Shown here: piece after piece, positions 1 to 58,601 of the stretch | Layout: every line of letters starts with the position of its first letter | Numbering within the stretch: the first letter of the stretch is position 1 | NCBI GenBank assembly: GCA_021781455.1 | Contig: JAJXWV010000067.1 | Span: 1 to 58,601 of the forward strand | Reading direction: 5' to 3' | Source of the DNA: Acidobacteriota bacterium | GTDB taxonomy: Bacteria; Acidobacteriota; Thermoanaerobaculia; Gp7-AA8 | DNA: 58,601 bases | Position numbers and translations under genes: made by a program | Notes under the pieces: generated by a model | Database searches by the model: none | The model's input: the letters and a program-made list of their open reading frames with translations, nothing else | Told to the model about the DNA's origin: nothing

Positions 1-60
1 TCGTATCCTGAGGCCCGCCCCGATAACGTACAAGGGGTCTCCTTTTGAACCAGAACGAGA

Positions 61-104
61 CCCCTCACCCCGGCCCTCTCCCCGCTGCGGCGGGGAGAGG
101 GGGA
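61..104. repeat. Dispersed palindromic element, copy 1
   Basis: A C-rich arm and its complement (CCCTCTCCCCGC and GCGGGGAGAGGG) form a strong hairpin, preceded by CCCCTCACCCCGG. The same design appears inside the methyltransferase gene at 45383-45440. It lies downstream of the minus-strand glycosidase and could end its transcription, but there is no T-run. The rest of 1-170 holds nothing recognisable. Confidence 0.6.
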
Positions 105-170
105 ACGATCGAACGTTTCTTCTCTCCGGTGTCGCGCCTGCGCGATTCGAGTGCTCGGGATGACAAGAGC

Positions 171-1907
171 CTAACGCGTCAACCCGTCCCCGATCTTGTA
201 CAGCCCCGGCAGGTTGATCGGCAGGCGGCCCTTGTACGGGATCTCGCCGGTGATCGCTCGGATCGCCGCATGCTCGGCGGTTCCGCTGATGTCGTATGTC
301 ACGGCATAGGCGGGGAGCTCCGGCAGGTGCAGGAGGATGTAAGGGCTGCCGAACGCAGTGAAGACGAGCGGCTTTTTCATGGCGATCAGGTCGCGCAGCA
401 GCGCCATCTGCTCGTGATCGAGGTCGATCGATCCCTTGTACGCGGCCACGCGGATGAATCCATTCACCAGCACCGCGTCGGAGATCTGCGCGAGCTTGCG
501 GACGGCGTCGTATTCGCCGGCCGTGCTCTGGTCGTCGATCTGGACCGTGACCGCGCGGGGAAAGCGCTTCGCCAGCTCGCTCGTCGCAATCCGTCCCACC
601 GGCCCCTCGCGCCATCCGGTGCGGTTGTCGAGGAGGTTGATCTGCACGACGCGCGTGCCGACGGACGGCCGGAGCGGCAGCACATGGGCGTCGTCCTTGA
701 CCAGGGTGATGGCGTTGTCGGCGATGCGCTGGGCCACGGCGCGATTCTCGGCCGTGCCGACCTTGAGCATCAGCTGGTTCACGTCTGCGTAGCGGTTCTG
801 CGGCTGGTCGAGGCCGAGGGATGCTTTGGCGCGGAGGATGCGCCGGACGGACTCGTCGAGGCGCGCCTCCGTCAGGCGCCCGCTGCGCAGGGCCTCCTGG
901 ATTGCGTGGAACGATTCGGGGACGCTCGGGATGCCGACCAGAATGTCGGCGCCTGCCTCGACGGCGCGCACGGTGGCGTCGGCGTTGCTGAACGAGGCGG
1001 TCACGCCACGCATGCTCATCGAGTCGGTGAAGACGATTCCGCGGAAGTGGAGGTCGTCGCGCAGCAGGCCGGTGAGCACGTTCTTGGAAAGCGTCGACGG
1101 CAATCCCTTCTGAGGCTCGATCTGCGGCAGCCAGATGTGCGCGGACATGACCGCGCCGACTCCGGCGTCGACGGCGGCGCGGAACGGCGGGAGCTCGACC
1201 GACTGCAGCCGCTGCATGGTCACGTCGAGAACCGGCATGGCCAGGTGCGAGTCTGTGGATACGTCGCCGTGACCCGGGAAATGCTTGGCGGTGGCCAGCT
1301 CGCCGTTCTCCTGGATGCCGCGGACGTACGCGGCCACGAAGCGCGACACCGTGGCCGGGTCCTCGCCGAAGGAACGGATGTTGATGATCGGGTTCTCAGG
1401 GTTGTTGTTGACGTCGGCGACCGGATAGAAGTTGACGTTCACACCCGTGGCGCGGCCTTCGATGGCCGTCACGCGCGCGGCTTCGTAGGCGAGCTTCTCG
1501 TCGCCGGTGGCCCCGATGGCCATCGCCAGCGGCATGCGCGTGGCACCGTAGAGGACGTACCCGGCTCCTCCTTCGAGATTGTGAGCCGTGAGCAGCGGCA
1601 CCTTCGCCAGGCGCTGCAGCGCGTTGAGGGTCAGGGCGATCGAGGAGGCATCTCCGATGGCGACGTGGACGCCGCCGACATGAAACTCCGTGACGTCGCG
1701 GCGCGCTTCCTTCAGCTCCTCGGCATCGAGCGCGTGAAATCCGCCCGGGCCACTGCCGGGCATCAGCATCTGCCCGATCTTCTCGTCGACGGTCATCGAG
1801 CGGAGCGTGCGATCGACCCATCGGTCGCGATTGCGTTCCGTGCGAGTGGCGGCGAAGGCGGCGCTGGCGGCAATGAGCAGACAGAGGACGAATGCGGTTC
1901 TTCTCAC
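171..1907 (-). CDS. Exported glycoside hydrolase family 3 protein, beta-N-acetylhexosaminidase (NagZ) type
   Basis: This 578-residue protein should hydrolyse beta-linked N-acetylhexosamine or a related glycoside. A signal peptide covers about residues 1-19, ending AAFA, so it acts outside the cytoplasm, unlike E. coli NagZ. The GH3 barrel covers about 25-360. It has KHFPGHG (His209), then DSH at 219-221, the His/Asp dyad loop of the NagZ branch, and TDSMSM with the likely nucleophile Asp295. Residues 380-578 form the second GH3 domain, which short NagZ proteins lack, so the substrate may be a muropeptide fragment or chitooligosaccharide. The start is supported by the signal peptide directly after the Met. 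It stands alone between repeat elements. Family assignment is firm; substrate is inferred. Confidence 0.9.
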   Translation of the reverse strand: MRRTAFVLCLLIAASAAFAATRTERNRDRWVDRTLRSMTVDEKIGQMLMPGSGPGGFHALDAEELKEARRDVTEFHVGGVHVAIGDASSIALTLNALQRLAKVPLLTAHNLEGGAGYVLYGATRMPLAMAIGATGDEKLAYEAARVTAIEGRATGVNVNFYPVADVNNNPENPIINIRSFGEDPATVSRFVAAYVRGIQENGELATAKHFPGHGDVSTDSHLAMPVLDVTMQRLQSVELPPFRAAVDAGVGAVMSAHIWLPQIEPQKGLPSTLSKNVLTGLLRDDLHFRGIVFTDSMSMRGVTASFSNADATVRAVEAGADILVGIPSVPESFHAIQEALRSGRLTEARLDESVRRILRAKASLGLDQPQNRYADVNQLMLKVGTAENRAVAQRIADNAITLVKDDAHVLPLRPSVGTRVVQINLLDNRTGWREGPVGRIATSELAKRFPRAVTVQIDDQSTAGEYDAVRKLAQISDAVLVNGFIRVAAYKGSIDLDHEQMALLRDLIAMKKPLVFTAFGSPYILLHLPELPAYAVTYDISGTAEHAAIRAITGEIPYKGRLPINLPGLYKIGDGLTR

Positions 1908-1960
1908 GGCGCAAAGCTTATGTCACGAGAGCGCAGAGGGCGCGCGTCGAGAGGGCTGAG

Positions 1961-2161
1961 CCGCCGGCAGAATTTGGCGGCGGCCGTCAGGCCGCCGTTC
2001 GTCAGGCCAACACAACGTCCGAGCGCGCGGAGTGCGCGACAGATCATTGTCTCTGTTCCACCTGCCTTCTGCCGGGCACTTCGTGCCCTCGTACGCTGAA
2101 GCGATCGTTTGTTCCGGCGGCCTGACGGCCGCCGCTAAATTCTTGCGGCGGCTACGCCGCC
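1961..2161. repeat. Compound palindromic element A, copy 1
   Basis: About 200 bp bounded by inverted ends. Each end has two short palindromes, a GGCGGC(TAC)GCCGCC type and GGCGGCCGTCAGGCCGCC, separated by a short AT-rich spacer (AGAATTT or TAAATTCT). The middle carries two more hairpin-forming stretches, around GGGCACTTCGTGCCC and GAGCGCGCGGAGTGCGCG. Related copies lie at 5846-6022 and, inverted, at 25268-25479. There is no coding capacity, so it resembles a REP/BIME or MITE-like element. Confidence 0.85.
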
Positions 2162-2183
2162 TGTTTCCTGGAGGCTCGAGCGG

Positions 2184-2270
2184 CCCGCCCTCCGCCCTCC
2201 GCCCTCCGCCCTCCATCCTCCGTCCTCTGCGCTCCAACCTCTGCCCTCCGCGCTCTGCCCTCCGCGCTCT
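2184..2270. repeat. Degenerate pyrimidine-rich tandem repeat
   Basis: About ten imperfect copies of a 7-8 bp unit (CCGCCCTC with variants CCATCCTC, CCGTCCTC, CCGCGCTC) form an almost pure pyrimidine strand just upstream of the CPBP protease gene. With element A it fills 1908-2300, leaving no other gene there. Confidence 0.75.
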
Positions 2271-2300
2271 CAATCGGATACTCTCGGATCGATTCGCGAC

Positions 2301-3950
2301 ATGAATAACCGCCTCGACCGTTCCGACCTCTGGCTGGCCCTCGCGGCCCTCGCCGGCGGGCTGATTTTCTTCGGCTCGCTCGCGCGCCTCTGGCCGCTGG
2401 CCGCAACGGACGTCAACGCGCCGCCGTCGCGGATCATCGCCAGCGCCAGGGCCTTCCTGAAAGGCGAGCGCATGCCGGCCGACGATTTCGCGGCCGCGGC
2501 GCGCCTGGAGCACGATCCGGAGATCCTCGACTACCTCCTGCGCACGTTCGGCCGCAACACGACCCAGCGCCTGATCCGCGAGGGCGAGCCGATCTACGAC
2601 TACATCGCGTACTTCAAGCGGCGCGGCGACCCTGATTCGCGGTGGGTCGACATTCATCCCACGGCGCACGTCATCGGCTGGGGGCGCACGGTCCAGGAGG
2701 ACGCGCCGGGCGCCGTGATCGACCAGGCCGCGGCTCGCCGCATCGTCATGCCCGCGATCGCTCTGGCACTGCACGGCAATCTCGCCGGCCTGGCCGAGAC
2801 CGGATATTCGCAGAGGGAACGCCCGGCCCGGCGCGACCACGCGTTCGTCTTCGAGCGATGGTTGTCGCGCGATCCCGAGCTGCGCGAGCGCATCACCGCG
2901 ACGGTTTCCGGCGCGGAGGTCACGTCCGTCCACCGCCAGCTGGTCCTGCCGGAGAAGGCCCGCCGCGCCGCCCGCACGCGCGAAGCGCCGACCGTGGCCC
3001 TGCAGACCGGCGGCTTCGTGCTGGTGGGCCTCGGCGGACTGGTGGCTCTGGTCGTCTTCCTCACCAGCCTCGCCCGCGGCGAGGTCCGCCTCGGCACGGC
3101 CGCGCGATGGGTGGCCATCATCATCGTGTTCTTTCTGCTGACGCAGCTGCTGCGCACGACCGATCTGCTGCTGCAGTGGGACTCGCTCTGGCCGCGCTGG
3201 ATCGCCGATTTCCAGTCGCTGGCCTTTGACCTCGCCCAAGGCGCGTGGATCGCGTTCGCGCTGTTCATCGTCATCGCCGCCGGCGACGCCATGGACCGCC
3301 GCAGCGGCGCCAATCGGGGGGTGTCGCTCTGGAGCATCGGCCGCGGGCATCTGTTAGACCCTGCGGTGGGGATGGCCTCGCTGCGCGGCTTCATGGTGGG
3401 GCTGGTCTGCGGCGGGTCGATGGCCCTGACGCTCCTCGCACTCGAGCTCTTCGCCGGCGCCTGGGTGGCGATCCAGCCGCAGGGTTTCTTTTTCTTCGCG
3501 ATCAACTCGATCTGCCCCGCGGCGTCGACGCTCCTCTACTTCCTGATGGTGGCTCTCGTCGAGGAGCTCGGCTACCGATTCTTCGCCGGCACGTGGCTGA
3601 TCTCGCGCTACGGAAAACGATGGCTGGCGATCATCGTTCCGGCAGTGCTCTACGGGACGAGCCACACCGGCCTGACGTTCCTTCCGCCCGCGGAGCCGTT
3701 CTGGGGACGGGCAATTGCCCTAACAGTTGTCGGCTGCGTCTGGGGCTGGGCCTTTCTCCGCTACGACGCCCTGACGGTGGTCCTCTCCCACTTCACCGCC
3801 GATCTCTTCATCTTCAACTGGCCCCGCCTCGGCAGCGGCGACCCGATCCTCGTCGCCAAAGCGATCGCCACGATCGCCGTACCGCTCTTGCCGGGGCTGC
3901 TGTTCCTGATGCGGAGGCGGAAGCAGGAGCAGGATCCCGAAGTGGGATAG
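2301..3950 (+). CDS. CPBP-family intramembrane metalloprotease with long N-terminal extension
   Basis: A 549-residue membrane protein whose C-terminal half is a CPBP (Abi/CAAX-like) protease. Motif 1 is EELGYR (Glu421, Glu422, Arg426), motif 2 ends in His455 of GTSH, and motif 3 is HFTAD with His497. These should ligate zinc inside the membrane. Hydrophobic segments occur near residues 8-30, 235-260, 270-290, 313-330, 370-410 and through the protease core. Residues 40-230 are a polar region, probably extracytoplasmic, that I cannot assign to a family. The ATG at 2301 is the first Met before the N-terminal membrane helix. Substrate unknown; some relatives act in bacteriocin immunity or protein processing. 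Confidence 0.85.
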   Translation: MNNRLDRSDLWLALAALAGGLIFFGSLARLWPLAATDVNAPPSRIIASARAFLKGERMPADDFAAAARLEHDPEILDYLLRTFGRNTTQRLIREGEPIYDYIAYFKRRGDPDSRWVDIHPTAHVIGWGRTVQEDAPGAVIDQAAARRIVMPAIALALHGNLAGLAETGYSQRERPARRDHAFVFERWLSRDPELRERITATVSGAEVTSVHRQLVLPEKARRAARTREAPTVALQTGGFVLVGLGGLVALVVFLTSLARGEVRLGTAARWVAIIIVFFLLTQLLRTTDLLLQWDSLWPRWIADFQSLAFDLAQGAWIAFALFIVIAAGDAMDRRSGANRGVSLWSIGRGHLLDPAVGMASLRGFMVGLVCGGSMALTLLALELFAGAWVAIQPQGFFFFAINSICPAASTLLYFLMVALVEELGYRFFAGTWLISRYGKRWLAIIVPAVLYGTSHTGLTFLPPAEPFWGRAIALTVVGCVWGWAFLRYDALTVVLSHFTADLFIFNWPRLGSGDPILVAKAIATIAVPLLPGLLFLMRRRKQEQDPEVG

Positions 3951-3987
3951 GCGGGCCGCATCATCAACTGTGCGCCGCGTGAACGTC

Positions 3988-4233
3988 ATGACTACGAAGA
4001 AGCAATCAAGTAACCGGAAGCCTAAAGCCTCGCACATGCGAGCGGAGTACCGGTTTGATTACTCCAGGTCGCGTCCGAACCGCTTCGCTTCCAGAGTGCC
4101 GCAGGCCACGGTGGCGGTCGTGATCGAACCCGACGTCGCAACCGTTTTCGATTCCGCCGAGAGCGTCAACCGGCTTCTCCGCTCAGCGATGAAGGCCATG
4201 CCCGAGCGCACGCGCAAGCGACGTGCCGGCTAA
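3988..4233 (+). CDS. Conserved small hypothetical protein, antitoxin-like
   Basis: An 81-residue basic protein with start ATG at 3988; an in-frame GTG at 3970 and an ATG at 4036 are alternatives. The central part (about 17-65) reads MRAEYRFDYSRSRPNRFA, then a hydrophobic strand VAVVIEPDVATVF, then ESVNRLLRSAM. This resembles small orphan proteins I associate with BrnA-like or other antitoxin families: a short N-terminal motif, a strand and a helix. No toxin-sized partner is adjacent, so a toxin-antitoxin role is only a guess. It lies 37 nt after the protease gene on the same strand. Confidence 0.5.
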   Translation: MTTKKQSSNRKPKASHMRAEYRFDYSRSRPNRFASRVPQATVAVVIEPDVATVFDSAESVNRLLRSAMKAMPERTRKRRAG

Positions 4234-4310
4234 CTGGTGCCTGCAGCACCCGATGCCCACTCGGCAGCGGGATCGCAAGTGCGTTACGATCTGCCTGAGA
4301 CGTTAACGCG

Positions 4311-5003
4311 ATGCCATCGGTGCTTGTCACGGGCGCGAGTCGGGGCTTCGGAAGAGCGGTTCTCGAGGTTTACCGCCGTCGAGGTTGGATGCTGTTCCCG
4401 CTGGTGCGTGACTCGAAGGTCGAAGCGGAATTGGCTGGGGATCGGTGTCATCCGATCTGCGCCGACGTCGGGCTGGCCAGCGCGGAGAGTGCAATCGCCA
4501 GCGTGCTCGAGGCGCACACGAGCTCGCTCGACCTCCTCATCAACAACGCGGGGAACGTCAGGAAGCTCAGGTGGCTGCCGGAGACGGCTGCCGAGGATCT
4601 CGAGGAACTGTTCCGCGTGCACTGTGTGGGAGCGTTTCGCTGTACGCGGGCGGCACTGCCGTTTCTCAGGAAGGCTCCGAAGCCGGCGGTGGTCAATATC
4701 ACGTCGCGCTTCGGGTCGACTGCACGGGCCGCCGGCGGTGAGTTCCGGGGAATCTATTCCTATTCGATCGCCAAGAGCGCACAGAACATGCTCACCGTCT
4801 GTCTCGATCAGGAGCTTCGGAAAGAGGGCATTCGCGTTTTTGCCGTCCATCCGGGGCGACTCAGGACCAGCGTCGCCGCCGTTGATGCCGACACGGAGCC
4901 ACGAGCGGCCGCGGAGAAGCTCGCGGAATGGCTGGACTCGGCCGACCGCGATGCGGGCTGCAGTCTCTACGATCTGATGGCGGGCGAAATCATTCCGTGG
5001 TAG
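4311..5003 (+). CDS. Short-chain dehydrogenase/reductase (SDR)
   Basis: A classical SDR of 230 residues. The Rossmann nucleotide loop is TGASRGFG (about 7-14), NNAGN follows near residue 80, the catalytic Ser is about 132, and the catalytic pair is Tyr151 and Lys155 in YSYSIAK. It should be a cytoplasmic NAD(P)H-dependent oxidoreductase on an alcohol or ketone. The C-terminus HPGRLRT is typical of the fold. It is slightly shorter than the usual 245-255 residues. Substrate cannot be told, and no pathway genes are adjacent. Confidence 0.9.
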   Translation: MPSVLVTGASRGFGRAVLEVYRRRGWMLFPLVRDSKVEAELAGDRCHPICADVGLASAESAIASVLEAHTSSLDLLINNAGNVRKLRWLPETAAEDLEELFRVHCVGAFRCTRAALPFLRKAPKPAVVNITSRFGSTARAAGGEFRGIYSYSIAKSAQNMLTVCLDQELRKEGIRVFAVHPGRLRTSVAAVDADTEPRAAAEKLAEWLDSADRDAGCSLYDLMAGEIIPW

Positions 5004-5046
5004 CAGTCTACGATCCGCGTTCCGGCGTTTGGCGTGAGCTCTGGTG

Positions 5047-5074
5047 CACCACAGAGAGCACTGAGATCACAGAG
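5047..5074. repeat. Short A/C-rich dispersed-type motif
   Basis: The stretch ACCACAGAG-AGCACTGAG-ATCACAGAG is three degenerate 9-mers in tandem. Similar strings recur between genes in many GC-rich environmental genomes; here only one copy is seen. Confidence 0.4.
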
Positions 5075-5306
5075 CGGCCAGATGGCCCTCTTACAAACAA
5101 AGGTGAAATCCGAGACCTCTCGCACGGCGAGATCGGGATCGGATCGTCGTGTGAACAACTCGAGGCTGACAGACGCGACGGGCGCGGCTTTCACCGCCGG
5201 GCGGAACGCGCTCGTCTGGGCGGTGATCATGACGGTGGCAACGCTCGCGACGGAAGGGAAGCTCCAGGCCGATGAGAAAACGGCTGCTCCGAGGCCGGGT
5301 GAGGAG

Positions 5307-5558
5307 ATGCGCACGCCGCGGCGCCTCGTGCTTTGCCTCGACGGCACCTGGAACAGCGCCTACGACGAGCACAAGAGGCGCGACGGACACACGGTCCTCA
5401 AGCCGACGAATGTGCTGAAGGCCTGTCGCGCCGTGCTGCCCATCGACGATGCGGGGGCGATGCAGATCGCGTACTACGACATCGGCGTGGGCTCGCTCGC
5501 CGAATATCCCGGCGCCGCCAACCGTCTGTTGTACTTCTCCTATTACCTGCCGCGATGA
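5307..5558 (+). pseudogene. DUF2235 (alpha/beta-hydrolase) protein, 5' remnant
   Basis: The reading frame gives RRLVLCLDGTWNS followed by KPTNVLKACRAV and YYDIGVGSLAEYPGAANRLLY. This is the start of a DUF2235 domain, the family that includes type VI secretion phospholipase effectors of the Tle1 group. Intact proteins are several hundred residues and continue to the GFSRGA nucleophile elbow. Here the frame stops about 5 residues past NRLLY, so the catalytic Ser, Asp and His are absent. The open frame extends upstream to 5034, but that part shows no family similarity. The next remnant begins about 40 nt later. Confidence 0.75.
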
Positions 5559-5600
5559 GCGGCGAGGGAGGAGGGGCTTCCGTCGGGCAGCGACTCCTCG

Positions 5601-5870
5601 ATGCCGATGCTTCCTTTGGAGTGGGTCGACCAGCGGCATCAGGAGTATCCGGACAGGAGTCGCTTCCGTTTCGTCGAGCCGATCGACTACCGCGAAATCC
5701 GGAAGGCCATCGACGACGCGCAGCCGGACATGCTGGCGGCGGCGGCCGCGAAGATCGAGAACTTCCTCAACAACCAGAGCCTGGTCGTGCTGTTCCGGTT
5801 CGGCGGAAAGAACCTGCTCTTCGTCGGCGACGCGCAGGCGGGCAACGGCCGTCAGGCCGCCGTTCGATGA
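5601..5870 (+). pseudogene. Metallo-beta-lactamase-fold hydrolase remnant ending in repeat element A
   Basis: An 89-residue frame resembling an internal part of predicted metallo-hydrolases: VEPIDYREIRKAI, then LNNQSLVVLFRFGGKNLLFVG and DAQAGN. In family members a Trp-containing continuation follows GDAQ-GN. Here the sequence instead runs into element A, which supplies the last residues GRQAAVR and the stop. The zinc-binding HxHxDH motif is not present. It is a gene piece between a DUF2235 scrap and a repeat, so it is unlikely to be functional. Confidence 0.7.
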
Positions 5871-6022
5871 GCCCAATCCAGCGTCCGAGCACGCGAAGCG
5901 CGCGACAGATCCTTCTGTCTTCGACGCTTCCGTCGGGCACTTCTCGCCCTCGTACGCTGTTGTGGTCGCTGGCTCCGGCGGCCTGACGGCCGCCGCTAAA
6001 TTCTTACGGCGGCTCCGCCGCC
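5846..6022. repeat. Compound palindromic element A, copy 2 (left end truncated)
   Basis: Same orientation and interior as the copy at 1961-2161, but the outer left palindrome and AT spacer are missing; the element begins inside the GGCCGTCAGGCC palindrome joined to the hydrolase remnant. The right end is complete and followed by an extra GGCGGTTATGCCGCC hairpin to about 6041. Confidence 0.85.
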
Positions 6023-6047
6023 TCTGGCGGTTATGCCGCCTGCCGAG

Positions 6048-6515
6048 CTATCCGGCGGCGATGCGGGTGAAGGCGGCGCGGGCGGCGGCGCTCGACGAGG
6101 CCATCGCGGAGAGTTTCTCGGCCAGGGATGTCAGCCACTGCTCGAGCGACATGGTCTCCGTCTTCAGCGTGATCCCGCGGACGGTCATGATCCGCTGCGC
6201 CTCGATCTTCGTTCCATTGCGCGATAGGCGGAAGGTGAGCTCCTCGAGGACGACGTCGAATCCCGCGACTTTCTTGAAGAGCATTCCCGCCTCGCGGACG
6301 GTGGTGCGGTCCGGCAACGTCTGGCGGAAGGTCTCCATCAGCCGCTCGAATCCGGCGTGCAGGGTGGCCGAGTCGCCGGCCAGAGAGGCGGCCAGGGCCT
6401 GCGGGTCGATGGCCACGCTGCTCCCGGAGCCGCAGTAGACGCAGGCCACGGTGCGTCCGTCGGCGCTGGCCGCCAGGCGGCCACCGCAGTTGCTGCAGTT
6501 GCGAAATTCAGGCAT
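6048..6515 (-). CDS. Zinc-ribbon protein of unknown function
   Basis: A 155-residue protein starting MPEFRNCSNCGG. Cys7 and Cys10 with Cys25 and Cys28 (CVYCG) form a four-Cys zinc ribbon in the first 30 residues. The rest is mostly helical, with no signal peptide or membrane segment. The frame is open far upstream, but that part is antisense to the YbjQ-type gene; the Met at 6515 puts the ribbon at the N-terminus, as expected. It is divergent from the YbjQ-like gene across about 130 bp, so the two may share a control region. I do not recognise the C-terminal domain. Confidence 0.75.
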   Translation of the reverse strand: MPEFRNCSNCGGRLAASADGRTVACVYCGSGSSVAIDPQALAASLAGDSATLHAGFERLMETFRQTLPDRTTVREAGMLFKKVAGFDVVLEELTFRLSRNGTKIEAQRIMTVRGITLKTETMSLEQWLTSLAEKLSAMASSSAAARAAFTRIAAG

Positions 6516-6585
6516 TGGAGGCGCCGATTTTACGACGAATCGGTGACGGACTCTTCCGTTCCCCGCAAAAAATGTTCGAGGCCTC

Positions 6586-6614
6586 TTTACAGGCGCAGGC
6601 AGAGGGCCTACTTT
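6586..6614 (+). promoter_or_regulatory. Sigma-70-like promoter for the YbjQ-domain gene
   Basis: TTTACA at 6586-6591, a spacer of exactly 17 bp, and TACTTT at 6609-6614. This predicts transcription from about 6621 and a leader of about 27 nt before the ATG at 6648, which has AAAGGAAGG as ribosome binding site. Confidence 0.55.
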
Positions 6615-6647
6615 GTTGTCTCCCTCGACAAAAGAAAGGAAGGACTC

Positions 6648-7547
6648 ATGGGCCTCTTTGGTCGCACGGATCAGCCTCAACCCGGTGCCCCGCCCCCGCC
6701 TAACGCTCCAGTGCAGCAGACGGCCGCCGCCGGCGCCGGCGGCCTCGCTCCGCACGCCGCGGAGCGGCTCCGTCAGATGCGCGGTGAAGGAGCCAAGCCG
6801 AAGCTCTTCACCAGCGATCTCTCCGTCAACGAGTTCATGCTCATCCGCAAGGCCGGCTTCGAGCCCCTGGGACTGGTCATCGGCTCGTCGATCTACCACA
6901 TCGGCTACCAGCAGGGCGCGTACAGCCAGAACATGGAGCTGACCATGCTCTCCCAGGCCATGTACCAGGCCCGCGAGCTGGCCATGTCTCGCATGGAAGC
7001 CGAGGCGGACATCCTCGGCGCCGACGGCATCGTCGGCGTGCGCCTGGAGGTCGGCCGCTACGAATGGGGCGAGGCTCTCGCCGAGTTCATCGCCGTCGGC
7101 ACGGCCGTGCGCAGCGCCGACGGAACCAGCCACCGCACGCCGAAGGGACTGCCCTTTACCAGCGACCTCTCCGGCCAGGATTTCTATCTGCTGCGGACCA
7201 TGGGCTACACGCCGATGGGCCTGGTGATGGGATCGTGCGTCTACCACGTGGCGCACCTCAGCGTGCGCCAGGCGTTCAAGACGATGGGACAGAACATCGA
7301 GATGGGGAACTTCACACAGGCGCTCTACGAAGCGCGCGAGCTGGCCATGGAACGGATGCAGCACGAGGCGATGGCGCTCGGAGCCGAGGGCATCGTGGGG
7401 GTCAACGTACGCGAACAGAGTCACGGCTGGGAGAGCCACATCATCGAGTACTACTCCGTCGGCACGGCCGTCACTCCGACCACGCCGATCGTCGACGGCT
7501 TGCCGTCGGTGCCGCACCCGACACTGTCGCTGACGATCAACAGTTGA
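6648..7547 (+). CDS. Tandem YbjQ/heavy-metal-binding-domain protein
   Basis: A 299-residue cytoplasmic protein with two copies of the YbjQ (DUF74, putative heavy-metal-binding) fold. Copy 1 is about residues 42-155, copy 2 about 165-290. Both share the series FTSDLS, GLVIGSS/GLVMGSC, ARELAM-RM, LGADGIVGV/LGAEGIVGV and VGTAV. Ordinary YbjQ proteins are about 105 residues and assemble as rings, so this looks like an internal duplication. The first 35 residues are a Pro/Gln/Ala-rich tail. The ATG at 6648 has a strong GGAAGG site. The metal-binding role of the family is itself only predicted. Confidence 0.85.
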   Translation: MGLFGRTDQPQPGAPPPPNAPVQQTAAAGAGGLAPHAAERLRQMRGEGAKPKLFTSDLSVNEFMLIRKAGFEPLGLVIGSSIYHIGYQQGAYSQNMELTMLSQAMYQARELAMSRMEAEADILGADGIVGVRLEVGRYEWGEALAEFIAVGTAVRSADGTSHRTPKGLPFTSDLSGQDFYLLRTMGYTPMGLVMGSCVYHVAHLSVRQAFKTMGQNIEMGNFTQALYEARELAMERMQHEAMALGAEGIVGVNVREQSHGWESHIIEYYSVGTAVTPTTPIVDGLPSVPHPTLSLTINS

Positions 7548-7558
7548 CGCTCTGGTGT

Positions 7559-7613
7559 GGCGCAGGCATTCCTGCCTGCGCCGATCGTGAAGGGCGGCCG
7601 CGAGGCCGCCCTT
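7559..7613. repeat. Two adjacent perfect hairpins, possible terminator of the YbjQ-type gene
   Basis: 7559-7582 has 10-bp arms GGCGCAGGCA and TGCCTGCGCC with a 4-nt loop. 7590-7613 has 10-bp arms AAGGGCGGCC and GGCCGCCCTT with a 4-nt loop. They start 11 nt after the stop codon. No T-run follows, so this may be REP-type DNA or an RNA-stabilising structure. Confidence 0.7.
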
Positions 7614-7640
7614 CGTGCGGTGTGGATGCCAGGTCACCGG

Positions 7641-7717
7641 GTAGGGACGCGCAGCAGCGCGTCCGCAGCTCTCGTCTCAGCCCGCCCGGAGTTGCGGACG
7701 CGCTGCTGCGCGTCCCT
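7641..7717. repeat. Inverted-repeat element B, copy 1
   Basis: GTAGGGACGCGCAGCAGCGC with GTCCGCA, then about 25 nt, then the complement TTGCGGACGCGCTGCTGCGC with GTCCCT. Each arm also contains its own palindrome, GCGCAGCAGCGC. Further copies are at 8304-8333 (one arm) and 17503-17582. Confidence 0.8.
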
Positions 7718-7757
7718 TCAAGTCAGCGCCCGGGCATTGCGCGACCGGGAGCTCGCG

Positions 7758-8186
7758 TTACGGGCGCAAACGATTCCGCCGGCCGAACGCCATCGCCGCT
7801 TGGAACGCGTCGAGCTTCGTCTTCTGATCGGCTGTGAGCACGGCTGCGCGCTCGCTCTTCGCAGAATCGCGGAGCGCTTTGATCTGAGCGCGGAGCGCGT
7901 GGACGGCGATCGCCAGCTTGCCGACCGCGGCGGGATCGGGCGAGCTAGCCTGGAGCGCCGTCTGGAGCTGTTTCCCTATCGACCGTGCGTTCTCGGCCAG
8001 CGGTTTGACCGCGGCCGCCGTGTCGGTGTTGACCTGCTTCCACGCGGCGACCTGATCGGGCGTGAGCTGCAGATAGTTCGCGAGGATGGCCGCGGGACGC
8101 GGCGGGTGCTGCGCCGGCATCTGAGCGATCGCTGTGCCTGCAGCGAGAAGTGTGATTGCGAGAAATGCAACGAAAAGTTTTTTCAT
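7758..8186 (-). CDS. Spy/CpxP-like periplasmic protein
   Basis: A 142-residue exported protein. Signal peptide about 1-21 (MKKLFVAFLAITLLAAGTAIA, cut after AIA). The mature part is helical, Ala/Gln-rich and basic. It carries two LTxxQ-type motifs, LTPDQ near residue 42 and LTADQ near residue 118, the signature of the CpxP/Spy family of periplasmic chaperones and stress sensors. No kinase or regulator of the Cpx type is adjacent. The role is inferred from family: binding unfolded proteins or metals in the periplasm. Confidence 0.75.
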   Translation of the reverse strand: MKKLFVAFLAITLLAAGTAIAQMPAQHPPRPAAILANYLQLTPDQVAAWKQVNTDTAAAVKPLAENARSIGKQLQTALQASSPDPAAVGKLAIAVHALRAQIKALRDSAKSERAAVLTADQKTKLDAFQAAMAFGRRNRLRP

Positions 8187-17853: not shown

Positions 17854-18273
17854 CGGACCTCGACTTTGCAAAATGGCCGCCTCATTTGGGCCGTACAGTA
17901 ACCCATGAGGCCATCCCTGCGCTTGTTTCCATGACCAGTCGATTCGCGGACCGATCAGCGCCGGAACCGGCCGAGCCACGCACCCGCCTCGGCGAACTCG
18001 ACGAGCGGCGTGCGCCCGTCCGGCGAAGTTCTACTTCGGTGGATGGTCAACGAACGCGCGAGCCACATAAATAGAGATGGCGAAGGTTACTTACTCTCCC
18101 ATGTTTCAAAATAAGAGTGGTGTAAGATGTTATATTGCCAAATCTTGTTCTGCTCTTGGGGTTCGATCCTCATTGGAATCTTCGATTCTAAAGGGGCATG
18201 GATTCCCCATAAGTCTTTGAAGAACTGAGCGTTAAGCAGCAGTGTTGATCTTCAGCCTGTCTCGGAGAGGCTC
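17854..18273. other. Intergenic region upstream of the plus-strand kinase operon
   Basis: No supported gene (apart from the possible extension of the 17593 gene to 17979). From about 18065 to 18240 the DNA is clearly more AT-rich than its surroundings (for example GATGTTATATTGCC near 18130), as expected of the promoter for the kinase starting at 18274. I could not settle on a -35/-10 pair. Confidence 0.5.
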
Positions 18274-21200
18274 TTGAGCCAGTCGATCGGTTACAGACGA
18301 GACCGTCGTAAGCGGGACGCCATCGTCGTCATCGTCACGGTCGGACTGGCACTCGTCGTCGAGCTCACCTACTTCGTCAGAATCTACATTCCGAGGGAGA
18401 TCGCTGAGACGATTCGCTACACGGGCGAACGCCTGTTGAGTGTGTGCGACGACCGGCGACGGACGATCGAGACCTGGGTCCGCGGGAGGAAGGCCGCCGC
18501 GGAGCTCATCGCGACGCACCACGCGGTCGTGTCTCTCGCAGCGGCTCCGCATTCGGCGAGTGCCCCCGGCGGAGAGGACCTCCGGGGCGACGCGACCTCT
18601 CTGCTCGATCACCTCGTGACCGCGTATGGATTCGATGGATACGAGGCGATTTATGTCGTGGGCGCCGACGGCGTCGTCATCGCGCAGAACAGCGGCAGCG
18701 TCCCGCTGGATCAGTCGCTGCTCTCGACAACGCGAGGCTCACCGAACTCAATCGACTTCCAGCGCGACCGCTCGGGAGCGCCGGTCATCGTCGTCAACCA
18801 GCCGGTCCCTTCCGCGGCGGGCGCGCAGGTCATCATTCTGATCGACCCGCGAGCGTGGCTCTATCCGCTTCTTCACACCGATCCCGTTCCGACTCTGACG
18901 GGTGAAACGCTTCTCGTGAGGCGGGACGGTGATTCGATCGTCGCTCTGAGTCCGCTCAGGCACAACCCGGCGCCTCCTCTTACGGTGAAGCGTCCGGCGA
19001 GCACGCCGGGGCTTCCCGCCGCGGTAGCCATCAACGGCGTGCGCACCTTCGGCGACTACCGGGACTATCGGCGCGATCGCGTTCTTGCTGCCACGGACGG
19101 AATCGCCGGAACCGGCTGGGGTCTCATCGTGAAGATGGACCGGGCCGAGGCGCTGGAAGAGACGAAGGAGGGCATCTGGTGGGTGGGCATGGCCACACTG
19201 GCCCTGACGATCCTCATGGCCGCGGTTGCATTTCAGATCTCGTCCTTCTTTCGGAAGCGGTTTGCCGTCGCGCTCGCGGAGAGCGAAGCCCGATTCTCGG
19301 AGTTGTTTGAGCAGGCGAACGACGCGGTCGTCATGTTCGACCCCGATACGACGATCATCGCGGCAAACGGCGCTGCCCAGAGGTTGTACGGCTACGGCCA
19401 TGCGGAGCTGATCGGGATGAAGGTCGAACAGCTTCGTCCGCCCGAGACCCGTTCCGAGGTGCCGGGAATGCACCGGGCCATTCTTGTCAGCGACGGCTTG
19501 CTCTTCGAGGCCGTTCACATGAACAAGGACGGAACGCGAATTCCAGTCGAGGTCAGCGCACGGCCGGTAGCGAACGGGACGCTGATCCTCTCGATCATCC
19601 GCGACGTTCACGAGCGCAAGGCTGCTGCGGAGCGAATTCGCTTTCTCAACCGGATGCTGCGCACGATCTCGGAGATCAACCAGGTCGTTGTTCGCGACCG
19701 CAATAACGAGCGATTGCTCGCCGAGGCATGCCGGATCCTGGTCGAGGATGGCGAGTTCCTCATGGCCTGGATCGGCTTCGCCGACGAGGAAACCATGCAG
19801 GTGCGGCCGGTAGCCTCATCGGGCGACGACAACGGATACATCGAGGCCGCGGACATTCATTTCGACGACGCCGAGCGGGGGCGGGGGCCGGTAGGAACGG
19901 CGATTCGCGAAGGGCGTCCTGTGGTCATCAACGACTGGACGACGGAGGGCTCTGCGGTACCGCCGCGCGCGGCCGCCTTGCAGCGCGGCTTTCGAGCCGC
20001 CGCAGCTTTTCCGATGGAAGTGCGCGGGAGGGTCATCGGCGCGGTGGCCGTGTATGGGGCGCAGGCCGGCGTGTTCACCGACGAGATCACGTCGTTGCTG
20101 CTCCAGCTGGCCGGGGACATCGCCTTCGCCCTCGACACTCTGGAGATCGACCGGCAGCGTCGTCGTGCCGAGGCCGAGGTGCAGGTTGCCAGCGAGCGCC
20201 TGCAGTCGTTGTTCCGGAACATGCAGGAGGGCATGGCGTACTGCCGGATGCTTTTCATCGACGGGGAGCCTCACGACTTCCTTTACCTGAACGTCAATGA
20301 CGCTTTCTCGAGGCTGACCGGCCTGGAGAACGTCGAGGGACGCTGGGTCAGCGAGGTCATTCCCGGCATTCGTCAATCCGATCCCGAGGTGTTCCAGATC
20401 TACGGACGCGTGGTGATCACGGGAGTCCCCGAGAAGTTCGAGATGTACATCCAGGGGCTGGAATTGTGGTTCTCGGTCTCGGTGTACCGGCCGGAGGCGG
20501 AGTGCTTCGTGGCGATTTTCGACGTGATCACGGAGCGGAAGAAGGCCGAGGCGGCGCTGCGTGAGACCGAGCAGCGGTTTCGCACGTTCTTCGATCAGTC
20601 TCCCGTCGGGCTGAGCCTGACCGGGCCCGACGGGCGGCTGCAGCGGGTGAACCAGGCGTTCTGCGATCTCGTCGGGTATTCGTCGGAGGAATTGGCCACG
20701 CTCCCGTTTGACTCCATCACCCACCCGGACGACATCGTGGCAAGCAGGGAAGGGGCGGCAGGCCTGCTGGCCGGGGAGCGCGAGACCTGGTCGATGGAAA
20801 AGCGCTACCTCACAAAGGATCGCCGGATCGTCTGGGCTCGGGTGGAAACGACTCTTGCGCGCGACGACGGAGGTCATCCCTTCTACTTCCTCACGCACGC
20901 TCTCGACATCACGGAGCGCAGGCGTACGGATGAGGCTCTGCGGGAGAGCGAGGAACGCCTGCGGCTGGCGATCGAGGCCGCCCGCATGGGGACGTTCGAC
21001 TGGGACATCCACGACGACCGCATCGTCTGGTCGCGGCTGCACGAAGAGCTGTGGGGATTTGCGCCGGACGAGTTCGACGGAACTTTCGAGTCGTTTTCGA
21101 GCCGGATCCATTCGGAAGACCGGGCCGGAGTGGCTGACGCGATGGATGGTTCGATCGACAGCCGCGAGGCATTTACCCACGAATTCCGCGTCGTCTGGCC

Positions 21201-22092
21201 TGATCACAGCATCCACTGGGTGGCCTTCAGCGGCCGCTTCTCGTTTGACGACGACGGGCCGGTGCGCATGCGCGGCGTGGCTCGCGAAATCACTGCGCGA
21301 AAGCGCTCGGAGGACGAGATCCGGCGGCTTCACGAGGAACTGCAGGCGCATGCCGCCGAGCTCGAACAGCGCGTGCACGACCGCACCGTCCAGCTGGAAG
21401 CGGCGAACAGGGAGCTCGAGTCATTCAGCTACTCGGTCTCCCACGATCTGCGCGCCCCGCTGCGCGCCATCGATGGTTTTTCCCGCATCGTCGAGGAGGA
21501 CTACGGACCGCGGCTCGACGACGAGGGACGTCGCGTGATCGGTGTCATCAGGCAGAACACGAAGCAGATGGGACAGCTCATCGACGACCTGCTGATGTTC
21601 TCCCGCACGGGCCGCCACGCGCTCGACCCCAAGGGCATCGACATGGCCGCAATGGCCAGGGCCGTCTTTGACGAAATCGTCCCGAAGGAGGAGGAGAGCC
21701 GGTACGACTTCCTGTGCCCGCCGCTTCCTCATTTCGTCGGCGATGCGAGCCTCATGCGCCAGGTCTGGGCCAACCTGATCGGGAACGCGGTCAAGTTTAC
21801 GGGCCGCACGGACCATCCTGCGATCTCGATCAGCGCCCGTCAGGAGGATCACGAGGTCGTCTTCGAGGTCGCCGACAACGGAGCGGGATTCGATATGCGC
21901 TACGCCGAAAAACTGTTCAGCGTCTTTCAGAGACTGCACTCGCTGGAGCAGTTCGAGGGAACGGGTGTCGGCCTGGCCCTGGTCCAGCGGATCGTGCAAC
22001 GGCACGGTGGCCGGGTGTGGGCGCGAGGAACGCCGGGGGAAGGCGCGGTCTTTTCGTTCGCCTTCCCGATCGTGGAGGTGACGAATGAATGA
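18274..22092 (+). CDS. Membrane-bound multi-PAS/GAF sensor histidine kinase
   Basis: 1272 residues with a TTG start preceded by GGAGAGG. Order: membrane helix about 15-37; extracytoplasmic sensor about 40-295, probably Cache-like; helix about 300-325; PAS 336-450; GAF 455-625; three further PAS domains about 645-760, 765-885 and 895-1015; a short coiled coil; HisKA with His1057 in SVSHDLRAPL; HATPase about 1150-1265 with NLIGNAVKF, DNGAGFD and GTGVGLALVQRI. The kinase end resembles bacteriophytochrome-type kinases that pair with Rcp1-like single receivers, and such a receiver overlaps its 3' end by 8 bp. It should autophosphorylate on His1057. The external ligand is unknown. Confidence 0.92.
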   Translation: MSQSIGYRRDRRKRDAIVVIVTVGLALVVELTYFVRIYIPREIAETIRYTGERLLSVCDDRRRTIETWVRGRKAAAELIATHHAVVSLAAAPHSASAPGGEDLRGDATSLLDHLVTAYGFDGYEAIYVVGADGVVIAQNSGSVPLDQSLLSTTRGSPNSIDFQRDRSGAPVIVVNQPVPSAAGAQVIILIDPRAWLYPLLHTDPVPTLTGETLLVRRDGDSIVALSPLRHNPAPPLTVKRPASTPGLPAAVAINGVRTFGDYRDYRRDRVLAATDGIAGTGWGLIVKMDRAEALEETKEGIWWVGMATLALTILMAAVAFQISSFFRKRFAVALAESEARFSELFEQANDAVVMFDPDTTIIAANGAAQRLYGYGHAELIGMKVEQLRPPETRSEVPGMHRAILVSDGLLFEAVHMNKDGTRIPVEVSARPVANGTLILSIIRDVHERKAAAERIRFLNRMLRTISEINQVVVRDRNNERLLAEACRILVEDGEFLMAWIGFADEETMQVRPVASSGDDNGYIEAADIHFDDAERGRGPVGTAIREGRPVVINDWTTEGSAVPPRAAALQRGFRAAAAFPMEVRGRVIGAVAVYGAQAGVFTDEITSLLLQLAGDIAFALDTLEIDRQRRRAEAEVQVASERLQSLFRNMQEGMAYCRMLFIDGEPHDFLYLNVNDAFSRLTGLENVEGRWVSEVIPGIRQSDPEVFQIYGRVVITGVPEKFEMYIQGLELWFSVSVYRPEAECFVAIFDVITERKKAEAALRETEQRFRTFFDQSPVGLSLTGPDGRLQRVNQAFCDLVGYSSEELATLPFDSITHPDDIVASREGAAGLLAGERETWSMEKRYLTKDRRIVWARVETTLARDDGGHPFYFLTHALDITERRRTDEALRESEERLRLAIEAARMGTFDWDIHDDRIVWSRLHEELWGFAPDEFDGTFESFSSRIHSEDRAGVADAMDGSIDSREAFTHEFRVVWPDHSIHWVAFSGRFSFDDDGPVRMRGVAREITARKRSEDEIRRLHEELQAHAAELEQRVHDRTVQLEAANRELESFSYSVSHDLRAPLRAIDGFSRIVEEDYGPRLDDEGRRVIGVIRQNTKQMGQLIDDLLMFSRTGRHALDPKGIDMAAMARAVFDEIVPKEEESRYDFLCPPLPHFVGDASLMRQVWANLIGNAVKFTGRTDHPAISISARQEDHEVVFEVADNGAGFDMRYAEKLFSVFQRLHSLEQFEGTGVGLALVQRIVQRHGGRVWARGTPGEGAVFSFAFPIVEVTNE

Positions 22093-22525
22093 GGAAAGCG
22101 TTGCCGACATCCTGCTCGTCGAGGACAGTCCGGCGGATGTCGAGCTCACGGTGCGCGCCCTCAAGAAGGCAAATCTCGCGAATCCGATTCTGGTGATCAA
22201 CGACGGTGTTGCGGCACTCGACTATGCCTTCCGGAGGGGTGAGTACGCGGACCGCGGCAGCTCATCGCCGAAAGTCATCCTGCTGGCCATCAAGCTGCCG
22301 AAGGTCGACGGGATCGAAGTGCTCCGCCGGCTGAAGAGCGACGACGCGACGAAGTTGATACCCGTGGTCATGCTGACGTCGTCCCGGGAGGAGCGCGATG
22401 TCGTCGAGAGCTACCGGCTGGGAGCGAACAGCTACATCGTCAAGCCGGTCGATTTCGAGAAGTTTGTGGAGGCCGTAGAGCACATAGGCCTATATTGGCT
22501 GCTTCTCAACGAGCCGCCGGTCTAG
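22085..22525 (+). CDS. Rcp1-like single-domain receiver lacking the phosphoacceptor Asp
   Basis: 146 residues, receiver only. The acidic pair Glu13-Asp14 (LVEDSPADVE), Thr98 (MLTSS) and Lys120 (YIVKP) are all in place. The position of the phosphorylated Asp is Ala68: VILLAIKLPKVDG, where the family has LLDLKLPKVDG. The codon is GCC, one base from GAC. As read, it cannot be phosphorylated in the normal way. It overlaps the upstream kinase by 8 bp and precedes the hybrid kinase by 9 nt, so it lies in an operon. It may act as a phosphorylation-independent adaptor, or the base could be an error or recent mutation. Confidence 0.93.
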   Translation: MNEESVADILLVEDSPADVELTVRALKKANLANPILVINDGVAALDYAFRRGEYADRGSSSPKVILLAIKLPKVDGIEVLRRLKSDDATKLIPVVMLTSSREERDVVESYRLGANSYIVKPVDFEKFVEAVEHIGLYWLLLNEPPV

Positions 22526-22534
22526 GAGAAAGGC

Positions 22535-25231
22535 GTGACAGAACATGCGCAGGAGTCGGCGTCGAACGCGGCACGGCCCGGGGAAGCGCGCAGGCCGCTT
22601 CGCATTCTGATTGCCGAGGACGTTCCGTCGGACGCGGAACTGGTCGCGAGAACCTTGCGCACGGCCGGGATGGACTTCGTCATGCGGCGCGTCGACACCG
22701 CGGAGGCGTTCAAGGCTCAGCTGGATGAATTCTCGCCTCAGATCATCCTGTCCGATTACAGCATGCCTTCCTTTGATGGTCTCTCGGCTCTCGCCATCAC
22801 ACTCGAGCAAGCCGCCGATACTCCATTCATCATCGTCACCGGCTCGCTCAACGAGGAGACCGCGGTGCGTTGCATCAAGGCCGGTGCCGACGACTACATC
22901 CTCAAAGACCGCACCGCACGGCTTCCGAGCGCGATCGAGGCCGCCATCGAAAAGAAGAGGCTCGCGCAGGAGCGCAGACTGGCCCGGCTGGCTTTGCGGG
23001 CCAGCGAGGAACGCTTCCGCGCCCTCATCGAGAATTCCTCTGACGGAATCCTTCTGATCGCACGCGGGGCGACAGTCTCCTACGTGAGCCCTTCCTCCGA
23101 GCGTGTCCTCGGCTATTCCCAGGACGAGGTGATCGGGCAGGACGTACGCCGTTTTCTGCACGAGGAAGACCGGGCGGTGACGGCGGCGATGCTGGAAAGA
23201 CTCCAGCGCGAGCCGGGGATGACGACCACTGCCGTCTTTCGCTGCCGTCGTCGAGACGGAAGCTGGGCGTGGATCGAAGCGACGGCCCGGAACGCTCTCG
23301 GCGAGCCCGCCATTCAGGCGATCGTGGTCAACTTCCGCGACGTCACCGAATCGCGCAGGACGGTGGACGCGCTGCGAGAAAGCGAGCTCCGTTATCGGGA
23401 GATCTTCGAGAACACCTCCGAATGCATCTTCCTTCTCGACGTCATGCCCGACGGCCGCTTCAAGCTCGCCGGGCTCAATCCCGCCGAGGAGAAAGCGGTC
23501 GGTCTCTCGAGCCCTTATGCGTCCGGGAAGTTCGTCTCGGACGTCATTCCCGAGTCGATCGCCAGGAATGCAGAGGCCAACTATCGACGGTGCCTGAGCG
23601 CCGGGACGCTCATCAGCTACGACGAGGAGCTCGATCTGCCGGTCGGCCGCCGCAGCTTCCACACGACCCTGATTCCGGTACGAAACGCCGCCGGCGACGT
23701 CTACAGGATTGTCGGCATTGCGACCAACGTCACCGAGCGCAGGCGCCTCGAGGAGGAGATGCGGCGCCTGGTCGCCGCCATCGAGCAGGTTGCAGAGACA
23801 GTCATGATCACCGACCTCGATGGAGTCATTGAATACGTCAACCCGGCATTCACGACCGTCACCGGGTACTCGCGCGAGGAAGCGTTGGGGAAGACCCCGC
23901 GCATCCTGCAGAGCGGCAAGCACGACCAGGAGTTCTATCGGAACCTCTGGACGACGCTCAAGAACGGCGAGACGTGGCACGGTCACCTCATCAACAGGCG
24001 CAAGGACGGAGCCCTGTACGAAGAAGATGCCAGCATCTCGCCCGTGCGTGACGAGAACGGGACTTTCGTACGCTACGTGGCGGTCAAGCGCGACGTCACG
24101 CAGGAGATCGCACTGGAGTCTCAGCTTCGCCAGGCCCAGAAGATGGAGGCCGTCGGTATGCTGGCCGGCGGAATCGCTCACGACTTCAACAACCTTCTGC
24201 AGGCGTTGCTCGCGCAGGCGCAGCTCCTTGCACGCATCAGCAAGGACCCCGAAAGAGTGAATACCACTCGAGCCAACATGGAACGGCAGATCAGGCACGG
24301 CGCGTCATTGACCCGTCAGCTTCTGCTATTCGCGCGCAAGGACACCGCCAGAGCACGGCTGCTCGATCTGAACGAGACGATTCGCGGTGCCGTCAACCTC
24401 CTCAAGCAGCTCGTCAGGGCAAACGTGGCCTTCGTCACCGACCTCGCACCGGCTTCGTTTCCCGTGACCGCTGATCCGAGCCAGCTCGAACAGGTGCTCG
24501 TGAACCTCGTGGTCAACGCCGTCGATGCCATGCCGGAAGGGGGGCAGCTGGTCATCCGCTCCGGCGGCGAGCCCGGCCCCTGGGTCTGGTTCGCCGTCGA
24601 CGACAGCGGTGTCGGGATCGCCCCGGAGATTCGCGATCGCGTATTCGAGCCTTTCTTCTCCACCAAACGCGAGAAGGGAACGGGCCTGGGTTTGTCGGTC
24701 GTCCACGGCATCGTCACTCAGCTCGGCGGAACGGTCGAGGTTCGCGACGGCGACGGCGCCGGGACGACGTTTCTCGTGCGGCTGCCTCGATCGCAAGCCG
24801 CGAAAAGCGCGGCCGCCGAGGCCGAAGCATCGCCTGAAATGCCTACGGGACACGGCGAGCGCATCCTCATCGTCGAAGACGAAGACGACGTTCGCCACAG
24901 CCTGAACGGTGTCCTGGAGGCGTTAGGCTACGTCGTCACGATCGCCGCGGGCAGCGAACAGGCGCTGAATCTCGGCAATGGTCCTCCATTCGACCTCATG
25001 CTGACCGATCTGGTGCTCCCCGGCATTCAGGGGATCGAGCTGGCCGCGACCATGACGGCGCGCTGGCCGAAGATGCGGGTCATCCTGATGTCCGGCTATG
25101 CGGAGGAGGCCGCGAGGAAAAGCCTCAGCAAAAGGGGATGCCGTTTTCTGCAGAAGCCGTTCGGTGCGCACGAGCTCGCGGTCGAAGTCCACGATGCCCT
25201 CGCGCAGCGGGGTGAGCAGCCGTCCAGGTGA
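22535..25231 (+). CDS. Soluble hybrid histidine kinase, REC-PAS-PAS-PAS-HisKA-HATPase-REC
   Basis: 898 residues with no membrane helix. N-terminal receiver about 24-140 (AEDVPSDAE, IILSDYSMPSFDG, Lys in ILKDR). PAS domains about 150-272, 275-400 and 405-525, the last with VTGYSREEALGKTPRILQSG. HisKA holds His549 in GGIAHDFNNLLQ, the NtrB-like subgroup. HATPase about 645-755 with NLVVNAVDAM, DDSGVGI and KGTGLGLSVV. C-terminal receiver about 775-890 (VEDEDDVR, LMLTDLVLPGIQG, LQKPF). All key Asp and Lys residues are present. It follows the receiver at 22085-22525 by 9 nt. Likely phosphorelay input from the first gene; no DNA-binding output is encoded here. Confidence 0.92.
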   Translation: MTEHAQESASNAARPGEARRPLRILIAEDVPSDAELVARTLRTAGMDFVMRRVDTAEAFKAQLDEFSPQIILSDYSMPSFDGLSALAITLEQAADTPFIIVTGSLNEETAVRCIKAGADDYILKDRTARLPSAIEAAIEKKRLAQERRLARLALRASEERFRALIENSSDGILLIARGATVSYVSPSSERVLGYSQDEVIGQDVRRFLHEEDRAVTAAMLERLQREPGMTTTAVFRCRRRDGSWAWIEATARNALGEPAIQAIVVNFRDVTESRRTVDALRESELRYREIFENTSECIFLLDVMPDGRFKLAGLNPAEEKAVGLSSPYASGKFVSDVIPESIARNAEANYRRCLSAGTLISYDEELDLPVGRRSFHTTLIPVRNAAGDVYRIVGIATNVTERRRLEEEMRRLVAAIEQVAETVMITDLDGVIEYVNPAFTTVTGYSREEALGKTPRILQSGKHDQEFYRNLWTTLKNGETWHGHLINRRKDGALYEEDASISPVRDENGTFVRYVAVKRDVTQEIALESQLRQAQKMEAVGMLAGGIAHDFNNLLQALLAQAQLLARISKDPERVNTTRANMERQIRHGASLTRQLLLFARKDTARARLLDLNETIRGAVNLLKQLVRANVAFVTDLAPASFPVTADPSQLEQVLVNLVVNAVDAMPEGGQLVIRSGGEPGPWVWFAVDDSGVGIAPEIRDRVFEPFFSTKREKGTGLGLSVVHGIVTQLGGTVEVRDGDGAGTTFLVRLPRSQAAKSAAAEAEASPEMPTGHGERILIVEDEDDVRHSLNGVLEALGYVVTIAAGSEQALNLGNGPPFDLMLTDLVLPGIQGIELAATMTARWPKMRVILMSGYAEEAARKSLSKRGCRFLQKPFGAHELAVEVHDALAQRGEQPSR

Positions 25232-25267
25232 CGGTGTTCGGCGCGCGCACTCGGCGGCGCAGGTCCA

Positions 25268-25479
25268 GGCGGCGTAGCCGCCGTAAGAATTTAGCGGCGG
25301 CCGTCAGGCCGCCCGAGCAAGCGATCGCATCAGCGTTCGAGGGCGCGGAGTGCCCGACAGAAGGCTACGGAAACAGACGGGGTATCTGTCGCGCGCCTGG
25401 CGCGCTCTAACGCTGGGCCGGGCTGATCGAACGGCGGCCTGACGGCCGCCGCTAAATTCTTACGGCGGCTACGCCGCCT
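25268..25479. repeat. Compound palindromic element A, copy 3 (inverted, both ends complete)
   Basis: 212 bp in the opposite orientation to the copies at 1961 and 5846. Left end GGCGGCGTAGCCGCC, spacer GTAAGAATTTA, then GCGGCGGCCGTCAGGCCGCC; the right end is its inverse. The interior holds the reverse complement of the GTGCCC/CTGTCGCGC core of the other copies. It fills the space between two convergent kinase operons (25232-25537); nothing else is seen there. Confidence 0.88.
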
Positions 25480-25537
25480 GTCGAGCATATCCTGCGATTT
25501 CCGCACAGCCTCTGAGCCTAGCGACCTAGCTCAGCGG

Positions 25538-26932
25538 TCACTGTGCGGATGCGCGGAGCGGGATCGTGAAGGCGAACGTGCTTCCGACGCCAGGCGTGCT
25601 CTTCACGCTGATGTGACCGCCGTGAGCTTCGACGGCGAGCTTGCAGAATGCGAGGCCGAGGCCGGTCCCGACCTTGCGGGAGTCGAGTTGGCCGAATTTT
25701 TCGAAGATCCGCTCGAGCGCCTCGGGGGCGATGCCGGATCCGGTGTCGCGAACGGAGAAGCGGACGTGGTCATCGGTGGCCGACGCCGTGATCGTCACGG
25801 TTCCGGCGCCGGTGAACTTGATCGCGTTGGCGATGAGGTTCACGAGCGTGCGGTTCAGCTTCTTTTCGTCGCCTGCGAATCGGGGCAGGTCCGGGGCGAT
25901 GTCGGCGACGATCACGGTGCGCGGCTCGTTTGCGAGGGAGGTCACCTGTTCGACAGCGCTGGCCACGAGCGAAGCTGCGGAGAGCCCGTCGAGGTCGAGC
26001 CGCGTCTTGCCTGACTCCATCTTCTCCACGTCCAGGAGATCGTTGATCATTCCGAGGAGGGTCCTGCCGCCGCTCATGGCAATGTTCATGAGCTCGCGCT
26101 GTGTGGCATCGAGAGTGCCGCAAGTGCCGAGCATCTCGACGCCGGCGATGACTGCCGACAGGGGAGTGCGCAAATCGTGGACGATCATGTTGCGCATGTC
26201 GTCGCGCAGTTTTTCGACCTCCTGCAGGCGTTTGAAATTCTGCTGGAGCTGCGCAAACAGAGCGGCTTCCCGATCGCGGGTGCGCTTCTTCTGCAGGCAG
26301 GAGTCGACACGCGCCCGGAGCAGCGTCGGGTCGAACGGCTTGGTCAGGTAATCCTCGGCTCCGGCCTCGATGCAACGGACGACCGACTGCACCTCGTTGA
26401 CTGCCGAGATCATGATGACGGCGATCTGCTGCATGCCGGCGTCGGCTTTGATGTGGCGCAGCACTTCGTGACCATCCATGTCGGGCATCATGATGTCGAG
26501 CAGGACCACGTCAAACGCAGTCTCGGTCATCAGACGCAGCGCGTCGGCGCCATTGCCGACCGTCCTGACGGCGTGTCCCTGGCGCGTCAGCCGGCGGCAG
26601 AGCACGTCACGGTTGTTGGCGTCGTCGTCGACGACCAGCACCACCCCTGGCTCAATGGACACCTGCGGGCGCATGGCCGTTGAAGGAGCGATCTCGCCGC
26701 GGCTCAATGGCGCGGTTATCGTCTCCTCCCCGCCGACGGTGAAGTTCTCGTCGATGATCTCCAGCATCTTCTGTCCCGCGGAGCAGATCTTCTGAAGATC
26801 GGCGGCGAGGCCCTCGTGCTCCGGAGCTTGCTCGACGAGCATCTCCGAGTAGCCGATGATCTGATTCAGAGGCGTTCGGAGGTCGTGAAGAAGCTCCGAG
26901 GAGAGATTGCTCTTGCAGTGGGCGACGCTCAC
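25538..26932 (-). CDS. Hybrid histidine kinase with two HisKA segments, HisKA-REC-HisKA-HATPase
   Basis: 464 residues from a GTG at 26932 that overlaps the upstream stop as GTGA, with CAGGAG 8 nt before it; a GTG at 26941 is possible. Residues about 8-65 form a first HisKA-like segment with His16 in LLHDLRTPLN but no ATPase after it. A receiver follows (about 95-215: VVDDDANNRD, VVLLDIMMPDMDG, LTKPF). The true kinase core has His252 in MIVHDLRTPLSAV and HATPase about 355-460 (NLIANAIKF, DTGSGIAP, VGTGLGLAFCK). No membrane helix or PAS domain. It is third in the operon 29342-25538. The first HisKA may be a phosphotransfer or dimer module. Confidence 0.9.
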   Translation of the reverse strand: MSVAHCKSNLSSELLHDLRTPLNQIIGYSEMLVEQAPEHEGLAADLQKICSAGQKMLEIIDENFTVGGEETITAPLSRGEIAPSTAMRPQVSIEPGVVLVVDDDANNRDVLCRRLTRQGHAVRTVGNGADALRLMTETAFDVVLLDIMMPDMDGHEVLRHIKADAGMQQIAVIMISAVNEVQSVVRCIEAGAEDYLTKPFDPTLLRARVDSCLQKKRTRDREAALFAQLQQNFKRLQEVEKLRDDMRNMIVHDLRTPLSAVIAGVEMLGTCGTLDATQRELMNIAMSGGRTLLGMINDLLDVEKMESGKTRLDLDGLSAASLVASAVEQVTSLANEPRTVIVADIAPDLPRFAGDEKKLNRTLVNLIANAIKFTGAGTVTITASATDDHVRFSVRDTGSGIAPEALERIFEKFGQLDSRKVGTGLGLAFCKLAVEAHGGHISVKSTPGVGSTFAFTIPLRASAQ

Positions 26933-27311
26933 GAGATGCACTCCTGGGTGGCGACGGTCAGCAGATTCTCGATTTTGGCGAGGAGGCGCGGCAGATCGAT
27001 CGGTTTGGTGTCGTACTCATCGCAACCCGCTTCGAGAGCTTTTTCGCGATCGTTCGCCATGGCGTGCGCGGTCAGGGCGATGACGGGGATGTGCTTGAGC
27101 GCGTCGTCAGCCTTCATTCTGCGCGTTGCTTCCCAGCCGTCGACGACCGGCAGGCTCATGTCCATCAGGATGAGATCCGGCATGTCTGCCCGCGCCACCT
27201 CGAGGCTCTTCTCGCCATCGACGGCGATGACGACTCTGTAGCCCTTGCGCTCCAGCCGCCGCGACAACATCTCGCGGTTCATTTCATTGTCCTCGACAAG
27301 CAGAATGGTGC

Positions 27312-27315
<4 letters not shown>
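26929..27315 (-). CDS. Single-domain response regulator, DivK-like
   Basis: 128 residues, receiver only: LLVEDNEMNREM, phosphoacceptor Asp in LILMDMSLPVVDG, Thr in IALTAHAM, Lys in DTKPIDL. It has no output domain, so it should shuttle phosphate or bind a partner. It overlaps both neighbours by 4 nt (ATGA at the 5' side, GTGA at the 3' side), so all three proteins of this operon are translationally coupled and should be made in similar amounts. Confidence 0.92.
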
Positions 27316-29342
<2,027 letters not shown>

Positions 29343-29735
29343 GGATCGCCTCCTGGTTGTTCAACCGGTCGCGATCGCAGGGCGCGGACAGTCGAGTTAT
29401 GGATAGGAAACGCGACGACTACTCACTGCTCCATGCATTGAACGAGCCGCAATGGTCGAAGCGGCTCGCGAAGTCGCACATTTCGCCGGCCAATGTCGAA
29501 GCGAGCGCGTCTGAACCGCGGATCGGAGACAGGACGAGAAGAATCCACTCCTGCAAGAGCCGGCCCATCCGTTGCTGGGTTTCTCATCAGTGCGCCACTC
29601 GGTAATGACATTGATTAGGCTCATTCACCCAATGCCGCATCGTATGTCACGCATATAGAGCGCAATCCATGTGAATGCCCGGTTGTGATGCATCGCATTT
29701 GATATGATCATGCCGTCAATACTGAGGAAAATTGA
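29343..29735. other. Divergent intergenic region between kinase operon and small gene
   Basis: No supported gene; short open frames here lack family features. The stretch 29600-29735 is AT-richer and should hold the promoter of the 29736 gene. Promoters for the minus kinase operon should lie near 29343-29450. I found no clear operator or terminator. Confidence 0.45.
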
Positions 29736-30002
29736 ATGTCGTTATTTTGGACCAGAGCACATCTCGATGAATTCGGCGATGCGGTGCGCCTATCGCTCAC
29801 AGAGGAACTGAAGGCGCGCAACGCCTCGAGCCTCGTATCGAGCATTGTGCAGAGCATCCGGAACGGGAATCCTGTTGTGACGATCGAGACCAAACAGGGC
29901 AAGAAGGCCTTTCAAGTCGACCGCACACCGGAGAACGAGATTGCCTCACCTGCGGAGATGCGCGCCCTCGTGGCCATGAAGCTGGATTTGATCGGGATCT
30001 GA
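29736..30002 (+). CDS. Hypothetical protein, 88 residues
   Basis: ATG 29736 has a good site (GAGGAAA, 7 nt before). The protein is soluble: an N-terminal helix LDEFGDAVRLSLTEELKARNAS, a strand pair NPVVTIETKQGKKAFQV, and a C-terminal helix PAEMRALVAMKLDLI. I recognise no family. Codon use and the AT-rich leader argue it is real. It stands alone between the kinase operon and the glucan synthase gene. Confidence 0.6.
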   Translation: MSLFWTRAHLDEFGDAVRLSLTEELKARNASSLVSSIVQSIRNGNPVVTIETKQGKKAFQVDRTPENEIASPAEMRALVAMKLDLIGI

Positions 30003-30412
30003 ACCGACGGAAGAACCGGCCTCCGCAGAGGTCCCGCGGAAGGATCGTTCCCATGAACACACCCTCGCGCTCATGCAGCAGCGAGGGCGGGAAGGTCCGG
30101 ACCCACAAGCCACGTCGTGACGGCCGTCAGCAGTGCATCAGCCGACATTGCACACGAGGCCGCTGAGTAGAAACTGCTCGAAGCGCGAAATCACAATGAG
30201 CGGTCGCTTCTTTCAGGACTCATGGCGAGAATCGCGGTCTCTGTACGTTCCTTGCATTGGAGGAAGCGAACTGGTCGGGCTCAGTCACATTGTCGAAGTC
30301 CGTGCCGGCATCAGGCGACGGTGCACGCTGTCAGTGCGCAACGCCGCGAGCTCCAGGTCGCGGGCATGGTCGGCGGCAGCATGGAGCGCGACGGTTGAGG
30401 ATCCTGCTGGAG
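30003..30412. other. Intergenic region upstream of the glucan synthase gene
   Basis: Contains a hairpin with 7-bp arms CCCTCGC (30062-30068) and GCGAGGG (30081-30087), a possible terminator of the 29736 gene though without T-run. The frame of the synthase stays open back to 30257, but residues before about 30395 show no similarity to the family. No other gene is supported. Confidence 0.45.
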
Positions 30413-33400
30413 GTGTCTCTGTTCGGAAAGCGCCATCCCGAAACGGCCATGCCTCTGAGGGGAGAGGTCCTGAGTGTCGAGGGCCTCGAGGCGCGAGCGA
30501 AGACGCTCGCCGCCGAGTTCACGCTGCTCCCTGCTACGCAAAGGAGCGGACACGACGTCCTGCCACGGCTGGAAGAGAACATCAGCGTTCTGAGCGCGGC
30601 GTACCGCATCCTCGCTGACGACGTTCACCAGGGTGTGGCCGTCGCTCCGGCGGCCGAGTGGCTTCTCGACAACTTTCACCTCGTCGAGTCGGAGGCGCGC
30701 GCGGCGCAGCATGACCTCCCGGTTCGGTACTACCGGAAACTGCCGAAGCTCGCGGCACGAGAGTTTTTGGGCAAGGCCCGCGTCCATGCGATGGCGCTCG
30801 AGCTGATCCGGCACGGCGACGGACGACTGGACGCGGAACGGCTCACGCGTTTCGTCCGCGCGTTCCAGACCATCGCGCCGTTGACGATCGGCGAGCTCTG
30901 GGCGCTATCCAGCATGCTCAAGCTCGCGCTCATCGAGAACCTGAGGCTCCTGACGGACGGAATCGTCACGGGCAGGGCGGCACGTCGGGAGGCGGACGCT
31001 GCTCTGGCGCGGTTGGAACGCGGTGAGGCTCCCGCTGCTCTGCCCGAGCCGCTCCCGAGCGCCTTCGTGGCACAGCTCCGACAGCGAATGCGCGAATTCG
31101 ATCCCCGCGCCTCTCCGCTCGCCGCGGCGGTGGAGCAGGCCCTTGCAGCGGGAGGGACGACGCCCGAGGATGCGGTTCGCTCGGAAAGTCAGCGGCAGGC
31201 CACCGATCAGGTCTCCACGAGCAACACCGTGACGAGCCTCAGGTTCTGCGCGACGCTCGACTGGAGCCGCTTCGTGGAGTCGGTCAGCGCGGTCGAGGAG
31301 ATCCTGCGCCGCGACCCGGCCGGGGCCTACCCGCGGATGGATTTCGCCAGCCGCGATCGCTACCGGCACGCTGTGGAGGATCTCGCCGAGCCGACCGGCG
31401 ACGCGCAGGTGCGCGTTGCACTGCGCGCCGTCGAGAGCGCCCGCAAGGCGGCGGAGCGGCAGGGAATCGGTGAGAAGGCGGCGCACGTCGGTCACCACCT
31501 CATCGGCGCAGGCCGGCGCGACCTCGAAATCGACGTGGCCTACCGCCCGCGCCTTTCCAACCGCCTCCGCCGTTGGGCCTTCGCTCATGCAACCGCCGAG
31601 TACCTGGGCGGCATTGCTCTGCTGACCGCCTTCGGCGTTTTCAGTGCGTACGCTTACGCAGGCGCTGCGCGCCTCGCCTGGTTGGCGACGGTTGCTGCCA
31701 TCCTCGCGCTGCTCCCCGCGAGCGAACTCGCGGTGCTTCTCGTTCAGCGCATCGTGGCTGCGCTCGTGCCGCCGCGCCGGCTGCCTCGCCTCGATTTCAG
31801 CGAAGGGATTCCCGAGAACGCCAGAACCATGGTGGTCGTGCCGGTGCTCCTGACCAGCGTGGCGGATACCGAGCGCCTCCTCGCGCACCTGGAAGTGCAG
31901 GCCCTCGGCAACCTCGATCCCCGAATCCACTTCGCCGTTCTCAGCGACTTCGTGGATGCGAGAACGCTCACCGTCGCCGGAGACGACGAGATCCTGCGCG
32001 CAGCAGTGGCGGGGATCGAGGCGCTCAACCTCCGGCACAAGCCCGATGGAAACGACCGCTTCCTCCTGTTCCACCGCGATCGGCAGTGGAACCCGAAAGA
32101 GGGCGTCTTCATGGGGTGGGAGCGCAAGCGGGGAAAGATCGAAGAGTTCAATCGCCTGCTGCGCTCCGCGACTGACACCGGTTTCTCCGTCAAAGTCGGA
32201 GACCTGTCAATACTCCCGTCGGTGCGCTACGTCCTCACACTCGACGCCGACACGCGGCTCCCCAGAGGAGTGGCAAGGGCGTTGATCGGGATCATCGCGC
32301 ATCCGCTCAACAGGCCCGTGGTGGATGCCGCCCTGCGGAGGGTCACGGACGGGTACGGCATCATCCAGCCGCGCGTGAGCGTCAACCTCGCCAGCGCCGC
32401 CGGGTCGCTCTTCGCGCGGGTCTACGCCGGGCACACCGGCGTCGATCCCTACACCACGGCGGTCTCGGACACCTATCAGGACCTGTTCGGCGAAGGAATC
32501 TACACAGGCAAGGGACTGTACGACGTCGACGCCTTCCGTGAGGCCGTCGGCTGGCGCGTTCCCGAGAACGCGCTGCTGTCGCACGATCTGTTCGAAGGGT
32601 TGTACGCGCGAACCGCGCTCGCCTCCGACGTGGAGGTGGTGGACGACTATCCCGCCAACGTCCTCGCGCACGCGCGCCGGCAGCACCGCTGGGTGCGCGG
32701 CGACTGGCAGATTCTGGCGTGGCTTTTCCCGCTGGTGCCGACACCGCAGGGCTTACTGCGGAACCGCCTTCCGCTCATCGGCCAGTGGAAGATCCTCGAC
32801 AACCTGCGGCGCAGCCTCGTGGCACCCTCACTGCTGGCCTTCTTCGCGGCCGCGTGGACGTTCCTGCCGGGAAGCGCCCTCGTCTGGACCATGGGCGGTC
32901 TCGCCGTCGTTGCGTTCCCTTTCCTGGCCTCCCTTTTTCACCTCCTGAAGCCACGCGCGGCCCACGAGCCGGCTCGCGTCCACCTTCGAGGCCTCGTGGA
33001 GGATCTGAGCACCGCCTTCGGGCAGGCGCTCCTGACCCTGGTGTTCCTCGCATCTCACGCCTGGGAGAGGGTGCATGCCATCGTCCTGACCCTTGTTCGT
33101 CTGGTCATCACGCAGCGCAGCCTCCTCGAGTGGGAGACGGCGCACGCGCAAGCGGCGCGGGCCGCCGACATGCTGCAGGGAGGAATCCGGTCCTTCTTCG
33201 TCGAGATGGTCGCCAGCCCGATTGTGGCATTGGGTCTTTTCGCCTTGACAAGCAGCGTAGATCCCGCGGCTCTTCCGCTGGCATTGCCGTTCCTCGTCTG
33301 CTGGGCGGCGGCACCGGCGTGCGCGTACTGGCTCAGCCGCTCGATCGGACAACGCCAGCATGAGTTGTCGACCGAAGACCGCGGCCTCCTGATGGACGTG

Positions 33401-36400
33401 GCACGAAAGACCTGGCTCTACTTCGAGACCCTGGCCGGCCCTGAGGATCATTGGCTTCCTCCCGACAACCTCCAGGAAGACCGAGTGCCCAGAGTCGCCC
33501 ATCGCACCTCGCCGACCAACATCGGTATGGGTCTTCTCTCCACGCTCGCGGCGCACGACCTCGGTCTGCTGCCGGCGGATGCAATGGTGGAAAGGCTCGA
33601 TCGGACGCTGACCACAGTCGAGGGGCTGGAGCGCCACGAGGGGCATCTCCTGAACTGGTACGACACGGAGAACCTTTCACCGCTGCTGCCGCGCTACGTG
33701 TCCACGGTGGATAGCGGCAACCTGGCGGGAGCGCTTCTGGCCGTGGCCGAGGGATGCCGGCAGATGGGCGCGTCGCGAGCGGACCTGGATTCGCGACTGT
33801 CCGATGTTGCCAGTCGCGCGGTGGCCCTGGCGAACGGGATGAACTTCACATTCCTTTACGACCGCCAGCGCCAGCTTTTCTCGATCGGCTACCGCCTGGC
33901 CGACGGCGGCGGGCCGGGGCAAACGGATCTCGCCTACTACGACCTCCTGGCTTCGGAGTCGCGCCTTGCAAGCTTCTTCGCCATCGCCAAGGGCGACGTC
34001 CCGCAGAGCCACTGGTTCCACCTGGGACGGCTCGTCGTCAGCGTGGAGGGTGTTCCGACGCTCGTGTCCTGGAGCGCGACGATGTTCGAGTACCTCATGC
34101 CGCTCCTCCTCATGCGAACGTATTCGGGAACGCTCCTCGGTAAGAGTTGCCGCATGGTTGTCAGGAGGCAGATCCGGTACGGTCGCGAACGGCACGTTCC
34201 GTGGGGAATCTCCGAGTCCGCCTACGACCTGGTCGACCGGCTCGGCAACTATCAATACAAGGAGTTCGGTGTCCCGGGCGTGGGGTTGAAGCGAGGATTG
34301 GCCGACGAGCTCGTCGTTGCTCCCTACGCGACTGCCCTGGCCGCCCTCCTGGATCCGGCCAGTGCCGCACGAAACCTGCGGCGCCTGACAGGGGAGGGGG
34401 GCGAGGGACCGCTCGGATACTACGACGCCATCGACTACACACAACGGCGGCCTAACGAGGCCGTCGACGCAGCGGTCACACGACCGGGTCACGGCACCGT
34501 CGTGAAGACTTATCTGGCGCACCACCAGGGGATGACGCTTGTGGCCATCGCCAACGTTGTTCTGGGCGACGTCATGGTCGACCGCTTCCATGCGGACCCC
34601 CGAATCCAGGCGACCGAACTTCTCCTGCAGGAGCGGATTCCGCACGAGGCGCCCATCATCGAGCCGCGTCCGGCCGAAAAGACGCGAGCCGAACCGGCCG
34701 CGCTCGTGCGGGCCCCACGCCGCTTCCGCTCACCGCACACGCCGTACCCGCGTGCGCAGATTCTCTCGAACGGCAACTACGTCGCCATCATCACGAACGG
34801 GGGAGGAGGAACGAGCTTCTGCCGCGGGCGCGCCGTGACGCGGTGGCGGGAGAACCGCACCTGCGATCCCGGAAGCCAGTTTGTCTATCTGCGCGATGTT
34901 CATACCGGCACCGTCTGGTCGGCGGCCTACCAGCCCGTCGGCAAGGAGGCCGACAGCTACCTCGTGGAGTTCCTCGCAGAGAAGGCGACCTTCGAGCGGA
35001 TCGACGACGACATCACCACGCGTCTCGAAATCGCCGTCTCACCTGGAGACGACGTCGAGGTCCGCCGCGTCTCGCTGACCAATCGCAGCGACCGCCCTCG
35101 CGAAATCGAGCTGACCAGCTACGTCGAGCTGGGGCTGGGGTCCATCGCCGAAGACGTCGCCAATCCCGCGTTCGGAAAGCTCTTCGTCGAGACGACGTGG
35201 ATTGCCGAGAACACGGCTCTCCTCGCGCACCGACGGGCCCGTTCTCAACACGATCCTGCGCTCGTCGGGTTCCACGTCCTCTCCATCCAGGGGCCCACTC
35301 AAGCGCAGGTCGAGTGGGAGACGGACCGAATGCGCTTTCTGGGGCGCGGGCGCGGTCCCGACAACCCAAGGGCGATGGACGGGCGCGCGCTCTCCGGGAC
35401 GACCGGCGCCGTACTCGACCCGATCCTGAGTCTTCGAACCCGGCTGCGGCTTGCACCCGGGGGATTCGCCCGCGTCTCGTTCACGACCGGCGTGGCCGCC
35501 GACGTGGCGACTGCGCGCGGCTGCGCACAGAAGTACCACGACCACGGCGTCGCAGCCCGCGTCTTCGCCCTTGCTTACACGCAGACGCAGATGTCGCTGC
35601 GCCACCTCGGCATCTCCGTCGAACAGGCCCAGCTCTTCGAACGGCTCGGTTCCCGTGTCTTCTTCTCCGACGCATCCCTCCGCGCCGGCCAGGAGACCCT
35701 GGCGAAGAACACGCTCGCCCAGGATGGCCTCTGGAGGTTTGGCATCTCGGGGGATCTCCCGATCGTCCTCGTCCGCGTGAAGGAGCCGGACGACCTGCAG
35801 CTGGTCCGGCAAATCCTGACCGCTCACGAGCACTGGCGCCTGAAAGGGCTGAAGGCCGACGCGGTGATCCTCAATGAGCACGCAGCAAGCTACCGCGAAG
35901 AAATGAACGAGCAGCTCACACAGCTCGTCGACAGCGGTCCGTGGACTGCCTGGAAAACGAAACCCGGCGGCGTGTTTCTTCTGCAAGCGGACACGATTCC
36001 CGAGGCTGAACAGATCCTGCTGAGCGTGGTCGCCCAGGCGGTCCTCTCAGGCGACCGCGGCACCCTCGAACAGCAGCTCGACCGGACAGAAATCGAGCCT
36101 CCACTCCCGTTGAGCGTCGTGCCAGTCGACGAGGCCACGGATGGTGAATCGCCGGAAGGCGAACCGGAACGTCCGTCCCTTCTCCTCGACAACGGTCTCG
36201 GCGGCTTCGCGGGTGAAGGGCGGGAGTACGTCGTCGTTCTCGAGGGCGATCGGGAGACGCCCCTTCCCTGGGTCAACATTCTCGCCAATCCACGTTTCGG
36301 GAGCATCGTCACCACCTCGGGCGCAGCCCACACCTGGGCCGAGAACAGCCGCGAGAACCGGCTCACGCCATTCGCGAACGACGGGGTCGCGAACCCGACC

Positions 36401-38647
36401 TCCGAAGCGATCTTCGTCCGCGACGAGGAGAGCGGCACCCTGTGGGGCGCCACGCCGGCGCCAGTGCGGCGCACGCCGGGCTCTCCGCGTTGGGTGGTGC
36501 GTCATGCGCCGGGCGTGACCCGTTTCTCTCACGCCGCGCACGCCATTGCCCAGGATCTGGCCGTCTTTGTGGCACGGCAGGAGCCGGTGAAGCTGTCTCT
36601 CCTGACGTTGACGAACCACTCCGACCGGCCCCGGCGCCTAACGCTTTTCTCGTACAACGAATGGCTGCTCGGCCCGCCGATCGCCAGTGGCCCAAGGTTT
36701 GTCGCAACGGAGCACGACGACGAGACAGGTGCAATCCTGGCGCGCGACCTGTACAGCCGGGCCAGGGAGCGTGTCGCGTTCGCCGCTGCGAGCGAGCCGC
36801 TCCTCTCCGCCACGGGGGACCGTCTGGAGTTTCTCGGCCGAAACGGTTCGCTCTCCCGTGCGGCCGCGCTCGGCCAGCCGCGGCTGTTAGGCCGATTCGG
36901 TGCCGGCCTCGATCCGTGCGCGGCTTTGCAGATCGCGGTCGACCTCGAGCCCGGCGCGACCCGTCGCGTGGTGTTCCTCCTCGGACAGGGGCGGAACGCG
37001 GCAGAGACCCGCATGCTTCTGCAGCGGTTCGCGGGCAAGGACGCCGTCGCCACTGCCGACGCCGAGCTCGCCGCCGTCGAGGAATCGTGGGACGACATCC
37101 TGGGCGCCGTCCGCGTCACCACCCCCGACGACTCCTTCGACATCCTCATGAACCGGTGGCTTCTTTACCAGGACCTCGCCTGTCGCGTCTGGGCACGCTC
37201 CGCCTACTCGCAGGCGGGCGGTGCATACGGCTTCCGCGACCAGCTCCAGGACGTGCTGGCGCTCATGCTCACGCGGCCGGATCTCACCCGCGAGCACCTC
37301 CTGAGAGCGGCCGCGCGCCAGTTCGTGGAGGGAGACATTCAGCACTGGTGGAATGCGCCGGGCGGCGAGGGCATTCGCACGCGTTGCTCGGACGATCTCC
37401 TGTGGCTGCCCTATGCGACGGCCGAGTATGTCAAGGTCACCGGAGACGGCGCTGTCCTCGACGAGCAGGTGCATTTCCTGGAGGGACCTCCCGTTCCGCC
37501 TGGAGAACCCGAGGCATACGGGATCCCGGCGATCTCACGCGAGACCGGCACGCTGTTCGAGCACGGCATCCGGGCCGTGGATCGGGCGATTACCGCCGGC
37601 GCGCACGGCCTGCCGCTCATTGGGAGCTGCGACTGGAACGACGGCTACAACAACGTCGGACCCGAGGGTCGCGGGGAGAGCATCTTCGTGGGCTGGTTCC
37701 TCCACGCCGTGTTGGGAGCCTTTGTTCCGTTGTGCGAAGAGCGCGGTGAGGCGCGGCGCGCAGCGCGCTACCGCGCCGAGCGCGAGCGTCTGGGAACCAT
37801 GCTCGAGCAGAGTTGGGACGGCGAATGGTACAGGCGCGCGTACTTCGACGACGGCACCCCGCTGGGATCGTCCCAGAACGACGAGGGGAAGATCGACTCG
37901 GTGGCCCAGACCTGGGCCGTTCTCTCGGGTGCCGCGCCGAGAAGAAGGGCCGAGCGCGCCATGGGTGCCGTACGCGCCCACCTGGTCCGGCGGGGATCGG
38001 GCGTCATCCTGCTCCTCACGCCGCCCTTCGATCACAGCGCTCTCGATCCGGGATACATCAAGGGCTACATTCCCGGGATCCGCGAAAACGGAGGTCAGTA
38101 CACGCACGCGGCGGCGTGGGTTGTCCTCGCGCTCACGCGCCTCGGGAGCGGGGACGAGGCGGTGGAGCTCTTTCACATGCTCAATCCCATCAACCACTCG
38201 CGCACAGCGAGCCAGGTCGAGCAGTACATGACCGAGCCTTATGCGGTCGCAGGCGATGTCTACGACCACCCGGCGCATCGGGGACGCGGCGGCTGGACCT
38301 GGTACACCGGTTCGGCCGGGTGGATGTACCGGGCGGGATTGGAGGGGATCCTCGGCCTCGAGCGCCGCGGCGCATCCTTCCGGTTGAACCCGTGCATCCC
38401 GTCGTCGTGGCCGACCTACTTCATCGAGTGGCGCTTCGGGAAGACGCACTACACGATCGCCGTGGAGAACCCGGAGCGGCGCTGCAGCGGCGTGGCGAGC
38501 GTCGAGCTCGATGGATCACCCATCGACCCGGCGGAGATTCCACTCGTGGACGACGGGGGCGAGCATCGGGTTCGCGTCGTGCTCGGCGCGGGCCGCGAGG
38601 CTGGCTCCGCCCAGCCCGCAACGCACGCGAGCGCAGGGACGCGGTGA
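30413..38647 (+). CDS. ndvB: Cyclic beta-1,2-glucan synthase (NdvB/ChvB family)
   Basis: About 2744 residues, normal for this giant inner-membrane enzyme, which builds a protein-linked beta-1,2-glucan from UDP-glucose, trims it by phosphorolysis and cyclises it for export to the periplasm. The start is uncertain: family similarity begins before Met at 30449 (SLFGKRH), so GTG 30413 or TTG 30395 is likely. Order: N-terminal region; two helices near 400-460; GT84 transferase with Asp611 and Asp613 in DADTRLPRG and QHRW at 757-760; helix block about 810-970; glycoamylase-like domain ([14 protein letters not shown]); two beta-sandwich parts; C-terminal GH94 phosphorylase with DWNDG at 2407-2411. 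No stops or frameshifts. Role in osmoadaptation or host interaction is family knowledge. Confidence 0.94.
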
Positions 38648-38648
38648 G

Positions 38649-39062
38649 ATGTGGGCGGATCGACCTTGGGAGAAAGAATCCGCCTCCATCTTTCGAGAAG
38701 CGGCTCAGCATCTTCGCAACGTCTTCGGCGCAGCCGGTGGGTCCGTCTGGCAGGACCAAGTCAAAAGTGACGTTGATGGCTTGATCGCGCGAATGCACCG
38801 CGTCTGTGAGGTCCCACAGGGGCAGCCGCGATCATCGAAGCGTTTGAGTGGAGTCGAATGGGATTTTCTTCCCTCCGTCACTGCCGAGGTCGCTTCGTCG
38901 GTGCTAACCTACCGTCAGGTCTGGATCTGCCTTTCAACGACGTCGATGCGACCACCGCTGGTGGCGACTGAAATCCGTGAGTCTGGAATCTCATTGGGTG
39001 TCGCGAAGAAGACGCAGCACATGCTTCATTCGGCGTACAAGCACCCAAGCTACGCAACCTGA
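38649..39062 (+). CDS. Doubtful hypothetical protein at the edge of the defence island
   Basis: A 137-residue frame starting 1 nt after the glucan synthase stop (TGAGATG) and ending 3 nt before the restriction gene. It has a helical start (SASIFREAAQHLRNVFGAAG) and no motif, signal or membrane segment. Its position fills the gap exactly, but composition gives weak support and I recognise no family. It may be the junction between backbone and island rather than a gene. Confidence 0.3.
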   Translation: MWADRPWEKESASIFREAAQHLRNVFGAAGGSVWQDQVKSDVDGLIARMHRVCEVPQGQPRSSKRLSGVEWDFLPSVTAEVASSVLTYRQVWICLSTTSMRPPLVATEIRESGISLGVAKKTQHMLHSAYKHPSYAT

Positions 39063-39065
39063 TCA

Positions 39066-42000
39066 ATGCCACAAACCTTCTTCGAGAAACCGATCCTCAA
39101 CTCGCCGTACGAGTACCCGAAGCAGCACTGGGAGCTCGATGAGAGCGGGCAACCGACGAATCACATCGTGCCCAATCGGCGGAAGGCCGAGTTCATCACA
39201 CCGATCCCGAAACCCAAGAAGCAGAAGAAAGAGCAGAAGGACCTCGTCTTCAACGAAGGCAAGGGGCTCTCGACCGAACAGCAGCAGTACGAGCTGACCT
39301 CCTCATTCATCAATGAGCTGCGAGCGAACGTCGATCGCTGGCGCGCGCTACCCAACCCGAACCAGTGGAACGTCACGCCGGAGACCGCGCGGCTCCTCCA
39401 GCACTGGCGGCAATATCCGTTCACAGGCATCCGGCCGTTCTTCTGCCAGGTCGAAGCTGTCGAGACCGCGATCTGGCTGACCGAGGTCGCACCCAAGATC
39501 GGGAAAGAAGGGCGCAAGTTCCTCGAGCACATCACCAACGCCAACGCTGATTCGAATCCGCTCCTGTGGCGCGTGGCTCTGAAGCTCGCCACGGGCTCCG
39601 GCAAAACCACCGTCATGGCCATGCTGATCGCGTGGCAGACGGTGAACGCCGTACGTCGGTCAAACAGTAAGAACTTCACGCGCGGATTTCTGATCGTCAC
39701 GCCCGGCATCACCATCAAGGATCGCCTGCGCGTCCTCCAGCCGAACGACCCCGACAGTTACTACCAGAGCCGCGAGCTCGTCCCGTCCGACATGCTCCAG
39801 GATCTCGGTAAAGCCAAGATCGTCATCACGAATTACCACGTATTCAAGCTGCGGCAGACGCTCGACATCTCGAAGGGTGGCCGCGCGCTGCTGCAGGGGC
39901 GGACCGGTCCGGAGATCGAGATGCTCGAGACCGAAGGGCAGATGCTCCAGCGGGTGATGCCCGATCTGATGGGAATGAAGAACATTCTCGCCGTCAACGA
40001 CGAGGCGCATCACTGCTATCGCGAGAAGCCGCCCGGCGAAGACGAAGAGACGCTCAAGGGCGACGAAAAGCAAGAGGCGGAGAAAAACCTCGAGGCCGCG
40101 CGCCTCTGGATCTCAGGTCTCGAGGCGGTCAATCGCAAACTCGGCGTGCAGCAGGTCATCGACCTTTCTGCGACGCCGTTTTTCCTCAGTGGCTCCGGCT
40201 ATGCGGAAGGGACGCTTTTCCCCTGGACGATGAGCGACTTCTCACTCATGGACGCGATCGAGTGCGGGATCGTCAAGCTTCCACGCGTGCCAGTGGCCGA
40301 CAACATTCCCGGCGCGCAGGTTCCGATCTATCGCGAGCTCTGGAAACACATCGGCAAGAAGATGCCGAAGAAGGGGCGCGGCAAGTCCAGCGGTCTCGAT
40401 CCACTCGCGCTTCCGGTCGAGTTGCAGACTGCCCTCGAAGCGCTCTATGGCCATTACAAAAAGACGTTCGACCTCTGGCAGGAGGCGGGCATCAAAGTTC
40501 CGCCCTGCTTCATCGTCGTCTGCAACAACACTTCGACATCAAAGCTTGTCTACGACTACATCTCAGGATTCATCCGCGAAAACGAAGATGGTTCGAGCGA
40601 CGTCGTCAACGGTCGGCTCGAGTTGTTCCGCAATTTCGACGAGCACGGAAACGCCATTCCTCGTCCGCGGACGCTTCTCATCGACAGCGAGCAGCTCGAA
40701 TCAGGCGAGGCGCTCGACGACAACTTCCGCGGCATGGCCACCGACGAGATCGAGCGTTTCCGCCGCGAGATCATCGAGCGGAGTGGCGACCGCCGTCAGG
40801 CCGAGAACCTCACCGACCAGGACCTTCTCCGCGAGGTCATGAACACAGTCGGCAAGCCTGCTCGCCTCGGCGAGTCGATCCGCTGCGTCGTCTCCGTCGC
40901 CATGCTCACCGAGGGGTGGGACGCAAACACTGTCACACACGTCCTCGGCGTCCGAGCGTTCGGAACGCAGCTCCTCTGCGAGCAGGTCATCGGCCGCGCA
41001 CTGCGCCGGCAGTCGTACGAGATCAATGAAGAGAGCCTCTTCAACGTCGAGTACGCCGATGTCCTCGGCATTCCGTTCGACTTCACGGCCAAGCCGGTCG
41101 TCGCGCCGCCACACCCGCCGCGCGAGACGATCAATGTCCGAGCGATTACGCCTGATCGCGACGCATGCGAGATCCGATTCCCGCGCGTCGAGGGCTATCG
41201 CGTCGAGCTGCCCGAGGACCGCCTGTCAGCGACATTCAACGACGAGTCGACATTCGAGCTCACGCCGGCTCTCGTCGGCCCGTCGATTACGCGGAACGAA
41301 GGCATCGTCGGCGAGGGCGTCGACCTCACTCTCGTGCACACCGGCGACGTCCGGCAGTCGACTGTCCTCTTTCATCTGACCAAACATCTGCTGCTGACCA
41401 AGTACCGCGACCCCGGAGATGATCCGAAGCTGCATCTGTTCGGTCAGCTCAAGGCCATCACGCGGCAGTGGCTCGACAACTACCTCATCTGCAAAGCGGG
41501 AACGTTTCCGGCCCAGCTCCTCTATCCGACGATCGCAGACATGGCGTGCGAAAAGATCACTGCAGCCATCAGTCGCGAATATGCCGGCGCGCGTCCCATC
41601 AAAGCCGTCCTCGATCCATACAACCCCACCGGCTCGACGATCCACGTCAACTTCAACACCTCGAAGATGGATCGCTGGGAGACGAAGTTCGATCGCTGCC
41701 ACATCAACTGGTGCATTCTCGACAGCGACTGGGAAGGAGAGTTCTGCCGCGTCGCGGAATCGCACCCTTGCGTCCGCGCCTACGTGAAGAACCACAGCCT
41801 CGGATTCGAAGTCCCGTACCGCTACGCCTCCGAGATGCGCCGCTACCGCCCCGACTTCATCGTCCTCGTCGACGACGGCCACGGCGCCGATGACCTGCTG
41901 CACCTGGTCGTTGAGATCAAGGGCTACCGCGGCGAGGATGCCAAAGAAAAGAAGTCGACGATGGACACCTACTGGGTCCCCGGTGTGAACCACCTCGGCA

Positions 42001-42122
42001 CGCACGGCCGCTGGGCCTTCGCCGAGTTCACAGACGTCTGGGAGATGGAGCTCGATTTCGCAAAGAAAGTGGAGAGCCAGTTCAACCAGATGATTGACCG
42101 CGTGATGAAGAGTGAAGGGTGA
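39066..42122 (+). CDS. Restriction helicase-nuclease, BPTD_3080-type / type III Res-like
   Basis: A 1018-residue DEAD-like ATPase with nuclease end. The N-terminus (FEKPILNSPYEYPKQHW) matches the restriction family named after BPTD_3080. Walker A is ATGSGKTT (Lys180), motif II is DEAH at 312-315, motif III DLSATPF, motif VI QVIGRALRR. Near the C-terminus RYRPDFIVLVDDG followed by HLVVEIKGYR (Glu950, Lys952) is a PD-(D/E)xK nuclease site. It should translocate on and cut unmodified DNA in partnership with the methyltransferase at 43177-46092. Two unrelated small genes lie between them. All lie on plus. Cut site and modification base are not shown by sequence. Confidence 0.92.
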   Translation: MPQTFFEKPILNSPYEYPKQHWELDESGQPTNHIVPNRRKAEFITPIPKPKKQKKEQKDLVFNEGKGLSTEQQQYELTSSFINELRANVDRWRALPNPNQWNVTPETARLLQHWRQYPFTGIRPFFCQVEAVETAIWLTEVAPKIGKEGRKFLEHITNANADSNPLLWRVALKLATGSGKTTVMAMLIAWQTVNAVRRSNSKNFTRGFLIVTPGITIKDRLRVLQPNDPDSYYQSRELVPSDMLQDLGKAKIVITNYHVFKLRQTLDISKGGRALLQGRTGPEIEMLETEGQMLQRVMPDLMGMKNILAVNDEAHHCYREKPPGEDEETLKGDEKQEAEKNLEAARLWISGLEAVNRKLGVQQVIDLSATPFFLSGSGYAEGTLFPWTMSDFSLMDAIECGIVKLPRVPVADNIPGAQVPIYRELWKHIGKKMPKKGRGKSSGLDPLALPVELQTALEALYGHYKKTFDLWQEAGIKVPPCFIVVCNNTSTSKLVYDYISGFIRENEDGSSDVVNGRLELFRNFDEHGNAIPRPRTLLIDSEQLESGEALDDNFRGMATDEIERFRREIIERSGDRRQAENLTDQDLLREVMNTVGKPARLGESIRCVVSVAMLTEGWDANTVTHVLGVRAFGTQLLCEQVIGRALRRQSYEINEESLFNVEYADVLGIPFDFTAKPVVAPPHPPRETINVRAITPDRDACEIRFPRVEGYRVELPEDRLSATFNDESTFELTPALVGPSITRNEGIVGEGVDLTLVHTGDVRQSTVLFHLTKHLLLTKYRDPGDDPKLHLFGQLKAITRQWLDNYLICKAGTFPAQLLYPTIADMACEKITAAISREYAGARPIKAVLDPYNPTGSTIHVNFNTSKMDRWETKFDRCHINWCILDSDWEGEFCRVAESHPCVRAYVKNHSLGFEVPYRYASEMRRYRPDFIVLVDDGHGADDLLHLVVEIKGYRGEDAKEKKSTMDTYWVPGVNHLGTHGRWAFAEFTDVWEMELDFAKKVESQFNQMIDRVMKSEG

Positions 42123-42142
42123 AGAGTGAAGAGTGAGAGTGG
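42104..42142. repeat. Heptamer tandem repeat GTGAAGA, block 1
   Basis: Five to six units of GTGAAGA/GTGAAGG run through the last codons of the restriction gene and beyond its stop, ending in GTGAGAGTGGGCAG. The related block at 42752-42784 ends in the near-identical GTGAAAGTGGGCAG. Confidence 0.8.
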
Positions 42143-42235
42143 GCAGTGGCGCTTTGGAGTGTCGGCCGAGGCGCGTAGCGGCGCAGCGCGGCGAGGGACC
42201 CCGATCGCACAGCACTGGAATATCGAGGCTGTTCC

Positions 42236-42760
42236 ATGACGACGAAGAAGACCTCTCTCGTTCCGCGCGAGCGCATCTTCTCTGCGATCCTCGCCATCCG
42301 GGGAGAGAAGGTCCTGCTCGACGCCACTCTCGCCGAGCTCTATGGCGTCGAGACGCGCGTGCTCGTGCAGGCCGTCAAGCGAAACCTCGATCGGTTTCCC
42401 GACGACTTCATGTTCCATCTCACGTCGGAGGAGTTTGCCAACTTGAAATCACAAGTTGTGATCTCAAGTGGTTGGGGTGGACGGCGTACTGAGCCGTACG
42501 CCTTCACGGAGCAGGGTGTGGCCATGCTCTCGAGCGTCCTGAAGAGCGCACGAGCCGTCCAGGTCAACGTGGAGATCATGCGCGCGTTCGTGCGGCTCCG
42601 CCGCGCAGCCGATCAACATGAAGAGCTCGTGCTGCGTCTCGACGCGCTGGAAGAACGATACGACAAACAGTTCGGACAGGTGTTCGAAGCGATCCGCGCA
42701 CTCATCAGCGAAAAAGTGAAGCCGAAGCGGCGGATCGGATTCGCGAAAGCCGAAGAGTGA
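42236..42760 (+). CDS. ORF6N-domain protein
   Basis: A 174-residue protein. The ORF6N (KilA-N-related) domain is about 10-95: [44 protein letters not shown], and [19 protein letters not shown]. The remainder is a charged helix, possibly coiled coil ([23 protein letters not shown]). Such phage-derived DNA-binding proteins often sit as extra genes within restriction-modification loci. The exact role is unknown, perhaps regulatory. It lies between the restriction and methyltransferase genes and is flanked on both sides by GTGAAGA repeat blocks. ATG 42236 is the first Met before the domain. Confidence 0.85.
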
Positions 42761-42784
42761 AGTGTGAAGAGTGAAAGTGGGCAG
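42752..42784. repeat. Heptamer tandem repeat GTGAAGA, block 2
   Basis: GAAGAGTGAAGTGTGAAGAGTGAAAGTGGGCAG. It overlaps the end of the ORF6N gene and supplies the GTG start and first codons (KSESGQ) of the next gene. Confidence 0.8.
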
Positions 42785-43156
42785 CCGCGCGATTTGGGGA
42801 AGCGGACATTCGCGTTTGGGACGAGAGGCGTGCAGCTGTGCCGCGAGCTCGATCAAGCGCCCGGTGTCAGTCGAACGCTTGCCAGGCAGCTCCTCCGCTC
42901 AGGTTGTTCAGTTGGCGCAAACGTCGAGGAGGGGCAGGGAAGCCGGAGCCGCGGAGACTTCACCGCCAAGTACTCGATTGCATGCAAAGAAGCCCGCGGA
43001 ACTCATTATTGGCTCCGCCTTCTGGCGGCGACCGAAATAATGTCTTCGACCCGTCTCAACGCCATCACCGACGAAGCCAACCAGCTCGTCGCGATCCTGA
43101 CCACTATCGTCAAGAAAACGCGAGCCACCCCGAAAGGAGCCAGCGAAGGGCGCTAG
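42764..43156 (+). CDS. Four-helix-bundle protein (23S rRNA intervening-sequence type)
   Basis: 130 residues from a GTG inside the repeat. The core from about residue 10 (DLGKRTFAFGTRGVQLCREL, LARQLLRSGCSVGANVEEGQ, DFTAKYSIACKEARGTHYWL) is the family known from intervening sequences in 23S rRNA genes and as free-standing genes; the fold is shared with Avd, the accessory protein of diversity-generating retroelements. No retroelement is present. The first six residues are encoded by repeat DNA. Function unknown; inserted between restriction and modification genes. Confidence 0.88.
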   Translation: MKSESGQPRDLGKRTFAFGTRGVQLCRELDQAPGVSRTLARQLLRSGCSVGANVEEGQGSRSRGDFTAKYSIACKEARGTHYWLRLLAATEIMSSTRLNAITDEANQLVAILTTIVKKTRATPKGASEGR

Positions 43157-43157
43157 C

Positions 43158-43176
43158 TTTCACCCTTCACTCTTCA
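43158..43176. repeat. Heptamer repeat, inverted block 3
   Basis: TTTCACCCTTCACTCTTCA is the reverse complement of the GTGAAGA blocks and lies directly before the methyltransferase ATG. With block 2 it flanks the four-helix-bundle gene as an inverted pair. Confidence 0.8.
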
Positions 43177-46092
43177 ATGAAATCGAAGCCAAAGACGCAA
43201 AAAGAAATCGCCGCCCTCACTCACGAAGAGGCGAAGCGGAAGAACATTCCGACGGCCGAGTACCAGGCCGTCCTGGAAAAGGACGAACAGACTCCGATCC
43301 AGATCGCGTACGAGCGTCGCAACCGCGATCTCGACCCGCAGCTCGTCTGGCGCGGGAAGGACGAGCAGGACTGGAGCGATCTGGTCGTCAACGCCCCGCC
43401 GCTGTACATCCAGGAGAAGGTCCACCCGAAGGCGCTGATCGACGAGCTGCTGCGCGAGTCGCGGGAGCGGAAGCACGAGGCCGGCGAGATCATGCCCAGC
43501 CTCTTCGCCGACTTCAACGGCCTGCCGAAGGGCGTCGACAAGACGGAGTTCTACCAGCACGACCAGAACTGGTCGAACCGCATGATCCTCGGCGACTCAC
43601 TCCAGGTCATGGCCAGCCTCGCCGAGCGCGAAGGCCTTCGTGGGAAGGTGCAGTGCATCTACTTCGACCCACCGTATGGGATCAAATTTAACTCGAACTT
43701 CCAGTGGTCGACGACGAGTCGGGACGTCAAAGATGGCAACGCGGAACAAATCACGCGTGAGCCGGAACAGGTTAAGGCTTTTCGCGATACGTGGCGTGAT
43801 GGAATCCACAGCTATCTGACCTACTTGCGAGACCGATTAACGGTAGCGCGTGACCTGCTATTGGACTCGGGTTCACTTTTCGTACAGATCGGTGATGAAA
43901 ACGTTCACCGCGTCCGGACGCTTATGGACGAGGTGTTCAGTCCTGCGTGTTTCATCGCGGAAATCGTCTTTCAAAAGACTTCCTCCACTTCATCGGATGA
44001 GCTGTCGGGTGTTTACGATTCATTGCTGTGGTACGGCCGTTTCCCCGCCGCGAAATATCGAGGGCTGTTTCAAATGAAATCGCCGGGAGACGAAGGCGCG
44101 ACCCAGTACTCGTTTGCTCAGGATGGGGCTGGTTCACGAAATACGGTGAGCGACTGGGAGGCGGCAGGCCAGCCGGCTTCCGGATTGAGAATCTTTTCGC
44201 ACGACAACATAACGAGCCAGCGCCCGGCTCAAGGTGAAGACGTTCGTGCTTTTGTGTATGAAGGTAAGACTTTTGAGGTTAAGAAGGGCACGTTCAAGAC
44301 AGATTCGGTGGGCCTCCAGCGTTTGTCGCTTAGTAAGCGCCTGATCTTCATAGGCAACACGCTGCGCTACGTCAGATTCTTGGACGACTTCGCGATCTAC
44401 CCATATTCGAATCTGTGGACTGACACGACCACGTCTGGTTTCGCTGAGCCGAAGACATACGTCGTTCAAACAAATCGAGAGGTCGTCCAGCGCTGTCTTC
44501 TGATGGCTAGCGACCCTGGGGATCTAGTCATTGATCCGACTTGCGGGTCGGGCACAACTGCAACGGTGGCTGAACAGTGGGGCCGCCGCTGGATCACTAT
44601 CGACACATCTCGCGTTGCACTTGCCCTCGCACGCGCCCGAATCATGGGTGCGCGCTTCCCGTACTACCTCCTTGCCGACTCGCGCGACGGCCAGGTGAAG
44701 GAGGCGGAAATCACTCGTACCGCTCCATCTTCGCAGGCCGTCCGCGGCGACATCCGCCACGGGTTCGTCTACGAGCGCGTCCCGCACGTCACACTGAAGT
44801 CGATTGCCAACAACGCCGAGATCGACGTCATATGGGAGAAGTCGCAGAAGAAACTTGAGCCGCTTCGCGAATCACTGAATGCCACGTTGAAGAAGCAGTG
44901 GCAGGAGTGGGAGATCCCGCGCGACGCCGATCCGAAATGGTCGAGCGAAGCCAAGACGCTCCACGCCGCTTGGTGGCAGGCGCGCATCGCTCGCCAGAAG
45001 GAGATCGACGCCTCGATCGCCTCGAAGGCGGAGTTCGAGTTTCTCTACGACAAGCCGTACGAGGACAAGCGGAAGGTCCGCGTCGCCGGCCCGTTCACCG
45101 TGGAGAGCCTCTCGCCCCATCGCGTCCTCGGCGTCGACGAGAACGACAAGCTGATCGACAGCATCGCCGACAGGAAGACCGGCTACGAGGCGAAGCAGGA
45201 CTTCCCGTCGATGATCCTCGAGAACCTCCGCATCGCCGGCGTCCAGCAGGCCCACAAGGAAGACCGCATCACCTTCACCTCGCTCACTCCCTGGCCCGGT
45301 GACCTCGTCTGCGCCGACGGCCGCTACATCGAGGGTGGCACCGGCGACGACCCTGCCACTGCTTCGCAGAGAGCCACCGATCGAGACCCTTCTCCCCCGC
45401 GGCGCGGGGGAGAAGGTGGCCGAAGGCCGGATGAGGGGGCTTCAGCAGTCTCCTCCAACGAAGGAAGAGAACGTCGCGCGGCGATCTTCATCGGCCCCGA
45501 GTTCGGCACCGTCTCCCGCCCCGACCTCGTCGAAGCCGCGCGCGAGGCTGCCGACGGCGGCTTCGACGTCCTGATCGCGTGCGCCTTCAACTACGACGCC
45601 CACGCCACGGAGTTCGCGAAGCTCGGCCGCATCCCGATCCTCAAGGCCCGCATGAACGCCGACCTCCACATGGCCGAGGATCTCAAGAACACTGGCAAAG
45701 GCAATCTCTTCGTGATCTTCGGCGAGCCCGACATCACGATCCTCAACGAAGACGACGGCCGACTGCGCGTGAAAGTGAACGGCGTCGACGTCTTCCACCC
45801 CAGCACTGGCGAAGTCCGCAGCGACGGCCCCGAAGGCATCGCCTGCTGGTTCATCGACACCGACTACAACGAAGAAAGCTTCTTCGTCCGCCACGCCTAC
45901 TTCCTCGGGGCCAATGATCCCTACAAAGCCCTGAAAACGACCCTGAAGGCGGAGATCAACGAAGAAGCGTGGGAAACCCTCCACAGCGACACTTCGCGGC
46001 CGTTTCCGAAGCCAGCGAGTGGGCGGATCGCGGTGAAAGTCATCAACCACCTCGGGGATGAGGTGATGAAGGTGTTTCGCATCGATGCTTGA
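43177..46092 (+). CDS. Site-specific DNA methyltransferase, type III Mod-like
   Basis: A 971-residue enzyme that should methylate adenine (or N4-cytosine) to protect host DNA from the partner nuclease at 39066. Motif IV is DPPYG near residue 166, followed by a long target-recognition part, then motif I DPTCGSGTTATVAEQWGRRW near 452: the beta class order of type III Mod proteins. The C-terminal 220 residues (FIGPEFGTV, CAFNYDAHATEF, IFGEPDITIL, WFIDTDYNEESFF, GDEVMKVFRID) are a conserved part of this system. Residues about 733-757 (Arg/Pro/Gly-rich) are encoded by an inserted palindromic element. Codon use in 43.7-44.6 kb is lower in GC. ATG 43177 follows the repeat. Confidence 0.92.
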   Translation: MKSKPKTQKEIAALTHEEAKRKNIPTAEYQAVLEKDEQTPIQIAYERRNRDLDPQLVWRGKDEQDWSDLVVNAPPLYIQEKVHPKALIDELLRESRERKHEAGEIMPSLFADFNGLPKGVDKTEFYQHDQNWSNRMILGDSLQVMASLAEREGLRGKVQCIYFDPPYGIKFNSNFQWSTTSRDVKDGNAEQITREPEQVKAFRDTWRDGIHSYLTYLRDRLTVARDLLLDSGSLFVQIGDENVHRVRTLMDEVFSPACFIAEIVFQKTSSTSSDELSGVYDSLLWYGRFPAAKYRGLFQMKSPGDEGATQYSFAQDGAGSRNTVSDWEAAGQPASGLRIFSHDNITSQRPAQGEDVRAFVYEGKTFEVKKGTFKTDSVGLQRLSLSKRLIFIGNTLRYVRFLDDFAIYPYSNLWTDTTTSGFAEPKTYVVQTNREVVQRCLLMASDPGDLVIDPTCGSGTTATVAEQWGRRWITIDTSRVALALARARIMGARFPYYLLADSRDGQVKEAEITRTAPSSQAVRGDIRHGFVYERVPHVTLKSIANNAEIDVIWEKSQKKLEPLRESLNATLKKQWQEWEIPRDADPKWSSEAKTLHAAWWQARIARQKEIDASIASKAEFEFLYDKPYEDKRKVRVAGPFTVESLSPHRVLGVDENDKLIDSIADRKTGYEAKQDFPSMILENLRIAGVQQAHKEDRITFTSLTPWPGDLVCADGRYIEGGTGDDPATASQRATDRDPSPPRRGGEGGRRPDEGASAVSSNEGRERRAAIFIGPEFGTVSRPDLVEAAREAADGGFDVLIACAFNYDAHATEFAKLGRIPILKARMNADLHMAEDLKNTGKGNLFVIFGEPDITILNEDDGRLRVKVNGVDVFHPSTGEVRSDGPEGIACWFIDTDYNEESFFVRHAYFLGANDPYKALKTTLKAEINEEAWETLHSDTSRPFPKPASGRIAVKVINHLGDEVMKVFRIDA
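45383..45440. repeat. Dispersed palindromic element inside the methyltransferase gene
   Basis: Arms CTTCTCCCCCGC and GCGGGGGAGAAG form a hairpin, followed by GGTGGCCGAAGGCCGGATGAG; related to 61-104. It is read in frame as a low-complexity stretch (PSPPRRGGEGGRRPDEG) and does not interrupt translation. Confidence 0.85.
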
Positions 46093-46161
46093 ACTATCGT
46101 GTGTGGGTAAGCAACGGTTTCGGGACCCTCGGCGACCTCGATCCGCAGGTTAGGAGCGCGT

Positions 46162-47325
46162 GTGATTGTTACTCACTTGAACGCGAAGAACTGGCGCAAC
46201 TTCAGGCAGATTGATGTGGATCTGCGCGAGAGGCAGTTCATCGTCGGTCCGAATGCTGCGGGGAAATCGAACTTCCTCGACATGTTTCGCTTCCTTCGGG
46301 ATATCGCGAAACGCGAGGGTGGCGGACTGCAGAAGGCGATCAAGGACCGGGGCGGGGTGCCCAAGGTGAGGAGTCTCGCGGCGCGTCGAGATCCTGAAAT
46401 ATCGATCGAGCTTTCTTTTGCGGAGTCCGTCGGTGAGCCGGTCGCCTGGCGCTACGGCCTCGGCATCCGACAAGACACTCGCGGCCACCGACTGCCGCGC
46501 GTTGCGTGGGAGAACGTCTGGCGAGGCGACGAACAGATTCTGATGCGGCCGAACCCGGATGACCGAACCGACCCCCAACGGCTGACGCAGACTTTCCTCG
46601 AACAAATCGGCGCAAATGCCGAGTTTCGTGTCGTGGCGCGATTCCTCGAGACGATCACGTATTTACACCTGGTGCCGCAGCTCCTCAGGCACGCCGATCA
46701 GATCCAGGGTCGGATCATCGAGGATGATCCTTTCGGCCAGGCCTTTCTCGAGCGGATTGCGAAGACGACGGAGAAGCGGCGCAGATCGCGTCTGCGCATC
46801 ATTGAAGACGCACTCCAGATTGCGGTTCCACAGCTCGAGCAGCTGCGGTTCGTGCGCGACAAGGAATCGGGGCGTCCGCATCTCGAGGCGCTCTATTCGC
46901 ATTGGCGCCCACATGCTGGATGGCAGCGCGAAGACCAGTTTTCAGACGGCACTCTCCGGCTGATTGGACTTCTATGGTCACTGCTCGAAGACGAATCGAT
47001 GCTCCTCCTCGAAGAGCCCGAACAATCACTCAACGCTGCGATCGTCGCGCAGCTCGCGCCAGTCATTCACCGAGTGCAGAAACGCCGCCGCCGGCAGGTA
47101 ATCATCAGCACGCACAGCGACGATCTGCTGAACGAGAAAGGGATCGACGGACGCGAAGTGCTCATGCTCAGCCCGGCCGCGGAGGGGACGTCAGTGAGCG
47201 TGGCTTCAGACGTCGCCGAAATCCGCGTTCTTCTCGAGTCCGGCTTGTCCGCTGGGGAAGCCGTTCTGCCGCGCAGCAATCCGGCGCGCGCTGAGCAGCT
47301 CTCTCTCATCGACACAGCACGATGA
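46162..47325 (+). CDS. AAA/SMC-like ATPase of an OLD/Gabija-type pair
   Basis: 387 residues. GTG start at 46162 with AGGAGCG before it. The fold is the RecF/OLD-type ATPase: N-terminal strand LNAKNWRNFRQIDVDL, Walker A GPNAAGKS (29-36), a helical middle, the signature-like FSDGTLRLIGLLW, Walker B MLLLEEPEQSLN and switch His in VIISTHSDDLLN. It should form an ATP-driven dimer on DNA. In OLD and GajA proteins a TOPRIM nuclease is fused behind such a domain; here the protein ends and the next gene, overlapping by 4 nt, carries a TOPRIM-like pattern. Likely anti-phage; starts 69 nt after the methyltransferase. Confidence 0.88.
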   Translation: MIVTHLNAKNWRNFRQIDVDLRERQFIVGPNAAGKSNFLDMFRFLRDIAKREGGGLQKAIKDRGGVPKVRSLAARRDPEISIELSFAESVGEPVAWRYGLGIRQDTRGHRLPRVAWENVWRGDEQILMRPNPDDRTDPQRLTQTFLEQIGANAEFRVVARFLETITYLHLVPQLLRHADQIQGRIIEDDPFGQAFLERIAKTTEKRRRSRLRIIEDALQIAVPQLEQLRFVRDKESGRPHLEALYSHWRPHAGWQREDQFSDGTLRLIGLLWSLLEDESMLLLEEPEQSLNAAIVAQLAPVIHRVQKRRRRQVIISTHSDDLLNEKGIDGREVLMLSPAAEGTSVSVASDVAEIRVLLESGLSAGEAVLPRSNPARAEQLSLIDTAR

Positions 47326-47906
47326 TCGCCGCCGTTGAAGATCTCCTCAGCGAAGCTGTCGTGAAGAAGCTCGTAGCTGCGATCCGACCGGAGCTCTCGA
47401 TCTCTTTCGTGGCTAGGAACGGCCGCAGCCATATTGAGAAGAAAGCTCGCGAGCTGAATCGTGCAGCGCACAAAGTGCCGGTACTGATACTGGCGGATCT
47501 GGATCGCCCGCAGCCATGTCCTGCTGATCTCATCAGCCAGTTCATTCAAGGGGCGCCGGGTCCCATGCTTCTATTCCGCATCGCAGTGATGGAAATCGAG
47601 TCGTGGATCATGGCGGATCGCGACGGTTTCGCCGGCTTCCTCGGAGTTCCACCGCATCGCATTCCAGCCAATACAGACTCAGTTCCTCAACCCAAAGAGT
47701 TCATAGTCAACCTCGCGCGGAAGTCGAAGCGGAGAAATATTCGCGAAGACCTCGTCCCAGCGCCAGGTGGCACAGCTGCCATCGGGCCAGCATTCAATCC
47801 TCGTATCGCGAGCTTCGTCGTGAACGAGTGGGACTTCAGCCGTGCAGCTCATGCGTCGCCAAGTCTCCGCCGCGCGATTGAGCGACTGGGCGAGGCGTTC
47901 AAGTGA
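47322..47906 (+). CDS. TOPRIM-like (DUF4276-type) nuclease partner of the ATPase
   Basis: 194 residues, ATG overlapping the ATPase stop as ATGA. The order matches a TOPRIM fold: Glu6 in AAVEDLLSE, a Gly in VARNGRSHI, the Asp pair Asp59/Asp61 in VLILADLDRP, then MEIESWIMAD. These acidic residues would bind the metal for nicking or cutting DNA. The C-terminal half has a basic stretch (NLARKSKRRNIRED). No zinc finger or membrane part. DUF4276-type proteins commonly lie beside AAA ATPases. It probably acts with the 46162 ATPase as a two-chain OLD/GajA equivalent. Fold assignment is by pattern only. Confidence 0.75.
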   Translation: MIAAVEDLLSEAVVKKLVAAIRPELSISFVARNGRSHIEKKARELNRAAHKVPVLILADLDRPQPCPADLISQFIQGAPGPMLLFRIAVMEIESWIMADRDGFAGFLGVPPHRIPANTDSVPQPKEFIVNLARKSKRRNIREDLVPAPGGTAAIGPAFNPRIASFVVNEWDFSRAAHASPSLRRAIERLGEAFK

Positions 47907-47934
47907 AGAGGCAATCGGATGCCGCCAGCGGTGA

Positions 47935-50139
47935 ATGACGATGGAGTTCCGGATCGCTGACAGCTTCACTGAAAGTCTGAGCCGGTTGACTGCTGAAGGG
48001 CAGAGGGCCGCTAAGACAACAGCCTTCGACCTGCAGTTGAACCCTGCCAATCCAGGATTGCAGTTCCACCGTCTCGATAAGGCGAGGGACGCGAACTTCT
48101 GGTCGGTCCGTGTCAATGCCGATATCCGCATCATCGTGCACCGAACCCCATCGAGCCTGATGCTCTGCTACGTCGATCACCACGATGCGGCCTATCGATG
48201 GGCGGAGCGGCGGAAGATCGAGCAGCATCCGGTCACCGGCGCGGCGCAGCTCGTCGAGATTCGGGAGACGGTCCGCGAGATCGTGGTCCCGCGGTATTTC
48301 GAGCCGGCAGATGAGGCACATACGGGCGTGTCCGTGCCACAGGGACCTGGAGCACAGCCAGGAGTGCCCGTGCTCCAGAGGAAACCGCTGTTTTCTGAGA
48401 TTCCCGAGTGGGTTCTACAGAGCTACGGCGTCCCGCAGGAGTGGATGGCCGACGTTCGCATGGCGACCGAGGAGACGCTGTTCGACGTGGCCGAGCACCT
48501 GCCGAGCGAGGCAGCCGAGGCCCTGCTCGATCTCGCGACCGGAACGAGACCGCCGATCGGCCCCGGCATCCGAGTCTCCGCCGGCAGGGTGGCAGATGCC
48601 GCGTCGTCGATCGAGGACGGTTTGCGGCATCCCGACGCACAGCGACGTTTTCGCGTCATCAACAACGTCGAGGAGCTCGAGCGTGCGCTCGATGCGCCGT
48701 GGGAGAAGTGGGCGATCTTCCTTCATCCCGCGCAGCGGCAGCTCGTCGAGCACGACTACTCCGGCCCGGCCCGCGTCTCCGGATCGGCCGGCACCGGCAA
48801 GACGATCGTCGCTCTTCATCGCGCCGTTCATCTCGCCCGTACCGACCGCGACGCGCGCGTCCTCCTGACCACGTTCTCTGAACCGCTGGCGAACGCGCTT
48901 CGCTCGCGTCTGCGCATGCTCATCGGCAACGAGCCGCGCATCGCCGAGCGACTCGAGCTTCACTCGATCGGCGCGATCGGACGGCGTCTGTATGCCGTCC
49001 ACTTCGGTCAGGCGAATGTCGCGACCGCGGAGCAGCTGCAGCGGATCCTGAGCGAATCGTCCGCCGCGACTCCGGACCACAAATTCACGGCACACTTCCT
49101 CTGGACCGAGTGGTCGACCGTCGTCGACGCCTGGCAGGTCGAGAGCTGGGAGGAGTATCGCGACGTGAAGCGCCTCGGCCGCAAGACGCGCCTCCCCGAA
49201 AAGCCGCGCGCCCTCCTCTGGTCGATCTTCGAGAAGGTCAAAGCGAAACTAAGCAAAGAGAAGCTCATCACCGAAGCCACGCTCTTCAGCCGCCTCGCAG
49301 AGAAGATCTCGCGACTTCCGCGTCCGACGTTCGATTACGTCGTCGTCGACGAAGCACAGGACGTCAGCGTCGCCGAGCTCCGCTTCCTCGCCGCTCTCGG
49401 CGGTGGCCGCCCTAACAGCCTCTTCTTCGCCGGCGACCTCGGCCAGCGCATCTTCCAGCAACCCTTCTCCTGGAGCTCTCTCGGCGTCGACATCCGCGGC
49501 CGCTCCTCGCGGCTTCGCATCAACTATCGCACCTCGCACCAGATCCGCTCCCAGGCCGACCGCCTCCTCGCGCCAACTCTCGCCGACGTCGACGGCATCA
49601 CCGAAGAGCGCACGGGCACGATCTCCGTCTTCAACGGCATCCCACCAACGATCGCAATCGAGAAGAACGAATCCGCCGAGCGCGATCGCGTGGCGCAATG
49701 GATCATCGACCGAACCGCCGAGGGTTTGCAGCCGCACGAGATCGCAGTGTTTGTCCGCTCGACTGCGCAGCTTCCTCGCGCCGAAGTCGCAGTGAAGAAA
49801 GCCGGCGTCTCCTACCTGATGCTCGATGAGCGGATGGACACCAAACACGGGCGGCTGTCGATCACTACGATGCATCTCGCCAAAGGTCTCGAATTCCGAG
49901 CCGTCGCAGTGATGGCTTGCGACGACGAAGTGATTCCTCTGCAGGAGCGCATCGAATCCGTTTCGGACGAATCGGATCTGGACGAGGCTTACCAGACGGA
50001 GAGGCATCTGCTGTATTTGGCGTGCACGCGAGCCCGCGATCACCTGCTGGTCTCCGGCGTTGCTCCGGGATCTGAATTCGTCGCGGATCTTCGAAACAAA
50101 TCCGGCCCGGAAACGCTTCGCACCGAACACCAGAAATGA
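47935..50139 (+). CDS. UvrD/Rep-type helicase with N-terminal RelE/ParE-like domain
   Basis: 734 residues. Residues 1-95 follow the RelE/ParE toxin fold: FRIADSFTESLSRL, a helix, NPANPGLQFHRL, FWSVRVNADIRIIVHR and LCYVDHHDAAYRW. A linker of about 150 residues follows. The helicase is SF1A: Walker A SGSAGTGKT (Lys289), motif II VVDEAQD (Asp472, Glu473), DLGQRIFQQPFSW, motif IV NYRTSHQIR, motif V HLAKGLEFRAV, motif VI LLYLACTRARD. It is close in size to UvrD-type proteins. It starts 28 nt after the TOPRIM-like gene, giving an ATPase-TOPRIM-helicase order as in Gabija (GajA plus GajB). Whether the toxin-fold part cuts RNA is not shown. Confidence 0.9.
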   Translation: MTMEFRIADSFTESLSRLTAEGQRAAKTTAFDLQLNPANPGLQFHRLDKARDANFWSVRVNADIRIIVHRTPSSLMLCYVDHHDAAYRWAERRKIEQHPVTGAAQLVEIRETVREIVVPRYFEPADEAHTGVSVPQGPGAQPGVPVLQRKPLFSEIPEWVLQSYGVPQEWMADVRMATEETLFDVAEHLPSEAAEALLDLATGTRPPIGPGIRVSAGRVADAASSIEDGLRHPDAQRRFRVINNVEELERALDAPWEKWAIFLHPAQRQLVEHDYSGPARVSGSAGTGKTIVALHRAVHLARTDRDARVLLTTFSEPLANALRSRLRMLIGNEPRIAERLELHSIGAIGRRLYAVHFGQANVATAEQLQRILSESSAATPDHKFTAHFLWTEWSTVVDAWQVESWEEYRDVKRLGRKTRLPEKPRALLWSIFEKVKAKLSKEKLITEATLFSRLAEKISRLPRPTFDYVVVDEAQDVSVAELRFLAALGGGRPNSLFFAGDLGQRIFQQPFSWSSLGVDIRGRSSRLRINYRTSHQIRSQADRLLAPTLADVDGITEERTGTISVFNGIPPTIAIEKNESAERDRVAQWIIDRTAEGLQPHEIAVFVRSTAQLPRAEVAVKKAGVSYLMLDERMDTKHGRLSITTMHLAKGLEFRAVAVMACDDEVIPLQERIESVSDESDLDEAYQTERHLLYLACTRARDHLLVSGVAPGSEFVADLRNKSGPETLRTEHQK

Positions 50140-50149
50140 CGAGGGAATT

Positions 50150-50554
50150 GTGAAAGTCTTCATCAGCGTCCGCCGTCTCAGGTCGAGGATCGCCGCCCTT
50201 CCGTCGGATCGGCCGCGGATCAATCCGGGTGTCTGGTTCCGCACGCAGAAGGAGCACTGGTTAGGATGGCTGGCCGAGTATCACGGGCCAGGTGCCTATG
50301 GCCGGGTCGGTGGCGTGGGGCGCGACGCAGGTTTCGCATACAACCACATCGTCAATCCTTACATGCTGGTGTGGTTGGTCAGGGCGGCGGGCTTCCCAGC
50401 CAGTGTCGTTCGCGAGGTTCGCAATGCGGGCGACGGAGCCGGGACTTACCAGGCACGAAGCGCGGCGATCCGGAAGATCGTCCCGTGGGAACGAATCGCC
50501 CCGATTCTTTGGCCCAGGCTCGAACAATTTCGCGACGAAAGGATCGTCGAATGA
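50150..50554 (+). CDS. Conserved hypothetical protein of the defence island
   Basis: 134 residues from GTG 50150, with GAGGGA before it and 10 nt after the helicase stop. It is basic and aromatic: PGVWFRTQKEHWLGWLAEYHGPGAY, then AGFAYNHIVNPYMLVWLVRAAG and SAAIRKIVPWERIAPILWPRL. I have seen this pattern in small unnamed proteins, some encoded near ASCH-domain proteins as here, but it has no function assigned that I know. No signal or membrane segment. A 36-bp stretch of its 3' end is duplicated just downstream at 50560-50595. Confidence 0.7.
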   Translation: MKVFISVRRLRSRIAALPSDRPRINPGVWFRTQKEHWLGWLAEYHGPGAYGRVGGVGRDAGFAYNHIVNPYMLVWLVRAAGFPASVVREVRNAGDGAGTYQARSAAIRKIVPWERIAPILWPRLEQFRDERIVE

Positions 50555-50595
50555 TCTGCGTGGGAACGAATCGCCCCGATTCTCTGGCCCAGGCT
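50485..50595. repeat. 36-bp direct duplication
   Basis: 50485-50520 and 50560-50595 are identical but for one base: GTGGGAACGAATCGCCCCGA then TTCTYTGGCCCAGGCT. The first is in the C-terminal codons of the 50150 gene, the second in the spacer before the ASCH gene. Confidence 0.9.
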
Positions 50596-50614
50596 CTTTC
50601 GTGCCGCAGGCCAC

Positions 50615-50954
50615 ATGCCAGGGGACATCAGGCTTGCTCTCAGCATTCGGCAACCCTACGTCGAAGAGATCATGCAGGGGACGAAGCGGATCGAGTACCG
50701 AACGATTCCGACAACGATCCGCGGCACGGTATTCATTTACGCATCATTGGAGGCGGGCGACGAGCAGGGATTCGCGAAGCTCAAGAAGCAGGTCGGCGAT
50801 TTGCCCACCGGCCATGTCGTCGGAACTGTCGAAATTACCGGCTGTGCGCTCAGGAACGGCCGCTATGAAATGGCGTCTCTCCAATCCGAAGCGGCTACGC
50901 AAGCCGGTCAAGCCCCAACGACACCCTCAGCCGGTGTGGTTCCGGCCGTTCTGA
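50615..50954 (+). pseudogene. ASCH-domain protein with a 1-base frameshift near its end
   Basis: The first 85 residues are an ASCH domain: LALSIRQPYVEEIMQGTKRIEYRT, RGTVFIYASLE, and GHVVGTVEITGCALRNGRYE. ASCH proteins of about 110-120 residues bind nucleic acid; some are RNases or act on modified nucleosides. As read, the frame then gives an unrelated tail and stops at 50959. Dropping one A from the AAA at 50868-50870 restores YEWRLSNPKRLRKPVKPQRH and QPVWFRPF with stop at 50954, the normal end of this family. So either the gene is recently broken or a homopolymer base is wrong. Last gene of the island on plus. Confidence 0.85.
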
Positions 50955-51048
50955 GTTAGGCGACCCGCACACCCCACGCTTCCCCCATGTCTATGCTCAG
51001 TTTCAGCCGCTCCTATTGAAGGCGACGAACCTGAGAGAAAATGCGGCG

Positions 51049-52698
51049 ATGAACGTCAGTCCTCTTGCAGGGAAACCCGCTGAGCCATCGATGCTCGTCG
51101 ACGTGCCGCGGCTCATCACTGCCTACTACACGGACCGTCCTGATCCCTCCGTCCCTGAGCAACGGGTCGTGTTCGGCACCTCGGGACATCGCGGTTCGCC
51201 GTTCAAGCGGGCATTCAACGAATGGCACATCCTCGCCATTACGCAGGCCATCTGCCTCTATCGCCGGCAACAGAAGATCGATGGCCCGCTGTTTCTCGGC
51301 GTGGACACGCACGCGCTGTCGATCCCGGCACTGGCTAGCGCACTGGAGGTGCTGGCGGCCAACGGTGTGGACGTCATGCTCGCTGAGGGAGACGAATACA
51401 CCCCGACGCCCGTCGTGTCCCATGCCATTCTGTCGTACAACCGCGGACGCAAGAGCGGACTCGCCGATGGCATCGTGGTCACGCCGTCTCATAATCCGCC
51501 TCAAGACGGCGGCTTCAAATACAACCCACCGCACGGCGGGCCGGCGGAATCCGCCATTACGACGAGCATCGAAGCTGCGGCCAACGAGTTTCTCGAGAAC
51601 GGCCTAACGCGCCTGAAGAGGATCTCCTTCGAGAAAGCGCTGAATGCTTCCACCGCGCACCGTCACGACTATCTCTTCGCATACGTCGCCGACCTCGGCA
51701 ACGTGCTCGACATGGACGCCATTCGCGGCGCAAAGATCAGGCTTGGAGTGGATCCGCTCGGCGGCGCCGGGGTCCATTACTGGGGGCCCATTGCCGAGCG
51801 CTATGGGCTGGACCTGACTGTGGTCAACGAGGCGGTCGATCCGACCTTCCGCTTCATGACCGTGGATTGGGACGGCCAGATCCGCATGGATCCTTCGTCG
51901 GCCTATGCGATGCAGCGATTGATCGGAATGAAGGACCGCTTCGACCTTTCCTTCGCCTGCGACACCGACCACGACCGCCACGGAATCGTCACCCGCAGCG
52001 CGGGATTGCTGCCGCCTAACCATTATCTTTCGGTGGCAGTCTTCTACCTCTTCGGGCACCGGCCGGATTGGCGCAAAGAAGCGGCTGTCGGCAAGACGGT
52101 GGTGAGCAGCGAGATGATCGATCGCGTCACCGCGAAGCTGGGGCGGAAGCTCTACGAGGTTCCGGTCGGCTTCAAGTGGTTCGTGGATGGTCTTCTCGAC
52201 GGCTCGCTCGGATTCGGCGGCGAAGAGAGCGCCGGCGCGTCGTTTGTCCGTCGCGACGGCAGCGTCTGGACGACGGACAAAGACGGGATCGTCCCGGCCC
52301 TGCTCGCGGCGGAGATCACGGCGCGCATGGAGCGGGATCCCGGCGAAATCTACAGCGACCTCACCCGCGAGTTCGGTGAGCCCGTCTACGACCGGGTCGA
52401 AGCCAAAGCCACTCCAGAGCAGAAGTCGCTGCTGAAGAAACTCTCGGCGGAGCAGGTCCGTCTCACTGAGCTGGCTGGAGAAAAGATCCGGGCCATCCTC
52501 ACTGAGGCACCGGGCAATGGTGCCGCCATCGGCGGATTGAAAGTCGTCGCGGAAAGCGGATGGTTCGCGGCGCGTCCGTCAGGGACGGAAGACATCTACA
52601 AGATCTATGCGGAGAGCTTCCGCGGAGCGGATCATCTCCGCCGCATTCAGGACGAAGCACAGACGATCGTCAACGATGCTCTGGCTGGAAGGCATTGA
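51049..52698 (+). CDS. pgm: Alpha-D-phosphohexomutase, phosphoglucomutase
   Basis: 549 residues. It interconverts glucose 1-phosphate and glucose 6-phosphate in the cytoplasm. Phosphoserine loop TPSHNPP with Ser147; metal loop DTDHDRHG with Asp305, Asp307 and Asp309; sugar loop GGEESAG; phosphate loop RPSGTED near the C-terminus. FGTSGHRG near the start matches bacterial Pgm. ATG 51049 is the Met before the conserved part; the open frame back to 51016 uses TTG. Its product level links the glucan synthase (UDP-glucose supply) to the glucose-6-phosphate dehydrogenase at 56585, though a 12-kb defence island separates it from the former. Confidence 0.95.
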   Translation: MNVSPLAGKPAEPSMLVDVPRLITAYYTDRPDPSVPEQRVVFGTSGHRGSPFKRAFNEWHILAITQAICLYRRQQKIDGPLFLGVDTHALSIPALASALEVLAANGVDVMLAEGDEYTPTPVVSHAILSYNRGRKSGLADGIVVTPSHNPPQDGGFKYNPPHGGPAESAITTSIEAAANEFLENGLTRLKRISFEKALNASTAHRHDYLFAYVADLGNVLDMDAIRGAKIRLGVDPLGGAGVHYWGPIAERYGLDLTVVNEAVDPTFRFMTVDWDGQIRMDPSSAYAMQRLIGMKDRFDLSFACDTDHDRHGIVTRSAGLLPPNHYLSVAVFYLFGHRPDWRKEAAVGKTVVSSEMIDRVTAKLGRKLYEVPVGFKWFVDGLLDGSLGFGGEESAGASFVRRDGSVWTTDKDGIVPALLAAEITARMERDPGEIYSDLTREFGEPVYDRVEAKATPEQKSLLKKLSAEQVRLTELAGEKIRAILTEAPGNGAAIGGLKVVAESGWFAARPSGTEDIYKIYAESFRGADHLRRIQDEAQTIVNDALAGRH

Positions 52699-52798
52699 CG
52701 CAGCCCTCACGCTCTCCCCGGCAATCCTTCGGAGTCCCATGCTCTGCCTGCTCTCCTGCGGTGCTCGACTGTCCTCGCGGTTTCGCTTCTCGTAGAGT

Positions 52799-55336
52799 TC
52801 ATGAGTGCGCGGGGGCGATCTGCGGGGTCACGTCGACCGGTGCCCTGGTCACGGTGCTTTTCACCCACCGCCTGATCATGACGACCTTGATGGCGTCGTT
52901 GACGAAGAGACACGAAACAATTGCATAGACGAAAGTCGCGAGGATCTGCCACCAGGGCAATGGATGGAGACCCGGGAGGCCGACGAACGTCAGGACCGTG
53001 CCCGTAAGTGCATCTGCCACGAGAGCTGAAAGAAAGGTCTTGCTGGGAAGCGTCGCCCAGAACCAGTGGCGCTCCCGAGCGGACACAACGGAGAACACGG
53101 CAAAGTAGAGCAGAAGAAGAAAGCTGAAGGTGTAGAGGGCATTGTTGTCGGCCGCCAAACCGAAATGCGACCAGGCGATCCACAAGAGTAGAAGAGTCTC
53201 AGCAACCATCGCCACCCCCAGCACCACGGACACGGCGATGAAACCCCCGATGTTCCATGTTTCCGGTTGCCTGGATGGACGAACGTTGTCGGTCGCAAGC
53301 GCGATCTTCGCGAAGTCCAGCATGAAGACCAGCAGCAGCATCACAAAGGCGGAGACAACGAACTTACCGGTCACCACGAACGCGATGGCCACGAAGGTCG
53401 CCGTCAGGATCGTCTGGCTGATCTTGTTGATGATCCAGGTCAGGATGCGCTGGTAGATCGTCCGCCCCTGTTCCACCAGCGCCACGATGTTTGTGAGCCC
53501 CGGGTCGGTCAGGACCACACTCGCGGCGCCTTTGGCCACGTCGGTCGCGGTGCTCACGGCGATTCCCACCTCGGCCTGGCGGAGTGCGGGAGCATCGTTG
53601 ACGCCGTCGCCCGTCATGCCGGTCACGTGCCCGGCGGACTGCAGATGCTCGACGACGATGTACTTGTCCTCGGGATAGACCTCCGCGAAACCATCGCTGC
53701 CCGCCAGCAGGTCCATGGCCTTGTTGCTGGCGAGTGCGCCCGCAGCCTTCAAATCAGCCACGCGCCGGATGTTAGGCAGGCCGACGCCCTGGCCAATCTC
53801 GCGTCCCACCGGGAGTGCGTCGCCAGTGAGCATCTTCACCGAAACGCCCAAGCCCTCGAGCTGGGCGATGAGTTGCCTGGCATCCGGCCGCGGCGGGTCA
53901 TACAGCGCCACCAATCCCAGCAATACGGGAGTGCCCGTTTCGGCGCCGCGCGCTACGGCCAGCGTTCGATAGCCCTTCGCCGCCGATTCGCTGACGCGCG
54001 CCTCCAGCGCCGCAACTGCCGGAGGCTGCAGGCCGCAGGCCTCGGCGACGGTGCGCACGGCGCCTTTCATCACGTGCAGCCGCTTCCCGCTTTGCTCGGC
54101 CACGGCCTCGGTCCGGCGGTTCTTCGCATCGAACGGTGCGAACGAGACAGGCGTGACCTCGGGAAGGCCGTCGAAGATGTGCCGTTCTTTTGCGGCTGCC
54201 AGAAACGCCAGGTCGATCGGATCCTGGTTGGCTTCCTGCGACGCGAGCGCACCGGCGAACAGCACATCGGCTTCCGTCGCGCGCTCCAGCGGGATCACGC
54301 TGGTGACGGCGAGCTGATTCATCGTGATGGTGCCCGTCTTGTCCACGCAGAGGACGTCCATCGTCGCGGCATCCTCCGAGGCGCTGAGGCGGGTGACCAG
54401 AACGCCGCGCTTTGCCAACTCCTTCGACCCGACGGCCATGCTGACTGTGAACATGACCGGAAGGGCGACGGGCACCGCGCTCATCAGCAGCACGAGCATG
54501 AGCGGAACCATCTCCAGGAGCGGCGCGCCGCGGATCAGCGACAGCACGATCACCACGCTCAGCAGCGCGCCGACGATGACGAAGAGCCAGCGAACGACCT
54601 TGGACACCACCGCTTCGATGTGGAGCCTGGGACGCGCTTCCTGCACCAGCTCCGTGGTGCGGCCGAAATAGGTCTTCGCGCCGGTCAGCATCACGACGCC
54701 ATTGCCTTCACCCCGCCGGACGACAGACCCTGACGACAGCACCGCGCCGGGCGCTTTGTCCACGTCTTTCGATTCGCCGGTGAGCGCCGACTCGTCCGCG
54801 GTCAAGGCTCCCGCGAGGAGTTTGACATCCGCCGGGATGATGTCGCCGGATCGCACGCGAACGATGTCGCCGGGGACCAGGTCCCGGGCCGGAATGACCT
54901 GCCAGTTCGAATCGCGCCGGACACGCGCACTGACCTGCAACTTCCGCCGCAGTGTCTCGACGACACCGGCGGCACGGTGCTCCTGCATGAAGCTCAACAC
55001 GGCGTTGATCATCAGCAGAGCGCCCACGACAACGAGGTCGGAGAATTTCCTGAGCACCGCCGAAAGCACCATGATCAGCTCGAGCATCCACGCCGAGATT
55101 CCCCAGAATTTCCCCAGGAATTTGAGGAGCGGGTGCTCTTTTTGAACGGCCACTTCGTTGTACCCGTGCTCCTTGCGGCTGGCCAGCACCTCTTGGGATG
55201 TGAGCCCTGTGTCGGGGTTGACGTGGAGCGCGGCGAGCGTGTCGGAAATCGACGCGGAGGCGATGCCAGGGGGCTGGGGATTGGACGGCTTCAGGGTCTC
55301 CGACTCTGCGGCGTCCTTCATTGCAGTCCTTGTCAT
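52799..55336 (-). CDS. P-type proton-exporting ATPase (P3A, Pma1-like)
   Basis: 845 residues in the inner membrane. ATG 55336 has GGAGAG 7 nt before; the longer frame to 55438 is not needed. N-terminal cation-ATPase part with HVNPDTGLTSQEV, actuator loop LTGESKDVDK, phosphorylated Asp332 in VDKTGTIT, hinge MTGDGVNDAPALRQAEVG. Helices near 80-120, 270-330 and six in the last 230 residues; a C-terminal tail follows. The absence of CPC or CPx and the overall length fit the plasma-membrane H+-ATPases also found in bacteria. It would build proton motive force or export acid. It faces pgm tail to tail. Substrate is inferred from family. Confidence 0.9.
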   Translation of the reverse strand: MTRTAMKDAAESETLKPSNPQPPGIASASISDTLAALHVNPDTGLTSQEVLASRKEHGYNEVAVQKEHPLLKFLGKFWGISAWMLELIMVLSAVLRKFSDLVVVGALLMINAVLSFMQEHRAAGVVETLRRKLQVSARVRRDSNWQVIPARDLVPGDIVRVRSGDIIPADVKLLAGALTADESALTGESKDVDKAPGAVLSSGSVVRRGEGNGVVMLTGAKTYFGRTTELVQEARPRLHIEAVVSKVVRWLFVIVGALLSVVIVLSLIRGAPLLEMVPLMLVLLMSAVPVALPVMFTVSMAVGSKELAKRGVLVTRLSASEDAATMDVLCVDKTGTITMNQLAVTSVIPLERATEADVLFAGALASQEANQDPIDLAFLAAAKERHIFDGLPEVTPVSFAPFDAKNRRTEAVAEQSGKRLHVMKGAVRTVAEACGLQPPAVAALEARVSESAAKGYRTLAVARGAETGTPVLLGLVALYDPPRPDARQLIAQLEGLGVSVKMLTGDALPVGREIGQGVGLPNIRRVADLKAAGALASNKAMDLLAGSDGFAEVYPEDKYIVVEHLQSAGHVTGMTGDGVNDAPALRQAEVGIAVSTATDVAKGAASVVLTDPGLTNIVALVEQGRTIYQRILTWIINKISQTILTATFVAIAFVVTGKFVVSAFVMLLLVFMLDFAKIALATDNVRPSRQPETWNIGGFIAVSVVLGVAMVAETLLLLWIAWSHFGLAADNNALYTFSFLLLLYFAVFSVVSARERHWFWATLPSKTFLSALVADALTGTVLTFVGLPGLHPLPWWQILATFVYAIVSCLFVNDAIKVVMIRRWVKSTVTRAPVDVTPQIAPAHS

Positions 55337-55503
55337 GGTGAACTCTCCGCGGGCTGTCGCGTCGCCTTCATTGTGGCCTGTGAGCCAAAAATCGATGGGG
55401 GATCCTGACAAGCGTCCTGCACCCGATTGTTGTCTCATTGGGGTTAGGTCGGCCGCAGGTCGAGTCGCGTGCGGTCACCCGTGGCAAGGCTCTCCGTCGA
55501 AGC

Positions 55504-56259
55504 TCATGGACTCGATTCGCGATCGCCGAGCGTGCCCTGCGCCACAACACTGCCCGCCGCCGTTCCCTTACCTTTCAGAATCCACTCGAAACCAACGCCA
55601 ATGAGGGCACCCAGAAGGGGGCCCACGATGTAGATCCACGTTGAATTCAAATCGCCCCGAACCAGATCAGGGCCGAACGATCGAACCGGGTTCATCGACG
55701 CTCCGCTCACGGGTGCCGCCCAGAGTCCCGCCAGAGCGATGTACCCGCCTACGGCGAGGGCGCCGTTCGTGCCGATGTTTCGCGCGCCGGACGCTGTGCC
55801 CAGAATCGTGTTCACCAGCCCGGCCGTGAGCACCACTTCCATCACCAGAGCCTTTCCGCTGGTCACACCAGGACCCGGTAACGTCGCACCGAGCGCGCCG
55901 ACCGTCCCGAACATGGCCCGAAGGAAGACAGCCGCACCAACCCCTCCGATGATTTGTCCGGCGATGTAGCTCGGGACTCTCTTCCATGGGAAGTTGCGCC
56001 GCAACGCGAATGCAAGCGTGACTGCCGGATTCAAATGGGCTCCGCTCACGGCGCCCATGAAGTAGATGGTCGCCATCACCATGAGTCCCGGTGCCACGAC
56101 GATCATGCCCAGCGTGACCCGGCCACCGCTCAGCTCCGCAACGACGCCGCCCCCGGCAGCGACCAGCACGAGAAGGAACGTGCCCCAGGTCTCCGCGAAC
56201 ACGCGTCGCCACTCGAGGGAGGCATCAAAAAAGTCGAGCGTCGATTGTCGTTCACTCAC
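55504..56259 (-). CDS. Aquaporin/MIP-family channel with an altered second NPA box
   Basis: 251 residues from GTG 56259, preceded by AGGGAAGA; a GTG at 56298 is also possible. Six membrane helices are visible. The first box is normal (SGAHLNPAVTLAF). The second reads SGASMNPVRSFGPDL, with Val in place of the usual Ala. His/Arg filter positions look aquaporin-like (Arg after NPV is kept). It should pass water or a small neutral solute. It lies between the proton pump and the dehydrogenase, all on minus. Which solute passes cannot be told. Confidence 0.88.
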   Translation of the reverse strand: MSERQSTLDFFDASLEWRRVFAETWGTFLLVLVAAGGGVVAELSGGRVTLGMIVVAPGLMVMATIYFMGAVSGAHLNPAVTLAFALRRNFPWKRVPSYIAGQIIGGVGAAVFLRAMFGTVGALGATLPGPGVTSGKALVMEVVLTAGLVNTILGTASGARNIGTNGALAVGGYIALAGLWAAPVSGASMNPVRSFGPDLVRGDLNSTWIYIVGPLLGALIGVGFEWILKGKGTAAGSVVAQGTLGDRESSP

Positions 56260-56345
56260 GGGTCTTCCCTGCGGCCTTCGAGTCCGTTCTAATCGCACTC
56301 TTCAGAATAGAAACCATCATTCAGTTCAGCAGAATCGGTGGTCGC

Positions 56346-56588
56346 TCAGTGCTTCGCCCGCAACCGAAGATGATAGGTGCCCTCGCCCCGCGGCGCGATG
56401 CACCAACCGCTCGGATCGAAGGTCCGCGGGGCGAGGGGACCGGTCGCACTGTCACCTGTGCAAGGAAATCTGCGCACCTCGCGAAGAATCATCTGCCTAG
56501 TAGTACAGAGGTCCGCCTGCACATGGTCGTTGTCAAGCGGCGTGTTGTCGCAGTCAAGGAGAACCACAAGGTCCTCGGTCGAGGTCAC
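56346..56588 (-). pseudogene. HAD-phosphatase remnant fused to another gene's tail, coupled to zwf
   Basis: 80 residues from a GTG overlapping the zwf stop (GTGA). The start TEDLVVLLDCDNTPLDNDHVQADL matches the N-terminus of HAD hydrolases (normally LLDVDNTLLDND), including both catalytic Asp. The HAD core and cap, usually about 200 further residues, are absent. The end RTFDPSGWCIAPRGEGTYHL looks like a different conserved C-terminus I cannot name. A deletion joining two genes is the simplest reading. Confidence 0.7.
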
Positions 56589-57997
56589 GCGTTCTCCCGG
56601 TCGAGCACGGGGTTGTACCAGCCGCCGTCCGCGGCAATGAGTGCGTCCGCCTCTTTGGGTCCCCAGCTCCCCGGTTTGTAGGGGCGCACGGGAGGGTGGG
56701 TCTTGAGGACTCGATCGACCACCGCCCACGCGGCTTCGACGGCGTCCTCGCGGGTGAAGAGGGCTCCATCACCGGCCATGGCGTCGGTCAGGAGCCGCTC
56801 GTACGGCTCTTCCTCTCCCGGTTGATGATCGACGAGGTAGAGCTCCCGCTGGTCGCCGACGAACTCCTTGCCGACCCGCTTGACGCGAGCGGCGAGGGCG
56901 ACGGCGGAGTTGGGGGAAATCCGGAAGCGCAGATAGTTGGCCCGGCCGTCCGCCGGCGCAGAATCGGTGAAGAGGCGTTGCGGCGGAGCCTTCAGCTGGA
57001 CGACCACCTCGGCGGCCGTCTCCGGCAGCAGTTTGCCGGAGCGCAGGTACCACGGCACGCCCTCCCAGCGCCAGGAGTCGATGAAGAGCCGTACTGCGCA
57101 GAAGGTCTCGACATCGGAGTCTCGCGCCACGTTCGGCTCCTTACGGTAACCGGTGTACTGGCCCCGGACCACGTCGGCGCTCTTCAGCGGCCGCATGGCC
57201 TGGAAGACCGCTGCCTTCTCGCTCTGCACGGCTCCGAAGCCCTGATAGGCCGGCGGCTCCATGGCCACGAGGGCGACGATCTGGAAGAGGTGGTTCTGGA
57301 TCACGTCGCGCAGGCAGCCGGCGGTCTCGTAAAACGCGCCGCGGCCGTTCACGCCGAACTTCTCGGCAAGGGTGATCTGCACGCTGGCGACGTAGTTGCG
57401 GTTCCAGATGGGCTCGAGGAAGGAATTGGCGAAGCGGAAGTAAAGGATGTTCATGATCGCCTCCTTCCCGAGGTAGTGATCGATGCGGAAGATCGAGTCT
57501 TCCGGGAACACCTTGTGCGCGACCTGGTTGAGCTCGCGCGCGGAAGCGAGGTCGCGGCCGAACGGCTTTTCGACGATGACGCGCGCATGGTCCGCGAGGC
57601 CGGCGGCGCCTAACCCTTTGATCACCGTCTCGAAGAGCGAGGGCGGGATGGCGAGGTAGTGCGCCGGGCGCCGGGCCCTGCCCAGGGCCTCCTTGATCGC
57701 CCGGAACGTGGCCTGGTCGTTGTAATCCCCGCTTACATACTTGAACGACGATAGAAGACGCTGCAGGGCACGCTTGTCATCGATCCCTCCCGATCTCCTG
57801 ATGCTGTCCGTGACGCGTTTGTGCAGACGCTCCAGACTCCACTTCGGGAAAGCGACGCCGATCACCGGAACGTTGAGGACGCCTCGCCTGACCATCGCGT
57901 AGAGCGCCGGGAAGATCATCTTGTGGGCGAGGTCGCCCGTCACGCCGAACAACACCAGCGCGTCGGACGGCGCCACTCTGCCGTTGGTCGTGCCCAT
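56585..57997 (-). CDS. zwf: Glucose-6-phosphate dehydrogenase
   Basis: 470 residues, cytoplasmic. It oxidises glucose 6-phosphate to 6-phosphogluconolactone with NADP+ (or NAD+), the entry to the pentose phosphate and Entner-Doudoroff routes. Nucleotide-binding start [19 protein letters not shown] (about 15-33), active-site RIDHYLGKE near residue 170, later [11 protein letters not shown], and the C-terminal KPGSWGP motif. Length is typical. The next gene on the strand, a HAD remnant, overlaps the stop. No 6-phosphogluconolactonase or gnd is adjacent. Start ATG 57997 is the first Met of the frame. Confidence 0.95.
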
Positions 57998-58107
57998 CTC
58001 AAGCGCCTCCTGATCTCTCTTCGCTGGAACCGCGACGAATGCCTTCCAGCGACTCAGGGGAGTCGGCCAGGCCGATTGTCTCCTCGATTCCTATCCGGAT
58101 CACCAGA

Positions 58108-58215
58108 CTACCTGGGGCCCGGGGACTTCTTCGCGCAGGCGCAGTCCTTCGCACAATTGCACTTGCCGCCCTTGTCGCATCCACAGTTCATCTTGCCGCA
58201 TGCGTTGCATTTCAT
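58108..58215 (-). CDS. Metallothionein-like Cys-rich peptide
   Basis: Only 35 residues: eight Cys (3, 6, 11, 13, 19, 21, 25, 27), mostly as CxC or CxxC, with Lys and Gly between. The start is convincing: AAGGAG 6 nt before ATG 58215. It would bind several Zn, Cu or Cd ions in the cytoplasm. It does not match the classical SmtA pattern, so the family is open. A sigma-54-like box lies about 47-62 nt upstream. It is the first gene of the minus run ahead of zwf. Confidence 0.75.
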   Translation of the reverse strand: MKCNACGKMNCGCDKGGKCNCAKDCACAKKSPGPR

Positions 58216-58261
58216 ATGGTTCTCCTTGCTGGCGTATGACGCCGGCGAGCTTCGAAGTTCA

Positions 58262-58277
58262 TGCAAGCCATACTCCA
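58262..58277 (-). promoter_or_regulatory. Sigma-54-like promoter upstream of the metallothionein-like gene
   Basis: On minus: TGGAGTATGGCTTGCA. GG and GC are exactly 12 bp apart as required for -24/-12, and TTGCA is a full match; the -24 box is TGGAGT rather than TGGCAC. The predicted start is about 35 nt before the ATG. Confidence 0.45.
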
Positions 58278-58365
58278 CGCCGACGAATGATCGCGGGAAG
58301 TTACTCGGAGTAGCAGACGCAGCCCAGGATCCGGCGATCTTCCCGGCATTCTCTTTGAGGCGATT

Positions 58366-58383
58366 CTGGCATGAGGGTTGCGG
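58366..58383 (+). promoter_or_regulatory. Sigma-54 promoter upstream of ackA
   Basis: CTGGCATGAGGGTTGCGG: the -24 TGGCAT and -12 TTGC elements have GG and GC 12 bp apart, one base off TGGCAC and the last W. Transcription would start near 58392, about 90 nt before the acetate kinase ATG. An enhancer-binding activator would be needed; none is in the window. Confidence 0.7.
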
Positions 58384-58482
58384 GCTCAGCTGTGCCTGCA
58401 AAGGAAGGCCGCCCGCCGCCGCCCACTCCCCCCTGCGCGAACCCGGCATCGGCCGGATTGCAGAATGGCGAAGGAGAGCTGC

Positions 58483-58601
58483 ATGAAGCCGGTTAGGCCG
58501 CACATTCTGACGATCAATGGCGGCTCGTCGAGCATCAAGTTCGCGCTGTTCGAGGCCGGTGATGCGCTTCGACGGATTCTGTACGGCGGAATCGAAGATC
58601 G
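58483..58601 (+). CDS. ackA: Acetate kinase, 5' part (runs off the window)
   Basis: The first 39 complete codons are present. ILTINGGSSSIKFALFEAGD is the N-terminal phosphate-binding strand of acetate kinase (ASKHA fold), which converts acetyl phosphate and ADP to acetate and ATP. AAGGAGA lies 6 nt before ATG 58483. Family members are about 400 residues, so some 90 per cent lies beyond the window. With zwf and a proton pump nearby it suggests a fermentative or phosphoketolase-linked block, not shown here. Confidence 0.9.
   Translation, partial: MKPVRPHILTINGGSSSIKFALFEAGDALRRILYGGIED

Follow-up and report, generated by a model that had tools for sequence, protein, structure and literature searches.

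The genes described here lie in a window of 58,601 nucleotides, the whole stretch of Acidobacteriota DNA that was analysed. At its centre of interest are two overlapping genes, which we call A and B, placed between the methyltransferase and helicase genes of a Type III restriction-modification operon:

39066..42122, + strand: Res subunit, Type III restriction-modification (a homologue, 57-77% identical, precedes Mod in nearly all related loci)
43177..46092, + strand: Mod methyltransferase, Type III (ATG start used; PADLOC MTase_III E = 0; Pfam N6_N4_Mtase 2.5e-29)
46093..47934, + strand: cargo slot between Mod and UvrD, holding A-B here and elsewhere empty (3-12 bp) or filled by other modules (up to 5.9 kb)
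46162..47325, + strand: gene A, OLD-like ABC ATPase without TOPRIM (HEC-01A), 387 aa, GTG start (PADLOC HEC-01A, Pfam AAA_21)
46246..46269, + strand: Walker A of A, G29-P-N-A-A-G-K35-S36 (G29, N31, A32, G34, K35 and S36 invariant in 27 sequences)
46942..46959, + strand: ABC signature of A, SDGTLR, residues 261-266 (invariant in 27 sequences)
47113..47115, + strand: switch histidine H318 of A (invariant in the 27-sequence alignment)
47322..47325, + strand: ATGA, in which the stop of A and the start of B overlap (sequence; at least 14 of the 31 other loci also overlap by exactly 4 nt)
47322..47906, + strand: gene B, stand-alone TOPRIM protein (HEC-01B), 194 aa (PADLOC HEC-01B, model, profile-profile match)
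47337..47339, + strand: E6 of B, TOPRIM Glu after strand 1 (residues 2-5) (29 of 30 homologues; aligns to the Glu of OLD 'VEG')
47496..47504, + strand: D59-L-D61 of B, DxD at the end of strand 3 (residues 54-60) (D59 in 29 and D61 in 28 of 30 homologues; aligns to OLD 'DgD')
47592..47600, + strand: E91-I-E93 of B (E93 in 30 and E91 in 18 of 30 homologues; spacing as in OLD T506-x-E508)
47935..50139, + strand: UvrD-family helicase with a weak RelE/HigB-like N-terminus (Pfam UvrD 1.5e-19)

A longer GTG reading frame of Mod begins at 42838. Three smaller elements were noted by eye only: an ORF between Res and Mod with the look of a four-helix bundle of the S23 type (42764-43156), an ASCH-domain-like ORF after UvrD (50615-50959) and, preceding the latter at about 50430-50560, a short repeat that gives GTNRPDSLAQA twice in translation. 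Several other Type III loci carry a gene of about 300 aa between Res and Mod.

The product of A matches Pfam AAA_21 at 1.3e-37 (130.9 bits, against a cut-off of 27) and PADLOC HEC-01A at 2.5e-154, and its Walker B reads LLLLEEPE. Just 69 residues follow H318 before the chain stops at residue 387, the C-terminal end of the AlphaFold model (pLDDT 89.7) consists of short helices, and no TOPRIM domain was seen in that model, in agreement with the original prediction, made from the letters of the sequence, that the ATPase ends soon after its switch histidine and lacks a TOPRIM. At the level of sequence the profile matches are to GajA/OLD; the best structural matches, obtained with VIA, were to PtuA and to the heads of SMC/Rad50, not to AriA or GajA, and the absence of the latter two among the 50 VIA matches listed for A is not evidence against kinship. 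These data support the assignment of A as an OLD-like ABC ATPase without a TOPRIM.

Pfam alone does not make a convincing case for B as a TOPRIM protein: the match to DUF4276 (PF14103) reaches 18.8 bits (E 0.0021), below the gathering cut-off of 30.2, and that to the OLD-like TOPRIM model (E 0.27) is likewise under its cut-off. The strongest hit is PADLOC HEC-01B (1.8e-59), so that the profile search against TOPRIM and DUF4276 models, the check on which the original prediction had staked itself, did not refute it, with HEC-01B as the nearest family followed, weakly, by DUF4276 and the OLD-like TOPRIM. The conserved residues follow the published TOPRIM motif definition (a Glu after strand 1, a Gly after strand 2 and a DxD at strand 3; PMC6755086), since E6, D59 and D61 are joined by G34, which lies after strand 2 (residues 28-31) and is kept in 30 of 30 homologues. 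The catalytic E400, D455, D457 and E508 of class 2 OLD proteins (PMC6755086) have putative counterparts in E6, D59, D61 and E93 of B, and E93 is likely the counterpart of the metal B ligand E508. Besides the first Glu and the DxD, the two-metal set of OLD nucleases comprises an E/D at +4, a Glu in the first helix of the helical domain and a Lys, for which K125 is one candidate in B. Single substitutions in the metal site of class 2 OLD were silent (PMC6755086). The TOPRIM order that had been read from Glu6, Asp59/Asp61 and the EIESW motif thus holds for E6, D59, D61, E93 and W95 (W95 in all 30 homologues), but the retention of E91 in merely 18 of 30 means that only the second Glu of EIESW is a feature of the family.

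The AlphaFold model of B, built with 30 homologues (pLDDT 95.4), shows the order strand 1, E6, helix, strand 2, G34, helix, strand 3, DxD, helix, strand 4. Class 2 OLD proteins supply its first four VIA matches, all to their C-terminal regions (Z 9.9 to 8.3, 150-161 of 194 residues aligned), headed by 6nk8_A (Z 9.9, rmsd 3.4, 161 aligned) and including 6njv/w/x (Z 8.3-8.6); AriB of PARIS (Z 7.7 and 7.4) and retron Eco2 (Z 5.6) were also recovered, and the background, represented by lumazine synthases, extends to Z 7.8, so that the OLD matches stand above it, not enormously. A plain Foldseek search with the same model gave no significant match, returning receiver domains and lumazine synthase with E values from 0.26 upwards, a common Rossmann-like arrangement, and the fold match therefore rests on the second look with VIA together with the profile and motif evidence. 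Searching the sequence of B against solved structures yielded chance matches only (E 0.09 and 0.57). In a profile-profile (HH) comparison, the B family scored 35.6 against OLD TOPRIMs, the latter profile being built from proteins of the same phylum as the window, compared with a mean of 11.4 and a maximum of 21.0 for 200 column shuffles and 13.8 for the reversed profile. Motif order, predicted fold, profile-profile score and the HEC-01B match together support B as a TOPRIM protein, and by its motifs and model B is probably a metal-dependent nuclease.

Close inspection of the metal site divides the B family into two halves, one with E6-G7-x-x-[D/E]10 and the other, to which the window belongs, with E6-D7-x-x-[S/T]10; an Asp at position 7 always goes with Ser, Thr or Gly at position 10, and a Gly at position 7 with Asp or Glu at position 10. 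The truncated B of one locus (L056) fits neither pattern. The canonical half resembles OLD (E400, E404) and RNase M5, whereas the clade of the window departs from the E-G-x-x-E/D of OLD and GajA by its E6-D7-x-x-S10: the position four residues after the Glu, acidic in OLD, in half of the family and, as Asp/Glu, in the sister clade, is Ser in the clade of the window. The half that includes the window thus lacks the acid that holds the metal B water in OLD, and nearly always has Glu at position 91, a pattern in the alignment from which we suggest that its metal B site may be rewired. Since the variant tracks, if not exactly, a deep division of the A-B tree, the change may have been a single event.

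The prediction of two reading frames sharing an ATGA is confirmed. Homologues of A and B are adjacent in 37 of 37 other loci examined (31 plus 6 more), and in most of those of the 31 that do not show the exact overlap the gap is within about 10 nt; the recurrence of the overlap and of near-zero gaps places the pairing of A with B far beyond chance. A scan of 45900-48100, too weak to use, found no promoter-like site or coding-strand terminator between the genes and a single terminator, within A. Of the equal, coupled synthesis that had been proposed, the coupling is suggested by the ATGA, but an overlap is no proof of equal amounts; nor is it proof of a complex. Functional equivalence of the pair to single-chain OLD proteins does draw unexpected support from the single-chain ATPase-TOPRIM proteins that occupy the same slot in two other loci (L150 and L197). 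The earlier interpretation of the pair is, in sum, partly supported. In one genome, G420, A-B occurs twice, next to a Type III gene in both cases (L120, identical to L007, at 9-617, and L119 at 7364-7951). In this genome the DxD is lost from one B (N59, S61) and kept in the other (D, D).

The context outside 46162-47906 tells most about the function of the pair. Res and Mod are present together, as expected of a Type III restriction-modification system, and UvrD homologues follow Mod, in the same orientation, in each of the 17 Pseudomonadota loci fetched and in 14 other loci of the phylum of the window, giving the gene order Res-Mod-UvrD in two phyla. Because its close homologues in these loci stand directly behind a Type III Mod, UvrD belongs to the Type III operon as its third conserved gene, with A-B inserted between Mod and UvrD. 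As a separate observation, the UvrD N-terminus gave values of 0.0088 and 0.0058 against Pfam HigB-like (window 39066-50139; L129-L144, L188-L204).

Across loci, Res, Mod and UvrD are 47-77% identical to those of the window, and the contents of the slot vary nonetheless, even among relatives whose flanks are about 70% identical. It is empty or nearly so in nine loci (L133, with 3 bp between Mod and UvrD, L134, with 12 bp, and L136, L141, L144, L149, L191, L195 and L196). Elsewhere it contains SIR2-HerA (L129, whose Res, Mod and UvrD are 77, 67 and 73% identical to the window), Dsr2 (L143), PDC-M32A/B (L131), HEC-07 (L193 and L194), an SMC/LmuB-like ATPase with two more genes (L135), an HNH protein and others (L190), genes without an assigned identity (L130, L137, L188 and L192), another HEC-01 subfamily made of an AAA_21 protein and a true DUF4276 protein (L142; 2e-45, 155.8 bits) or single-chain OLD-type proteins with 'VEG...DxD...IE' motifs (L150 and L197). 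L129 and L130 belong to genomes of the same family as the window. The two slot ORFs of L130 (6928-8201; 251 and 179 aa) may be a decayed copy, the second weakly matching PDC-M32A. Cargo also occurs at the edges of the operon: L195 has a SIR2 gene directly 3' of UvrD (16213-17517), and in L198 a SIR2-HerA pair precedes Res (12415-15773). The nearest relative of the A-B pair of the window (L040, same family, 72% identical) sits away from restriction genes, in a genome that gave no match to Mod; such a pair outside restriction-modification, together with similar flanks around swapped cargo, indicates that operon and cargo have separate histories.

Other A-B loci touch restriction systems in different ways. 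Beside Type III genes the orders Res-Mod-A-B (L055), Res-A-B-Mod (L059), Mod-A-B (L007/L120) and A-B-Res (L119) were found; in Type I loci the pair lies inside the operon (HsdS-A-B-...-HsdR, L056) or behind HsdR (L058). In addition, A-B overlaps HmaB of Hma in L050 and in L053 is followed by a helicase and a Type IIG-like enzyme. In the Type I locus L058, a 184-aa fragment resembling the UvrD of the window (6018-6569) stands just before A. Within the phylum, 2 of the roughly 20 further B loci adjoin a Mod, which by a rough count, inflated by defence islands, is far above random placement; defence islands alone could account for part of this clustering. On the A-B tree the Type III label is no more clustered than in shuffles, which is consistent with repeated recruitment and is not proof of it.

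Neither the pair nor its two-chain design is new. Both genes match over nearly full length, adjacent and in the same order, the models of HEC-01, a candidate system catalogued in PADLOC; the catalogue gives no functional description, and we found no source for the TOPRIM assignment or the Type III slot, which come from this analysis. The separation of an OLD-like ABC ATPase and a TOPRIM nuclease into two genes is known from PARIS (AriA and AriB; class 4 OLD) (PMC9122126, PMC12796447), in which detection of an anti-restriction protein ends the hold of AriA on AriB, which goes on to cleave tRNA (PMC9122126; PMC12409363), an abortive response to anti-restriction proteins (PMC9122126). PARIS is defined by an AAA_15/AAA_21 ATPase beside a DUF4435 partner at a score of at least 27 (PMC9122126). 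A is such an ATPase next to a partner gene, but B gave no match to DUF4435 at E up to 1, and we therefore reject membership of PARIS by that definition; B is also shorter (194 aa against about 305 residues in the matched AriB chains), with profile matches to HEC-01B and DUF4276. With class 2 OLD and GajA, B shares TOPRIM motifs and fold, the difference being that those proteins are one chain and A-B two. In the open papers searched there was no match for HEC-01 or DUF4276, and none described a Type III operon of the Res-Mod-UvrD kind whose Mod-UvrD gap takes exchangeable contents, an absence that is weak evidence.

Two kinds of system offer a precedent for such a module beside restriction genes. 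TOPRIM-linked OLD-ABC modules in BREX have been read as back-up effectors (PMC12839542); they are the same kind of module in a restriction-like operon, with the same proposed role, and differ from the present case in that the host here is Type III restriction-modification with a defined Mod-UvrD slot. PrrC of the EcoprrI restriction system (discussed in PMC9122126) is a different enzyme in a Type I system and shares the idea of a suicidal back-up, a nuclease brought into action by the inhibition of restriction.

Starting from what the data show, namely a TOPRIM fold with its motifs in B, ATPase motifs in A, their adjacency, the Res-Mod-UvrD operon and the swapping of slot contents, we favour, as a fairly probable reading, a two-chain OLD-like sensor-nuclease that serves as an exchangeable and probably abortive back-up effector of Type III restriction. 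Complex formation, substrate, trigger and the guarding of restriction are here inferred from related systems. As subunits on separate chains, A would be an ABC ATPase that dimerises on ATP and keeps B inactive, and upon triggering of A, B would act as a metal-dependent TOPRIM nuclease on nucleic acid, with tRNA or DNA of the host as possible targets. From its place between Mod and UvrD, the pair would probably fire once restriction is disabled or evaded by phages, much as PARIS and the tRNase PrrC back up other restriction systems; it is by analogy with PARIS and the BREX OLD-ABC modules that a second line of defence, firing on a breach of restriction, appears the likeliest role. That single-chain OLD proteins and the two-chain A-B do the same job is best argued from their occupation of the same slot.

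A UvrD gene starting 29 bp past B, GajB-like PADLOC profiles among those listed for it and the resemblance of A and B to the two domains of GajA raise the prospect of a split Gabija, in which A and B would equal GajA, UvrD would equal GajB and 46162-50139 would form one three-gene defence system. In Gabija, however, ATPase and TOPRIM share the GajA chain and the helicase GajB is the constant partner, whereas A has no TOPRIM and the UvrD found here is conserved beside Mod and not beside A-B: the same UvrD occurs in the Type III operon with or without the pair, no other A-B locus examined has UvrD following, the sole trace being the UvrD-like fragment upstream of A in L058, and its best PADLOC profile is not GajB. 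As UvrD tracks Mod and not A-B, we reject this highly improbable reading, which is largely refuted. We also regard as highly improbable a toxin-antitoxin style or housekeeping pair of ATPase and nuclease, for instance in DNA repair, for which an archaeal OLD protein that acts in the cell cycle and not in defence offers a parallel (PMC12796447), but which sits poorly with a patchy distribution (25 of 396 genomes and 6 of 398) and with the finding of the pair on viral contigs and alongside defence genes.

A more serious competitor, if still unlikely, is that the pair is a defence system in its own right that merely came to lie in a defence island, its nearness to restriction genes having no functional meaning. 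Most A-B loci have ordinary surroundings; about three-quarters do not adjoin restriction genes, which the pair must accordingly be able to do without, and PARIS functions without EcoKI (PMC9122126). Against this, A-B lies within operons, on the same strand and with near-zero gaps, in at least three Type III arrangements and inside a Type I operon, and the Mod-UvrD slot repeatedly houses defence modules.

Beyond the exchangeable effector that we favour for A-B itself, a broader proposition, to which we give even chances, is that these loci define a Res-Mod-UvrD subtype with a fixed slot that exchanges unrelated infection-triggered suicide modules (HEC-01, SIR2-HerA, Dsr2, single-chain OLD, HEC-07, SMC-like and unassigned genes). 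Restriction and a replaceable back-up killer would then form one genetic unit, with A-B as one such cartridge; the conserved UvrD may be its shared sensor or partner. Links between restriction and suicidal back-up have so far been mostly single cases (PrrC, PARIS and BREX), and a slot that recurs in the same place offers a natural experiment, in which all cargoes are predicted to answer the same breach, the loss of restriction. The slot may also serve as a discovery tool, with the unassigned genes in L130, L137, L150, L188 and L192 as candidate new defence effectors.
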